A stretch of 52,148 nucleotides of DNA. It comes from Chloroherpetonaceae bacterium (GTDB lineage: Bacteria > Bacteroidota > Chlorobiia > Chlorobiales > Thermochlorobacteraceae). The notes under the pieces were generated by a model that was not told the DNA's origin, did no database searches, and saw only the letters and a list, made by a program, of their open reading frames with translations. The stretch lies in contig JANRJQ010000012.1 in NCBI GenBank assembly GCA_033763895.1, positions 1-52,148 on the forward strand, in the 5' to 3' direction. Numbering within the stretch: the stretch's first letter is position 1; each line of letters opens with the position of its first letter. Positions 1 through 52,148 of the stretch are shown in pieces. A program made the translations under genes and the position numbers.

Positions 1-4
1 GGCA

Positions 5-529
5 TTATGGATTTTTCTCTACTTTGAGACCGGTTTTGGCAGAAAGTGTATTTAAGAGCGTTGAATAATTGGGGAGCGTTTGTCTGATGCCGATGGAATC
101 AACTCTCCCGAGTTTATTGGGCACATCAATCACTGCAACGACATAATAAGTGACCGGAGGGTTGTAAGTGATTGGCTCTTGATAAATTTGTTTGATTTCA
201 GTGTATTGAAAGGTTTTTTTACTACCATTGCGCGTTTCGTAGAGCACGGCGTTATCGTTCAAAGTAATCTTATCACCTTCAAAGGAATGCGCGGCATAAA
301 ATTTTGTATTTAAATAGTTGGGCATTCCCAAGCAAAAGGTCATCACCACAATGATAATCCCTGTTTTTAAGAGGCAACCGAGATCAATGCCGTATCTGAA
401 ATTTCCGTAGCGGAAAAAAATCGCCCAAACCAAGGCAATAATGATTGCAGCACCACTCCACGTGAGCAAAGCGTAATTATCAATAAGAAACTCTGATTGG
501 GTCAGCGGGTAGGAATAAACTTCAAGCAT
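5..529 (-). CDS. Hypothetical two-TM membrane protein
   Basis: A complete 174-residue reading frame whose family I do not recognise. Two hydrophobic segments, at about residues 20-40 and 53-73, are followed by a soluble C-terminal region of about 100 residues that looks beta-rich (YYVVAVIDV) and should lie on one face of the inner membrane. No catalytic motif is visible. It is divergent from the Maf gene, with a 150-base spacer that must hold both promoters. The function is unknown; coding status rests on length, the membrane-protein pattern and a stop codon inside the window. Confidence 0.6.
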   Translation of the reverse strand: MLEVYSYPLTQSEFLIDNYALLTWSGAAIIIALVWAIFFRYGNFRYGIDLGCLLKTGIIIVVMTFCLGMPNYLNTKFYAAHSFEGDKITLNDNAVLYETRNGSKKTFQYTEIKQIYQEPITYNPPVTYYVVAVIDVPNKLGRVDSIGIRQTLPNYSTLLNTLSAKTGLKVEKNP

Positions 530-679
530 TGCAGTTAACTTCTAAATTTCTAAAACTTGGTAAAGATAGGTTTCTTTCTCTGAAGTGAAAAGTTTCTTTG
601 ATTCATGCCCGATTAATTTGACGGGTTGAGCAATTTTTTCAAAATTACCATTCGAAGTTAAACAACAAAAATAAACCAA

Positions 680-1321
680 GTGACAAGTTCGCCATTAAGA
701 AGCATTTCGTTTCCAAAAATTTTTCTCGCCTCTAAATCTCCGCGCAGGCATGCCTTGCTGAAGATTATCACCTCGAATTTTGAGGTTGTTCCCTTAGAAG
801 TTGATGAAAGTTTTGATTCTGAATTACCGCCGCAAGAGGTGGTTCAAATGCTTTCCAAACGAAAAGCCATAGCAGCTGCCGCTTCGCTGAAACTAAGCAC
901 AGAATGGATTCTTTCCGCCGATACCATTGTGGTGCTTGGGGCAGAAATTCTCAACAAACCGAGCACTGTTGAAGAAGCGAAGGCAATGCTTACGAAGCTA
1001 AGTGGAAATCATCATCTGGTATTTACAGGGTTTACACTCCTAAAATCGGAACAGGGGGAATTGGTTTTGCACACGGCGTATGAATCGACAGAGGTTTACT
1101 TCAAGCCGCTATCTGTGCAGGAAATTGAAGACTACATTCGTTATGCCAAACCCTTCGATAAAGCAGGGAGCTATGGCATTCAAGATGATTTTGGGGCATG
1201 TTTTATTCCGAAAATCAACGGTTGTTACTACAATGTGGTAGGGCTGCCGATTTCGCGGCTGTATCGTGAAATGAATGTGTTTTTTCAGATGCCGGTTCGC
1301 GTGTCAAAAGAAAAAAGATAA
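680..1321 (+). CDS. maf: Maf-family nucleoside triphosphate pyrophosphatase
   Basis: Maf proteins hydrolyse non-canonical or excess NTPs (dTTP/UTP-type) to the monophosphate plus pyrophosphate in the cytoplasm. The family signature ASKSPRR is at residues 17-23, the conserved SADTIV with Asp81 follows, and the C-terminal half carries KPFDKAGSYGIQ, which is very typical of the YhdE/Maf subgroup. At 213 residues it is slightly longer than usual because of a basic C-terminal tail. The start is a GTG; no in-frame ATG lies nearby that would keep the signature. A SixA-like gene follows on the same strand after 76 bases. Confidence 0.9.
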   Translation: MTSSPLRSISFPKIFLASKSPRRHALLKIITSNFEVVPLEVDESFDSELPPQEVVQMLSKRKAIAAAASLKLSTEWILSADTIVVLGAEILNKPSTVEEAKAMLTKLSGNHHLVFTGFTLLKSEQGELVLHTAYESTEVYFKPLSVQEIEDYIRYAKPFDKAGSYGIQDDFGACFIPKINGCYYNVVGLPISRLYREMNVFFQMPVRVSKEKR

Positions 1322-1397
1322 ATTCTTCTTTGCAAATGACGAAAAAAAGATAAAATTAGGCGTCGTTATTTTTTCGAATACGAACAATTCTGTTGCA

Positions 1398-1883
1398 ATG
1401 AAATTGTATCTCATTCGTCATGCATCGGCGCTAAATGTCGGTCAAGAAGGTATTTTCCAAGATGAAGCGCGAAGGCTCTCGGTAAAGGGCGTTGAAGAGG
1501 CTGAAAAAATTGGAAGATTTTTGAAATCCTTAAAAATTAAAGTTGATCTGATTCTTCATAGCCCGTTGATTCGTGCAGAGCAAACGGCGAATAAGATTTC
1601 GGAGGCGCTCTCAGTCGAAAGAAAGGTTGAAAATAAACTCTCAACCGAATTTGGGCTACAATCCTATATGGAGGCGCTGGATGAACACAAATTCGTTCAG
1701 AACCTTGTGATGGTGGCGCATCAGCCCACCCTTTCAAAAATGGCGCTTACAATGATGGGCAGCGACCCGCGCGCAGGGCTCGAAGTGAATCCGGGGTCAA
1801 TTATTATGCTTCGATCGGAGCGGCTATCAAGCACTTGGACGGGTCAGTTAAGCCTGCTCATCTCACCTTCAGAAATGGCATAA
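1398..1883 (+). CDS. sixA: SixA-like phosphohistidine phosphatase (histidine phosphatase family)
   Basis: The frame is open from 1275, but the protein proper starts at the ATG at 1398 with MKLYLIRHASAL, which holds the RHA phosphate-binding motif at the very N-terminus. The resulting 161 residues match the usual SixA length. A second conserved part, HSPLIRAEQTA (about residues 52-62), and a late catalytic His in MVAHQP complete the phosphoglycerate-mutase-like active site. SixA enzymes remove phosphate from histidine phosphotransfer domains, but no two-component genes are nearby, so the substrate is unknown. It probably shares a transcript with maf upstream. Confidence 0.82.
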   Translation: MKLYLIRHASALNVGQEGIFQDEARRLSVKGVEEAEKIGRFLKSLKIKVDLILHSPLIRAEQTANKISEALSVERKVENKLSTEFGLQSYMEALDEHKFVQNLVMVAHQPTLSKMALTMMGSDPRAGLEVNPGSIIMLRSERLSSTWTGQLSLLISPSEMA

Positions 1884-1909
1884 CGCGGTCGCCTTTACAC
1901 TCAATTCTC

Positions 1910-2335
1910 TTAACCCACATAAGGCTGAATTTTTTCCAAAAATTCTTTTGGAAGTCGGGTTGGCTTGCCCGTTGGGGTTACAAAGGCAAGAACAGTGTTT
2001 CCGGTAAGAAGCAATTTCTGTGAGATTTTCTCAAATATTCGGTAAGAGATCGAAACTCGAACATTTTCAAGTTTCGAAATGGTCGTATGAATTTCAAGTT
2101 CATCATCATATCGGGCCGGCGCCAAATAAACGGCGTGTGCTTCAATCACGGGCAACATAACCCCAAGCGGTTCAAGCTTTGCATATTCAAATCCGATGTT
2201 TCGAAGAAATTCGTTTCGCGCGGCTTCCATAAATTCAAAGTACCGACCGTAATAGACGACTTGCATTTTATCGGTGTGGGCATAAATAACGCGAAGGGTG
2301 TGTATATAAGTTTGCGATGTTTGCGGTGAATTCAT
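1910..2335 (-). CDS. Acyl-CoA thioesterase, YbgC/4HBT hotdog family
   Basis: A 141-residue single hotdog domain. The active-site segment YAHTDKMQVVYYGRYFEFMEAAR (residues 19-41) aligns with the family pattern in which the Asp (here in HTD) acts on the thioester and the following VVYY...YF..F.E.AR helix is conserved. These enzymes hydrolyse acyl-CoA or acyl-ACP thioesters in the cytoplasm. In many Gram-negatives a relative sits next to tol-pal, which is not the case here; instead it lies 36 bases downstream of accA on the same strand, which fits a fatty-acid metabolism context. The exact substrate cannot be read from sequence. Confidence 0.85.
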   Translation of the reverse strand: MNSPQTSQTYIHTLRVIYAHTDKMQVVYYGRYFEFMEAARNEFLRNIGFEYAKLEPLGVMLPVIEAHAVYLAPARYDDELEIHTTISKLENVRVSISYRIFEKISQKLLLTGNTVLAFVTPTGKPTRLPKEFLEKIQPYVG

Positions 2336-2371
2336 AAAACACTAGCGTTATAGAATGAAAAGAAATGAAGT

Positions 2372-3367
2372 TTAATTGCTTTCGTTAAAGACACCCATTG
2401 CGGAAAATTTAGTAATTCGGTGGTCGGCAAGTTCTTCTTTCGAGAGCGAAAGCAGCGGTTTTAATTCTTCAATAATTGCCGATTTCAACAGGGCAGCGGC
2501 TTCTTCCGGTGCCCGATGAGCGCCACCGAGTGGCTCCGGAACAATTCGGTCAATAATTTTATGTTGAATCAAGTCTTGAGCCGTGAGCTTGAGTGCCTCA
2601 GCAGCTTGCTCCTTAAAATTCCAGCTTCGCCATAAAATGGAAGAACAGCTTTCGGGAGAAATGACCGAATACCACGCATTCTCGAGCATTAAAATTTTAT
2701 TTCCCACACCGATTCCGATTGCACCACCGGAAGCACCTTCGCCGATAATGACACATATAATTGGCACTTTAAGCTTTGCCATTTCAAAAAGATTGCGGGC
2801 AATTGCCTCGGCCTGTCCGCGCTCTTCTGCTTCGATTCCCGGGAAAGCGCCGGGCGTATCGATAAGGGTAATCACGGGTTTGTGAAATTTTTCAGCGAGT
2901 TTCATTAATCGTAGGGCCTTGCGATAACCTTCCGGGTTTGCCATCCCGAAGTTTCGATAAAGGTTTGATTTGGTATCACGCCCTTTTTGATGCCCGATAA
3001 CCATTACACTTTGAGAGAAACCATTGTCATCGGTGAGCTTAGCAAAACCACCGAGAATGGCCTTATCATCGCCAAAGGCGCGGTCACCGGCGAGTTCGGT
3101 AAAATCCTGCATCATCATGTAAATGTAATCGAGGGTATAGGGTCGCTCAGGATGTCGGGCAATTTGAACGCGTTGCCATCGGGTAAGATTCTTAAAGATG
3201 GAAGCACGAAGTTCGTTGATTCTACTTTCAAGGGTATCGATATCGCTGGTGAGTTCATGATGGAGCTTTACATCGCCTTGATTTTGATTGGCGAAATCTC
3301 TCATTTCGGAAAGTTTGGTTTCCAATTCATAAAGGGGTTTTTCAAAATCAAGAATAACCTTAGACAT
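2372..3367 (-). CDS. accA: Acetyl-CoA carboxylase carboxyltransferase subunit alpha
   Basis: AccA transfers the carboxyl group from carboxybiotin to acetyl-CoA together with AccD, the first committed step of fatty acid synthesis. At 331 residues the length is typical. An N-terminal coiled-coil (residues 1-45) is followed by the crotonase-fold core with [20 protein letters not shown], the oxyanion region [14 protein letters not shown] and [10 protein letters not shown], all diagnostic. accD is not in the window, while accB and accC lie 1.4-3.2 kb away on the opposite strand. HU lies upstream on the same strand, but a terminator-like hairpin separates them. Confidence 0.96.
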
Positions 3368-3387
3368 AAGCGTTTGGAATAAAATGA

Positions 3388-3417
3388 AAAAGTCCGCCTA
3401 AGTTAAAGCGGACTTTT
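3388..3417 (-). terminator. Rho-independent terminator of the HU gene
   Basis: A perfect 10-base inverted repeat, AAAAGTCCGC at 3388-3397 and GCGGACTTTT at 3408-3417, encloses a 10-base loop. On the minus strand it lies 39 bases past the HU stop codon, and the stem runs into a T-rich stretch, so it should end HU transcripts before accA, which would then need its own promoter. Confidence 0.78.
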
Positions 3418-3455
3418 CAGAATCTCAAGCAAAGTTGAAAACTCAGCGAGTATGA

Positions 3456-3731
3456 TTACTTGTTTACGGCGGTCTTTAAGGCAGAGCCGGGCTTAAAGCG
3501 AGCGACTTTCTTTGCCTTAATTTTAAGAGGAGCACCGGTTTTCGGATTGCGGCCGGTTCTTGCGGCGCGCTTTCCAACTGAGAATGTTCCGAAACCGATT
3601 AAGGTCACGGTGCCACCCTTTTTCAAAGTAGCGGTAACACCTTCCATAAAGGAGTTAACGGCTTTTTCAGCTGCGGCTTTGGATACATCCGCATCTTTGG
3701 CAATCTTTTCTACGAGATCTGCTTTTGACAT
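3456..3731 (-). CDS. hup: DNA-binding protein HU
   Basis: A 91-residue histone-like protein of the HU/IHF family that bends and compacts DNA as a dimer. It begins with [11 protein letters not shown] and contains the conserved GFGTF turn, the arm motif RTGRNPKTG with the intercalating proline, and the C-terminal FKPGSALK helix. The length is exactly typical. It is transcribed alone, with a terminator downstream and a long AT-rich spacer upstream shared with divergent efp. A perfect 16-base palindrome covers its start codon. Confidence 0.96.
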
Positions 3732-3738
3732 GTCAAAA
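3723..3738. promoter_or_regulatory. 16-bp perfect palindrome over the HU start codon
   Basis: TTTTGACATGTCAAAA is a perfect palindrome centred on the HU initiation codon. It could be an operator, or it could form a weak hairpin that hides the start. Part of it is dictated by the N-terminal codons Met-Ser-Lys, so chance cannot be excluded. Confidence 0.25.
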
Positions 3739-4109
3739 AAGTTTTAGTGTTGATAGACTTGATTTGGATTGATTTTTCAATCAATCTTGAGCGAATTTAG
3801 TAAATAAAATCAATTTGTCAAGTACTTAGCACCCGAAAACCCTAATAAAATCAAAGTTTTATAGGGAATTGGTAAACCAGCTTCTTTTTGTGAATCAAAA
3901 GTGAGGTCGTATATTCGCGTGCTTTTTTCGCTTCTCATGACTGAAATCAAAATTTTAAACTTGTTTGATTAGAATTCAAAAAGCCAAAAAGCCTTGTAAA
4001 ATATAGGAGATTTGGCAAATAGGCGTTTTGATTGCAAGAAGTAAAAGTTCTTTAGGATAAAGGAAGAGCAAAGAAGGAAAACATTTTTTTAAACATAATT
4101 TATCAATTA
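3732..4109. other. Divergent AT-rich intergenic region between HU and efp
   Basis: This 378-base stretch contains no convincing gene. It must hold promoters for HU (leftward) and efp (rightward). A short inverted repeat, GATTGA and TCAATC at 3767-3786, lies about 40 bases upstream of the HU start. A purine-rich AAGGAAGAGCAAAGAAGGAAAA tract (about 4059-4081) precedes efp and may be part of its leader; no strict Shine-Dalgarno sits at the normal spacing. I see no clear riboswitch. Confidence 0.5.
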
Positions 4110-4682
4110 ATGGCAACTACCGCAGATCTTTCAAAGGGGCTTATCATAAGATTCAACAATGAACTTCATGTTCTTGAAGAGGTAATTCACCGCACGCCGG
4201 GGAATCTTCGAGCGTTTTACCAAGTGAAGATGAGAAGCATCCGAAACGGCAGAATTGTAGAAAACCGATTTCGTTCCGGTGAAGAAGTTGAAATCGTTGA
4301 TACCGAACGCAAAACCTTTCAGTACCTCTATCGTGATGGGGAAGATTTTGTATTAATGGATAACGAAACTTATGATCAAACCAATGTGTCATCGACAGCT
4401 TTTGGAGAAGCCTCAAAATTTTTGAAAGAATCAATGACGGTGGAAGTGGTCTATGCCAATGACGGCAGTATCGTACAAGCGGAAGCACCAAATTTTGTTG
4501 AACTTTCGGTAACGGATACCAGCAGCATTACCAAAGATGACCGTGCAACCGCCGGCACAAAACCTGCTACACTTGAAACCGGCGCTGTAATTCAAGTACC
4601 GATGTTTGTAATGGTAGGGGATGTCATTCGTGTCGATACCCGCTCAGGTGCTTATCTTGATCGAATTAACAATAAGAAGTAA
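4110..4682 (+). CDS. efp: Translation elongation factor P
   Basis: EF-P binds between the P and E sites and relieves ribosome stalling at proline runs. The 190-residue protein has the three-domain arrangement: an N-terminal KOW-like domain (to about residue 65), an OB domain with RDGEDFVLMDNETYDQ, and a C-terminal OB domain with the signature GTKPATLETGAVIQVPMFVMVGDVIRVDTRSG. The tip loop reads PGNLRAF at residues 30-36, so the residue normally modified (Lys or Arg) is Asn32, with Arg34 two places on. It heads the cluster efp-accB-accC. Confidence 0.96.
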   Translation: MATTADLSKGLIIRFNNELHVLEEVIHRTPGNLRAFYQVKMRSIRNGRIVENRFRSGEEVEIVDTERKTFQYLYRDGEDFVLMDNETYDQTNVSSTAFGEASKFLKESMTVEVVYANDGSIVQAEAPNFVELSVTDTSSITKDDRATAGTKPATLETGAVIQVPMFVMVGDVIRVDTRSGAYLDRINNKK

Positions 4683-4752
4683 TCTGAATTTATTCTTATT
4701 ATATGAAATTTTCGGGGAGACGACTCTCTTATCACTTAACCAATAAAATCGA

Positions 4753-5229
4753 ATGAATCTAGAGGATATCAAGCAACTCATTAAGATGCTCGACGAATCC
4801 GGCCTTGATGAAATGGGAATTCAGGATGGCGAATTCAAAATTAATTTGAAACGCAAAACTGACCTTCCTGCCGCTTCACAAGCTTCGGTTCAATATGCTT
4901 ATCCTGCTCCTTATCAAAATGCACCTGCCCCCTCAGCCGGTTCTCTCGCTGCGGCTTCAGCACCAGAACCCCAAAAAACAGATGGTGCTAAGAAGTACCG
5001 CGAAGTCCGCTCCCCAATGGTTGGAACTTTCTATCGCTCGCCTGCGCCAGACGCGAATCCTTATGTTCAAGTCGGTGATAAAGTTTCTAAAGGCAAGGTC
5101 CTTTGCATCATTGAAGCAATGAAACTAATGAACGAGATAGAAAGTGACATTGATGGTTCGGTGGTTCAGATTATGGTTGAGAATGGAAAACCGGTAGAGT
5201 ATAACCAAGTTCTATTCTTAATTGATTGA
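4753..5229 (+). CDS. accB: Biotin carboxyl carrier protein of acetyl-CoA carboxylase
   Basis: AccB carries the biotin that shuttles CO2 between AccC and AccA/AccD. The 158-residue protein begins with the usual [20 protein letters not shown] helix, has an Ala/Pro-rich flexible linker (about residues 38-75), and ends in a biotinyl domain with [10 protein letters not shown], where Lys124 is the attachment site. The thumb segment [20 protein letters not shown] marks it as a true AccB rather than another biotinyl domain. It lies 70 bases after efp and 48 bases before accC. Confidence 0.96.
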
Positions 5230-5277
5230 TTGAGCCTAAAAGCCGTGTGCCTATTCTAACCATTCTAAGACAAAACC

Positions 5278-6615
5278 TTGTTTAAGAAAATTTTAATCGC
5301 CAATCGTGGTGAGATTGCAATGCGAGTGATTCGCACTTGCCGCGAAATGGGTATTCAAACCGTTGCGGTTTATTCTACAGCCGATTCCGATTCATTACAT
5401 GTAAAATATGCTGATGAAGCCGTTTGCATTGGCCCGGCAGTTAGCAAAGAAAGCTATCTTAATATTCCTCGATTAATCGCTGCGGCTGAAATCACCAATT
5501 CGGATGCCATTCACCCCGGGTATGGCTTCCTTTCTGAAAATGCCGAATTCTCTGAGATATGTACCGAATCAGGAATTAAGTTTATAGGACCAACACCGGA
5601 AATGATTCGCTCGATGGGCGATAAAAACACGGCTAAGGAAACGGTTAAGCGCGTTGGGGTGCCTACTATTCCGGGCAGTAACGGATTGCTGACAAGTTTA
5701 GAAGATGCCAAAGAAACAGCGATACGTGTCGGCTATCCTGTGATTATTAAGGCAACTGCAGGAGGAGGCGGAAAAGGGATGCGCGTGGTACAAAAGGAAG
5801 ATGAACTTGAAAAAGCCTTTGTAACCGCTAAAAACGAAGCTGAAAAAGCCTTTGGCAATGGCGGTGTTTATATGGAAAAATTCCTCGAGGAGCCGAGGCA
5901 TATTGAAATTCAAGTTTTGGGAGATCAATTTGGCAATGTCGTTCATTTTGGTGAACGTGATTGCTCGGTTCAACGGCGTCATCAAAAGCTTATTGAAGAA
6001 TCACCGTCACCCATAATGACTGAGGAATTGCGTGCTCAAATGGGTGAAGCCGCAATCGCTACTGCAAAAGCAATACATTACGAAGGGGCCGGAACAATTG
6101 AATTTTTGGTTGATAAATACCGAAAATTTTACTTTATGGAAATGAACACCCGAATTCAAGTGGAGCATCCGGTTACCGAAGAAGTGTGTGATGTCGATTT
6201 GATTCGACAGCAGATTTTAGTAGCGGCCGGAAAGCGAATTTCATTGAAAAAGGTTGTGCCGAAAGGTCATGCAATTGAATGTAGAATCAATGCCGAAGAT
6301 CCTGATCATGACTTTAGACCTTCTCCGGGTGAACTCAAGGTATTTCATGTACCCGGCGGTCACGGTGTTCGGGTTGAAACGCATGCGTATGCGGGTTATC
6401 GAATTCCCTCAAATTATGATTCTATGATTGCAAAGTTAATTGTTCACGCACATACCCGAGAAGAGGCCATTGAGCGAATGATTCGAGCGCTCGATGAATT
6501 CACGGTTGAAGGAATCAAAACAACGATTGGATTTCATAAAAAAGTGATGCTTTCAAAGCTTTTCAGAAGCGGGAATTTTGATACAAGCTTTATTGAAAAG
6601 GCGAATGTGAAGTAA
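5278..6615 (+). CDS. accC: Acetyl-CoA carboxylase biotin carboxylase subunit
   Basis: AccC is the ATP-grasp enzyme that carboxylates biotin on AccB using bicarbonate and ATP. The 445-residue length is typical. Visible parts are [14 protein letters not shown] at the N-terminus, [10 protein letters not shown], the glycine-rich ATP loop [27 protein letters not shown], and the catalytic [14 protein letters not shown]. The start is a TTG immediately before [11 protein letters not shown]; no ATG is available without losing this motif. A strong terminator follows at 6655-6683. Confidence 0.97.
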
Positions 6616-6654
6616 GTGATATTCTTGTTTTGGTGGGATGAGATAGTGGTTTCA

Positions 6655-6683
6655 AAAGAGGCTGATTTCAGTCTCTTTTTTTT
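6655..6683 (+). terminator. Rho-independent terminator after accC
   Basis: An 11-base stem (AAAGAGGCTGA at 6655-6665 and TCAGTCTCTTT at 6668-6678, with one G-U pair) with a tight loop runs into eight T residues. It ends the efp-accB-accC unit. Its T-run overlaps the stop codon of the converging UbiA gene by two bases, so the two convergent units share almost no spacer. Confidence 0.82.
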
Positions 6684-7542
6684 ATCCAACTGCAAACGAG
6701 AGAAGCGCAAATAAAAACGCAATTTTCTGAAGATTATTGATTTGATGGAGGGTTTGCGGGGTGTGACTTCCAAAGGATTGAAATGTCCCATAAAGTGTGA
6801 TGCCTGCAAAAATGAAAATCAGAATTGCATAAAGAAAAGGTCGTTTCAAGGGATAAGTATCAAGAATCATCAACGGTGAAATCGCCCAAAGAATGGCGAG
6901 ACCTTGGATAAATGCAATGATGAAAAGGGCTTTTTTGATCCCGATTCGTGTTGGTAAAGTTTCAATACCGCCGGCACGATCGCCAATGATGTCCTCTGCA
7001 TCTTTTAAGATTTCTCGTGCAAATACGGCTATGAAAGTTAATCCTGCGGGAAAGAGCAACTTCGAATGAAAATCTGTAAAAAGTGCCCCAAAACAAATCG
7101 ATGCTGAAACAACGAGTGCGACCACCAAATTTCCTAAAACAATCACGCGTTTCATCCAACGGCTATACACATAGAGAAGAATTGCAGAAAAAAAAGCAAT
7201 TGCAAATGCTGCAAAACTAACTGAAAAAGATAAGAGAACCGCAAGTGAATTGAATATGGCCCACGCATAAATCGCAACGCTTTCAGAAATTTCTCCCAAA
7301 ACCAAAGGTCGAAGCGGCTTATTGATACGGTCAATTTCGATATCAAAAACATCGTTGATGATGTTCGCAGCAGCACCAACCAATGTTCCTGATAAAACCA
7401 ACATCCAAAACCCGTCGTCCGAAAAAGCCGTTGAGCCTTGAAGGATGATTCCGCCAAGAGCATTGGCAAAAATGAAAAGTAAAACATTTGAAGGACGGGC
7501 TAAACTCCAAAGTCCATTGACCTGTTGAAACACGCGAGTCAT
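6682..7542 (-). CDS. UbiA-family prenyltransferase (second of a tandem pair)
   Basis: An integral-membrane prenyltransferase of 286 residues with eight or nine hydrophobic helices. Both Asp-rich metal-binding motifs of the UbiA superfamily are present: NDVFDIEIDRINKPLRPL (about residues 64-81) and DAEDIIGDRAGG (about 182-193). The first resembles archaeal-type digeranylgeranylglyceryl phosphate synthases more than UbiA (hydroxybenzoate) or BchG (chlorophyll synthase). Its start overlaps the stop of the upstream paralogue by four bases (ATGA), so the two are translationally coupled. The substrate is not determinable; lipid, quinone or chlorophyll-type acceptors are all possible. Confidence 0.82.
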   Translation of the reverse strand: MTRVFQQVNGLWSLARPSNVLLFIFANALGGIILQGSTAFSDDGFWMLVLSGTLVGAAANIINDVFDIEIDRINKPLRPLVLGEISESVAIYAWAIFNSLAVLLSFSVSFAAFAIAFFSAILLYVYSRWMKRVIVLGNLVVALVVSASICFGALFTDFHSKLLFPAGLTFIAVFAREILKDAEDIIGDRAGGIETLPTRIGIKKALFIIAFIQGLAILWAISPLMILDTYPLKRPFLYAILIFIFAGITLYGTFQSFGSHTPQTLHQINNLQKIAFLFALLSFAVG

Positions 7543-8450
7543 AAGTTGATTAATTCGCCAAGGAATATGGCCAAGAGCCCAATAACCATTGACAGTTTAA
7601 GCATTAAGCTTGAGTATGAAACTCTTTGAAAAAAGAGGGCTTCACTTTTTCTCACTTGATAAATTCTAAAAATTGCATAAAGTGTTACGCCATCAGAAAT
7701 CAAAACAAAAATGAGATAACCGACGCCCCAAACACCCTGGAAATACGGAAGGAGAGAGAGCGCAAAGAGAACCCCCAGAATTAAAAGCAAAAGGCTTGAA
7801 GATTGTGAGAATCCAAAAACTACTGGAAAGGTCTTGGCATTATTAGACCTATCTCCGTTGATATCCTCCATATCTTTGAGGAGTTCACGAAGTAAGGTGA
7901 TGAAAAATGCAAATAGCATTGCATAAAGCAGCGCGAAAACTGAAGAGCCGCTGAGTTGATCGTAAAAGGTGGTATTTGCAGAAGCCCCAAGAGCAATTAC
8001 CAAAGCGACATCCAAAGCTACGATCATGTTTCCGAACAGTGGCGTTTGTTTGAAATAAAAGCTGTAAAGTGTCCCGGTAACGGCAAAGAAGAGAGCGATG
8101 AAAAACGATTCAAGGGTTTGATTTTGAATTGAATAATAAAACGGAAGTAATAAGCCAATGCTTATTGTAATCCCATAAATCCAAAAAGCAGTCGTTTTCG
8201 ATATTGCTTGCGTAACAAGGGGTCTTGAAGGTCGGTTAATTCTATCAATCTCGATATCTATTATGTCATTGATGGTATTGACAGCCGCTGCGAGGAAAAC
8301 CGCTGCGATGGAAAGCAACCAGACGCCTGATTGAAAGAATTCATCTCGATTAGATCGTGCAATCAAAGACCCCAAAAGTGATCCTAAGAAAAAAACAGGT
8401 AAATTAACAGCGCGGATAATCGTTAATATGGCGAGTAGAGATGACGTCAT
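7539..8450 (-). CDS. UbiA-family prenyltransferase (first of a tandem pair)
   Basis: A 303-residue membrane protein homologous to its downstream neighbour. The motifs are NDIIDIEIDRINRPSRPL and DMEDINGDRSNN, followed in both proteins by a T-(F/L)-P segment, so the pair arose by duplication or joint recruitment of close paralogues. Eight or more hydrophobic helices surround them. The enzyme should attach a polyprenyl chain to a membrane-embedded acceptor. It is the first gene of a two-gene unit, divergent from queG with a 71-base spacer. A polyprenyl diphosphate synthase that could make the donor is encoded at 45.1 kb. Confidence 0.82.
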   Translation of the reverse strand: MTSSLLAILTIIRAVNLPVFFLGSLLGSLIARSNRDEFFQSGVWLLSIAAVFLAAAVNTINDIIDIEIDRINRPSRPLVTQAISKTTAFWIYGITISIGLLLPFYYSIQNQTLESFFIALFFAVTGTLYSFYFKQTPLFGNMIVALDVALVIALGASANTTFYDQLSGSSVFALLYAMLFAFFITLLRELLKDMEDINGDRSNNAKTFPVVFGFSQSSSLLLLILGVLFALSLLPYFQGVWGVGYLIFVLISDGVTLYAIFRIYQVRKSEALFFQRVSYSSLMLKLSMVIGLLAIFLGELINL

Positions 8451-8521
8451 TAATCAATTTTTTGTGAAGTTACGATAGTCAACACTGAAACCGTAATTGA
8501 AAAGAATCAACGCAATTTCTT

Positions 8522-9487
8522 ATGATTTCGATAGAGGAGTCGATTAAAGGTCGCGCATTGCAACTGGGTTTTTCTCAATGCGGGATTTCAAAACCCGAAC
8601 CTTTAGAAGAAGAAGCAATTCATCTAGAAAATTGGCTCAAAAAAGGATTCCACGGCGAAATGAAGTATATGGAGTCGAATTTTGAAAAGCGAATTAACCC
8701 CAAAGCCCTTTTCCCGGAAGTGAAAACCATTGTTTCGGTAACTGCTCATTACGATGCTCCGAAAAGTGAGAATGAATCCAGCCCAGAATTATTAGAATCA
8801 AAATCGTCATCGACCTTTGCGCGTGTGTCAACTTATGCTGCAAGAGAAGACTATCATCAAGTGATGAAAGAAAAGCTAAAGGAACTTTTCGAATTTATCT
8901 GCGAGCGATTTGGAGCCATCAATGGAAGAGCATTTGTGGATTCGGCACCTTTGATGGATAAAGCACTTGCACTGCGTGCCGGTTTGGGTTGGATTGGTAA
9001 GCACACAAATTTGATTTCAAAAAAGCAAGGTTCATTTTATTTTATTGGCTCGTTGCTATTGGATATAGAAATAAAACCAAGTGCAACGATTCAGGTTGAT
9101 CACTGTGGAAGTTGCACCGCATGTCTCGACTTGTGCCCAACGGAAGCAATTGTTGCCCCCTTCCAAGTTGATGCACGGAAATGTATTTCATATTTAACCA
9201 TCGAATTAAAGCGTGATTTCACAGATGATGAAAGTGCGTTATTGGGAGAGTGGCTCTTTGGCTGTGATATTTGCCAAGCGGTTTGCCCGTGGAATCGATT
9301 TCAAAATGAAACAAGACTTAAGGGATTCTCAACGAAAAACGAGCTGCTTTTTCTTGACCCAAATCAGATTGATGCGTTAACCAAATCAACATTTGAGAAG
9401 ACTTTCGGCGTTACGCCTATTTTTCGAACTGGGCTTCGAAGGCTAAAAAGAAATGCCGCGGCTGTTCGAAAGAATAAATTGAAGTGA
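8522..9487 (+). CDS. queG: Epoxyqueuosine reductase
   Basis: QueG reduces epoxyqueuosine to queuosine at the wobble position of certain tRNAs, using a cobalamin and two [4Fe-4S] clusters. The 321-residue protein shows the N-terminal family segment SQCGISKPEP, the conserved VDSAPLMDKALALRAGLGWIGKHTNLI, and two ferredoxin-like cysteine groups, CGSCTACLDLCP (about residues 199-210) and CDICQAVCPWN (about 250-260). Some relatives have a C-terminal HEAT extension, which is absent here. It appears monocistronic between divergent UbiA genes and a convergent barrel gene. Confidence 0.95.
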   Translation: MISIEESIKGRALQLGFSQCGISKPEPLEEEAIHLENWLKKGFHGEMKYMESNFEKRINPKALFPEVKTIVSVTAHYDAPKSENESSPELLESKSSSTFARVSTYAAREDYHQVMKEKLKELFEFICERFGAINGRAFVDSAPLMDKALALRAGLGWIGKHTNLISKKQGSFYFIGSLLLDIEIKPSATIQVDHCGSCTACLDLCPTEAIVAPFQVDARKCISYLTIELKRDFTDDESALLGEWLFGCDICQAVCPWNRFQNETRLKGFSTKNELLFLDPNQIDALTKSTFEKTFGVTPIFRTGLRRLKRNAAAVRKNKLK

Positions 9488-9508
9488 CTGGTGAAATCGC
9501 GGTTTTGT

Positions 9509-10642
9509 TTATTCAGATTCTGTAGTGAGCGTAACATAAGGCTCAAGAATCTTAAATCGCTCTCGGTTAACCCCGCGAATAAATTTCAATTCCGAGATGG
9601 TCTTAAACCCGCCGTAGTCCTCTCGGTATTGTAAAATTCGTTTCGCGATTTGCGTTGTCATCGTAGGCAAGAGCATGAAATCATCAAGCGTTGCGAGATT
9701 CAAGTTGATTTTTTTTCCTTGTTGCAATTCTTGCTTAGGCGAGAGAAAAATATCTTCGATGAAATCGTTGATTTCTTCATCGGTATTTTCGGGTGTATCG
9801 GCTTTCCCAAATCGAAATGAAAAAGAGAGTTGATGGCTGAGACCAAGGTCGGGGTGATTGAGTGCGGCATAATCGATGTCAAAAAGTGAATATCGAAATC
9901 CAAACCCTGCGGTGAGTTGACTTGGTGTCGCGTTGGCAGCGGTAAAATTAAATCCACTGCGAATAGCAAAAAATGGAATCGGGAAGTATTCAACCCCCGA
10001 TTTTATTAGCAAGGGGAACTTAACATCCTTCTCAAAATCTACTAAAAATCGCAGTTCATTTGTTATCCGATAGGCAACGCCGAGTGTGTAAGTTTGTGCT
10101 GCAGGTTCTTCTACAATGCCGTAGCTTGGGGCATTCAGATTAAACGCTGAAAATCCAAGAGAAAGCTCTGGCGTAATAAAGGTGAGAATGCCCAAATCAA
10201 TTCCAAATGCGCCGGCACTTCCATAATTCAATGCTGTAATTCGGTTGTAGGAGAGGGTTACCCCAACAAAAAATCGTTTGAAGAAATTATTTGCGTAACT
10301 GATAGAAGCCATTGTTTCATTATATAAATCAAATCCATAACGCGAGGCCGCAAGCCCAAGCGAACCATAATCGCTGAGTATCTCCGGATCTAAATAACTG
10401 AAACTAAAATGATTTAACTCAGAAATGCCATAAGGTGCGGCATAAAAAAAACTGGCTTGTCGGAAGGGTACACTTGCTAACCCGGCGGGATTATAGAAAA
10501 TGGCCTCTGATGAATTTGAAAGCCCGGTAAAAGCACCACCTACACCAATCGCACGGCCTCCGCGATCAAGCCGAGCGGTTTGAGAATGCAATCCCGAGGT
10601 GCCAAGGGCAAGCGCAAACATGAAAACCAATAAGCGGTGCAT
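9509..10642 (-). CDS. PorV-like outer-membrane beta-barrel fused to a ComEA-type helix-hairpin-helix domain
   Basis: A 377-residue exported protein. A signal peptide (residues 1-20, ending ...GLHSQ) is followed by the hallmark start of PorV/UPF0164-type barrels, GGRAIGVGGAFTGLSNSSEAIFYNPAGLA, and about 230 residues of alternating strands ending at a FSFRFG strand. After an acidic linker (about 270-300) the last 65 residues are a ComEA-like helix-hairpin-helix repeat: INLNLATLDDFMLLPTMTTQIAKRIL, then YREDYGGFKTISEL and a second hairpin. ComEA domains bind DNA in competence proteins. Fusion to a barrel is unusual; it may be a DNA-binding outer-membrane protein or just a protein-interaction module. 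Confidence 0.75.
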   Translation of the reverse strand: MHRLLVFMFALALGTSGLHSQTARLDRGGRAIGVGGAFTGLSNSSEAIFYNPAGLASVPFRQASFFYAAPYGISELNHFSFSYLDPEILSDYGSLGLAASRYGFDLYNETMASISYANNFFKRFFVGVTLSYNRITALNYGSAGAFGIDLGILTFITPELSLGFSAFNLNAPSYGIVEEPAAQTYTLGVAYRITNELRFLVDFEKDVKFPLLIKSGVEYFPIPFFAIRSGFNFTAANATPSQLTAGFGFRYSLFDIDYAALNHPDLGLSHQLSFSFRFGKADTPENTDEEINDFIEDIFLSPKQELQQGKKINLNLATLDDFMLLPTMTTQIAKRILQYREDYGGFKTISELKFIRGVNRERFKILEPYVTLTTESE

Positions 10643-10731
10643 AAAAAAGGGTATCTTTAAATAAAAAATTTTGACAGTTCAATTAAACGCTTTTTAAGAA
10701 TTGATGTCGAACAAAAAAAAACATCGAACCA

Positions 10732-11451
10732 ATGTCATACTTAATTAGGATACTCGGTTTACTTATCTTCATTCCACTTTTTCCTTCAAAAGATAACACA
10801 GAAAATATTGCCCTTGTATTAAGAAAATTCGGGTCAGTTAAAACCCTAGAAAAATCAGCCAATTGGGTCGAAATAGAACGAGGGAAGCCAATTTCCGCGG
10901 GAACAGCTGTTAAAACCGATAAAAGTGGAACAGCGATTCTAAAATATTTTGATGGAAGCATCTTTCGGATTAGCGAGGAAACAGAAGTGGTAATCCGAGG
11001 AAATAACACCGGAAAAGAAGATGCTGCTCGAGAAATTGAAATCAACGTTGGTAAATTTGGGTTTGAAGTAAAGCGAAGAGAAAATCAAGTGTTTAAATTT
11101 ACTTCAAGCACTTCTGTAGCCTCCATTAAAGGAACTGAAGGTGTATTTGAATCAAAAAATGACTTCTCGGAACTGACCATTATCTCAAGCGAAAAGCCTG
11201 ATGATGCTGCCGAACTTATTGATATTCGCAGCGGTGAAAAAGTCATTGTAAAGGTTGGTGAAAACGCCCGCTTCGATTTCGGTACCCGTAAATTCAGAGT
11301 ACGAAAAATTACCAACCGCGAAAGGCGAATCATGAAACAACTGATTGGCCAAAATGAAAACCCGGAAGAAGAAAAGATTCGACCTGAACGGCTTGATCAG
11401 CGAAAAGAAAGGCAACAAAAGGCGAAAGAACGACGAAATCGAAATGAATAA
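10732..11451 (+). CDS. Exported FecR-domain protein
   Basis: A 239-residue protein with an N-terminal signal or anchor (about residues 3-19) followed by a FecR domain. The domain shows the typical order: a GSVKTL strand, ISAGTAVKTDKSGTAILKYFDGSIFRISEETEV, IEINVGKFGFEVKRR, and FKFTSSTSVASIKGTEGVFE. The C-terminus (about 190-239) is strongly charged, with many Arg, Glu and Lys. Classical FecR proteins are anti-sigma factors with an N-terminal cytoplasmic segment; this one has none and no FecI-type sigma gene beside it. It is therefore more likely a stand-alone periplasmic domain protein. It is divergent from the PorV-ComEA gene. Confidence 0.75.
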   Translation: MSYLIRILGLLIFIPLFPSKDNTENIALVLRKFGSVKTLEKSANWVEIERGKPISAGTAVKTDKSGTAILKYFDGSIFRISEETEVVIRGNNTGKEDAAREIEINVGKFGFEVKRRENQVFKFTSSTSVASIKGTEGVFESKNDFSELTIISSEKPDDAAELIDIRSGEKVIVKVGENARFDFGTRKFRVRKITNRERRIMKQLIGQNENPEEEKIRPERLDQRKERQQKAKERRNRNE

Positions 11452-11462
11452 TCTTTCTTCGT

Positions 11463-12434
11463 TTACTGATGCTTGATATAATATACCACGCTCGAAGCTG
11501 ATTCGGGCGTGACACCCTCAACTGCCGCACGAAACCCTCGCATCACCGATTTGATTAATCCTCCGACACCTGCATTCATTCCCTCTTCCTTTGCTCGAAG
11601 CTGTTCAGAGAGCAAGGCATTATAGAAGCTATCAAGCGGAATTCCGTGCATATCGATAATCCCAAGCCGATGTCTCGAAAGAAGTTTCGAAAAGGTTTTG
11701 GGGCTGAAGTGATATAAATGACGTGGAGCATCATAAGCAACCCAATGAGTTTGATATAGAGTGGCATCATAACTGGCTTGGTTGGGCATTGCAACGGCAA
11801 GAACGCCATTTTTCTTTAAGATAGATTTTATCTTGTCGAGGGTTTGATTGATATGGTGAATATGCTCCAACGAATGCCACATTGTAATCAGATCTTGCGG
11901 GGTAGTGAAGTTCAGTGTTGCCAGTTCACCGACATAAGCTTCAATTTCATATTGATTTCGGGCATATTGCACCGCACGATGCGAAACATCTATACCAAAA
12001 GTCTCTAAGGAAAGTTTTTTGCTTTTGGCAACTTTTCTGAATGTTGCTGCGAAGTCGCCGGTCGCGCAACCAATATCAAGAAAAGAAAAGTGCGATTCTT
12101 TTGACGCGTCAAAAAGCGGGGATCGCTTAAAAACCATTGAGGCTTTCCAATTCAAAGAAATCTTGGAGCGAACCCATTCATAAAATTTTTCCTGAAGCGA
12201 TTTATCTTCTTTAATGGTAAGAAATGGGTCATACTCCGCAACTTCGTAATATTTCCCGATGCTTTCCAAATTAGGTCGTGGATTCAAATACACCAACCCT
12301 GAATCCTCATTGCGAACAATCTGCCAAGTTCTTCCATCAGAAATATTGAATCGATCACTGACTTGAAAAAGCGGTGTATTGTTCAAGCTCCCTGAAATTG
12401 GGCAAGGTGTGCTTTCTAGAATCGACCCGCGCAT
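11463..12434 (-). CDS. Class I SAM-dependent methyltransferase
   Basis: A 323-residue protein. The SAM-binding motif I is FLDIGCATGDFAATF (about residues 119-133), with the acidic post-motif region FGIDVSHRAVQYAR, and MWHSLEHIHH as motif IV. The downstream HWVAYDAPRHLYHFSPKTFSKLL is typical of the Methyltransf_23 proteins found in surface-glycan loci. The N-terminus (CPISGS...) resembles a degraded zinc-binding head. The substrate is unknown. It lies four bases downstream of an ABC ATPase gene and is probably co-transcribed, although a functional link is not obvious. Confidence 0.8.
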   Translation of the reverse strand: MRGSILESTPCPISGSLNNTPLFQVSDRFNISDGRTWQIVRNEDSGLVYLNPRPNLESIGKYYEVAEYDPFLTIKEDKSLQEKFYEWVRSKISLNWKASMVFKRSPLFDASKESHFSFLDIGCATGDFAATFRKVAKSKKLSLETFGIDVSHRAVQYARNQYEIEAYVGELATLNFTTPQDLITMWHSLEHIHHINQTLDKIKSILKKNGVLAVAMPNQASYDATLYQTHWVAYDAPRHLYHFSPKTFSKLLSRHRLGIIDMHGIPLDSFYNALLSEQLRAKEEGMNAGVGGLIKSVMRGFRAAVEGVTPESASSVVYYIKHQ

Positions 12435-12438
12435 TTTT

Positions 12439-13344
12439 TTATTTGGTGATTTCTATGAAAGCTTCTTCCAAACTTTGTCGCCGTGGGGCTAAGGTTGAGA
12501 GATAGATTTTATTTTCGCCGAGGAATCGATTTAATTCTGCCCATTCTTTGGTATGAGAAATTTCTTCGCTTTGGGCGGTCAATTCAACCAATAACCCATC
12601 TTGCTCTTCTGCAACTGAAACAACTTTTGCGTAAGAGCTAAGAACACCTTTCAAAGAATCACGGTTGTCTGCGGTGATAAAGGCAAATAAATTTTGACTG
12701 ACAATTTCTCGGATTGAAGATTGACGGAGCAACTTGCCTTGTTTAATTACTGCTACGTGCGTACAGACTTGTTCAACTTCTGCGAGCAAGTGACTGGAAA
12801 GAAAAATCGTTTTTCCTTCGTTATTGAGTCGCTTCATGATTTGGCGAACATCACGGATTCCCTCCGGGTCCAACCCGTTCGTCGGTTCATCAAGAATAAT
12901 CAATCGCGGGTCATTGAGCATTGCCCCTGCAATCGCGAGCCGTTGCTTCATTCCTAATGAATAAGTTTGAAATCGATCTTTCTGACGGTTTGTAAGCTCA
13001 ACAATGTCTAAGACACGGTCAATTTCTTTCTCATCAGCATCTTTGATTTTTGCAACCACGCGAAGGTTATCTCTGCCGCTCAAGTAGGGATAAAAATTGG
13101 GGGTTTCAAGTGTCGCGCCGATTTCCCGTCTGCCTTCTTGCAAGTCATGAGACTCAAAGAGTTCGATAGAGCCGCCGGTTGGATTGATAATTCCCAAAAT
13201 CATCCCGATGGTCGTTGTTTTTCCGCTCCCATTAGGTCCAAGAAATCCAAAAATTTGCCCTTCTTCGACTGTAAAGTTAATGGCCTCAACGGCGTTTTTA
13301 GTGCCAAATTTTTTTGTGAGTTCAGAAACTTGAATGACTTTCAT
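12439..13344 (-). CDS. ABC transporter ATP-binding protein (NatA/CcmA-like)
   Basis: A 301-residue ATPase subunit with Walker A GPNGSGKTTTIG (about residues 34-45), the signature YSLGMKQRLAIAGAM, Walker B RLIILDEPTNGLDPEG and the switch His in FLSSHLLAEVEQV. The last 80 residues form the C-terminal extension usual for ABC-2 exporters. No permease gene is adjacent. An ABC-2 permease of the NatB type without an adjacent ATPase lies at 37.5-38.8 kb and could be its partner, but this is only inference. Confidence 0.9.
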   Translation of the reverse strand: MKVIQVSELTKKFGTKNAVEAINFTVEEGQIFGFLGPNGSGKTTTIGMILGIINPTGGSIELFESHDLQEGRREIGATLETPNFYPYLSGRDNLRVVAKIKDADEKEIDRVLDIVELTNRQKDRFQTYSLGMKQRLAIAGAMLNDPRLIILDEPTNGLDPEGIRDVRQIMKRLNNEGKTIFLSSHLLAEVEQVCTHVAVIKQGKLLRQSSIREIVSQNLFAFITADNRDSLKGVLSSYAKVVSVAEEQDGLLVELTAQSEEISHTKEWAELNRFLGENKIYLSTLAPRRQSLEEAFIEITK

Positions 13345-13399
13345 TTTATGCGTAGGCTATGATTAATTTTTTTGAAGAATAGGTTAAGGTTCGATTGAA

Positions 13400-13924
13400 C
13401 TATGATCTTAGTTTGATGATGTATTCAGCAAAGTCGCGAAAGGCACCATTTCCGCCGGGTGCTTTACAGACATATAGCGCAATTCGCTTTACAACTTCCA
13501 TTGCATCCAAAGGGCAAGCGGTAATTGAGTGTTTCCCGAGTTCATTCATAATATCGACGTCATTGATATCGTCACCGATATACGCAATTTCATCGGTTTT
13601 ATATCCTGTTTCATGAAGAACCGTGTCTAAGAGCATTTTGTATTTATCTTTAACCCCTAAGTATAAAAAGGGCATTTTAAGCTTTTCAGCGCGCATCTTA
13701 ACACTTCCTGAAAGTTCTCCGGTTATAATTGCCGTTTCTACACCAATGTTTCGAAGACGCTCAACACCCATACCATCTCGAATCGAAAAGCGTTTCAATT
13801 CTTCGCCACGCTCTGAGTAATAAACACCTGTGTCGGTTAAAACGCCGTCGTTGTCGGTCAGAACCAATTTTAGACGTGAAGCGCGTTGCTTTGCTTCTTG
13901 AATCGTGATGATGTTACTTTTCAC
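13400..13924 (-). CDS. kdsC: HAD hydrolase, KdsC-type phosphatase
   Basis: KdsC removes phosphate from Kdo-8-phosphate, a step in lipopolysaccharide core synthesis. The 174-residue, cap-less HAD phosphatase has the DxD nucleophile loop TDNDGVLTD (Asp24/Asp26), motif II IITGELS, the Lys in GVKDKYKML, and motif III YIGDDINDVDIM, plus the C-terminal APGGNGAFRDFAEYI found in KdsC tetramers. The second residue of the nucleophile motif is Asn instead of the common Val, which is tolerated in the family. Close relatives act on sugar-acid-8-phosphates such as KDN or Neu, so the precise substrate is probable, not certain. Confidence 0.85.
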   Translation of the reverse strand: MKSNIITIQEAKQRASRLKLVLTDNDGVLTDTGVYYSERGEELKRFSIRDGMGVERLRNIGVETAIITGELSGSVKMRAEKLKMPFLYLGVKDKYKMLLDTVLHETGYKTDEIAYIGDDINDVDIMNELGKHSITACPLDAMEVVKRIALYVCKAPGGNGAFRDFAEYIIKLRS

Positions 13925-14146
13925 GGGATTTTTTTCAAAATTTTAATAGAGGATGCAAAAATATTCTTTTTCATGAACAGATTTGTAAAATAAGCGTATC
14001 AAGGAAAATATTTATTACTCCCCCCAACTTTTCTGCTTTTCGTGAAGTCTAATCATAAAAGGCCAGATTCATCGCTGAATGAAATCCAGAATGAATACAA
14101 CGGATTCTATCATTTTGGATGATTATGGCAAATATCGTCAATCGCT

Positions 14147-14737
14147 ATGTCACTTGAACTCGATAAAGAATCGTATTTGATGGAAGCCGCAAAGAACGGC
14201 GATGATCGTGCGTTCGCCTTACTGATTAAACCGTATGAATCAAAAGTATTTGCATTGCTTTTGAGATACTCCGGAAATCCTACCGATGCCGAAGATTTGT
14301 TTCAAGAGGTATTTCTTCGGGTTTGGAAATCGCTCAAAGGGTTCGAATGGCGAAGTTCATTTTCAACTTGGTTGACAAGAATTGCGATCAATGCTGCAAT
14401 TTCATTTCAGAGTAAAAGACAAGAGGTTCAGTCACAATATATTCCTACTGAAATTGAGCTACAAAATGAGGAGTCAATGTCTTCGAATCAAGCCGAGATT
14501 GGTTTCAAAGCAAGCCTTTCCGACGAACACTCACCTCTCAAAGAAATTTTGGATGCTGCTCTCAAAAAGCTTTCACCACAGATGCGAAGTGCGTTGCTTT
14601 TGAAATATCAGGAAGGGTATAAAATCAAAGAAATTGCTGAAATATTGAATTGCTCGGAGGGTGCTGTTAAGCGATATCTCTTTGACGCCACCCTTAGAGT
14701 AAAGGAAGAATTGGTTTCCAAAAAAGTGTTGCGTTGA
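14147..14737 (+). CDS. ECF-type RNA polymerase sigma factor
   Basis: A 196-residue sigma-70 family protein with only regions 2 and 4. Region 2 contains YSGNPTDAEDLFQEVFLRVWKSL and WRSSFSTWLTRIAINAA (about residues 42-85). Region 4 contains LLLKYQEGYKIKEIAEILNCSEGAVKRYLFDA, a clear helix-turn-helix (about 149-182). It heads a three-gene set with a membrane HEAT-repeat protein 51 bases downstream and a DUF4097 protein after that, ended by a terminator. By analogy with other ECF operons the next gene is the likely regulator. It should direct transcription of envelope or stress genes, including its own operon. Confidence 0.92.
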   Translation: MSLELDKESYLMEAAKNGDDRAFALLIKPYESKVFALLLRYSGNPTDAEDLFQEVFLRVWKSLKGFEWRSSFSTWLTRIAINAAISFQSKRQEVQSQYIPTEIELQNEESMSSNQAEIGFKASLSDEHSPLKEILDAALKKLSPQMRSALLLKYQEGYKIKEIAEILNCSEGAVKRYLFDATLRVKEELVSKKVLR

Positions 14738-14788
14738 TTGGATAATGATTAAATCGGAAAATAGAGTTTTCAAAAAGGAGCATTTTAT

Positions 14789-15898
14789 ATGACCAACGAA
14801 CAATCGGGTAGCAATCGAGCTCATACTGGTTTGACCCGTGAAAGACTAAGAGAGTTGTATCTCGCAATTTTATTGAACGAAGCTAGTATTGAAGAAAATC
14901 GGCTCTGGCAATCGGCGATAGAAAAACCTGAAACTGCCTCACTGGCTCAGTCAATTAAAGAAGAATTGGATTCCCTTACAGGTTTTCTTACAAACGAATT
15001 CAGTCGGCCGCTATCAGAAGGAGAAACGGCTTTGCTTGAAAAGGCGCAGTCAAAACTGTCGGTTTCGCTTAAGAACACCGGTTCACCCGAGCGATCAAGA
15101 CTTAAGAACAATTCCTTTTTCGCGAAGCTCTATAATCCATTTCTGAATTTATTGGCCTCCTTCGATACCGAGAATGAGCATCAAGATCATGAAAATGAAC
15201 AGGCGAGATTTGGAATGCCTGCACTTGCACTAACGGGTGTTGTGATGTTGATTTTAGGAGGGTTTATAGGCTACTCAACCTTTGCTGTGGCTTCATTTTT
15301 TAGGGGAGAATTGCCGGTTTCTCAAAGCGCTGCCGTTCCAATTACAGATAAAGAAGAATTAGCCAACATTCGTTTTTCTTTTTCGGAAAATGAGACAGAT
15401 CCCATTCGTGTGCAATACGATCTCATAACGCATGTCGAAACCAAAGGTACCTTGAATCAAAGCCGGATTAAAGAATTGTTGCTTTACGCCGTTAACAAAG
15501 AGCGAAACCCCGGCACTCGACTTGATGCACTCAGCGAACTGCAAAAAATTCCGAGCATCTTTAATGATCAGGATATCAAAGAAGCGTTGATTAAAGCCTT
15601 GAAATCGGATCAAAACGATGGAGTTCGAAATCAAGCGTTGGCACTTCTTTTGGAGTATCAACCTGATTCTGAAATTAAAATGGCGTTGCTTTATTCCTTG
15701 ATGAATGATCGAAATGCGGGGATTCGTATTGCCTCATTGAATTCACTGCTCTCCGTTGGACTTACGGGAGAAAAGTTTGACGAAGAGGTTTTGGCATCCC
15801 TAAAAAAGAAAATTCAAGAGGATGAAAATAAATACATCCGCTACCGCGCCAATGCCTTATTTGATGAGGCTCCACCTGAAATTGAAGAAAAGAAATAA
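14789..15898 (+). CDS. Single-pass membrane protein with HEAT-like repeats, candidate anti-sigma factor
   Basis: A 369-residue protein with a strong AAGGAG ribosome binding site (14775-14780). An N-terminal helical region (residues 15-100), presumably cytoplasmic, is followed by one membrane span (about 144-171) and a C-terminal region of helical repeats (about 205-369) with the HEAT pattern seen in DGVRNQALALLLEYQPDSEIKMALLYSL and NAGIRIASLNSLLSVG. Position right after the ECF sigma gene and the topology fit an anti-sigma factor or its partner, but I see no clear zinc-binding HxxxCxxC motif, so it would be a divergent type. The HEAT region could sense a protein in the periplasm. Confidence 0.7.
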   Translation: MTNEQSGSNRAHTGLTRERLRELYLAILLNEASIEENRLWQSAIEKPETASLAQSIKEELDSLTGFLTNEFSRPLSEGETALLEKAQSKLSVSLKNTGSPERSRLKNNSFFAKLYNPFLNLLASFDTENEHQDHENEQARFGMPALALTGVVMLILGGFIGYSTFAVASFFRGELPVSQSAAVPITDKEELANIRFSFSENETDPIRVQYDLITHVETKGTLNQSRIKELLLYAVNKERNPGTRLDALSELQKIPSIFNDQDIKEALIKALKSDQNDGVRNQALALLLEYQPDSEIKMALLYSLMNDRNAGIRIASLNSLLSVGLTGEKFDEEVLASLKKKIQEDENKYIRYRANALFDEAPPEIEEKK

Positions 15899-15934
15899 TC
15901 ATAAATTTTAATTGTAACTAAAACAGATTTCGCT

Positions 15935-17260
15935 ATGAAAAATAAACTTGAATTTTGGATGAATCATCGCTTAGAAATTGCTTGGGATAAGGTAGTTCCA
16001 GCACTGGTCTTGTTTTGCGCTTTATCGGTGGTATCGCTTTATGCCTCACCACTGTCTTCTGAAATGCCTCTTGTGCAAAAAGCTAAAGAAGCAAAAAAGG
16101 ATGAGAATGTAGAGGTTACAAAAACTTTTCAAGTCACCAAAGGTGGCACGCTTGAAGTTGTAACCGATATGGGGGAAATCCGAGTTTCGACCTACGATAA
16201 GAATGAAGTCACCGTGAGTGTTTCAGGCTATGACGAAGAAGATGTGGATAAAATCAAGATAACCCAACTAGGCAATACGGTTCGCGTGACATTTCGCGTT
16301 CGACGAAACATCAACGGATGGGGTAGAGGCGGCAACGACGTTCGCTTTGATGTAAAAATACCTTCTCAATTCAATTTGGATCTTCGCACCTCTGCCGGTG
16401 ATATTGAGCTAAGTGGTGCCATTATTGGCGAGGTTAAGCTCAATACTTCCGGCGGTGATTTGCTCGGCAGCGATATCACAGGAAATATCGATGCCTCAAC
16501 TTCAGGTGGCGATATTCGCTTTGGTACTGTAAAGGGGAATGGATACATCAAAACTTCCGGCGGTGATATTTCCCTCAGCGATGTTGGGGGTGATTTAGAA
16601 GTGAAAACGGCGGGTGGAACCATCCGTGTCAACAATATTGCTAAAACGCTCCGTGCCAAAACAAGCGGGGGTGATATTCAAATAGGCGATGTAGGTGGTG
16701 AGGCTACGCTTTCAACGGCAGGCGGCGATTTGCGCGTTGGAAAAGTGAATGGCCGCGCATCACTCTCGACTGCCGGTGGAAATATTGAAGTACGCGGGGC
16801 TCAAGGCTATGTCAATGCAAAAACCAGCGGCGGCAGCCTTCGATTGGAAAACATCACTGGATCTATCGACGGAAAAACCGCTGGTGGTGATATTTACGCA
16901 GAGCTTACTCCCGAATCTTCCGGAAGAACGATGCTCGCCTCTTCAGCCGGAAACATCGAGCTATTCGTGACTGAAAATGCAAAGGCCAATATCCAAGCCA
17001 AGATTCGGGTTGCAAGCTTTGGCAACTATTACAATTGGGGTAGAAGAAGATCAGACAGGAGCAAAAAAGACAGTGGTTTTAATATTCACTCTGATTTTCC
17101 AGCTACGACTCAAAATGTCAGCGGCGAGGAGGAATCAACAAGCAATGAAATCTTTGAAAGTTATGTCTTGGGTGGTGGTGGTCATATCATTAATCTTGAA
17201 ACAGTGATGGGAAATATCTACATCCGAAAAGCGCGAAAATCATCAAGCTCGGGAAAGTAG
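15935..17260 (+). CDS. DUF4097-type beta-solenoid protein
   Basis: A 441-residue protein with an N-terminal hydrophobic signal or anchor (about residues 20-37). From about residue 152 it carries a regular 18-residue repeat whose core is T-(S/A)-G-G-D-(I/L); I count ten copies plus a final SAGNI, coded by 16388-16900, nine spaced exactly 18 residues apart (one 19). This pattern is characteristic of the DUF4097 'putative adhesin' family and implies a right-handed beta-solenoid. It is the last gene of the ECF sigma operon, so it is probably an envelope-stress or surface protein. A basic, Ser/Lys-rich tail ends the protein. Confidence 0.8.
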   Translation: MKNKLEFWMNHRLEIAWDKVVPALVLFCALSVVSLYASPLSSEMPLVQKAKEAKKDENVEVTKTFQVTKGGTLEVVTDMGEIRVSTYDKNEVTVSVSGYDEEDVDKIKITQLGNTVRVTFRVRRNINGWGRGGNDVRFDVKIPSQFNLDLRTSAGDIELSGAIIGEVKLNTSGGDLLGSDITGNIDASTSGGDIRFGTVKGNGYIKTSGGDISLSDVGGDLEVKTAGGTIRVNNIAKTLRAKTSGGDIQIGDVGGEATLSTAGGDLRVGKVNGRASLSTAGGNIEVRGAQGYVNAKTSGGSLRLENITGSIDGKTAGGDIYAELTPESSGRTMLASSAGNIELFVTENAKANIQAKIRVASFGNYYNWGRRRSDRSKKDSGFNIHSDFPATTQNVSGEEESTSNEIFESYVLGGGGHIINLETVMGNIYIRKARKSSSSGK

Positions 17261-17286
17261 TTCTTTTGTCAATCGAACAGATCGAT

Positions 17287-17322
17287 TAAAAAAAGGGGTT
17301 TAATTTAAAGCCCCTTTTTTTA
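17287..17322 (+). terminator. Rho-independent terminator after the ECF sigma operon
   Basis: An A-rich GGGG arm and a CCCC arm followed by seven T residues form a hairpin about 30 bases past the DUF4097 stop codon. A-tracts and T-tracts flank the stem on both sides, so it may work in both directions. Confidence 0.75.
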
Positions 17323-17421
17323 CATTTGGCACGATTTAGAATTAAACTTGGTTTCCTAAATTGATACCTGATCATGTTTTATCTCATCGTTTTATTTAAT
17401 CACTTAAATCAATATCAAAAG

Positions 17422-18045
17422 ATGAAAAATATTCTTGTTGCATTTATGCTCGTTTTGGCTGTTGGTGCAGGGTTTGCGTTCAATAGCGGCAATCCCTCTG
17501 CTGAAGTCGGTAAAGAGGCTCCGACATTCACCTTAATGGATGCCGATGGAAAAAAAGTAAGTCTCACTGATTTCAAAGGAAAAGTTGTTGTGTTGGAATG
17601 GACAAATCCCGGATGCCCGTTTGTTGTCGCGCACTACAAATCTGGAAACATGCAAGCCCTACAAAAGAAATACACCGAAAAGGGTGTTGTTTGGCTTACA
17701 GTGAATTCGACCAACAAAGAACACAAAGATTTTTTAGTTGGCGAAAAAGCAAAAGCTCAATTTGGTGAGTGGAAAGCTTCGTACACAAAGTATTTGGTTG
17801 ATGCAGAAGGCGAAGTAGGTCGCACTTACGGTGCAAAAACCACACCACACATGTTTGTCATTAATGCCGAAGGTAAACTTGTTTATCAAGGTGCTATTGA
17901 TGACAAAGAAAGCGCAAGCGAAGGCGGCAAAGGCGCTAAAGTGAATTATGTTTCTCAAGCAATTGATGAAATTATGGCCGGTAAAGCGGTTTCACAAAAT
18001 TCAACCCGTCCTTATGGTTGCTCCGTGAAATACGCTTCGAAGTAA
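17422..18045 (+). CDS. Exported thioredoxin-fold (redoxin/TlpA-like) protein
   Basis: The frame opens at 17374, but the ATG at 17422 gives a textbook signal peptide, MKNILVAFMLVLAVGAGFAF, so I prefer it (207 residues). The mature part has the redoxin start APTFTLMDADGKKVSLTDFKGKVVVLEW, then NPGCPFV, where a single Cys replaces the usual CxxC, and the cis-Pro region TTPHMFVI. Another Cys lies near the C-terminus (RPYGCSVKY) and may act as the resolving residue. It is therefore more like a periplasmic peroxiredoxin-type or AhpC/TSA-like protein than a disulfide oxidoreductase. A strong terminator follows. Confidence 0.82.
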   Translation: MKNILVAFMLVLAVGAGFAFNSGNPSAEVGKEAPTFTLMDADGKKVSLTDFKGKVVVLEWTNPGCPFVVAHYKSGNMQALQKKYTEKGVVWLTVNSTNKEHKDFLVGEKAKAQFGEWKASYTKYLVDAEGEVGRTYGAKTTPHMFVINAEGKLVYQGAIDDKESASEGGKGAKVNYVSQAIDEIMAGKAVSQNSTRPYGCSVKYASK

Positions 18046-18064
18046 ATTTCTTTTATTTTCGAAT

Positions 18065-18095
18065 GAAAGCCCGAAGAAATTCGGGCTTTTTTTTT
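18065..18095 (+). terminator. Rho-independent terminator after the redoxin gene
   Basis: The perfect arms AAAGCCCGAA and TTCGGGCTTT with a four-base loop (GAAA) are followed by a run of T residues. It is the clearest intrinsic terminator in the window, about 20 bases after the redoxin stop codon. Confidence 0.9.
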
Positions 18096-18229
18096 GATAT
18101 TTTTTCTTTTAGGCACGGAATTTTCACTAAGGATAGCCAAAAGGCAGTAAAATCATTCAATACAAAAGGCGAAAATATTTTCAAGGAAAATAATAATAGA
18201 ACATGCGACACCGCTAGGGTCTAGAATTT

Positions 18230-18600
18230 ATTTTTCATTCAGTTCTATAAACATTCGACCCTTAATAGGGTCGTTATTTTATGGTATCGATAAATAACTT
18301 CTTCAAAACCAAAGCATCGTATTTTTTTTAGTAGAAAATTTATTTCGACTGCACGAAAAAGAGTTCAAATAAAACACGATAATTATTTAACGAATCAATT
18401 TTATACTGTTCAAAAGGTAGAAATACTGTTCGATTAGTAGAAATATTGTTCGAAAGTTAGAAATACTGTTCGAAAGTTAGAAATATTGTTCGATTGGTAG
18501 AAATTATGACCCCGTAGGGGTCACATGTTTATAGATTAAAGTAAACGCAAGATTCCCCGACCCCGTTAGGGGTCGAATGTTCGCATTCTATTAAGTTATA
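18230..18600. repeat. Dispersed palindromic repeat element, copy A
   Basis: Three dyads share a consensus: CGACCC/GGGTCG (18256-18273), TGACCCC/GGGGTCA (18507-18523) and CGACCCC/GGGGTCG (18558-18575). The left part contains a 20-base stretch (18276-18295) identical to 46249-46268 in copy B, and an AATTATTTAACGAAT segment also has a counterpart there. Both copies have the order single dyad, conserved 20-mer, AT-rich body, cluster of dyads. The palindromes are often followed by AATGTT or ATGTTTATAGA. It looks like a non-autonomous dispersed repeat. Confidence 0.7.
18404..18503. repeat. Five tandem 20-bp repeats
   Basis: The unit TA(C/T)TGTTCGAAAGTTAGAAA repeats five times at exactly 20-base spacing, starting at 18404, 18424, 18444, 18464 and 18484. 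The copies differ mainly in the TTCGAAAG versus TTCGATTA/G segment. The array lies inside dispersed repeat copy A and has no counterpart in copy B. There are no spacers, so it is not a CRISPR array. Confidence 0.85.
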
Positions 18601-18813
18601 TCTGATGAATTTTTTTACATTCATTTTCAACGATTCGATTTCCATCTTAATTAAATTTCTTATCTAAGTGCAAATTCCGGCATTTAGATACTGGAAATGA
18701 GAAAATTGTGCGGTTTTCCCCAATATTGAAAGAAACCACGACTTCCATATGCTTGGAGAAGATTTCCCCTAATGGCTTGGAAGAGAAAACTTGTTGGCTT
18801 AGTCAAAATGAGA

Positions 18814-18865
18814 TGTTGGCTATCTCGAGTTGACTTGTTGGCTATCTCAAGTTGACTTGTTGGCT
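18814..18865. repeat. 22-bp direct repeats
   Basis: Two copies of a 22-base unit beginning TGTTGGCTATCTC (18814-18835 and 18836-18857) differ at one base; a third partial copy, TGTTGGCT, follows, and a related TTGTTGGCTTAG lies at 18791. The block is directly upstream of a long hairpin. Confidence 0.75.
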
Positions 18866-18877
18866 TGGAAACGGCGA

Positions 18878-18918
18878 CTTCTAAGCTTAGCGGAGACGCT
18901 TTTCTTAAAGCTTAGAAG
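18878..18918. repeat. Long inverted repeat (nested hairpin)
   Basis: CTTCTAAGCTT (18878-18888) and AAGCTTAGAAG (18908-18918) are perfect arms; inside the loop AGCG-GAGA-CGCT forms a second small hairpin. It lies about 70 bases past the helicase stop on the helicase strand but has no T-run, so it is not a standard terminator. Confidence 0.6.
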
Positions 18919-18985
18919 TAAAACTACCTTACAATATTGAGGGAGATGAGTGTTCTTTGGGTTATGGGATCGACACTTAAACAAG

Positions 18986-21046
18986 TTAGTCGAGTAATCT
19001 TTGTTCGGGCGGTTTGGGTAACATGCCCACCGAGGATTTCGGTTGATCAATTAATCGGATAACATCGTACAGTTCTTTGGGAATATTTTTAAGAAATCGT
19101 GAAGGATTGGAAAAATACTCTTCATAACCGGAAGACTGAATGATGGGGTAAAGGATGGATAAATTTTGCTTTGCTCGGGTTAAGGCAACATATAAAAGTC
19201 GTAATTCCTCATCAAGTTGCTTTGGATCGTTTACGGCGTAGCGAGAGGGGAGAATTCCATCGATGGCATTAATAAGAAATACCGTATGCCACTCCAATCC
19301 TTTGGCAGAGTGAATGGTTGAAAGGGTCATCGGCGATTCATCCTTTCGCGATTCTTTTGTATCAATTGCAGAAAAATCAACCGGGTCAAGCGCTAAATCT
19401 GAAATTAATGTTTGAATTGAAGTATATCCAATTAAAATCCCATTGAAATTTTCTAAATCCTTTTCCCTCTTTTGAAAATCTTCAAAATATTTTTCTCTCA
19501 AAATGGGTAAATAATACTCTAAAATTAATTTTCCTAAAATTGATAATGGGATGGAATTATCTTTATTGATTTCATCTTTAAGATGAATTAACATTTTTCC
19601 CAATTTGCGAAGTGCCTCCAAATATTTTGGGGTAACACCCGATTCTTCAAATCGGTAAGGATTTGGTGCTTGTTTAATCCAATTAATTAAATCTTGGGCG
19701 GTTTTTGGGCCAATGCCTTCTAAAAGTTGAAGAATACGATTCCAAGCAATGACATCGCGAGGGTTATATACAAGTTTGAGGTATGAAATAAAATCTTTGA
19801 TATGCGCGGCTTCTACCAATTTTTGACCGCCAAATTTTTGAAAGGGAATATTTCGTTTTTTAAGTTCCAATTCAAGATCAAAAGAATCGCGGCTATTGCG
19901 CATTAACACGGCAATATTCGAAAGTGGAATGCCTTCTTCTCGCAATTCTAAAACACGCTGAGCAATAAATCGCGATTGATGCCGTTCATCTGGCGCGTGA
20001 ACAAGTGCCGGCAAATCGGCTCTTGATTCCTTTCGAGTAAATAATTGCTTCGTGTATTTTTCTTTCGCTTGATTAATGATAAAATTTGTTATGGCAAGAA
20101 TTTCAGGTGTACTTCGATAATTTTCTTCTAACTTAATGATTTTCGTACCCGGAAATATTTCAGGAAATTCTAAAATGTTACGAAAATTCGCTCCTCGAAA
20201 TGAATAAATGGATTGTGCATCATCGCCAACTGCCATTATATTTCCGTGAACTTCAGATAAATAACGTACAATTTCAGCTTGAAGTGTGTTGGTATCCTGA
20301 TATTCATCAACCATTATATATTTCAAGCCGCTTGAAATTCGCTGACGAACATGAGGTTTTTCTTCAAGCAATCGCTTAAAGTGGGTAAGCAAGTCGTCAT
20401 AATCCAGCAATCCGTTGGTTTGCTTGTATTGGTGAAATGATTCCGAAAGTGCAATAATTTCTTTTGAAAAAGAAGCAAATTGGGGGTAATTTTCAAGAAT
20501 TACATCCTCAATACTCATTCCTCGATTTTTACTGCTGCTAATTATTGCTTGGAGTGTTCCTTTTTTTGGAAATCTTTTTTCTTTTTTGTGAAACCCAAGG
20601 GAAGTACGGACAATATCAAGGGTTTCTTCGGTATCGGCTTGGTCAAGAATCGTGAAGTTATCAGCAATTCCGATTTCTTTGCCAAATATTCTTAATTCTT
20701 TATGCGCATAGGCGTGGAAAGTTCCGCCTGAAATTTTTGAGCATTGTGCTCCGCCAATCATCACAGCACGGTTCATCATTTCTTCGGCTGCACGGCGAGT
20801 AAATGTAAGGAGTAGGATAGAAGAAGGAGAAATACCTTTTTCGATTAAGTAACTAACGCGGTAAGTAAGCGTTTTGGTTTTCCCTGTTCCGGCACCGGCA
20901 ACCACCAAAAGCGGTCCTTGTGTATGCATCACCGCTTGAAGCTGCTCGGCGTTGAGATCTTTTCGATATTTCTCTAAATCGACGGAAGTAGGTGTCTGAA
21001 TCGAAGAGGATTCATCATCTTTGAGAATAAAAACTTTTTCGGGCAT
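18986..21046 (-). CDS. UvrD/PcrA-like superfamily 1 DNA helicase
   Basis: An ATP-dependent 3'-5' helicase of about 686 residues. Motifs in order: Q-motif and LNAEQLQAV; Walker A GAGTGKTKTLTYRV; motif II MVDEYQDTN; motif III GDDAQSIYSFRGA; motif IV LEENYRSTPEIL; motif V STIHSAKGLEW; and motif VI LLYVALTRAKQNL. The frame can begin at 21094, but that would overlap the upstream toxin gene by 47 bases; the ATG at 21046 (MPEKVFILKDDE) begins one base after the toxin stop and is preferred. Likely roles are DNA repair and replication-fork restart. It may be co-transcribed with the TA pair upstream. Confidence 0.92.
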   Translation of the reverse strand: MPEKVFILKDDESSSIQTPTSVDLEKYRKDLNAEQLQAVMHTQGPLLVVAGAGTGKTKTLTYRVSYLIEKGISPSSILLLTFTRRAAEEMMNRAVMIGGAQCSKISGGTFHAYAHKELRIFGKEIGIADNFTILDQADTEETLDIVRTSLGFHKKEKRFPKKGTLQAIISSSKNRGMSIEDVILENYPQFASFSKEIIALSESFHQYKQTNGLLDYDDLLTHFKRLLEEKPHVRQRISSGLKYIMVDEYQDTNTLQAEIVRYLSEVHGNIMAVGDDAQSIYSFRGANFRNILEFPEIFPGTKIIKLEENYRSTPEILAITNFIINQAKEKYTKQLFTRKESRADLPALVHAPDERHQSRFIAQRVLELREEGIPLSNIAVLMRNSRDSFDLELELKKRNIPFQKFGGQKLVEAAHIKDFISYLKLVYNPRDVIAWNRILQLLEGIGPKTAQDLINWIKQAPNPYRFEESGVTPKYLEALRKLGKMLIHLKDEINKDNSIPLSILGKLILEYYLPILREKYFEDFQKREKDLENFNGILIGYTSIQTLISDLALDPVDFSAIDTKESRKDESPMTLSTIHSAKGLEWHTVFLINAIDGILPSRYAVNDPKQLDEELRLLYVALTRAKQNLSILYPIIQSSGYEEYFSNPSRFLKNIPKELYDVIRLIDQPKSSVGMLPKPPEQRLLD

Positions 21047-21047
21047 T

Positions 21048-21320
21048 TCAACTAAAATCTTTAATGATTTTATCGTAATCTGAATGAGAGCCAATCCAAA
21101 ACCAAGTTATGACATCATCTTCTTTCAGTCTTAATACACGATTATTGTTGCCGATTCGGACTGACCAAATTGAGTCATCATTGCTAATTAATTTAAAGTG
21201 AAGACTGGGATGTCGAGGGTTTTCTTTCCAAAGCTTATAGTTTTTTCTTGCAAGATTTTTAATTTCAGGTGGCAACCCCGCAAAGCATTTGAGAAAGCTA
21301 TTTGTGAGTTGAGATTTCAA
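21048..21320 (-). CDS. RelE/ParE-family toxin
   Basis: A 90-residue protein with the compact RelE/ParE/HigB fold pattern: an N-terminal helix with LTNSFLKCFAGLPPEIKNLARKNYKLW, then beta-strand residues SIWSVRIGNNNRVLRL and ITWFWIGSHSDYDKII. The RxG...RVLR and GSHxDYD elements are typical of RelE-type mRNA interferases and gyrase poisons; which of the two cannot be decided. Its start overlaps the antitoxin stop by four bases, as expected for a type II TA pair. The module sits between leuS and a helicase gene on the same strand. Confidence 0.82.
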   Translation of the reverse strand: MKSQLTNSFLKCFAGLPPEIKNLARKNYKLWKENPRHPSLHFKLISNDDSIWSVRIGNNNRVLRLKEDDVITWFWIGSHSDYDKIIKDFS

Positions 21321-21535
21321 ATTTCATCAATTCCTTTTTTGGTTATTTTTCCATCTCTAATTTCTTTTCTTACAAGTTTAGCCCAATTGCTCAATTCAGA
21401 TTTTGTATTGTGAAATTTATCATCCCATATCGTATTGCTTTTTAATTCTTCCAGTATAAATTCAGCAATACGATTTTGTTCTTCACTTGGAAGTTTTTGC
21501 GCTTCTTCAAAAGCGGTTTGTAAAAGAGTTTTCAT
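21317..21535 (-). CDS. Antitoxin partner of the RelE/ParE-family toxin
   Basis: A 72-residue, mostly helical acidic/basic protein, MKTLLQTAFEEAQKLPSEEQNRIAEFILEEL..., of the type seen directly upstream of RelE-like toxins in Bacteroidota and cyanobacteria. The N-terminal half resembles the LPxxEQ-x-(I/L)AxxIL(E/D)EL pattern of small antitoxins with a dimerising helix pair; the C-terminal half probably folds onto the toxin. The ATGA overlap with the toxin gene supports the assignment. It starts 22 bases after the leuS stop. Confidence 0.75.
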   Translation of the reverse strand: MKTLLQTAFEEAQKLPSEEQNRIAEFILEELKSNTIWDDKFHNTKSELSNWAKLVRKEIRDGKITKKGIDEI

Positions 21536-21557
21536 TTTAAGAAGCTTAATTTTGTGT

Positions 21558-24005
21558 TTACTTCACCACCAAATTTACCAACTTATTTGGAACGACAATT
21601 TGTTTAATGATTTCTTTGCCTTCTAAAAATTTCACCACCGAATCTACTTCTTTGGCAAGTGTAATTAAATCGTCGTTGCTCATTCCGACGGCAGCCTCAA
21701 ATGTTCCGCGAAGCTTGCCGCTCACTTGCACGGCAATCGTCACGGCATCAACTGCCGTTAGAGCAGGGTCGAAAATCGGGAAGGGTGTGTTACTAATACT
21801 GCTCGTATGACCAATTGCTGCCCAAAGCTCCTCTGTAATATGTGGCGCAAAAGGAGAGAGCATCACCAAAAGTGGCTCAATGGCTTCGCGGCTATGATTA
21901 TTCTCTTTGGTTAAGGCATTCACCAATTCCATCATTGCCGATATGGCGGTGTTAAACCGTAAGTTTTCGCAATCTTCCTCCACTTTTTTGATGGTGCGGT
22001 GAAGTGCTTTTTTGAGCTCCAAAGGAAGCGGTTCTTCAGAAACGCCTACGATGTTATCCGTTTCGGGGCTGCCGTCATGAAGATTGGTGTACACCAAGCG
22101 CCAAACTCGGCCTAAAAAGCGCGAAATACCCTCAATGCCTTTGGTGTTCCACGGTTTGACTTGCTCCAGTGGCCCTAAGAACATCACATACAGCCGTGCC
22201 GCATCGGCACCATAATTTTCAAGAAGTGAATCAACCGCAACCACATTCCCGCGCGATTTCGACATCTTCTCACCATCTTCACCCAAAATCATGCCTTGAT
22301 TAAAGAGCTTTTGAAATGGCTCGTTATGGTGCACCAACCCTAAATCATAAAGAACCTTATGCCAAAAGCGCGAATAGAGCAGATGAAGCACCGCATGCTC
22401 CGCTCCCCCAATATAGAGATCGACTTGACCCCAATATTTTTCGCGTTCAGAGGAGCAAAAAGCCGTCATGTTTCTTGCATCCTTAAATCTCAAGTAATAC
22501 CAACAGCTTCCTGCCCATTGTGGCATTGTGTTGGTTTCGCGGCGAAACTTCCCGTTTTCATCTTCACCAAAAAGCCACGCATCAATATTTGCGAGCGGCG
22601 ATTCGCCCGTGCCGCTTGGTTCATACTTTTCAACTTCCGGAAGCAAAAGCGGCAGATTCGTTTCAGGAAGCATCGTGCCGGCGGCTTTGCCTTCATAGTA
22701 GTGTTTAATCGGAATTGGTTCGCCCCAATAGCGTTGGCGAGAAAAAACCCAATCACGAAGTTTGTAATTGACTTTTCGCTTTCCGATTCCTTTCGCTTCG
22801 AGATAATCACAGACTTTCTCAAAGGCTTCTTGAAAACCAAGTCCATTCAGGGAAATCTCACTGTTTGCACTATTCACACACACGCTGTCTTTAGAAGAAA
22901 AGGCTTCTTCTTGAACACTTTTTGGCGATTGAATGACTTCTCGAATTTCTAACCCAAATTTTTTGGCGAATTCCCAGTCGCGCTCGTCGTGTGCGGGAAC
23001 GGCCATAATCGCGCCGGTTCCGTAGCTCATCAAAACATAATCGGCAATCCAAACCGGTATGGGCTGCTTGGTCAGGGGGTTGATGGCGAAACCGCCTGTA
23101 AACACGCCCGTCTTTTCTTTTTGCAATCCCGTGCGCTCGAGTTCCGACTTAAGCCGTGTCTCATCTTGATACTTTTCGACCGCGCTCTTGTGTTCTTTCG
23201 TGGTGATCATCTCAACTAAAGGATGCTCGGGCGAAAGCACCATATACGTTGCGCCAAAAAGCGTATCGGGGCGAGTGGTATAAACACGAATTGATTCCGC
23301 CGCGTGATTCACTTTGAATTCAACTTCACAGCCGGTGGATTTGCCAATCCAATTGCGCTGCATTTCTTTGATGCTCTCGCTCCAATCAAGCCCATCAAGA
23401 TCTTGGAGCAAACGCTCGGCGTATTCGGTAATGCGGAGCACCCACTGTTTTAATGGCTTGCGAACAACCGTAAATCCTTTTTCGATGTATTCATCCACTT
23501 CTTCATTGGCGAGTACTGTTTTTTGCTCAATGCACCAATTGACGGGGACTTCGGAGATGTAGGCGAGCCCTTTTTTATAAAGCTCAAGGAAGATGAACTG
23601 TGTCCATTTGAAATACTCCGGGTCGGTGGTGTTGATTTCGCGCGACCAATCGTAGGAAGCGCCAAGGCGTTTCAAAGACGACTTAAAGTTCTGAACATTT
23701 TGCTCGGTGGTTACTTTGGGGTGTGTTCCGGTTTTGATCGCATATTGCTCGGCGGGTAAGCCAAAAGCATCCCAACCCATTGGATGAAGAACTGAAAATC
23801 CTTTATGACGCTTGTAGCGCGCCACGATATCCGTAGCGGTGTAGCCTTCCAAATGCCCGACATGCAAGCCGCTGCCGCTTGGGTAAGGAAACATATCGAG
23901 CACATAAAACTTGGGCTGTGAAGTGGATTCAATGGTTTTGAAGGTTTGAGAATTTTCCCAATACGATTGCCACTTGGGTTCTATTTCAGAAAAAGAGTAT
24001 TTCAT
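21558..24005 (-). CDS. leuS: Leucyl-tRNA synthetase
   Basis: LeuRS attaches leucine to tRNA-Leu. The 815-residue protein is of normal bacterial length. Landmarks are [22 protein letters not shown] with the class I HIGH-type motif (residues 48-51), [17 protein letters not shown], the CP1 editing-domain segment [14 protein letters not shown] with its conserved Thr-rich loop and [12 protein letters not shown], the [22 protein letters not shown] segment, and [10 protein letters not shown]. The C-terminal anticodon-binding and leucine-specific parts are complete, ending [12 protein letters not shown]. It is transcribed leftward, with a TA pair and a helicase after it. Confidence 0.98.
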
Positions 24006-24248
24006 TGGAATTTAGAAGTCATTGCTAATGCATATCAACTCGGTTATCAAAATTTGAGTGCTTAAGCAAAGCGTTGTTCAGAAGTTCAAATTGAATTTTG
24101 ATGATTGAACCACAAAGATACGGTGTTTTCGAATTGGCTTAAAGTTTTAATTGAGATTTTCATTTTCGAAATCCACTTTCAGGCGTATTTTTGAAGCTAT
24201 CTTGTTGCAAAATAATTGATAATTCACTTGTAAAAAGTTTGATAAACA

Positions 24249-24881
24249 ATGAATCGACGTAGCTTTTTTGGAAAACTATTTGGGCGAAGCAAGCCTGATG
24301 ATATGGTCTTCTTCGGAGTTCAGGTCGTTTTCAATGCCTTTGGAATCGAAGGGTTAAGAAAAGACTTGCACCATATTCTTGCAGAGAGCGAAAAAGACGA
24401 ATTGCCCGAAGAAAAGAAACGCTTTTACAAGAAATTCATTTCTAAACTTTTAGAAGCGAAGCCATATTTTGAATACGGTTATTGGGATTATCTTCCTGAA
24501 GAAGATGATGCCGAAGCGGAGTTTCAAGATTGGACAACGGGAATTGAAGCTAATTTAGCAACAGAAGAAGAAGAATTGGGCGAGAAGGCTGATGAGCTTT
24601 CGCGTTTCAGCAGCCATCAATATTATGTAGTTGTGAGTTTGTGCTTCCTTTTGGAAGTTACGCCTGAGCTCGATCGCTTCTTAACCGAAATCGATATTAA
24701 GGAACAAGATTTATTTCGACGCGATACTTTTGCGGCGATTCTGCACGCAATAAATTATATCGACTTTGAATTCGCTGTTGCCGATGCCGTCTATATTGTG
24801 CCCGGTAATGAAGAAGACGGGTTTTCACAAGATGATATTCTCTCTGAAGGTTGGCAATATTTAAAACCGGTTGAGAGCTGA
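24249..24881 (+). CDS. Hypothetical acidic protein
   Basis: A 210-residue protein I do not recognise. The N-terminus is basic (MNRRSFFGKLFGRSKP) and may look like a short signal, but it lacks a hydrophobic core. The rest is strongly acidic, with clusters such as LPEEDDAEAEF and TEEEELGEKADEL, and mostly helical with hydrophobic heptads. No catalytic motif is seen. It is preceded by a 243-base spacer and followed by an inverted-repeat element; no operon partner. Cytoplasmic location is likely. Confidence 0.6.
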   Translation: MNRRSFFGKLFGRSKPDDMVFFGVQVVFNAFGIEGLRKDLHHILAESEKDELPEEKKRFYKKFISKLLEAKPYFEYGYWDYLPEEDDAEAEFQDWTTGIEANLATEEEELGEKADELSRFSSHQYYVVVSLCFLLEVTPELDRFLTEIDIKEQDLFRRDTFAAILHAINYIDFEFAVADAVYIVPGNEEDGFSQDDILSEGWQYLKPVES

Positions 24882-24891
24882 GAGCATCGGC

Positions 24892-24978
24892 TTTGTCATT
24901 TCGAACGGAGCGAAGTGAAGTGAGAAATCTCTGGTGTTCGGAAAGTCTGAGATTTCTCGCTGCGCTCGAAATGACAAA
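24892..24978. repeat. Inverted-repeat element
   Basis: The ends TTTGTCATTTCGA (24892-24904) and TCGAAATGACAAA (24966-24978) are exact reverse complements, and GAGAAATCT near the middle pairs with AGATTTCTC, with GAGCG and CGCTGCGC segments between. The whole 87 bases would fold into one long, imperfect hairpin. I have the impression this sequence type is common as a dispersed repeat in Bacteroidota genomes; only one copy is in the window. Confidence 0.7.
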
Positions 24979-25061
24979 AGTAAGTGTTGGCCACGGCTTG
25001 TCGAAACCCCTGCTCGCAACGGATATCAATTAAAAATTAATTCACAACGAAAAATTAGCCA

Positions 25062-26195
25062 ATGTCTGTAGAAATTAAAGAGGCTCTAACGAAGAAAGAA
25101 ATTCGCGAATACATCAAATTCGCTTGGCAGATTTACACCACCGACCTAGAACTAAAGAAAAATTGGGTTCCTCACATCATCTCCGATTATGAAAAAACGC
25201 TGGATAAAACTCGTTACCCGCTTTGGGAACATGCCGATCGGGCCTGTTTCACCGCTTGGAAAAATGGAAAGATGGTAGGAACCATTACGGCAGTCACAAA
25301 CCAATTGCATAACGAAGTTCACGAAGATAACATCGGCTTTTGGGGTTTTTTTGAATGTGTGAACGACCAAGAAGTCGCGAATGCGCTTTTTGATGCAGCC
25401 AAAGGGTGGCTTAAATCAAAGGGCAAAGATGCAATGCGAGGTCCTATAAGCCCATCACAAAATGATCAATTGGGGATGCTTTCAAAAGGATATGATTCTC
25501 CGCCAGTCTTTTTAATGACTTACAACCCCCCTTACTATCATACCCTTTGTAAAAACTATGGTCTTGAAAATGTTCAAGAATTGGTTGCGTTTAAGATTCT
25601 TCAAAACACCATTGATCGCCCCCGTCTAAAACGCCTTACAGATTCACTGACTGCGCGTTATAAGGTCAAGCTTCGAAAAGTCAACTTAAAGAATTGGCGA
25701 GAGGAAGCCGTGATTGTAAGAAAACTGTATAATGCTGCGTGGGAAAAGAATTGGGGCTTTGTACCAATGACAGAAAATGAATTTTATGCTTTGGTCGAAG
25801 ATTTAAGAAAAATTGCTGACCCTGATTTTATTTATATCCTTGAAAATGAAAAGCGCGAACCAATTGGCGTTTCAATCGCACTGCCCGACATCAATGTTGC
25901 GCTGAAGCATGTCAATGGAAACCCAATGACACCGTGGGGAATTATCAAGTTTTTGTGGTATTCGCGAAAAATAAATATGGTGAGAACCATCATTATGGGA
26001 GTTGTGCCGGAATATCGAAATAAAGGATTGGATAGCATTTTTCACAATGCTGCAATTGAAAATGGGCTGCAAAAAGGAATCGTTGGAAGTGAGCTCTCGT
26101 GGGTACTGAAATCAAATGTTCAAATGATGAAACTCGCTGAAACAATTGGCGGTGAGGCTTATAAGGAATACATTATCTATCAAAAGCAGATTTAA
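25062..26195 (+). CDS. GNAT-like N-acetyltransferase family protein
   Basis: A 377-residue cytoplasmic protein with two GNAT-like halves. The first contains KNGKMVGTITAV followed by a region ending in RGPISPSQNDQLGML; the second has EPIGVSIALPDIN and MGVVPEYRNKGLDSIFHNAA, the latter matching the acetyl-CoA pyrophosphate-binding loop (R/Q-x-x-G-x-G/A) in relaxed form. I recall single-gene proteins of this length and order in Bacteroidota/Chlorobi annotated as N-acetyltransferases, without a known substrate. It stands alone, convergent with a TA pair that ends 10 bases away. Confidence 0.7.
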   Translation: MSVEIKEALTKKEIREYIKFAWQIYTTDLELKKNWVPHIISDYEKTLDKTRYPLWEHADRACFTAWKNGKMVGTITAVTNQLHNEVHEDNIGFWGFFECVNDQEVANALFDAAKGWLKSKGKDAMRGPISPSQNDQLGMLSKGYDSPPVFLMTYNPPYYHTLCKNYGLENVQELVAFKILQNTIDRPRLKRLTDSLTARYKVKLRKVNLKNWREEAVIVRKLYNAAWEKNWGFVPMTENEFYALVEDLRKIADPDFIYILENEKREPIGVSIALPDINVALKHVNGNPMTPWGIIKFLWYSRKINMVRTIIMGVVPEYRNKGLDSIFHNAAIENGLQKGIVGSELSWVLKSNVQMMKLAETIGGEAYKEYIIYQKQI

Positions 26196-26205
26196 TGGAT
26201 TGAAT

Positions 26206-26643
26206 TTAATTATCCTTCAATAGCTGAAGTAAATTTGAATTTATTCTAAAGTTTGTCAATCGAATCTTTTCAATCAAGTTTTCAGTATCGTACATCAATC
26301 CGTTTTTTTTAGCAATCAATAAAACACCTAAAGAGCCAATTACACTTAAATTAAATTTCAGTGCTTCTTTTCGGGCTTTTTTATCATCAAGAATGAGGTA
26401 AGTCGGTTTAATTTCCAATGCAAGCCGAATGGAACTCGATTCCCCTTTTCCAAGACTTATTAATGGATTATTAATATTTGAAGGATTGAGCTTATTAACA
26501 TTAATCCAAGACGGGACAGAACCGAATTCTATAGCGACTTCTTTTGTGATTAGGATTTCCTCAAAAAGTAAGTTGAGATAATTCAATGAATCAATTGCTT
26601 CTAAAAAAATAAGGCAACTTGTATCACAAACGACTTTAGACAC
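26206..26643 (-). CDS. PIN-domain toxin, DUF3368 family
   Basis: A 145-residue PIN nuclease. Acidic active-site residues are in VVCDTSCLIFLEAI (Asp7), in VAIEFGSVP (Glu) and in ILDDKKARKEAL (Asp-Asp), and the C-terminal VIGSLGVLLIAKKNGL is typical of DUF3368. These proteins cut RNA and are neutralised by an upstream UPF0175 protein; exactly that gene lies seven bases upstream on the same strand. The pair is therefore a type II toxin-antitoxin system. The DNA is more AT-rich than the genes on either side. Confidence 0.88.
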   Translation of the reverse strand: MSKVVCDTSCLIFLEAIDSLNYLNLLFEEILITKEVAIEFGSVPSWINVNKLNPSNINNPLISLGKGESSSIRLALEIKPTYLILDDKKARKEALKFNLSVIGSLGVLLIAKKNGLMYDTENLIEKIRLTNFRINSNLLQLLKDN

Positions 26644-26649
26644 AAATCA

Positions 26650-26862
26650 TTATCTGATTTTCTTTAAATCTTCTTCAGTTTCGCCAAAAATAGTAATCCC
26701 AATTGTTCCTAACTCAATCAAAAATTCCTTTCGACTCATACCGGCAAGTTCTGCCGCTTGTGATGAGGTTAAAATAGCTTTATCATACAAAGCCCCGGCA
26801 ATAAGAAGTTTTGCTTTTTTTTCTTCTAATTCGTCAGGAATATCCAACGTAATTGTTTTCAT
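26650..26862 (-). CDS. UPF0175-family antitoxin
   Basis: A 70-residue protein with the UPF0175 pattern: an N-terminal DIPDEL strand, then ALYDKAILTSSQAAELAGMSRKEFLIELGTIGI, which is a helix-turn-helix for DNA binding, and a short acidic tail for toxin contact. It is located seven bases upstream of the DUF3368 PIN toxin and probably represses its own promoter. The start ATG at 26862 is the only one that keeps the family N-terminus. Confidence 0.88.
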   Translation of the reverse strand: MKTITLDIPDELEEKKAKLLIAGALYDKAILTSSQAAELAGMSRKEFLIELGTIGITIFGETEEDLKKIR

Positions 26863-26877
26863 GTGATGAATTTTCTT

Positions 26878-27864
26878 TTAGTTAATCAATTTGAAATCAA
26901 GTTCCAAATCATTCATGCACTTGAAGTGACCTTTCGGGCACGATGCGCGGCCAATATGTGAGCACGGGCGACAGGTTAGAGAAGGATTCTCAATTAAATT
27001 GAAGGGCGAGCGATACGGGAGAAACCCAAATTCTTTGACCGAAGACCCGAAAATTACAGTGCAATCCTTTTGAAACGCTGTGGCTATATGCATGAGACCT
27101 GTATCGCCGGTAAGCACATGATGAGAAAGCGATAAAAGTGCCGCGGTTTCGCGAAGACTTAGTTTCCCAGAAAAATCAATTAAAGACTCAGCAGGGAAGC
27201 CGTTTGAAATTACTCCCTCCCGAATTAATTTTCCGTTGATGCTATCAGTCTCGCTGCCCAAAAGAATCACTTTCCAATCGATTGGATTGAATTGCGAAAG
27301 AAAAGCGGCATATTTCTCCGGTGGATAGCGTTTGGTAAAATGCTTTGCCCCGTAACAAACGGCTAAAATCTTTTGGTTTGTTGTACTTGAAATCATCTCT
27401 TGGGCCGTCTTGATTTCATCTGAAGTAAGAACAATTTCACACCCTCTTCCATCATCGGGCAACTGAAGAACTTCTACCGATTTCTTGTATCGCTCAGGAA
27501 CGGGCAATATCTCTCGATAGAAATTCCACTTCACCCATACCAATAGAAACTTCTTCCAATTTTCCTTTTGATAGCGATAAACCTCTCTAACGACTCGAGG
27601 CGTGTGGCTTCGCGATAGGTGGTTATTTTGCAAGTCAATCACCAAATCAAATGGCAATTCCAAATTCGAATTAAATGATCCGAGTTGATGAATTCTTGAA
27701 ATGTGCGGGTTATGGCGTAATAAAGGCTGATGTTCAGGTTTGGTGAGATATTCAATTTCGCTTTTTGGGTATTTCATTTTGAGCCATCGGAGGATTGGTG
27801 TGGTGAGAACAATATCACCAATAGCGCTCAGGCGAATGACTAATATTCGTTTTGGTTGGTTCAC
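26878..27864 (-). CDS. Glycosyltransferase family 9 (heptosyltransferase-like)
   Basis: A 328-residue protein beginning KRILVIRLSAIGDIVLTTPILRWLK, the nucleotide-sugar-binding opening of ADP-heptose:LPS heptosyltransferases (WaaC/WaaF type). Further conserved pieces are VIDLQNN (acceptor side), ILLGSETD, and TGDTGLMHIATAF with the family Asp/Gly loop. It should add a sugar to the LPS inner core or a related glycan at the cytoplasmic face of the membrane. Its start overlaps the stop of the large phosphatase gene upstream by four bases, so the two are translationally coupled. Confidence 0.88.
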   Translation of the reverse strand: MNQPKRILVIRLSAIGDIVLTTPILRWLKMKYPKSEIEYLTKPEHQPLLRHNPHISRIHQLGSFNSNLELPFDLVIDLQNNHLSRSHTPRVVREVYRYQKENWKKFLLVWVKWNFYREILPVPERYKKSVEVLQLPDDGRGCEIVLTSDEIKTAQEMISSTTNQKILAVCYGAKHFTKRYPPEKYAAFLSQFNPIDWKVILLGSETDSINGKLIREGVISNGFPAESLIDFSGKLSLRETAALLSLSHHVLTGDTGLMHIATAFQKDCTVIFGSSVKEFGFLPYRSPFNLIENPSLTCRPCSHIGRASCPKGHFKCMNDLELDFKLIN

Positions 27865-30392
27865 ATTCGGTCTGAAGTTGACTTGAGTGGTTTTGCTTTA
27901 ACCGCAAGCATTGTCACGTCGTCATATTGCTCGGCATTCCCGGCAAAATCAATCAAGGCATTTTCGATACGCATTAAAATTTCTTTAGCACTTAAATCAG
28001 GAAGTGATTTTAATACTTTTTCTAAACCGTCGATGCCAAATTCTTCACCCAAGTTGTTTTTGGCATCTGTAACCCCATCGGAAATAAATAGAAAGTAATC
28101 ACCTTCTGAATATGTAAAAGAAATTTCTTCTACGGTTTTATCAAAGATTTCTTTATTTCCCAAACCAAGCCCGATACCATTGGGTTTGATAAGCGTTAAT
28201 GCTTTGGTTTTACAATTAAAATGAAGCAATGGCAAGTGTCCGGCGCGTGCAATTTTTAAGCGATGTTCAAATGGGTTAAACTCTGCGCTAATCATTGTAA
28301 TGAAGGTTCCACGAGAAGTGTGTGAGAAAATGGCGTTATTAATTTTTTCAAGGAGCAATTTGGGATTGCAATTATTTTCGAATGTAATTGCACGAACCAC
28401 GCCTTGAACCCGAGACATGTTCATTGCCGCTGAAATCCCTTTCCCCGAGACATCCCCGACAAGCACGGAGACATTCCCATTCGACTGTTTAATTACATCG
28501 TAATAGTCACCGCCGACTTCACCTGCTGCAATGTAAGTCCCTGCAATTTCAAGATTCTCAAGCGTTGGTAAAGTTTCGGGAAGTAACTCTTGCTGAACCT
28601 TTCGGGCAAATTCAAGCTCACGTTTGAGTCGCCTTCGATCGCTTTCTTCTTTGGTAAGACGCGCGTTTTCAAGCGCAACGGCGGCCTGTTTAGAAACGGA
28701 ATCGATAAACTCTAAGTCGTCCTTTTTGTAAGAATCCTCAGAAAGCTTTTCAGCCAAAATCATCACACCAACCTGACGGTCTTTAATCATCAAGGGTACA
28801 ATCAATTGAACACTCGCTTCTGTGAATTCGGGAATAGAATGGGTTTCGTCATACAAAGTGATTCCGGTATAAGAAGAAAGCCTTGAATAAACATCGGAAG
28901 ATTTTTGAACGGTGAATGTATCGCAGCAACCGCGAGAAACAATCAGTTCATAAGTTTCTCGTGTGACCAAATAGATTGCCATTCCCTTGAGGGACATCAA
29001 CTTGATTGTTTCATCAGATATGGCATCGGCAAGTTCATTGATGTTTCTCTTTTCAGCAAATATTTGGGCAAATTCAGAAAGTGCGCTTCGGTAATCATAG
29101 TCCTCTTGATGAAACTGCTTATCAAGCGTGTACTTTAAATGCTTCATCACCCACGCATATCCAAATGCAATGCCCATTCCAAAAATCAAATACAAAAACC
29201 GTTGACCTCCGATTTCTGCCGTTGAACCAATTGGCGCAGGATAACCCTGAACACTAAATGAAGTGAACCGTACGCCGAATCCACCAATATTAAACTTGAT
29301 AAGAAACGCAATAAGATTTATCAAAGCCCAAATCGATAATGTTACAAGTCCTATTGTCGCAATGAGATGTCTTAAACTTCGACGAACAAGCCTTGTGATG
29401 CCAAAGAGTCGATGGCGAATGATGATATAGTAATAAATGATGGGAACAGCGGCACCTAAAACAAAAACATATCGGCCGTAAGTAAAAATATTGAGCAAAA
29501 AATTTCCAACAACATAGCTCAGCGCAAAAAGCCCAAAGGCAACTTGAATTAGCTGAAACGGTTTTTTGTTTTCGGCTTCTTGCTTTTTATCAAAATCAAT
29601 CCAAACCCAAAGAGAATAAATGATAAAAAAAACTTGCGGAGCGCCAATCAGAATAATTGTCGGAATGGAGACTTCTCCGGCTTTAACCCGAAGATTTGGA
29701 AGCATAAAATGCAAAAAAAGAAAAAAAGCGCTTGATACGACATAGTAATTTCGAACAAGTTTTTTTAACTCATAATGCCTAAGATTTATTTTGGGGGAAT
29801 AAATCCGCATATGGAGCAAAAGCGGAAAAGAAAACGCCCAAGAGAGTTGAATAATTGTTAATGGAAGTTCAGATTGCCCTAACGAAGGGACAAAAAGATT
29901 CGAAAATAAAATGAGCCCGATCGAAAAGATTCTTGCGCCAAGAAGTTCAGCCCTTAACCATCCGACAAAGAGACCAATCGTTGTGGTTGATAATGCAATG
30001 AACAACAAGATTAACTGTGCCCAATCAACGCCAACTTTTGCGATCTGAACATAAAGGTTGATAAGTATCGATTCTCGTAAAACCGTATAGACGAGCACAT
30101 CATCGGGACGGGATTGGAGTAAGATGTTATTTGCTTCTCTCGAATTGCTGAATTTCTTCCCGTTAATTGATACAATGATATCCCCAACCTTCATTCCGGC
30201 TTTTTCTGAAGCGCCATCTTTGGAAACAGAAATTACCTCAACACCACGAGCAGAATCGCGGAAAATGTTTTCGTCTGTTGGGCGGGTGAATGAATTTACA
30301 ATGGATTGCACCTGCAAGACAGTAAACCAACTTGCCAAAAGAATGGCGAGGATGCGAAATAGAAGTGGAGATTTGATGAATAAATTGTTCAT
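27861..30392 (-). CDS. Membrane PDZ-GAF-SpoIIE (PP2C-type) serine phosphatase
   Basis: The ATG at 30392 (MNNLFIKSPLLF) is preferred to one 87 bases upstream because the protein then begins directly with its first membrane span; length 843 residues. Order: TM (about 8-28); PDZ-like domain with GASEKAGMKVGDIIVSINGK (about 50-110); seven or so TM helices (about 125-400); a GAF domain (about 440-580) ending in VSKQAAVALENARL; and a SpoIIE/PP2C phosphatase with AAGEVGGDYYDV, LVGDVSGKGISAAMNM and FISDGVTDAKN, which supply the metal-binding Asps. It resembles RsbU/RsbP-type activators of partner-switching, but no antagonist or anti-sigma gene is nearby. It is coupled to a heptosyltransferase-like gene. 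Confidence 0.88.
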   Translation of the reverse strand: MNNLFIKSPLLFRILAILLASWFTVLQVQSIVNSFTRPTDENIFRDSARGVEVISVSKDGASEKAGMKVGDIIVSINGKKFSNSREANNILLQSRPDDVLVYTVLRESILINLYVQIAKVGVDWAQLILLFIALSTTTIGLFVGWLRAELLGARIFSIGLILFSNLFVPSLGQSELPLTIIQLSWAFSFPLLLHMRIYSPKINLRHYELKKLVRNYYVVSSAFFLFLHFMLPNLRVKAGEVSIPTIILIGAPQVFFIIYSLWVWIDFDKKQEAENKKPFQLIQVAFGLFALSYVVGNFLLNIFTYGRYVFVLGAAVPIIYYYIIIRHRLFGITRLVRRSLRHLIATIGLVTLSIWALINLIAFLIKFNIGGFGVRFTSFSVQGYPAPIGSTAEIGGQRFLYLIFGMGIAFGYAWVMKHLKYTLDKQFHQEDYDYRSALSEFAQIFAEKRNINELADAISDETIKLMSLKGMAIYLVTRETYELIVSRGCCDTFTVQKSSDVYSRLSSYTGITLYDETHSIPEFTEASVQLIVPLMIKDRQVGVMILAEKLSEDSYKKDDLEFIDSVSKQAAVALENARLTKEESDRRRLKRELEFARKVQQELLPETLPTLENLEIAGTYIAAGEVGGDYYDVIKQSNGNVSVLVGDVSGKGISAAMNMSRVQGVVRAITFENNCNPKLLLEKINNAIFSHTSRGTFITMISAEFNPFEHRLKIARAGHLPLLHFNCKTKALTLIKPNGIGLGLGNKEIFDKTVEEISFTYSEGDYFLFISDGVTDAKNNLGEEFGIDGLEKVLKSLPDLSAKEILMRIENALIDFAGNAEQYDDVTMLAVKAKPLKSTSDRM

Positions 30393-30473
30393 TCGTTTTC
30401 TTATTGAGCAAAAATAGGCTCTAAAGGGTAATTCAAAAAGTAATTGAATAAGAATTAACGAATGAAAGTTGGT

Positions 30474-30506
30474 CACCAAAGCCTCGGTACTTACAAGGCT
30501 TTGGTG
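30474..30506. repeat. 10-bp inverted repeat between T9SS cargo and phosphatase genes
   Basis: CACCAAAGCC (30474-30483) and GGCTTTGGTG (30497-30506) pair perfectly around a 13-base loop, just after the stop codon of the leftward T9SS cargo gene. No T-run follows, so it may be a weak terminator or a transcript-end stabiliser. Confidence 0.5.
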
Positions 30507-30516
30507 AAACCCGAGA

Positions 30517-31866
30517 CTACTTTACAAGCATCATTCGTTTCGTTTCTGAAAATGCGCCGGATTGCAAACGATAGAAGTAAACTCCGGAGGGAAGAATTGA
30601 GGCATTAAATCGTACACTGTAACTCCCGATTTCTTTGGTTTCATTGACAAGTGTTTGCAATTCACGGCCAAGAATGTCAAATACTTTTAATGTTACCAGA
30701 CTTCGTGCACCTAATGAATAATTAATTTGTGTCGAAGGATTGAAGGGATTTGGATAGTTTTGAGCCAATGCAAATCGTGATGGTACGCCAGAAACCTCAA
30801 GGATTGGTGAGTATTCAAATTTTCCGTCAAAATCAACTTGCTTTAGCCGATAATAAACTTTTCCGGCGGCGCTTCGGTCGAGAAAGGAATATCGCTGACC
30901 TTCCGTTGTTGTTCCTTTTCCTCGAATAAAACCAAGGTTTGAAAAGGCCACTTGATCGTTTGAGCGTTCAATAAAAAAGCCTTGATTGTTGATTTCCGAA
31001 GCGGTTTCCCAAACCAATTCAACCGTGCCATTTTTGAAAGAAGCATTAAAGGAGGAGAGCTCAACTGGTAAGGTTAATTCGGAAGTGAAGACATCTCCTG
31101 TATTTAATTGACCGGGGTTTTGACCGAGATTGCTTGCACTTGTTATTCCGGGAACAGCTTCATTCGACCAAAAAGTAGGGTTTCCTGTATTACCTAGAAC
31201 TGCAAAAAACTTAACGCTTTGCGATGCATTCACACCCGGTAAAGCACTGAGCGGAATCGACATTTCTAAGCCTTGCGCGGTTGCCCCGGTCGTGTTTGAA
31301 TTGTCGTAAGCAAAGGTAATTGTATTTGCTCCCATAAACAAAGTGTCGGCTGAAGAAGGCCCCGTTACCGAAGAAGTTGATGAAAGCGATGTTTGTCCGA
31401 TAAATGGCCGTGTGATGATATTTGTCGAGCCATATCGAATCATATCAAGATAAAGGTTTGTGCCATCTCGGTTTATCCAAATTAGATAATCAGCTTCCAT
31501 CCCATTCAAAGTAAGATTGGTATTGTTTGCGGCAGTCGGACCATTGAAACTTCCGCCTCCGCTCAAACTTCCGCCAACATTCGACCCCGCTGCACGTCCG
31601 CCGTATCCCGAGAAGTCCATAAAAATTGCAATTCCATTATTTGCATCCAAGGTTCCTGTTACGGCTAAGTAAAGGTTTACCCCATCATTGTAGGTTCGAA
31701 TGCTGTAAACGGCATTGGTACTTCCAAATCCATTGTTGGAATTTGTATTAAACACTGAAGTATATGCCGTTTCATTTGCATTTCCGTCAATAACCGGAAC
31801 TTGCGCATGTATCTTGCTTGAAACGATGAGCAAGGAAAGTAAAAAAACGATAGATAGTCTTTTCAT
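30517..31866 (-). CDS. Secreted protein with type IX secretion C-terminal sorting domain
   Basis: The ATG at 31866 gives a clean signal peptide (MKRLSIVFLLSLLIVSSKIHAQ), so I prefer it over the frame start at 31926; 449 residues. The N-terminal half (PVIDGNANETAYTSVFNT..., about 22-260) is rich in Asn, Gly and Ser and looks like a beta-sandwich of the CBM9/DOMON-like type. A short fibronectin-like part (LSSFNASFKNGTVELVWETASEINNQGFFIERS) follows. The last 80 residues, LAQNYPNPFNPSTQINYSL to SGVYFYRLQSG, are a type A T9SS sorting domain, so the protein is exported by type IX secretion and probably surface-bound. Confidence 0.88.
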   Translation of the reverse strand: MKRLSIVFLLSLLIVSSKIHAQVPVIDGNANETAYTSVFNTNSNNGFGSTNAVYSIRTYNDGVNLYLAVTGTLDANNGIAIFMDFSGYGGRAAGSNVGGSLSGGGSFNGPTAANNTNLTLNGMEADYLIWINRDGTNLYLDMIRYGSTNIITRPFIGQTSLSSTSSVTGPSSADTLFMGANTITFAYDNSNTTGATAQGLEMSIPLSALPGVNASQSVKFFAVLGNTGNPTFWSNEAVPGITSASNLGQNPGQLNTGDVFTSELTLPVELSSFNASFKNGTVELVWETASEINNQGFFIERSNDQVAFSNLGFIRGKGTTTEGQRYSFLDRSAAGKVYYRLKQVDFDGKFEYSPILEVSGVPSRFALAQNYPNPFNPSTQINYSLGARSLVTLKVFDILGRELQTLVNETKEIGSYSVRFNASILPSGVYFYRLQSGAFSETKRMMLVK

Positions 31867-32009
31867 AGTTAAAAGGAAAAAGTTAATTGAGACGAAGTAA
31901 AATAGGGCAGTAGAACTATATTTCAAATCTTTTCAATTCTTCAATCAAATTTTTTATTTCTCTTCGAGAAATCTTAGTTTGAAATCTTTTCAAATAATAA
32001 AAAAAAGAA

Positions 32010-35000
32010 ATGCAACTTCATTCTATCCTCTCTCAATTCAATCATTTACAGGAAAATCAAAGTGAAGGTTACTATCGATATCCCGCGCTTTTCAACGATC
32101 ATATTATTTTTACATCAGAAGATGATCTGTGGAAAGTTTCAACCAAAGGTGGTGTTCCTCAAAGACTCACTGCCGGGCTAAGCGAATGTACTTTTCCTGT
32201 GATTTCTGAGGATGGAAAGTGGATTGCTTTTACCGCGCGTGAAGAAGGTCAAAGCGAAATTTATGTAATGCCGTTTCAGGGCGGTTCCCCAAAACGCTTA
32301 ACTTATCTAGCTGCCACCAACACACGAACCGTTGGGTGGCGAAATGGAAAGGTGCTGTTCCTTTCATCTGCAAAACAGCCCTTTAAGAAAATTATGCACG
32401 CCTATTTTATTTCACCGGAAGGCGGAGAGCCTGAAGCGATTCCCTTTGGACACATGCAACATATCGCTTATGATGGTGCCGCTTGTATTATAGGAAGAGG
32501 AACCGCCGATACAGCCCGCTGGAAACGCTACAAAGGTGGAACTTCGGGTGATATTTGGCTTGATGACACGGGGAATGGTGAGTTCAAACCTTTCACAAAG
32601 CTTTTTGGATTTCTCGGTAACTTTGTTTCGCCTTTTTTGATGAAAGTAAATGGTGTGCAAAAGGCTATTTTCATCAGCGATCACGAGGGCATAGGAAACC
32701 TCTACGCCGCCGATTTGAATGGTAAAAACATTAAGCGATTAACACATCACACCGAGTACTTTGCCCGTTTCGCTTCGCCTGATTCGTCGAAAAAAAACTC
32801 AACTGTTATCTATCACGCCGGTGGTGATATTTACCTCTTGAATGTTGAAACGGAAAAAGTTGAGAAAATCATCATTGACTACAACAGCCCACGAACGCAG
32901 AAGCAAAGAAAGTTTGTCAGTGTTACCGGCTCTCTTGATTCTTACGCGCTTTCGCATCAAGGGAATCATATCACTGTAACAAGCAGAGGAAAATCCGTGA
33001 TGATGCATCTTGCCGGCGGTCCAATTTTGTCACTTGGCAATTTTAATCGTGACACCGATGCAAGTGAGCATTCATCATTACCAATTGCAGAGAATCAACG
33101 CAGTTCAGATTTTTCTCAAACGGGGCGTATTCGGTTAACCTCGCCACTTGCAGGTAATAAGTTTTATGTGACCATTTCAGATGCAAGTGGAGAAGAGCGG
33201 CTGGAGCTCCTTAATTCTGATAATCAATTTTTATTTCACTTTAAAAATTTCGACATCGGAAGAGCCATCACCCTTGCATCCGCACCATCTAAACCTTTGG
33301 TTGCAATAACCAACCACCGCCAAGAAATTATCTTGATTCATATTGATACTGAGAAACAGGAGAATTCTAAACTGACGGTTGTTGCTCGAAGTGATGCCGA
33401 TCGAATTTATCTGCCGTCCTTCTCACCCGATAGCCGCTATATCGCCTATAATTTCCCAATTCGAAAAGAAAGTGCGGCAATTGAAATTTATGACATCGAA
33501 ACCGCGAAACGCCATCAAGTGACGCGTCCTATCTTTCACGACTTCGCTCCGCAATTTTGCAAAGATGGCAATTATCTTTATTTCCTTTCGAATCGCATTT
33601 TTAACCCCGTTTATGATAATCTGCAATTTGATCTTAATTTCACAAAGGCTGTAAAACCATATCTCATCACGCTTCATAAAGAAAAGAAAGCCCCATTTTT
33701 TGAACTTTCAGATTTTTCTAAATCACCTGCTCCCGAACCGGTACAACCGCAAAAAGTTCAGCAAAAAAATGAAACGCCCATCAATGAGGATAATCAACCC
33801 GACGAATCAAAGCAGGACGCTCGAAAAGCAGAGGAGGAAAAACCGTCCACAAATGCAAAAGCAATGAAACCCATTGACTTTGAAGGAATCGAGGAAAGAA
33901 TTACCGAATTCCCGATTGAAGAAGCGCGGTTTGGCGCATTGTATGCAACAAAAAATGGCGTTATACTTTGGGCGAATCCGGTTCGCGGGGCATTGCAGGC
34001 CGAGGGTACGCCAAGCGGTGCAAACCTTTACTTCTATAAATTTGAAGGGCAAAAGTATGAATTGATTGCTGCAAATGTGCATCATTGCAGCGTTTCCGGT
34101 AACGGGGAAGTCTTGGTTTATGGCATCGCCACCGGCACTTATGCGGTTTCAATAGGCGAATTGCCCGATGGCAAGCAAGCGAGCGCAAGAAAAGCTGTTC
34201 CACTTGCTCAAATGAAAGTGCTGGTATCTCCGGCAGAGGAATGGCGTCAAATGTTTCGTGAAGCGTGGCGACTTCAACGCGATCAATTTTGGACACCCGA
34301 TATGTCCGGCGTGCGCTGGCTTGAAATCTTCAAACTTTACTATCCACTCACTTTCAGAATCAATACTCGAACCGAACTTTCCGATTTGATTTGGGAAATG
34401 CAAGGTGAATTGGGAACTTCGCATTGCTATGAATGGGGAGGCGATTATCGCCAAGAACCTAAGTATTTACAAGGGTTTTTAGGTGCTGATGTTCAGTACA
34501 ATACCGGTAAATCAGGATATGAAATTCTCTCGATTCCGGAAGGAGATCATTGGGATTCGCAAAATGCATCACCACTAAAAACCTCAGGCGTTAACCTCAA
34601 AGAAGGGGATATCATTCTTGCCATCAATGGTGATCCCGCAAAGGGAAATAAATCATTGGGCGAATTACTGCTTTCACTTTATGGTCAACGAATTTATTTG
34701 AAAGTGGCAAATTCAAAAGGGGAGAACATTCGTACTGTCGAAGTTAAAACGCTCAAAAGTGAAGAATTGCTTCGTTACCGAGATTGGGTCAATCAGAATC
34801 GCCGTTTTGTGAAAGAGAAATCCAACGGGAAACTTGGCTATGTTCATATTCCGAATATGCAAGCGTGGGGATATTCAGAATTTCATCGAGCTTATCTCAC
34901 CGAGTATTCCTGCGATGGTTTAATTGTTGATGTTCGTTATAACGGGGGTGGGCATGTTTCTCAATTGCTTTTGGAGAAACTGATGCGTAAGCGGCTTGGA

Positions 35001-35444
35001 TATGATGTCTCTCGTTGGTCAAGAGAGCCTGAACCTTATTTTTCAAATTCAGTGAACGGACCAATGCTTTGCCTCACAAATGAATTCGCCGGCTCCGATG
35101 GTGATATTTTTTCGCATTCATTTAAGATGCTCAAACTCGGAAAGCTTGTTGGGAAAAGAACTTGGGGCGGCGTCATCGGAATTTACCCACGACATAGCCT
35201 TTCCGATGGCACCGTAACCACGCAACCTGAATTTTCATTTTGGTTTAATGATGTCGGTTGGCAAGTTGAAAACTACGGAACGGACCCGGATGTCACTGTT
35301 GAAGTTGCTCCGCAAGATTTTTCAAATGAAATAGACCTTCAATTGAATCAATCCATTGAAATCTTGCTTCAAGAGTTGAAACAAAATCCGCCGTTTAAGC
35401 CAAACCTAAAGCAAAATGACAGTGTTCAACCGGAGTTAGAATAA
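32010..35444 (+). CDS. Tricorn-protease-like S41 peptidase
   Basis: A 1144-residue protein with tricorn architecture. Residues to about 310 and 310-570 are two beta-propellers with TolB/PD40-type blades (DGKWIAFTAREEGQSEIYVMP, SPDSRYIAYN). A low-complexity Glu/Lys/Gln linker is at about 570-625; then come the C1 domain, a PDZ domain (about 825-915, LKEGDIILAINGD) and the S41 catalytic core. Catalytic residues are visible: His805 in GTSHCYEW, Ser1029-Asp1030 in FAGSDGD, and Glu1087 in VENYGTDPD. No signal peptide is seen, so it should be a cytoplasmic oligopeptide-degrading protease. A DUF2499-like gene starts two bases after it. Confidence 0.92.
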   Translation: MQLHSILSQFNHLQENQSEGYYRYPALFNDHIIFTSEDDLWKVSTKGGVPQRLTAGLSECTFPVISEDGKWIAFTAREEGQSEIYVMPFQGGSPKRLTYLAATNTRTVGWRNGKVLFLSSAKQPFKKIMHAYFISPEGGEPEAIPFGHMQHIAYDGAACIIGRGTADTARWKRYKGGTSGDIWLDDTGNGEFKPFTKLFGFLGNFVSPFLMKVNGVQKAIFISDHEGIGNLYAADLNGKNIKRLTHHTEYFARFASPDSSKKNSTVIYHAGGDIYLLNVETEKVEKIIIDYNSPRTQKQRKFVSVTGSLDSYALSHQGNHITVTSRGKSVMMHLAGGPILSLGNFNRDTDASEHSSLPIAENQRSSDFSQTGRIRLTSPLAGNKFYVTISDASGEERLELLNSDNQFLFHFKNFDIGRAITLASAPSKPLVAITNHRQEIILIHIDTEKQENSKLTVVARSDADRIYLPSFSPDSRYIAYNFPIRKESAAIEIYDIETAKRHQVTRPIFHDFAPQFCKDGNYLYFLSNRIFNPVYDNLQFDLNFTKAVKPYLITLHKEKKAPFFELSDFSKSPAPEPVQPQKVQQKNETPINEDNQPDESKQDARKAEEEKPSTNAKAMKPIDFEGIEERITEFPIEEARFGALYATKNGVILWANPVRGALQAEGTPSGANLYFYKFEGQKYELIAANVHHCSVSGNGEVLVYGIATGTYAVSIGELPDGKQASARKAVPLAQMKVLVSPAEEWRQMFREAWRLQRDQFWTPDMSGVRWLEIFKLYYPLTFRINTRTELSDLIWEMQGELGTSHCYEWGGDYRQEPKYLQGFLGADVQYNTGKSGYEILSIPEGDHWDSQNASPLKTSGVNLKEGDIILAINGDPAKGNKSLGELLLSLYGQRIYLKVANSKGENIRTVEVKTLKSEELLRYRDWVNQNRRFVKEKSNGKLGYVHIPNMQAWGYSEFHRAYLTEYSCDGLIVDVRYNGGGHVSQLLLEKLMRKRLGYDVSRWSREPEPYFSNSVNGPMLCLTNEFAGSDGDIFSHSFKMLKLGKLVGKRTWGGVIGIYPRHSLSDGTVTTQPEFSFWFNDVGWQVENYGTDPDVTVEVAPQDFSNEIDLQLNQSIEILLQELKQNPPFKPNLKQNDSVQPELE

Positions 35445-35446
35445 CA

Positions 35447-36205
35447 ATGCTTCTTTCATTACCAACGTGGTTTATCCATATCTCTTCGATGACCGAGTGG
35501 CTTTGGGCAATCACGCTTTTCTATCGCTATGGAAAAGTAATAGGCCGAAGAGATGTCAGCCGATTTGGACTTATGATGATTCCGCATTGGATAGGAGGAA
35601 TGTGCGTCATTTTATTCCACATCACCGGCGATGAAGTCACGCTTCTTTTGGATCTTTCCAAAGTGATTAATTTTTTAGGAAGCCTTGCTCTCTTTTTCGC
35701 TATTCTCAAAATTCAAGAAGGTGAGAATCCAAAAGGTCAAAATGGTGAAACGCTCGTCTTTCCGGCGATGCTATTTTTCGCGACTGGTCTTAACGCTCTC
35801 GTTTTGAACATAACCCCCGACCTTCCTTCTACACTCGATTCTCTTCACGCGCATACTCATCAAACAATGCCAAAAATGTGGGTGGAAATTATCTTTCAAA
35901 TTTCAAGTGCCGTTTACTTTTTCTTTTTGGTAGCACTCTATTTCAAGTTTCGAAAAACAAAACCGCTTTTATCTTCGCTAAGTGTGGCCGGGTTTTGGTT
36001 TTTGCTTGTTTTCATTTCAGTAACGGTCGTTTGCATTTATTATGCAACAAAAGTCCGTGGCTTCGCAACACTCACGCATGACGATACGCTGCACGGGTTT
36101 GCAGAGTCATTTCTGACGATTTCGAACCTTATGATTGCGCTTGGAGCGAAAAAGAGTTTAGACGAAGCAAAACACAATTCTAAACAGAAAAATAATCGGG
36201 GATAA
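35447..36205 (+). CDS. Membrane protein with a DUF2499-like N-terminal part
   Basis: A 252-residue integral-membrane protein with about seven hydrophobic segments. The first 90 residues (LSLPTWFIHISSMTEWLWAITLFYRYG ... GRRDVSRFGLMMIPHWIGGMCVILFH ... LSKVINFLGSLALFFA) resemble DUF2499, a family best known from cyanobacteria and plastids. That family is usually about 100 residues, so the C-terminal 150 residues (further spans, a KVRGFATLTHDDTLHGFAESFLTISNLMIALGA part) are an addition or a fused second domain. It lies two bases after the tricorn gene and is surely co-transcribed. Function unknown; recognition is from memory. Confidence 0.6.
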   Translation: MLLSLPTWFIHISSMTEWLWAITLFYRYGKVIGRRDVSRFGLMMIPHWIGGMCVILFHITGDEVTLLLDLSKVINFLGSLALFFAILKIQEGENPKGQNGETLVFPAMLFFATGLNALVLNITPDLPSTLDSLHAHTHQTMPKMWVEIIFQISSAVYFFFLVALYFKFRKTKPLLSSLSVAGFWFLLVFISVTVVCIYYATKVRGFATLTHDDTLHGFAESFLTISNLMIALGAKKSLDEAKHNSKQKNNRG

Positions 36206-36233
36206 AAGGAAGTGATATGTAAACGATGCAGCG

Positions 36234-37535
36234 TTATGGCTTGATGGCAAATGTAATGATAAATGCCAAAACAGAAATGACAAGCCCATACATAAAGAAG
36301 TTATAGCTCACGCGTAGGTAGCGATATTTCTGACCTAAAACCATTCCTAAATAGTAGTTGTCTTTAATCATACTGTCATGAAGGTATTCTTTGTCATTGG
36401 TCATTGAATCGATCCCTCTCTCATACTCGTTCAGACTCAAATGAAGGTAGTTTCCAAAGAAGAGAAGATTGGTGCGCTTTTTGAGAAGCTCATCGGGTTT
36501 ATCTTTGCTGAATGTAACATTCGGGCGTGTTGAAAGAATTGCAAAAATGATGGTAATAACACAAACCATTAAGAGAATCAAAGTTGCGGGAATGAACTGC
36601 GGCTGCTCTTCAAGCCTGCGAATAAAAACGGCGATGAAAATGGAAATGATCGTTGCATTCACTTGAATGAGAAGATTTGCTTTTTGATCAGCAATTTGAC
36701 TGAAATCCACATTATTGCGTGAGGTGGTTTTGTAAACTGAGTCGAATTCGCGGTCACTGACCTTTTCACTTGGCTTTTGCGTCGATTTATCAACCTGTTT
36801 CAAAGGCTCACTGTCCATTACCTTCTCAACAGAGTCATCATCCTTTTTCTTTTTATCTTTCTTTTTTGAATTCAATTGTTCTTCTTCAAGTTGAATTCTC
36901 CGAAAGCGTTTCCTGAGTTGCAGGTAGTTTTCGGAACGCCCATCTGCATAATTTGAAAGGCAATACTTGGTTCGAAATGGATTTAATTCAAAAAAAACAA
37001 TGTTGCCTTCCAACCATTTTAAATCAGAATATTGATTTCCTTGCACGAGTTCCCACTCCGCGCGAAGCAATTCCGAAGACGTCTCGTAGTTGGGCAATCC
37101 AAGGTGAATTAAATCGGCATCGCAGAGAATTTCATCAAGAAATGTTTTGGGGTTTTGAGGAATAACCGTCGCGTAAATCGCACCCGTGACCCGCGTAATT
37201 TTTTCGGGAGCATAGCCTTTTTGAAGAAGAAACTGCTCGGCGAATTCCGCACTTTTCCTTTCGTGATTTTCATACGTCTCAATATGCCCTAAGTCATGAA
37301 ACCACGCTGCGAGAAGCAAGATTTCTAATTCATCTTCATTAAGCCCTTCACCGATTCCAATTTCGCTTGAAGCCTTTACTACTTGAACCGTGTGTGAAAA
37401 ATTATGATATACCCGATTCGGCTGAAGTTTCTCTTTGTAATTTTGATAAACGTAAGACTCCGCCTCCAAAAGGAGAGGCGAATAAAAAGGGGATTGAAGC
37501 GAAAGGTGAGGCTTCTCAGAGATTTCTATACTCAT
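36234..37535 (-). CDS. HD-domain protein fused to a PycTM (DUF5706-like) membrane module
   Basis: A 433-residue protein from the ATG at 37535 (MSIEISEKPHL); an upstream ATG at 37601 would overlap the ABC-2 permease gene by 53 bases. The N-terminal 180 residues are an HD phosphohydrolase: HNFSHTVQVV, AAWFHDLGHIE with the His-Asp pair, and CDADLIHLG supply the metal ligands. A Lys-rich, charged linker (about 230-275) follows. The C-terminal 160 residues, with TTSRNNVDFSQIADQKANLLIQVNATIISI, two membrane spans, and STRPNVTF, then a final span, match the Pycsar effector PycTM/DUF5706. No nucleotide cyclase gene is adjacent. A role in nucleotide second-messenger turnover or defence is inference. 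Confidence 0.82.
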   Translation of the reverse strand: MSIEISEKPHLSLQSPFYSPLLLEAESYVYQNYKEKLQPNRVYHNFSHTVQVVKASSEIGIGEGLNEDELEILLLAAWFHDLGHIETYENHERKSAEFAEQFLLQKGYAPEKITRVTGAIYATVIPQNPKTFLDEILCDADLIHLGLPNYETSSELLRAEWELVQGNQYSDLKWLEGNIVFFELNPFRTKYCLSNYADGRSENYLQLRKRFRRIQLEEEQLNSKKKDKKKKDDDSVEKVMDSEPLKQVDKSTQKPSEKVSDREFDSVYKTTSRNNVDFSQIADQKANLLIQVNATIISIFIAVFIRRLEEQPQFIPATLILLMVCVITIIFAILSTRPNVTFSKDKPDELLKKRTNLLFFGNYLHLSLNEYERGIDSMTNDKEYLHDSMIKDNYYLGMVLGQKYRYLRVSYNFFMYGLVISVLAFIITFAIKP

Positions 37536-37548
37536 TCGATGGCTTCGT

Positions 37549-38787
37549 TTAGCTATATCTTGCCCATTTGACAATTTCTCCCAAAGTGGGTTTCTTTCCA
37601 TACATCAAGATACCGATTCGATAAATCTTTGCGGCTGCTTTTAATATTCCGTAGAATGTCGCGGTCATGATGAAAAAGCAAAGCGCGATTTGCCAAACAG
37701 GTACATCCGATGAAGCAATTCGTCCCATCATCAAAATTGGAGAGAAAAACGGAATGAGCGACATGATTACCGAAAAGGTTGAATCAGGCTTGGAAATCAC
37801 ATATTGAACCACCAAAATCGGAATAATAACTAGCATAGAAATAGGCGCTTGAACCGATTGTGCATCTTGTGCATTCTCAAAGGCTGAGCCGATAGCGGCG
37901 TAAATCGTCGCGAAAAGTAAATATCCGTAAATGAAAAACAACACAAAGTAAACCAACAGCGAGGCCGGCAGTGAGAAATTAAATTTGGTGGACATCGAAA
38001 GCGATACCGCCGACATCCCAAAACTCACCACGCTCCATATTAAGTACTGTGTGAATCCCACGAGCCCAATGCCGACTATTTTCCCAAGCATCAAGTCAAA
38101 GGGAGTAACCGAGGCCGCCATTACTTCCATTACCTTCGAGGATTTCTCTTCCATTACTGAAGAGCTCACCACTGCCCCGTAACTGAAGATGGTGCCATAA
38201 ATGAGAAATACCATTACATAAGCAACAATAAAGCCTGAAAACCCGCCCATCTTGTCGCTTTTTCCTTCATCCTTCGAAACAACCTGTGTTTCCAATTTGA
38301 GCGGGTCATTGATAACTTTAACTTCCATCTCACTATAGCCCTTTTGAGATAAAAAGTGACTACGTAGTGCCCTTTGAAGCGTGTTGCGTACTAACCGTTG
38401 CGATTCAAAATCGCCCACATTCTTTGAATAAACAATCGCCTTAAATGGGGTTTCGGAATTTGCTGAATCGTTACTAAGCACCACATAAGCTGTAAATTTA
38501 CCGGTCACGGTATGCTGTCTTGCAATTTCCTTGTCTTCGGGTTTTAAGATTTCAAAAATTGTTTTTGCGTCAGAAGAGGCACGTAAAGCTGGCGCGTTGA
38601 TGACGCCAGTTTCATCGACAATGGCATAAACTTCCTTGCCGTCGCTTGAGGTGAAAAAGGCCAATGCCAATGGAATCAAGATAAAAGCCGAGAATATCAC
38701 GGGAATTAAAATTGTAGAGATAATAAATCCCTTACCTTTAACCCGTTCTAAATACTCTTTACGGATAACAATTCCTGCTTTACTCAT
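37549..38787 (-). CDS. ABC-2 type transporter permease (NatB-like)
   Basis: A 412-residue membrane protein. It begins IVIRKEYLERVKGKGFIISTILIPV, the N-terminal span of the ABC-2 exporter family, followed by a large extracytoplasmic domain of about 150 residues (VYAIVDETGV to NDPLKLETQVVSKDE) and five further spans with EEKSSKVMEVMAASVTPFDLMLGKIVG, the conserved coupling-helix region. The usual ATPase gene is absent next to it. The unpaired ATPase at 12.4-13.3 kb could serve, but this is inferred only from both being orphans. It is 18 bases downstream of a GH13 lipoprotein gene. Confidence 0.85.
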   Translation of the reverse strand: MSKAGIVIRKEYLERVKGKGFIISTILIPVIFSAFILIPLALAFFTSSDGKEVYAIVDETGVINAPALRASSDAKTIFEILKPEDKEIARQHTVTGKFTAYVVLSNDSANSETPFKAIVYSKNVGDFESQRLVRNTLQRALRSHFLSQKGYSEMEVKVINDPLKLETQVVSKDEGKSDKMGGFSGFIVAYVMVFLIYGTIFSYGAVVSSSVMEEKSSKVMEVMAASVTPFDLMLGKIVGIGLVGFTQYLIWSVVSFGMSAVSLSMSTKFNFSLPASLLVYFVLFFIYGYLLFATIYAAIGSAFENAQDAQSVQAPISMLVIIPILVVQYVISKPDSTFSVIMSLIPFFSPILMMGRIASSDVPVWQIALCFFIMTATFYGILKAAAKIYRIGILMYGKKPTLGEIVKWARYS

Positions 38788-38805
38788 TAAGTTTTTGTGT
38801 TAAGT

Positions 38806-41328
38806 TTATTGAAGCTTGATAATGGTATAAGATTCAGGTGGTACTACCGTCGTGATACTTGAGCCAACAAGTTGATTTGTTCCTGAACCCAAAAGTGTTT
38901 GAACTCCTTTTACGCCATAAATGCTTGGCAGTTCCAATTGTAATGATCGCTCATTCAAAGATTTATTGAGAATCACCAAAATGCGTTCGTTCATATCGGA
39001 GCGGAGATACGCAAATAAATCGGTATCGGTATGAAGCGTAATGAAATCGCCATAACGAAGTGCAGAGTGTGCTTTTCTAAGCCTGAAGAGGGCGCGAGTT
39101 TCAGAAAGCATTGCTTGCTCGTTGCTTGAAAGTCCGGTTGTTTCGCTGAACCGCATTGGGCGCCGGTTGTCAGGGTCGGCGGAACCAGTCAAGCCAATTT
39201 CATCGCCATAGTAAACAACCGGAACACCCGGAATCGTTGCAATAAAAGCAAGAAACACTTTTGCTTTATCATAACTTTTGGGTTGATTAACCTCTGGAGG
39301 CGAATTCCACCCGATTTCCTCCGCATTTTGTGTTTGCAAAGTGAGATCTCCATCGGCATAAGCCATAAAGCGAATCTTATCATGACTATCCATCAAGTTT
39401 CCCATTATATGTTGTGTTCCATAAACTGAGAGTCCCTTGTGAAGTTCGTTTGAAAGTGCTGCGAAATTTGCGTCGGGCGTCAGGAAGGTATAAAGCGAGG
39501 CATCGTAAAGTGTAAAGTTAAATTGAGCATCCAATTGGCCGTTATTCACATAAGATTTGATGAGCGAATAATCGCCAAAGGTTTCACCGATTTGATACAC
39601 TTTTCGCTTTTCAGGGAGCTCGATTCGTTCTTTAATTTTCTTTGTAAGGAGTCGCCAAAATTCATTCGGAATATGCTTTACGGCATCGTGCCGAAAACCG
39701 TGAGCACCTGTGGTTTTGAGCCACCAAAGTGCGTTATCAGTCATCGCTTCCAAAGCTTCTTGATTTGAAAAATCAAAAGTGGGTAAATAAGGTTCAAACC
39801 AAGTGGTGAGGCGATATTCATTGAAAAGTCGAATATTCTTTTTCCCGTTGGGTAAGTCGAGTTTTCCAAACCACTCCGGATGCGCTTTGAAATAGGGGTG
39901 ATCGATGTGGGTATGATGTCCCACAAAGTCAAGCAGGACGCGCATCTTTCGTCGCTCGGCTTTTGCAATAAGCAGTTTCAATTGTGCCATCGACCCAAAC
40001 CGTTTTTCCACTTCTTCATGATGCGTTGGCCAGTAGCCGTGATATCCGCTGAAGAGCCGATGAGGCGGAGGATACTCGGCGTGTGCGGAGTCGGTACCTT
40101 TATTCACCGGCGAAATCCAAAGTGTGTTCACACCCAGCGAATCAAAATAGCCGGTTTCAATTTTATTGATGATGCCCGCGAAATCGCCGCCCCAAAAATT
40201 CGCTTTTGGCGAAAGGGCAGGGTGATTAATTGGCGCATCATTGGCAGTATCGCCATTTTTAAATCGATCGGTAACAATCGAATAAACAATGGCATCATTC
40301 CATTTAAAGGGCGTTGGAACGCCGGCAGGCGTAATGCTCTCGGTGGTTTCAAGGGGTTTGCCTGCGGTGAGATAAACGGTTTGCAATGGCGTAGTAACCC
40401 CGTTTCGCGAAACCAACACACGCACTGTTTTTTCCCCTTTTAATTCAGGGCCTTTAATCTTTAGAATCACACGCTGATCAACAATTTTAAAGAGGGTTGG
40501 CGGAATCGAGCGGTTATCAAAGAGCGCGATGATTTCACTTGCCAATGGGCTGGGCGTTTTGGCCTTGGCGGTGTCGTTGGGAGCGGTGCCAATTGGATTT
40601 TCATCATACCAAAAGTTGAGCTCGGTTTCACCGCCGCGAACATTTGCTTCAAGGGGATGAAGAAAAGCTTTTGGCCGCTCGTCTTTGAGGGATAAAATAG
40701 AATTAAATCCTCCAATGCCATTTGGCGCTTGAACCGGATTTTCAGGATCTAATATTTCTGCACCGTCAACGACAAATTTATATTCATAACGGCCGAAGCT
40801 AAGCTGCAATGAACGCTCATAGAATCCGGTTTGTGCGTTGAAGTCAAGCGGAAGATCTGTTCGGTTCCAAGAGTTAAAGTTGCCCATCAGATTCACAGAT
40901 TTCACGCCTGATTTCGCCTTAAATCGAAATAGTCGCTTCTCAAGTCTTGAAACCATTGCAATGATTTTATACATCGCATTGCCCATTCGAAAACTGATGA
41001 GCGTTGCACCCTCAAAAGTCTCTTTAGGATTTAGGATTAATAGATTTTTTTCTTTGAGGTAATCAATTTGAATGACATCGTTTTCTGAAAATGCACAATC
41101 ATAATTTTCGGAATAGAATAAATCTGAAACAAGAATTGTATCTGACTTTCCGGCAGTTAACCGAAGCGGTTCAATTAAATCGGTAAGATATCGAGGCTGA
41201 GACGGGGGAGTGGTACAGGATGAAAAGCAAATTGCAAAAATAGCAAGATAAGCAAAAAGCGGGCGACTAGCTGCCCGCATCAACAACTTCAACATACTCA
41301 ATATGCGTTTGGGTTGAATGAACTTCAA
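38806..41328 (-). CDS. GH13 alpha-amylase-family lipoprotein with N-terminal CBM48-like domain
   Basis: An 840-residue protein starting by ATGA overlap with the upstream GWxTD gene. Its signal peptide ends in a lipobox (ICFSSC), so it should be a lipoprotein; an internal ATG at 41295 would shorten the signal. Residues about 135-210 (VKSVNLMGNFNSWNR ... GRYEYKFVVDGAEILDPENP) form a glycogen-binding CBM48-like domain. From about 345 comes the (beta/alpha)8 barrel: LDFVGHHTHIDHPY, GFRHDAVKH with nucleophile Asp548, QIGETFGD with acid/base Glu582, and MDSHDKIRF with the third Asp. Cyclomaltodextrinase or neopullulanase-like activity on starch or glycogen fragments is likely. Confidence 0.9.
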   Translation of the reverse strand: MKFIQPKRILSMLKLLMRAASRPLFAYLAIFAICFSSCTTPPSQPRYLTDLIEPLRLTAGKSDTILVSDLFYSENYDCAFSENDVIQIDYLKEKNLLILNPKETFEGATLISFRMGNAMYKIIAMVSRLEKRLFRFKAKSGVKSVNLMGNFNSWNRTDLPLDFNAQTGFYERSLQLSFGRYEYKFVVDGAEILDPENPVQAPNGIGGFNSILSLKDERPKAFLHPLEANVRGGETELNFWYDENPIGTAPNDTAKAKTPSPLASEIIALFDNRSIPPTLFKIVDQRVILKIKGPELKGEKTVRVLVSRNGVTTPLQTVYLTAGKPLETTESITPAGVPTPFKWNDAIVYSIVTDRFKNGDTANDAPINHPALSPKANFWGGDFAGIINKIETGYFDSLGVNTLWISPVNKGTDSAHAEYPPPHRLFSGYHGYWPTHHEEVEKRFGSMAQLKLLIAKAERRKMRVLLDFVGHHTHIDHPYFKAHPEWFGKLDLPNGKKNIRLFNEYRLTTWFEPYLPTFDFSNQEALEAMTDNALWWLKTTGAHGFRHDAVKHIPNEFWRLLTKKIKERIELPEKRKVYQIGETFGDYSLIKSYVNNGQLDAQFNFTLYDASLYTFLTPDANFAALSNELHKGLSVYGTQHIMGNLMDSHDKIRFMAYADGDLTLQTQNAEEIGWNSPPEVNQPKSYDKAKVFLAFIATIPGVPVVYYGDEIGLTGSADPDNRRPMRFSETTGLSSNEQAMLSETRALFRLRKAHSALRYGDFITLHTDTDLFAYLRSDMNERILVILNKSLNERSLQLELPSIYGVKGVQTLLGSGTNQLVGSSITTVVPPESYTIIKLQ

Positions 41329-42779
41329 AATGCTTCAACTTTTTCAAGCTCAAAAGAGCCGGTATTTGTACGATCAACAAAAATAAATTTTCGTTTTATT
41401 TCCTCGTAATACCAAGTTTCACGAACCGAGCGCCCGGCCGGAAACTCACGCTCCGTGCGGTTTGGCTCTCCGTAAAGAATCCAAGTTTTCCCTCGGTCAG
41501 TTCGCCAACCGAATTCTCGCGGGGTATAAAAATTCAAAAATGCGAAATCAACTCTCTTGAAATATTCCGCCATCACTTCATTGTAATCCGTTTCAGGCGT
41601 GGGATCTTGCGATTTCCAAAAGGCCAAAAACTTCTGCTTCTGTTCATCAATATTGCCGCTGTTGACTCCGCTTAACGAATCAGGCGGAGTAATGTACTCC
41701 ATCAAGCGTATAGAAAGCGTGAGATCATATAAGCCAAAAGGCATATCAGCCCAAGAGGTTTCAAATTTTTTGGTGATTTCATTTTTCTTTCCGCCAACTT
41801 CTGCGTTTACCACCATTTTGAAACGCGCATTCGCCAAACGTTCACCTCTGAAATCAAGCGGAATGAATACTGTTTTGATTTCACCCTTCCGCTCTCCTTT
41901 TTCAACATAAAGGCTGTCGCCATTTGGATTGACACGGAAGCCGGAGATAGAAACAAACTGATTTTGAGTCACGGAGTCTGAAAGAACAAAGCGCTCGTCT
42001 TCACCGGTAAGTTGAAATAAAGTGAAAGTAACGACCGGTGGTAAATTTTTTCCCGAAACTTGGATGAACGGCACAAAATCTTTTCCGTAAACGCCGTTTC
42101 CACCTAATCCAATAGGCTGAAGTAATGAGCTTGTGGAATTAAGCGTCGGACGTTGAAGCATTAAGGGTTGTGAAAAAACAAATTCACTTTCCGGTTTCTT
42201 TAAGGTGAGCTTTTTCTTATCAACTCGAATCTGCCGCTGACGGTCGTTATCATATACTTCAAGAACATACTCATATTCTTTATACCCAAGGTTGGCTGTA
42301 AAATGCGCTTCCACAAATCGATTTCGATCATTTGAGACCGTGAAGCTATCTGTCTCAATTAGCCTTTTCACAGTTTTCCGGGAAACAAGTTTTTTCTCTT
42401 CAAAAACTTCAAGCGAGATAAAAATCTCAGCATTCAATTTCCCGCTTCTTCCCTTTACAAAGTATAGATTATCATACGATAGGCGCGTATTCACATACAC
42501 TTGAACCGAATCGGGTGAGGCCGTAGGGAATATGACGCTTTCGGTATAAAACTGAGGACGAGAATATTTTCTGAAAATATCAAGATAGCGGTCTTGGGAT
42601 TTCAGGTTATTGGGTGAAAAAAGAAATAACTGAAGTAAAATCGCGGAGAAAATAAAGGGCGCTTTACTTTTGGTTGTACCGATTTTAAAAATGCGGGTCA
42701 AAGAGATGTTGGTCGTAAGAAATAATGAATACATCAAAAACGCTGAGTTTACAAAATTGAAGATCAATATGTGAAACAA
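41325..42779 (-). CDS. GWxTD-domain exported protein
   Basis: A 484-residue protein. The C-terminal 110 residues form the GWxTD domain: FLAFWKSQDPTPETDYNEVMAEYFKRVDFA, then GWRTDRGKTWILYGEPNR and the ETWYYEE...FIFVDRTNTG end. The function of this domain is not established. The N-terminus is hydrophobic twice (about residues 5-25 and 40-60, the latter ending NNLKSQ); the ATG at 42734 is an alternative start. The middle part is beta-rich with no recognised fold. It is coupled by a four-base overlap to the GH13 gene, which suggests a joint role in surface glycan handling. Confidence 0.8.
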   Translation of the reverse strand: MFHILIFNFVNSAFLMYSLFLTTNISLTRIFKIGTTKSKAPFIFSAILLQLFLFSPNNLKSQDRYLDIFRKYSRPQFYTESVIFPTASPDSVQVYVNTRLSYDNLYFVKGRSGKLNAEIFISLEVFEEKKLVSRKTVKRLIETDSFTVSNDRNRFVEAHFTANLGYKEYEYVLEVYDNDRQRQIRVDKKKLTLKKPESEFVFSQPLMLQRPTLNSTSSLLQPIGLGGNGVYGKDFVPFIQVSGKNLPPVVTFTLFQLTGEDERFVLSDSVTQNQFVSISGFRVNPNGDSLYVEKGERKGEIKTVFIPLDFRGERLANARFKMVVNAEVGGKKNEITKKFETSWADMPFGLYDLTLSIRLMEYITPPDSLSGVNSGNIDEQKQKFLAFWKSQDPTPETDYNEVMAEYFKRVDFAFLNFYTPREFGWRTDRGKTWILYGEPNRTEREFPAGRSVRETWYYEEIKRKFIFVDRTNTGSFELEKVEAF

Positions 42780-42818
42780 ACAATACGAAGCTTTCTTAAA
42801 GTTCGATTCCCGAAAGTT

Positions 42819-43274
42819 CTATTTGATAATGTAAACCGTTTCGCCTTCTTTCGAAAGGTGATATTTTTCCCTTGCCAAGCGTTCAATTTCATCCGGTTCT
42901 GAAGTTCTTTTGAGTTTCGCTTCCAATTGAATTCGCTTCGCTTCCTCTTCTTGAAGTTCTTTTTGAATTGAAGCCACTTGCATTTCAAGTCTGATGCGTT
43001 GAATAATGCCGTGATTTCCAAATAGAACGGCAAAAATCATCATACCTGCAATCGCAAGTACTGCATAGTGTTTTGGATTTTCAATCACCCGCTTTGCAGC
43101 ATCAATTGAAAATCCTTTTGCCCATCGATAAGCACTTTCGCTCGAACTTTTTACAATTGCTTTGCTTGGTAAGGCTGTGATGAGGAATGGAAAAAAGCGC
43201 TCTTTGAAAAATGCGGTATAACCCGAAAATTCTTCTTGAATGGCTTGAAACAGCCGGTTAACTTTTTCTTTCAT
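42819..43274 (-). CDS. FtsB/DivIC-type septum formation initiator protein
   Basis: A 151-residue protein with one membrane span (about residues 66-83, YAVLAIAGMMIFAVLFG) followed by a coiled coil (about 88-130, IQRIRLEMQVASIQKELQEEEAKRIQLEAKLKRT) and the conserved end SEPDEIERLAREKYHLSKEGETVYII. That last part is the family hallmark. The N-terminal cytoplasmic region of about 60 residues is longer than in E. coli FtsB. The role is in the divisome with FtsL/FtsQ-type partners. A smaller overlapping frame on the same strand is a shadow. Confidence 0.85.
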   Translation of the reverse strand: MKEKVNRLFQAIQEEFSGYTAFFKERFFPFLITALPSKAIVKSSSESAYRWAKGFSIDAAKRVIENPKHYAVLAIAGMMIFAVLFGNHGIIQRIRLEMQVASIQKELQEEEAKRIQLEAKLKRTSEPDEIERLAREKYHLSKEGETVYIIK

Positions 43275-43392
43275 TTCGCTTGATATCTTTTGAAGTGCCT
43301 GAAAAGTTAATAAAAAAAATTGGAGAAAACTTGGAAAGGAATTGCAAAACTTTTAAAAGTAAATGAAGAAAAAAACTTGACCCATCAATCAA

Positions 43393-43695
43393 TTACATAA
43401 ATTTATTTCCTCGCAAAACTTCTGCAGCTGTGATGTAGGTAATCATGCTGTATTTATTGAGGTAAGTTTTAGAAAGATGATTTAAAATCTTTTCCGCCAC
43501 TTCCTCGCTTGCGAGCACCTCTAATCGAATATTTTCACCTTCCCATTCACTGATTCGCTCACCCGTTTGAGATCCCCCACGCGCAGCTTGAATTGTATAG
43601 CCTTTTGCCCCAAGCTCTTGAATTTCTTCAATTAATCGCTCTTCAAGCACTTCATCGGCAATGATGGTCACGAGTTTTAATGAAATGGTTTGCAT
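43393..43695 (-). CDS. sbtB: PII-like protein, SbtB-type
   Basis: A 100-residue PII-like signalling protein. The ferredoxin-like fold is seen in SLKLVTIIADEVLEERLIEEIQELGAKGYTIQAARGG and in IRLEVLASEEVAEKILNHLSKTYLNKYSMITYITAAEVLR. The T-loop segment GSQTGERISEWEG is short and lacks the Tyr51 site of GlnB/GlnK. The gene lies nine bases after an SbtA-type transporter gene, the standard pair in cyanobacteria where SbtB binds adenine nucleotides and inhibits bicarbonate uptake. The C-terminal disulfide loop of some cyanobacterial SbtB proteins is absent (no Cys). Confidence 0.82.
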   Translation of the reverse strand: MQTISLKLVTIIADEVLEERLIEEIQELGAKGYTIQAARGGSQTGERISEWEGENIRLEVLASEEVAEKILNHLSKTYLNKYSMITYITAAEVLRGNKFM

Positions 43696-43704
43696 CGTAA
43701 ATCT

Positions 43705-44778
43705 TTATCCAAGTTGAAAAAGTATTATCGAAATCTGATGATATAGCGGGATTCCCACCGTGATATTAAAAGGAAAAGTAACCGCAAGGCTCAAAGTGAG
43801 TGAATAGGTTGGATTCGCTTCCGGAATCGCAACACGGCAAGCAGCAGGGGCAGCAATGTAGGAGGCGCTTGCTGCAAGTGTTCCAAATATCATTGCCCCG
43901 CCAACTGAGAGACCTGAAATCTTTCCGATCCAAATACCGAGAATACCCATTAATACAGGGAAGACAATGCCAAATCCAATTAAAAATATGCCAACCGATT
44001 TGAAATCTTTAATTCGCCTTCCTGTCACCAAACCCGCCTCGAGAAGAAAAAGCGTTAGAATCCCTTTGAAGGGAAGATCGAAAAATGGTGAGACTTGTGC
44101 CCATCCGCCTTTGCCACCCAAAAAACCAATGACCATTCCACCCAAAAGTAAAATACTGCCTTTGCCCGCAAGGAGCTCGATAAATAGAGCTTTCAAAGCG
44201 AGCGACTCATTGGGTGAATTTGATTCTTTCCCGAGTGTATCAGCAGTAACCTTGAATTTCTTGTGACCTAAAATCGGAAGAGAACCACCCACTTTCGCCA
44301 AAAATACGCCGATGATAATTGCAGGAACTTCCATTATAGCCAAAAGGCCGGGCAAATAGCCTTCATATACGCCACCCAGTGTGCCTTGTGAAATCAATGA
44401 ATTCGCGGCAAGGTTATCTTGAAATGATTGTGCCCCGGCAAAGGTAACCGCTGAAACAGAGCCATAATGCGCTGCAATGGCTGCACAGTCAAAGAGTGAA
44501 AGGGATGAAAATTTTCTTAGAAATGAAAATGCCAAAAGTGGAATTGCGGTACCGAGAAGTAACGCGGCAACGGCAGGTTTGATAAAATCCTCGAGATGTG
44601 AAATGGAAAGTTTGTATCCGCCTTTTAAGCCAATTGCAAGCAAAAGATAGATAGAGATAGCCGTGTACAATTCGTTAGGAAACTTTAAATCGCTGCGAAG
44701 GAAGGTGGCAATGAGTCCGAGTGCAAAGGCCAATACAATTGGCGAAAAAAGATTGCTTAGTGCTAAGCCAAAATCCAT
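43705..44778 (-). CDS. sbtA: SbtA-type sodium-dependent bicarbonate transporter
   Basis: A 357-residue membrane protein with about ten spans. It has the SbtA start NLFSPIVLAFALGLIATFLRSDLKFPNELYTAISIYLLLAIGLKGG, and the inverted-repeat core with YGSVSAVTFAGAQSFQ and later GTLAASASYIAAPAACRVAIPEANP, which are the substrate/Na+ binding stretches of the family. SbtA imports HCO3- with Na+; the adjacent SbtB homologue supports this. The presence outside cyanobacteria is known but uncommon in my experience. A strong terminator-like hairpin lies 47 bases upstream of the start on the same strand. Confidence 0.88.
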   Translation of the reverse strand: MDFGLALSNLFSPIVLAFALGLIATFLRSDLKFPNELYTAISIYLLLAIGLKGGYKLSISHLEDFIKPAVAALLLGTAIPLLAFSFLRKFSSLSLFDCAAIAAHYGSVSAVTFAGAQSFQDNLAANSLISQGTLGGVYEGYLPGLLAIMEVPAIIIGVFLAKVGGSLPILGHKKFKVTADTLGKESNSPNESLALKALFIELLAGKGSILLLGGMVIGFLGGKGGWAQVSPFFDLPFKGILTLFLLEAGLVTGRRIKDFKSVGIFLIGFGIVFPVLMGILGIWIGKISGLSVGGAMIFGTLAASASYIAAPAACRVAIPEANPTYSLTLSLAVTFPFNITVGIPLYHQISIILFQLG

Positions 44779-45131
44779 TATAGGAGCGTTTTCACATTGT
44801 AGAAAGTCTTAAAAGTAAAGTTACAAAAAAAAAGAAGGATGCCCGTTTGCATCCTTCTTAATAATAATGGATATGACATGTTCAAAGAAAGTTAAAACTT
44901 CTTGGTGAATCAATGTTTTTTAATGTTTTACTTGTATCTAAGGTTCTTTAATAATGTGCTCTGTTTTGGAGTGATGATATCCAAACAAGAATAAACTAAG
45001 ACAATATTAGAAAATATTTTATCATAAAAGAAATTTTTAATAAAATTTCTTTGGTAAGGAATTGAACATGTTCGTTTATTCCGTTTAAGCCGTGTATCTT
45101 TGAAAAACGATAAAAAAGCAAACCTCTTTTA
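44779..45131. other. Divergent intergenic region between sbtA and polyprenyl synthase genes
   Basis: A 353-base AT-rich stretch with promoters for both flanking genes. It contains the terminator at 44825-44859 and an IR AAATTTTTAATAAAATTT-type AT-rich dyad near 45031. No protein gene with a credible ribosome binding site was found. The 270 bases upstream of the terminator could be an untranslated leader or a small RNA gene. Confidence 0.45.
44825..44859 (-). terminator. Intrinsic terminator in the leader of sbtA (possible attenuator)
   Basis: A perfect 11-base stem, AAGAAGGATGC (44832-44842) and GCATCCTTCTT (44849-44859), with a six-base loop, is followed on the minus strand by nine T residues. 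It is upstream of the sbtA start codon on the same strand, and no gene precedes it on that strand. It must end either a leader transcript (attenuation of sbtA-sbtB) or a small RNA from 44.86-45.13 kb. Confidence 0.8.
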
Positions 45132-46106
45132 GTGAAAATTGACCAGATATTAGCCCCGATTAATCCCGAGTTAGAGTCATTTAGAACTTCATTTAAGGAG
45201 GCGATGACATCGGAAGTTGGGTTGTTGGATAAAGTCGCGACATTTATCCTCAAACAAAAAGGGAAACAAATTCGCCCGGCATTGGTTTTGCTTTCGGCCA
45301 AAGCCGTGGGCGAAGTGACACCTGCAACTTACCGCGCCGCCGCACTTGTTGAGCTTTTGCATACCGCTACTTTGATTCACGATGATGTGGTCGATACCGC
45401 CGATATGCGCCGCGGCTTGCCCGCCATTAACGCACTTTGGAAAAATAAAGTGGCCGTGTTAATGGGTGATTACCTTCTTTCACGTGGGCTTTTGCTTTCA
45501 CTTAAAAATAAAGATCATCTTTTTCTTGAAATCATCTCGGATGCCGTTCGCAGAATGAGTGAGGGAGAATTGTTGCAAATAGAAAAGACGCGGCATTTGG
45601 ATATTGACGAAAAAACTTATTTCAAAATCATTTCAGATAAAACCGCATCGCTTCTTTCCACCGCTTGCCATATTGGCGCGGCTTCCTCAACGCCAGATTT
45701 TGAAGTGCAGCAGCGATTTCGAGAATATGGGGAATCACTTGGAATTGCGTTTCAAATCCGCGATGATATTCTCGATTATCTTGGGAAGAGTGATAAAACC
45801 GGCAAACCGATTGGCGGCGACATCAAAGAAAAGAAAATTACCTTACCTCTCATTTATGCGCTTTCAAAAGCCGAGGAAGAACGCCGAAAGGAAATCATCG
45901 CGATATTAAAAAGCGACCGAAAGCGTGCGCTTTTTAGCAGTGAAGTAATTGATTTCACTCGTAAGATGGGGGGTATTGAATATGCTGAACGTGTTGCCGA
46001 GAAATACATGTCAGAAGCTCACGCCGCTCTTCAAGTAATTTCACCCACAGAAGCGAAGGAATCGCTGCTTCGCCTTGCTGAATTCGCCGTTGCAAGGCAG
46101 AGTTGA
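45132..46106 (+). CDS. Polyprenyl diphosphate synthase
   Basis: A 324-residue trans-prenyltransferase that elongates an allylic diphosphate with IPP units. Both Asp-rich motifs are intact: LIHDDVVDTADMRRG (about residues 82-96) and FQIRDDILDYLGKSDKTGKPIGGDIKEKKITLPLI (about 207-241). KGKQIRPALVLLSAKAVG is the conserved N-terminal binding site. The small Ala/Thr residues before the first motif suggest a long-chain product (octaprenyl or solanesyl type, for the menaquinone tail), but chain length cannot be decided. The start is a GTG. It could supply the donor for the UbiA enzymes at 6.7-8.4 kb. Confidence 0.92.
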   Translation: MKIDQILAPINPELESFRTSFKEAMTSEVGLLDKVATFILKQKGKQIRPALVLLSAKAVGEVTPATYRAAALVELLHTATLIHDDVVDTADMRRGLPAINALWKNKVAVLMGDYLLSRGLLLSLKNKDHLFLEIISDAVRRMSEGELLQIEKTRHLDIDEKTYFKIISDKTASLLSTACHIGAASSTPDFEVQQRFREYGESLGIAFQIRDDILDYLGKSDKTGKPIGGDIKEKKITLPLIYALSKAEEERRKEIIAILKSDRKRALFSSEVIDFTRKMGGIEYAERVAEKYMSEAHAALQVISPTEAKESLLRLAEFAVARQS

Positions 46107-46570
46107 TTTGCACTAAGCATAAGGAATTTATAGCTTCAAATCACTTAAATGAATTTCCAAATAAATGAAGACTATATATGAAACCCCTTGTGGGGGAAAT
46201 AAATCTATATTTCTTTTCTATAAATATCCGACCTCTAACAGGTCGTGATTTTATGGTATCGATAAATCTCTTCTCCGTAATCAAAGAATTGTATTTAATT
46301 AAAATTCTTTTCGATTTCAAGAAAGATTTTTTCATTTAAATACGGTAATTATTTACGAATTACCTTAGTTTCTTTCGAATAGGAGAAACAATGACCCCGT
46401 TAGGGGTCGAATTATTATAGAGTAAAAAAATAGAAAGAAATAACCGACCCCGTAGGGGTCAAATGTTTATAGAATATTAAAATCAAGAAGTTTCCCGACC
46501 CCGTTAGAGGTCGAATGTTCTGTTAAAAAACAAGTAATGAAGCGGTATAGAATAGGTAAATCCAAAAAAG
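46107..46570. other. Non-coding spacer with dispersed repeat between polyprenyl synthase and RHS locus
   Basis: A stretch of about 460 bases. A small open frame on the minus strand covers repeat palindromes and is judged spurious. The stretch is mostly dispersed repeat copy B, which ends about 60 bases before the first RHS remnant. Confidence 0.65.
46200..46515. repeat. Dispersed palindromic repeat element, copy B
   Basis: Four dyads of the same family as at 18.2 kb: CGACCT/AGGTCG (46230-46246), TGACCCC/GGGGTCG (46392-46409), GACCCC/GGGGTC (46446-46460) and CGACCCC/GAGGTCG (46496-46513, one mismatch). The 20-mer at 46249-46268 is identical to 18276-18295, and AATTATTTACGAAT recurs. The spacers AAATGTTTATAGA and AATGTTC follow the dyads in both copies. 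It lacks the tandem 20-base repeats of copy A. It directly borders the RHS cassette array. Confidence 0.75.
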
Positions 46571-46753
46571 TTAAGGAGTAAAAATATTTCTCTCATTGCG
46601 GTTTACGAAAACCTTGCAACTTCCCCGACTTTTTATTACAATGAAGTGGGGTATCTAAGAAGAGCAGATAGTGTTCGGTTCTATTACTTGAAAGACCAGC
46701 TTGGCAACAACCGCGCGACCTTTTCCGACTCCTCAGATTTTACCTTTAATTAA
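46571..46753 (+). pseudogene. RHS core remnant, truncated at both ends
   Basis: The frame reads ...ISLIAVYENLATSPTFYYNEVGYLRRADSVRFYYLKDQLGNNRATFSDSSDFTFN and stops at 46751-46753. It duplicates part of the RHS core at 47811-47957: the first 57 bases (46591-46647) are identical and the rest is diverged. There is no start codon; an AAGGAG precedes an ATT. It breaks off where the toxin-antitoxin pair begins, so a toxin tip was lost here. Confidence 0.82.
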
Positions 46754-46766
46754 TTTTAGGTAATTA

Positions 46767-47144
46767 TTAAATCTGAAAACTAATGAGATTGAGTTGAGGG
46801 ATTTTCTCGAAATTTCCATCTGCCGTAAAGATAGGTAATGAAAGGGAAATCGCTGAGGCTGCAATAATTGCATCTGGGAGTTTTATTTTATGACTTTGCT
46901 TAATCTCAATGGTTTTTTGCTTAATTATCGAATTCATTTCAATAACTGTACATTGACTAACAAGATTTTGAATTATTAGGGATTTGCTCTTTGTTAGGTT
47001 TGGTTTACAGAATAATTCTAATTCGGTAATAAAAGAAATTTTAATATCCATATTCTGTAAAACTTCAGATACCCGTTTATCACCATTTAATAGATAAATA
47101 AGAATATTTGTATCACAAAAAATCTGTGTGTTGTTTCCAATCAT
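46767..47144 (-). CDS. PIN-domain toxin, VapC-like
   Basis: A 125-residue PIN nuclease from the ATG at 47144, two bases after the upstream antitoxin stop; an in-frame ATG 12 bases further up overlaps the antitoxin. Active-site residues: IFCDTNILIYLLNG (Asp), FITELELFC (Glu), LPDAIIAASA (Asp) and IFTADGNFEKI (Asp). It should cleave RNA such as tRNA or rRNA when free of antitoxin. The TA pair lies between two fragments of RHS core, on the opposite strand, which suggests insertion into an older RHS gene. Confidence 0.88.
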   Translation of the reverse strand: MIGNNTQIFCDTNILIYLLNGDKRVSEVLQNMDIKISFITELELFCKPNLTKSKSLIIQNLVSQCTVIEMNSIIKQKTIEIKQSHKIKLPDAIIAASAISLSLPIFTADGNFEKIPQLNLISFQI

Positions 47145-47146
47145 TC

Positions 47147-47311
47147 TTACTCCCATTCATCGCGTATCTTTCTTTGATACTCTACGGGATTTTCTTCCCA
47201 CTTGATTTTCCCGCAAAATTTAGAAGCATCAAATTTTTTCCCTTGTGGCAGTTCTTTTAACAAAAGAGCGAGGTTTTTTTCTTTCGTTTTTTCAGTAATT
47301 CTGATAATCAT
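47147..47311 (-). CDS. VapB-like antitoxin (54 residues)
   Basis: A small gene of 55 codons, ATG at 47311 to TAA at 47149-47147. It encodes MIIRITEKTKEKNLALLLKEL followed by PQGKKFDASKFCGKIKWEENPVEYQRKIRDEWE. The N-terminal strand and helix followed by a K/C-rich toxin-wrapping tail with W and acidic residues is typical of short antitoxins paired with PIN toxins in Bacteroidota. It is separated from the toxin gene by two bases (TAAGAATG). Because of its size it is easily missed. Confidence 0.78.
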   Translation of the reverse strand: MIIRITEKTKEKNLALLLKELPQGKKFDASKFCGKIKWEENPVEYQRKIRDEWE

Positions 47312-47445
47312 ATAAAAATTAAACCTTGGATTTCTTTTTAGAAAGTTGATTCAAATATAATAAAACAATTTGAAAGGTTCCAATTCAAGATAACCGAGGC
47401 ACCGAAACCTTCACCTACGACCGCAACGGCAGCTTCATCAATGTT

Positions 47446-48744
47446 ATGCGAAGTGGGAACCACACCGCACTGATTGATAACCTCACCTATAACTATGTCA
47501 ATGGCCGAAACCAACTTACGCACATCACCGACGCCGCTACTGGCAGCAACAGCAACGAAGGCGTACGAACCGGACAACTTTCAAACAACTACGCCTACGA
47601 CGGCAACGGCAACCTCATACGCGATAACTCAAAAAACATTTCAAACATTGAATATGACTGGAGAAACTTGCCCACGACGATTACATTCTCAACCACACCT
47701 GCCTCGCAATTGACTTATAGATATAACGCCGATGGCGCGAGAATAGAAAAAGCGTTCACGGTTGGGGGGAATACCACAAGAACGGAGTATGAGTATGGCG
47801 CAGGCGGAAATCTCATTGCGGTTTACGAAAACCTTGCAACTTCCCCGACTTTTTATTACAATGAAGTTGGGTATTTGAGAAGATCGGATAATGTTCGGTT
47901 CTATTATTTGAAAGACCAACTCGGTAACAACCGCGCGACCTTTTCCGACTCCGCAGGCATTACTTTTACCGAATTCAATGACTTCTTCGCCTACGGCGCG
48001 CCGCGGCAAAGCTGGTTCAGAAGCGGCGATGGTCGGTGGAAGTTCTTAGGATTAGAATTGGATAATGAAACCGGCTCAACTCATACCAATGCAAGAGAAT
48101 TATTCAATTTTGAGGGCGTGTTTAATCGACCCGATAGATTTGACTATAAATATCCACACTTAAGCCCCTACATATATGGCGCACAAAATCCATTTAAATT
48201 TTCTGATACATCTGGAGATAGCTTAATTAAAGTATTAATTGACGATAAATCGGGATTTATACACGGCAAAACGGAAGTTGTAATTGATCATACAATTTTA
48301 GAAGATTTTACAAATTTACTAAATTTGGCCGTTCAAACAGAAACGCACATCCATATTAATGATTCATTTAGGTCAAACGAAGATCAAGAAAATGTAAAAC
48401 CTACCGGAAAGGTTAAAAAAGCAGTAGTGGGTAATAGCACTCATAATGCGGGAATTGCTATTGATTTTAATGTGTATATTGATAATAAAGTTGAAAATGG
48501 GAAATTACAAGGAAATGATGGTTTAACAGATGATAATAAGTTTATAAAAGGAGCTAAAGAACAAGGCTGGAGATGGGGAGGTGACTTTAAGGATAATTAT
48601 GACCCTGTACATGTTGATAAAAAGGATGTAAGTACTGAAGGGTTAAAAGCCTTTAAAGATATGGTTACCCAAAATCAAAAACAAAATAAAGTAGGAATAA
48701 GTACTACAATAAAAAAAGAAATTAATAAAAAGGAAAAAAAATGA
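47446..48744 (+). CDS. RHS-repeat C-terminal fragment with M15-type peptidoglycan peptidase toxin tip
   Basis: The frame is open from 47374 without a start codon; the ATG at 47446 lies inside YD repeats, so this is a 5'-truncated RHS protein (432 residues from that ATG). Residues 1-250 are RHS core: YDGNGNLIRDN, YRYNADGARIEKAF, YYLKDQLGNNRATF, and the core end YPHLSPYIYGAQNPFKFSD. The unrelated AT-rich tip (about 255-432) has the metal motif STHNAGIAID (His333, Asp340) and WRWGGDF...DPVHVD (His389), as in M15 VanY/L-Ala-D-Glu peptidases. It should cut peptidoglycan peptides. The stop overlaps the next gene by four bases, a typical toxin-immunity arrangement. Confidence 0.85.
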   Translation: MRSGNHTALIDNLTYNYVNGRNQLTHITDAATGSNSNEGVRTGQLSNNYAYDGNGNLIRDNSKNISNIEYDWRNLPTTITFSTTPASQLTYRYNADGARIEKAFTVGGNTTRTEYEYGAGGNLIAVYENLATSPTFYYNEVGYLRRSDNVRFYYLKDQLGNNRATFSDSAGITFTEFNDFFAYGAPRQSWFRSGDGRWKFLGLELDNETGSTHTNARELFNFEGVFNRPDRFDYKYPHLSPYIYGAQNPFKFSDTSGDSLIKVLIDDKSGFIHGKTEVVIDHTILEDFTNLLNLAVQTETHIHINDSFRSNEDQENVKPTGKVKKAVVGNSTHNAGIAIDFNVYIDNKVENGKLQGNDGLTDDNKFIKGAKEQGWRWGGDFKDNYDPVHVDKKDVSTEGLKAFKDMVTQNQKQNKVGISTTIKKEINKKEKK

Positions 48745-49253
48745 TTATTTACATGAGTTTTTTGGTGATATTTATACAAAATGATAGTTGTATTATTTCA
48801 CAATTACGTGAGCCTAAATTGATTGAAGTTAGAAATTCAACTTTTTTTTATGAAAATAATAGAAATTATTATAAACTGAACTCTGATTCTATAGATTTTT
48901 ATACTGGAAATTATTATGAATTATATACCATTGGAGAGTACAAGATTCTTTCTAAATATTTTTATTCCGAAAGCGGTGATTTTTTTAGATATATAAATTT
49001 TATTTATAAAAATGGAAGACTTAAATATATCAGGTTTTTGGCGAGTTTTTTTAATAGTAATTGTACAAAGATCCTTAGAAAAAACGAAATTTATAAAGTT
49101 AATAATAATGAGATTAAAAGAATTTACTTGAGATTTTATGATGAAAAATATAAAATGGTCGGAAATACAAAGAATTGTGATAACATTATTAATTTTAGCG
49201 AGAATTTCGAGGAATATTTATATTTTCCAAATTTACTTATTGAAGAAAGATAA
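48741..49253 (+). CDS. Candidate immunity protein for the RHS-M15 toxin
   Basis: A 170-residue AT-rich gene overlapping the toxin stop codon by four bases. The protein begins MIIYMSFLVIFIQNDSCIIS, a short hydrophobic segment that can serve as signal peptide or anchor and would direct it to the periplasm or membrane, where a peptidoglycan peptidase would act. The rest is a beta-rich, Tyr/Asn/Lys-rich domain with repeated strand-turn patterns (FYENNRNYYKLNSDSIDFYTGNYYELYTIG). I know no family. Position and topology support an immunity role, by inference. Confidence 0.65.
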   Translation: MIIYMSFLVIFIQNDSCIISQLREPKLIEVRNSTFFYENNRNYYKLNSDSIDFYTGNYYELYTIGEYKILSKYFYSESGDFFRYINFIYKNGRLKYIRFLASFFNSNCTKILRKNEIYKVNNNEIKRIYLRFYDEKYKMVGNTKNCDNIINFSENFEEYLYFPNLLIEER

Positions 49254-49263
49254 ATTTGACTAA

Positions 49264-50175
49264 GTTAATTTCCAAAGTAATCGGGTTGTCATTAACCAGA
49301 GTGGTGCGGTAACGGAGCGGACGGATTACTTTGCCTACGGCGCAATCCGCGAAACCGCCCAATCCGCCGGCGATGGCCGCTTCAAGTTCCTTGATAAAGA
49401 GCAGGACGAAGAAACCGGCACCACGCACCTCGACGCCCGCGAATACGACGATTTCGCTGCCCTTTTTTGGCAAGTTGATCCGCTTGCGGAATCGGACGGC
49501 CTCAGTTCCTTTAGCCCGTATCATTATGGGTATAATAATCCCTATAAGTTTAAGGATCCGAGTGGGAAGAATCCTGAAAATGATGAAAAGAATAAAAATG
49601 CTGTTGGACAAGTTCTTCAATTTTTAGGCGATGTTGGAAATTTATTTTCCGGCAAAAAGGAAGGTCAAGAACAAAATCAAACAAATAGTGATCCAATTAA
49701 AAATGCAATGAATTTTGTTTCTGAAATTTCATCAAATATGGTCGCAGTCTTTGATAATATAGGAATTCCGTTAAACCCAACAGAAGTATCTTTGGTAGTT
49801 GGGGTAGGAGTAAATGCAGAAATAGGTAAATCTGGTGATGCATCGATTCAAGGCTCGGCACAACTAGTTGCTGAAATACCCATTAAAGGAAATGGTTCAA
49901 CCGAAATATCTGCTTCCGCTAATATGTCTGTTGGTGGAATTGACCTTGTGCAAGCGAAAGCATCAATAAATACTGATGGAAAGGCAAATGCAGGCGGTGC
50001 AGCTATGGGTGTAACTCTTTCAACAAGTGATGGTGGGACAATAGGTTTTGCTGCTTCAGGATCAAAAGTTGGTGGGGCAGTAGAAACGAATAGAAGAAAT
50101 CAGTCCTTTGAAATGAATGCCCCGTTAAAAGTAGCTAGAATACCAGCAATAATTGGAGTCAAAGCAAAACAGTAA
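49264..50175 (+). CDS. Orphan RHS C-terminal cassette with a beta-rich tip
   Basis: An open frame from 49264 (after a TAA) to 50175 with its only ATG at 49708, so the gene is 5'-truncated. The first part is RHS core: VVINQSGAVTERTDYFAYGAIRET, GDGRFKFLDKEQDEETGTTHLDAREYD, FWQVDPLAESDGLSSFSPYHYGYNNPYKFKDPSG. After this core end comes an AT-rich tip of about 200 residues, linker then SVGGVGVNAEIG-type alternating beta strands rich in Gly, Ala and Ser. The tip resembles a barrel or pore-like fold, but I do not recognise it. A two-TM protein gene follows after four bases. Confidence 0.75.
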   Translation, partial: VNFQSNRVVINQSGAVTERTDYFAYGAIRETAQSAGDGRFKFLDKEQDEETGTTHLDAREYDDFAALFWQVDPLAESDGLSSFSPYHYGYNNPYKFKDPSGKNPENDEKNKNAVGQVLQFLGDVGNLFSGKKEGQEQNQTNSDPIKNAMNFVSEISSNMVAVFDNIGIPLNPTEVSLVVGVGVNAEIGKSGDASIQGSAQLVAEIPIKGNGSTEISASANMSVGGIDLVQAKASINTDGKANAGGAAMGVTLSTSDGGTIGFAASGSKVGGAVETNRRNQSFEMNAPLKVARIPAIIGVKAKQ

Positions 50176-50179
50176 AAAA

Positions 50180-50614
50180 ATGAAACTAAAAAATAGTGGC
50201 AATTCACTTGTTGTTTTTACCAATTATAATTGGTTTTTGGTTCCATTTTTAATGGCAGCAATATATAAATTTGAATTTAATTTAATTTCAATATTTATAA
50301 TTATTTTTATTGTAGGTATTATTAGCTTTAGAGGAAGAGTAACTTTCGATTTTGATAATCAAATAATAGAATGTACCTACTTTGTATTTTTTGTTGATTG
50401 GTATGATTCGATATACAAAATTGAAGATATTAAAAAAATTAAATTAAAATTTAAACGATTTATCGGAGGTGCATTAACCTTTACTCCCTATCAATTAGTA
50501 ATTGAGTTAAAAAAAGGCAAATCAATTGATATTCTTGGTTCTCATACAGACGAAAAGCTAAAGAAAATCGAAATAGAAGTTAATGCTAGGTATAAATTTG
50601 AAGAATCACCTTAA
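50180..50614 (+). CDS. Two-TM candidate immunity protein
   Basis: The ATG at 50180 (MKLKNSGNSLVVF), four bases after the toxin-tip stop, is preferred over 50153, which overlaps that gene; 144 residues. Two hydrophobic segments (about residues 10-27 and 33-49, NLISIFIIIFIVGIISF) are followed by a cytoplasmic-looking beta-rich domain (YKIEDIKKIKLKFKRF, YQLVIELKKGKSIDI) that resembles bacterial PH-like domains. An integral-membrane partner would suit a toxin acting on membranes. The gene is much richer in A and T than the RHS core. Confidence 0.65.
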   Translation: MKLKNSGNSLVVFTNYNWFLVPFLMAAIYKFEFNLISIFIIIFIVGIISFRGRVTFDFDNQIIECTYFVFFVDWYDSIYKIEDIKKIKLKFKRFIGGALTFTPYQLVIELKKGKSIDILGSHTDEKLKKIEIEVNARYKFEESP

Positions 50615-50635
50615 AACAAATGGTTTCAACTATAG

Positions 50636-51511
50636 CAAGACAAAGAAACCGAAACAACTCATCTTGATGCCCGCGAATAAGACGATTTCGCAGCCCTTTT
50701 CTGGCAAGTTGACCCGCTCGCAGAATCGGACGGCTTAAGTTCCTTTAGTCCGTATCATTATGGGTATAATAATCCCTTTAAGTTTAAAGATTCAAAAGGA
50801 GAGTCTCCAACTTTAGTTACAGGCGCAATTGGTGCTTTTGCTGGAGCATTGTTTGGTGGAGGAATCGAGATAACAAGACAATTAATAACTGATGGTGAAG
50901 TTTCTAACTGGAGTTCAGTTACTGGAAGTGCAGTACAAGGTGCAATTACTGGAGGTGCTGCGGGCTTAACTGGTGGTGCAAGTTTGTTTGTAACTGCAAG
51001 TGTTGCTGGTGGAGCCAATGCTATTGGTGGTGCATTAAACCGCGGAATTCAAGGTCAAGAAACAACTGTTTCTGATGTAGTACAAGATGCAACTGTTGGG
51101 GCTGTTTTAGGTGGTGCTGGCAAAGCTCTAAGTGGTGGGGTAAAAGGTGCTTTAGATGATGCTTCAAATCAAGTAAAAGGTAAAGTAGGAGAAATAGCAA
51201 CAGAAGTAAAATACCTTGCAAAAGGTTATATAAGTCAAGGAAAAGACAAAATATTAACTGGAACTAAAACCGCAACAGGTAAACCTGCGGCTGCGGTTTT
51301 TGACCATAAAATGAAAAGTTTTATTAATGGCCAAACCAAAACTGTTGAAAGTAAATTTAATAGTGCAGGTTTAACTAAAAATCAGAAATTGGCGATGAAA
51401 AAAAATGAAGTGTCAGTTGATAGAACATCAAGTGCTGATGTTGGGAATGCAGCTATGGCAACAGGAGTAGGCACCGCAGCTGGTGTAGATTCTCAACGTC
51501 AAAAAAAATAA
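50636..51511 (+). pseudogene. Orphan RHS C-terminal cassette with glycine-rich tip; core broken by a stop codon
   Basis: The frame resumes RHS core right after a TAG with QDKETETTHLDARE, then TAA (50678-50680) where the sister cassette has a Tyr codon (ARE-Y-DD), and continues DDFAALFWQVDPLAESDGLSSFSPYHYGYNNPFKFKD. The open part is thus 50681-51511; a TTG at 50849 is the only likely start. The tip (about 230 residues) begins with Gly/Ala-rich helices (AITGGAAGLTGGASLFVTASVAGGANAIGGALNRG), typical of polymorphic-toxin pretoxin segments, and ends in a Lys-rich domain (GYISQGKDKILTGTKTATGKPAAAVFDHKMKSF) I cannot identify. Confidence 0.7.
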
Positions 51512-51521
51512 AAATTGAAGA

Positions 51522-52094
51522 ATGCTAAATAATTTAACTGAGAAGGAAATTCTTAAAGAAAGAAAAAAAATAATTGACGAAATTGCCATACCAAATTTAC
51601 TGAAAAATGGATTTGAAAAAGCACCATTTTCTACTTCTTGGTTTGGAGAATATGACAGAAATATTGCAGGTTATTCTTATGAATTAGGAAAAATAAATGA
51701 TAAATCTCATTTAGTTTTAATATATTTGGTGATAGTAAAAGGTGATAGATGGATCAAAGTTAAATTAAGTATTTATAATTTAATTCCTTCAATTAACTCA
51801 ATTGAAAATTTAAAGACTTATGAGGGGATAAATTTTGAAATGCCACCTAATGATGAAAAGATTATACAATTAAGACTTGATGATTATATCAATATACCAC
51901 CTTTTATATATTTATTTTTTTTCCCAAAACATAAAATTGGTACGGCTTTTACAAAATTTGGCATTAAATATAAGATTAATAAACTGAAAAATTTAATAGA
52001 TAAGGATACGAATAATATTGACAAATTTATCGAAAGGTGGTATAAAAAGTTTACTCCTAATAATGTTGATTGGAATGGCAATATAATTAACTGA
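51522..52094 (+). CDS. Candidate immunity protein for the glycine-rich toxin tip
   Basis: A 190-residue AT-rich gene, 10 bases after the previous cassette. The protein is Lys/Asn/Ile-rich, with an N-terminal helix (LTEKEILKERKKIIDEIAIPNLLKNGF), a beta sheet (YSYELGKINDKSHLVLIYLVIVKGDRWIKVKLSIY), and a hydrophobic patch (NIPPFIYLFFFP) too short and kinked for a confident membrane span. No known family is recognised. Identity as an immunity protein is inferred from the position after a toxin tip and before the next RHS fragment. The DNA composition matches the other immunity genes. Confidence 0.6.
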   Translation: MLNNLTEKEILKERKKIIDEIAIPNLLKNGFEKAPFSTSWFGEYDRNIAGYSYELGKINDKSHLVLIYLVIVKGDRWIKVKLSIYNLIPSINSIENLKTYEGINFEMPPNDEKIIQLRLDDYINIPPFIYLFFFPKHKIGTAFTKFGIKYKINKLKNLIDKDTNNIDKFIERWYKKFTPNNVDWNGNIIN

Positions 52095-52107
52095 CTAAAC
52101 TCAAGTC

Positions 52108-52148
52108 CGCAACCTCATACGCGATAACGCCAAAGGCATAACCAGCAT
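52108..52148 (+). pseudogene. Start of another RHS core fragment (cut by window edge)
   Basis: The last 41 bases read RNLIRDNAKGITS and include an 18-base stretch (52111-52128) identical to 47611-47628 in the first cassette. Since it has no start and follows an immunity-like gene, it is the head of the next cassette; its tip lies outside the window. Confidence 0.75.

Follow-up and report, generated by a model that had tools for sequence, protein, structure and literature searches.

A FadL/PorV-fold outer-membrane barrel carrying a ComEA-type helix-hairpin-helix domain in a Chloroherpetonaceae bacterium, and its possible links to type IX secretion

Annotation routinely labels helix-hairpin-helix (HhH) domains as DNA-binding and "competence-like", and the finding of such a domain at the end of an outer-membrane barrel raises the question of what the combined protein does. 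The question is posed by a gene in a stretch of 52,148 nucleotides (hereafter the window) from a Chloroherpetonaceae bacterium. A sequence-only reading had described its product as a PorV-like barrel fused to a ComEA-type HhH tail and had proposed a role in DNA uptake or tethering, while also recalling that PorV-like barrels serve the type IX secretion system (T9SS).

Architecture and predicted fold

The gene is a single uninterrupted ORF of 377 aa on the reverse strand, flanked by genes on the opposite strand and without an operon partner. Its parts are the following:

9509..10642 (-): whole gene, outer-membrane barrel plus HhH protein, 377 aa (ORF, orthologues)
10583..10642 (-): predicted signal peptide, residues ~1-20, ending ...LHS/Q (sequence; hydrophobic, poorly conserved start)
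10463..10573 (-): N-terminal plug segment, residues 24-60, with the NPA motif N51 P52 A53 (alignment of relatives, model)
9809..10462 (-): predicted 14-stranded beta-barrel, residues 61-278, with short and well conserved outer loops (model, PDB matches, conservation)
9713..9808 (-): predicted periplasmic linker, residues 279-310, with a helix at 284-299, poorly conserved (model, conservation)
9530..9712 (-): ComEA-type double HhH, residues 311-371 (Pfam, model, alignments)

The tail is matched by Pfam HHH_3 at residues 308-371 (48.1 bits, E 1.3e-12, cut-off 27) and is therefore a tandem HhH, although the comE model TIGR01259 (37.0 bits, cut-off 152.35) and the ComEA-repeat model TIGR00426 (31.5 bits, cut-off 53.1) stay under their cut-offs. 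The barrel is matched by NCBIfam PorV_fam at residues 27-277 (58.9 bits, E 6e-16), below the cut-off of 90. The PorV and PorQ models give 14.4 and 22.3 bits versus cut-offs of 250 and 220, Pfam TraF_2 (PF13729) is sub-threshold with 23.8 bits versus a gathering score of 25, and UPF0164 matches the 377-aa protein weakly. Assignment to the PorV, PorQ, PorV2, TraF or ComEA family is ruled out by these cut-offs. Among solved structures, a sequence search placed the HhH proteins EEPD1 and ComEA nearest, with the tail alone aligned.

The structure prediction that the sequence-only reading had called for was made with AlphaFold from an alignment of 16 relatives (mean pLDDT 84, pTM 0.72). The model has 14 strands over residues 61-278, a helix at 284-299 and then an HhH domain at ~311-371, so that both the fusion and the HhH fold of its tail are borne out. 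The end of the barrel had been placed at about residue 270, which is close; in the model the last strand ends at ~278. Since the number of strands is even, both barrel termini should lie in the periplasm and the HhH tail with them, in agreement with the side that had been supposed.

Foldseek returned chain F of 8gl6, a type 9 translocon, as the top PDB match and 6h3i_F as the third. With a second structural aligner the PorV chains 8gl6_F and 6h3i_F scored Z 32.3 and 31.9 and FadL 31.7, which is a tie, and three chains of the Bacteroidota BAM complex (9n2d_B, 9hjm_F, 9hiv_F) scored Z 25-26. A sequence-level match of the 377-aa protein to the BAM chains, BamG included, was looked for and none was found. 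As modelled, the barrel has the FadL/PorV fold, which leaves PorV versus FadL undecided; the 14 strands and the N-terminal plug with NPA motif that mark the FadL superfamily are both present. Compared with PorV and PorQ, the T9SS shuttle and attachment barrels (NF033709, NF033710, NF033711), the protein shares the fold, the plug, a T9SS-bearing host and, through its tailless homologues, linkage to porD, but it falls below all cut-offs, its outer loops are short and it has a C-terminal HhH domain that PorV lacks. From the FadL family, BamG included, with which it has the strand number, the NPA motif and structural scores of Z ~31 in common, it differs by its shorter loops, its HhH tail, its genetic context and the lack of a sequence-level match.

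Within the order Chlorobiales the fusion occurs as one frame in 10 other genomes from three families, with 37-50% identity. A joining of two genes by sequencing error, which would have undone the original description, is thereby ruled out. The NPA motif of the plug does not vary among the 16 aligned relatives, and the majority frequency per region falls from the outer loops (0.71) and strands (0.67) through the HhH domain (0.61) to the periplasmic turns (0.52) and the linker (0.51). Identity is lower in the tail (36-50%) than in the barrel (42-60%); the HhH domain has 7 invariant residues, and HHH_3 scores reach 72 bits among the relatives. The Chlorobiaceae (family f4) possess a distant tailless relative of the barrel in only 8/49 genomes.

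Distribution, gene pairing and origin of the tail

Of 394 genomes of the phylum scanned with a profile, 269 gave a match. The strong-fit matches are tailless barrels of ~270-300 aa, with the exception of family f5, in which the genomes G061, G065, G069 and G073 encode a fusion of ~400 aa; a clear HhH tail is present in the three of them that were inspected (G061, G065, G069). The barrel is an unnamed family of the FadL/PorV superfamily, conserved across Bacteroidota, which in the window's genome has its own, by its predicted topology periplasmic, (HhH)2 domain.

Several matches of the phylum scan crossed a stop codon into a next frame opening with HhH, because the tailless barrel gene usually directly precedes a gene for an HhH plus large-barrel protein. 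Among 39 sampled loci outside the order (the top-scoring L062-L080 and L137-L156, spread down the ranking), the large-barrel gene lies directly downstream of the tailless barrel gene in 35 and porD lies next to the latter in 33. The 19 top-scoring loci have the large-barrel gene downstream in 16, two of which (L069, L075) encode a large barrel without HhH itself, and DUF4835/PorD on the other side in all 19; the corresponding counts for the 20 spread loci are 19 and 14, with the position in L137 and L143 taken from the phylum scan since an overlapping ORF masked the barrel frame in the filter. The porD neighbour was identified by PF16119 (252.7 bits) and T9SS_PorD (239.1 bits, cut-off 170). 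PorD, a periplasmic component of the T9SS translocon, binds PorW/SprE, as described for P. gingivalis and F. johnsoniae (PMC8754138, PMC10994853). In nearly all loci porD is divergent, and often the HhH-barrel gene lies on the opposite side, an arrangement that makes a candidate three-gene T9SS-associated cluster.

The large-barrel proteins form an unnamed family of ~660-740 aa with an N-terminal HhH, conserved across Bacteroidota. In a structural model (pLDDT 74.6) the HhH at the N-terminus precedes a large beta-barrel, and a PDB search with this model returned only unspecific TonB-dependent-receptor and AlgE matches. The window's genome has its own copy of 741 aa (C10:582617-584719; L084:5498-7723); in f5 the gene was not found in G065 and was weakly matched in G061. 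These proteins resemble the fusion in that an HhH sits on an outer-membrane barrel, and they are the neighbours of its tailless homologues, but their HhH is N-terminal, their barrel is about twice as large and the copy in the window's genome lies elsewhere. HhH domains are found at two places on outer-membrane barrels, at the N-terminus of a large one and at the C-terminus of a small one, and the second arrangement has apparently arisen twice.

In a tree of the barrel domain the fusions of the order form one clade (support 0.99) and those of f5 another (0.95). Since tailless members stand between them, the HhH tail was probably acquired two or more times, unless many losses occurred. In a tree of the 60-residue HhH domains the tails fall slightly nearer to ComEA than to the HhH of the large barrel; support is weak and the tree was not relied on for the origin of the tail, which, taken at face value, it would not trace to the large-barrel partner. 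A contig scan with the single protein, using six peptide patterns, matched distant proteins with the PorV fold and a single stand-alone HhH protein but no fusion, a set of patterns too narrow to show absence outside the phylum. In the open-access literature searched, no account of a barrel-HhH fusion or of the barrel pair was found; the kinds of component are known (FadL/PorV fold, ComEA-type HhH, PorD neighbour), and it is their combination and the pair that those papers do not describe.

Inside the order no conserved operon was found around the fusion, the neighbours varying between genera. The order's fusion genes adjoin neither porD nor the large-barrel gene, and in the window's genome the large HhH barrel (on C10) and PorD (on C14) are both encoded far away. 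A gene for a FecR-domain protein of 239 aa (window 10732-11451, +) is divergent from the barrel gene and 89 bases off; in the relatives read, no such neighbour stands beside the fusion.

Type IX secretion, competence and the residues of the tail

Among 25 relatives, SprA (TIGR04189) and PorD are present in exactly the same 12 genomes (families f1-f3), of which 11 have the tailed barrel, the twelfth being an 81%-complete bin with fragments of it; the remaining 13, all Chlorobiaceae, lack SprA, PorD and the tailed barrel alike. In the window's genome SprA scores 1302 bits and PorD lies at C14:237490-238338. The T9SS sorting domain (TIGR04183) is matched 62 times in this genome, against 31 and 35 times in two relatives and not at all in two Chlorobiaceae, so that the host has both the SprA translocon and sorting-domain substrates. 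The window itself contains one such domain at 30529-30756 (-), E 1e-11, within a frame of 471 aa. The association of the fusion with T9SS within the order is clear, but phylogenetically it may represent a single event, namely loss in the Chlorobiaceae. The large HhH barrel is retained in Chlorobiaceae without T9SS.

Competence genes, whose presence the sequence-only reading had suggested checking, were found: ComEC occurs in 25/25 relatives, stand-alone ComEA-like proteins occur both in the T9SS-bearing families and in the Chlorobiaceae, and the window's genome has its own stand-alone membrane ComEA. In genome G034, which we take to be Chlorobaculum tepidum TLS, ComEA and the large HhH barrel were found and the small barrel is absent. 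C. tepidum is routinely modified via natural transformation (PMC3842273). For Riemerella anatipestifer, the Bacteroidota model of transformation, the part of the transposon-screen report consulted lists as essential ComEC, DprA, ComF and RecA, together with an HhH protein of the periplasm and an outer-membrane protein that has a carboxypeptidase-regulatory-like domain, and that part does not name a barrel of the present kind (PMC8459023). A secretin (PF00263) was sought in five genomes of the order (G000, G009, G012, G011, G017) and none was found, which leaves the order's outer-membrane DNA channel without an identified candidate, even though C. tepidum takes up DNA. The same five genomes have ComEC in all cases and ComEA-like proteins in nearly all.

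In ComEA of V. cholerae, K63 (with K62) of hairpin 1 is needed, and the substitutions G60V/E and K63A/E are disabling (PMC3879209). The tails were aligned to it by hairpin, with G60 placed as the second glycine of GIG from residue numbers. In 14/14 tails the G60 position is occupied by T, S or N; at the K63 position stand L, I, A, V or Q, with K/R in 0/14. No tail has the second glycine of either hairpin, and every tail retains the first one of hairpin 2; in the present protein hairpin 1 reads PTMTTQI and hairpin 2 GVNRER. Most tails of the order have basic residues at the tip of hairpin 1 (PKMTK, PRMTR) and their mean net charge is +2, whereas the f5 tails are net negative. Given these basic tips and charges, and given that the order's own stand-alone ComEAs likewise lack K63, the residue comparison is evidence against DNA binding and not decisive. 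The tail had been called DNA-binding-like: its HhH is indeed of the ComEA type, but the equivalents of G60 and K63 are missing throughout, and the label appears weak. Compared with ComEA, the periplasmic DNA receptor of competence, the tail shares the double HhH of HHH_3 and, by predicted topology, the periplasmic location, but it is fused to a barrel and not to a signal or membrane anchor, it has lost the hairpin glycines and lysines, and a separate ComEA is encoded in the same genome. Such tails, which lack the DNA-contact residues known from ComEA, contrast with the routine annotation of HhH domains. Among the stand-alone ComEA-like proteins themselves (L016, L042, L043, L047 and L048 versus L103-L114), those of Chlorobiaceae have GIG (or GVG) at each of the two hairpins and a strongly basic character (mean net +7), and in those of the T9SS-bearing families the hairpins are eroded and the mean net charge is +2.4.

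Candidate roles of the barrel and its tail

We lean, at somewhat less than even confidence, towards a reading in which the small barrel and the large HhH barrel would form an outer-membrane pair beside T9SS, with the HhH as a periplasmic docking module that is here fused in cis. In most of the phylum the small barrel is tailless and the next gene encodes the large barrel with its N-terminal HhH; in the T9SS-bearing families of the order the two barrel genes have moved apart and the small barrel has an HhH in cis; and in f5, whose large-barrel gene lies elsewhere or has diverged, the small barrel again has its own. The HhH would act as a protein-docking module in the periplasm, coupling the small barrel to the large barrel and/or to periplasmic parts of the T9SS translocon, while the conserved plug and outer loops of the small barrel would perform a surface-side task, for example to handle or anchor a putative substrate that is secreted or sits at the surface. 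The points counted for this model are a fold closest to PorV (with the FadL tie), the linkage to porD and the large-barrel gene, the two cis fusions, the co-occurrence with SprA and PorD, the 62 sorting-domain matches and a tail without the DNA-contact residues of ComEA. Of the two functions initially brought up, the link with type IX secretion is the better supported.

Counted against the pair/T9SS model are the possible single evolutionary event behind the T9SS match within the order, the position of the order's fusion beside neither partner gene, the HhH-domain tree, which as far as it goes does not favour an origin of the tail from the large barrel, and the short outer loops, unlike the described cargo-binding loops of PorV. 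Because the large barrel persists without T9SS and 8/49 Chlorobiaceae keep a tailless relative, neither barrel is strictly T9SS-bound. The more ambitious version, a two-barrel outer-membrane machine (small PorV-fold plus large HhH barrel, beside porD) that would work with T9SS across the whole phylum, with the HhH as a periplasmic protein coupler fused onto the small barrel in two clades, seems to us rather doubtful. If the pair does belong to T9SS, it would be an unstudied component found across the phylum.

The structural tie leaves room for a FadL-like channel for hydrophobic small molecules, with the HhH as a structural plug or periplasmic tether and no T9SS partner. The equal scores of FadL/TodX and PorV (Z 31.7 versus 32.3), the conserved NPA plug motif, also present in FadL (2r4o is a FadL NPA deletion), and the weak UPF0164 and TraF_2 matches speak for such a channel; a simple channel would not be expected to pair phylum-wide with the large HhH barrel and porD, and the well conserved outer loops suggest a partner, so that we consider it unlikely. 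BamG is also a FadL-family barrel of Bacteroidota (PMC12611786), and the resemblance of three BAM-complex chains to the model could be taken to indicate a BamG-like accessory subunit in outer-membrane protein assembly; with PorV and FadL fitting better (Z 32), no BAM chain matching at sequence level and short loops, this is highly improbable.

DNA uptake or tethering, in which the barrel would admit or hold DNA at the outer membrane and the tail would ratchet it inward like ComEA, draws on the HHH_3 and ComEA-model matches of the tail, the basic hairpin 1 and mean net charge of +2 of the order's tails, the presence of ComEC and ComEA, and an outer-membrane step without a known channel in the five genomes lacking a secretin, a gap that the pair would fill if it belonged to DNA uptake. 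We nevertheless judge it improbable, and the original proposal is not supported: the genome has a stand-alone ComEA of its own, C. tepidum transforms without the barrel, the fusion tracks SprA and PorD and not ComEC, tailless homologues predominate in the phylum, the f5 tails are net negative, and the G60 and K63 equivalents are missing from all tails. A similarly small probability attaches to neutral accretion, by which the tail would stem from read-through fusion with a ComEA-type gene and have no special role. The lower conservation of the tail, its variable linker and its absence from most of the phylum would fit such an origin, but the tail is kept in 10 relatives of three families, has apparently arisen again in f5, and retains 7 invariant residues and HHH_3 scores of up to 72 bits.

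Two further groups of genes were noted elsewhere in the window. A tandem pair of UbiA-family prenyltransferase genes with a 4-base overlap occupies 6682-8450 (-). At 14147-17260 (+) follow, in order, an ECF sigma factor, a HEAT-repeat protein and a repetitive 441-aa protein without Pfam match, a trio that looks like a cell-envelope regulatory unit.
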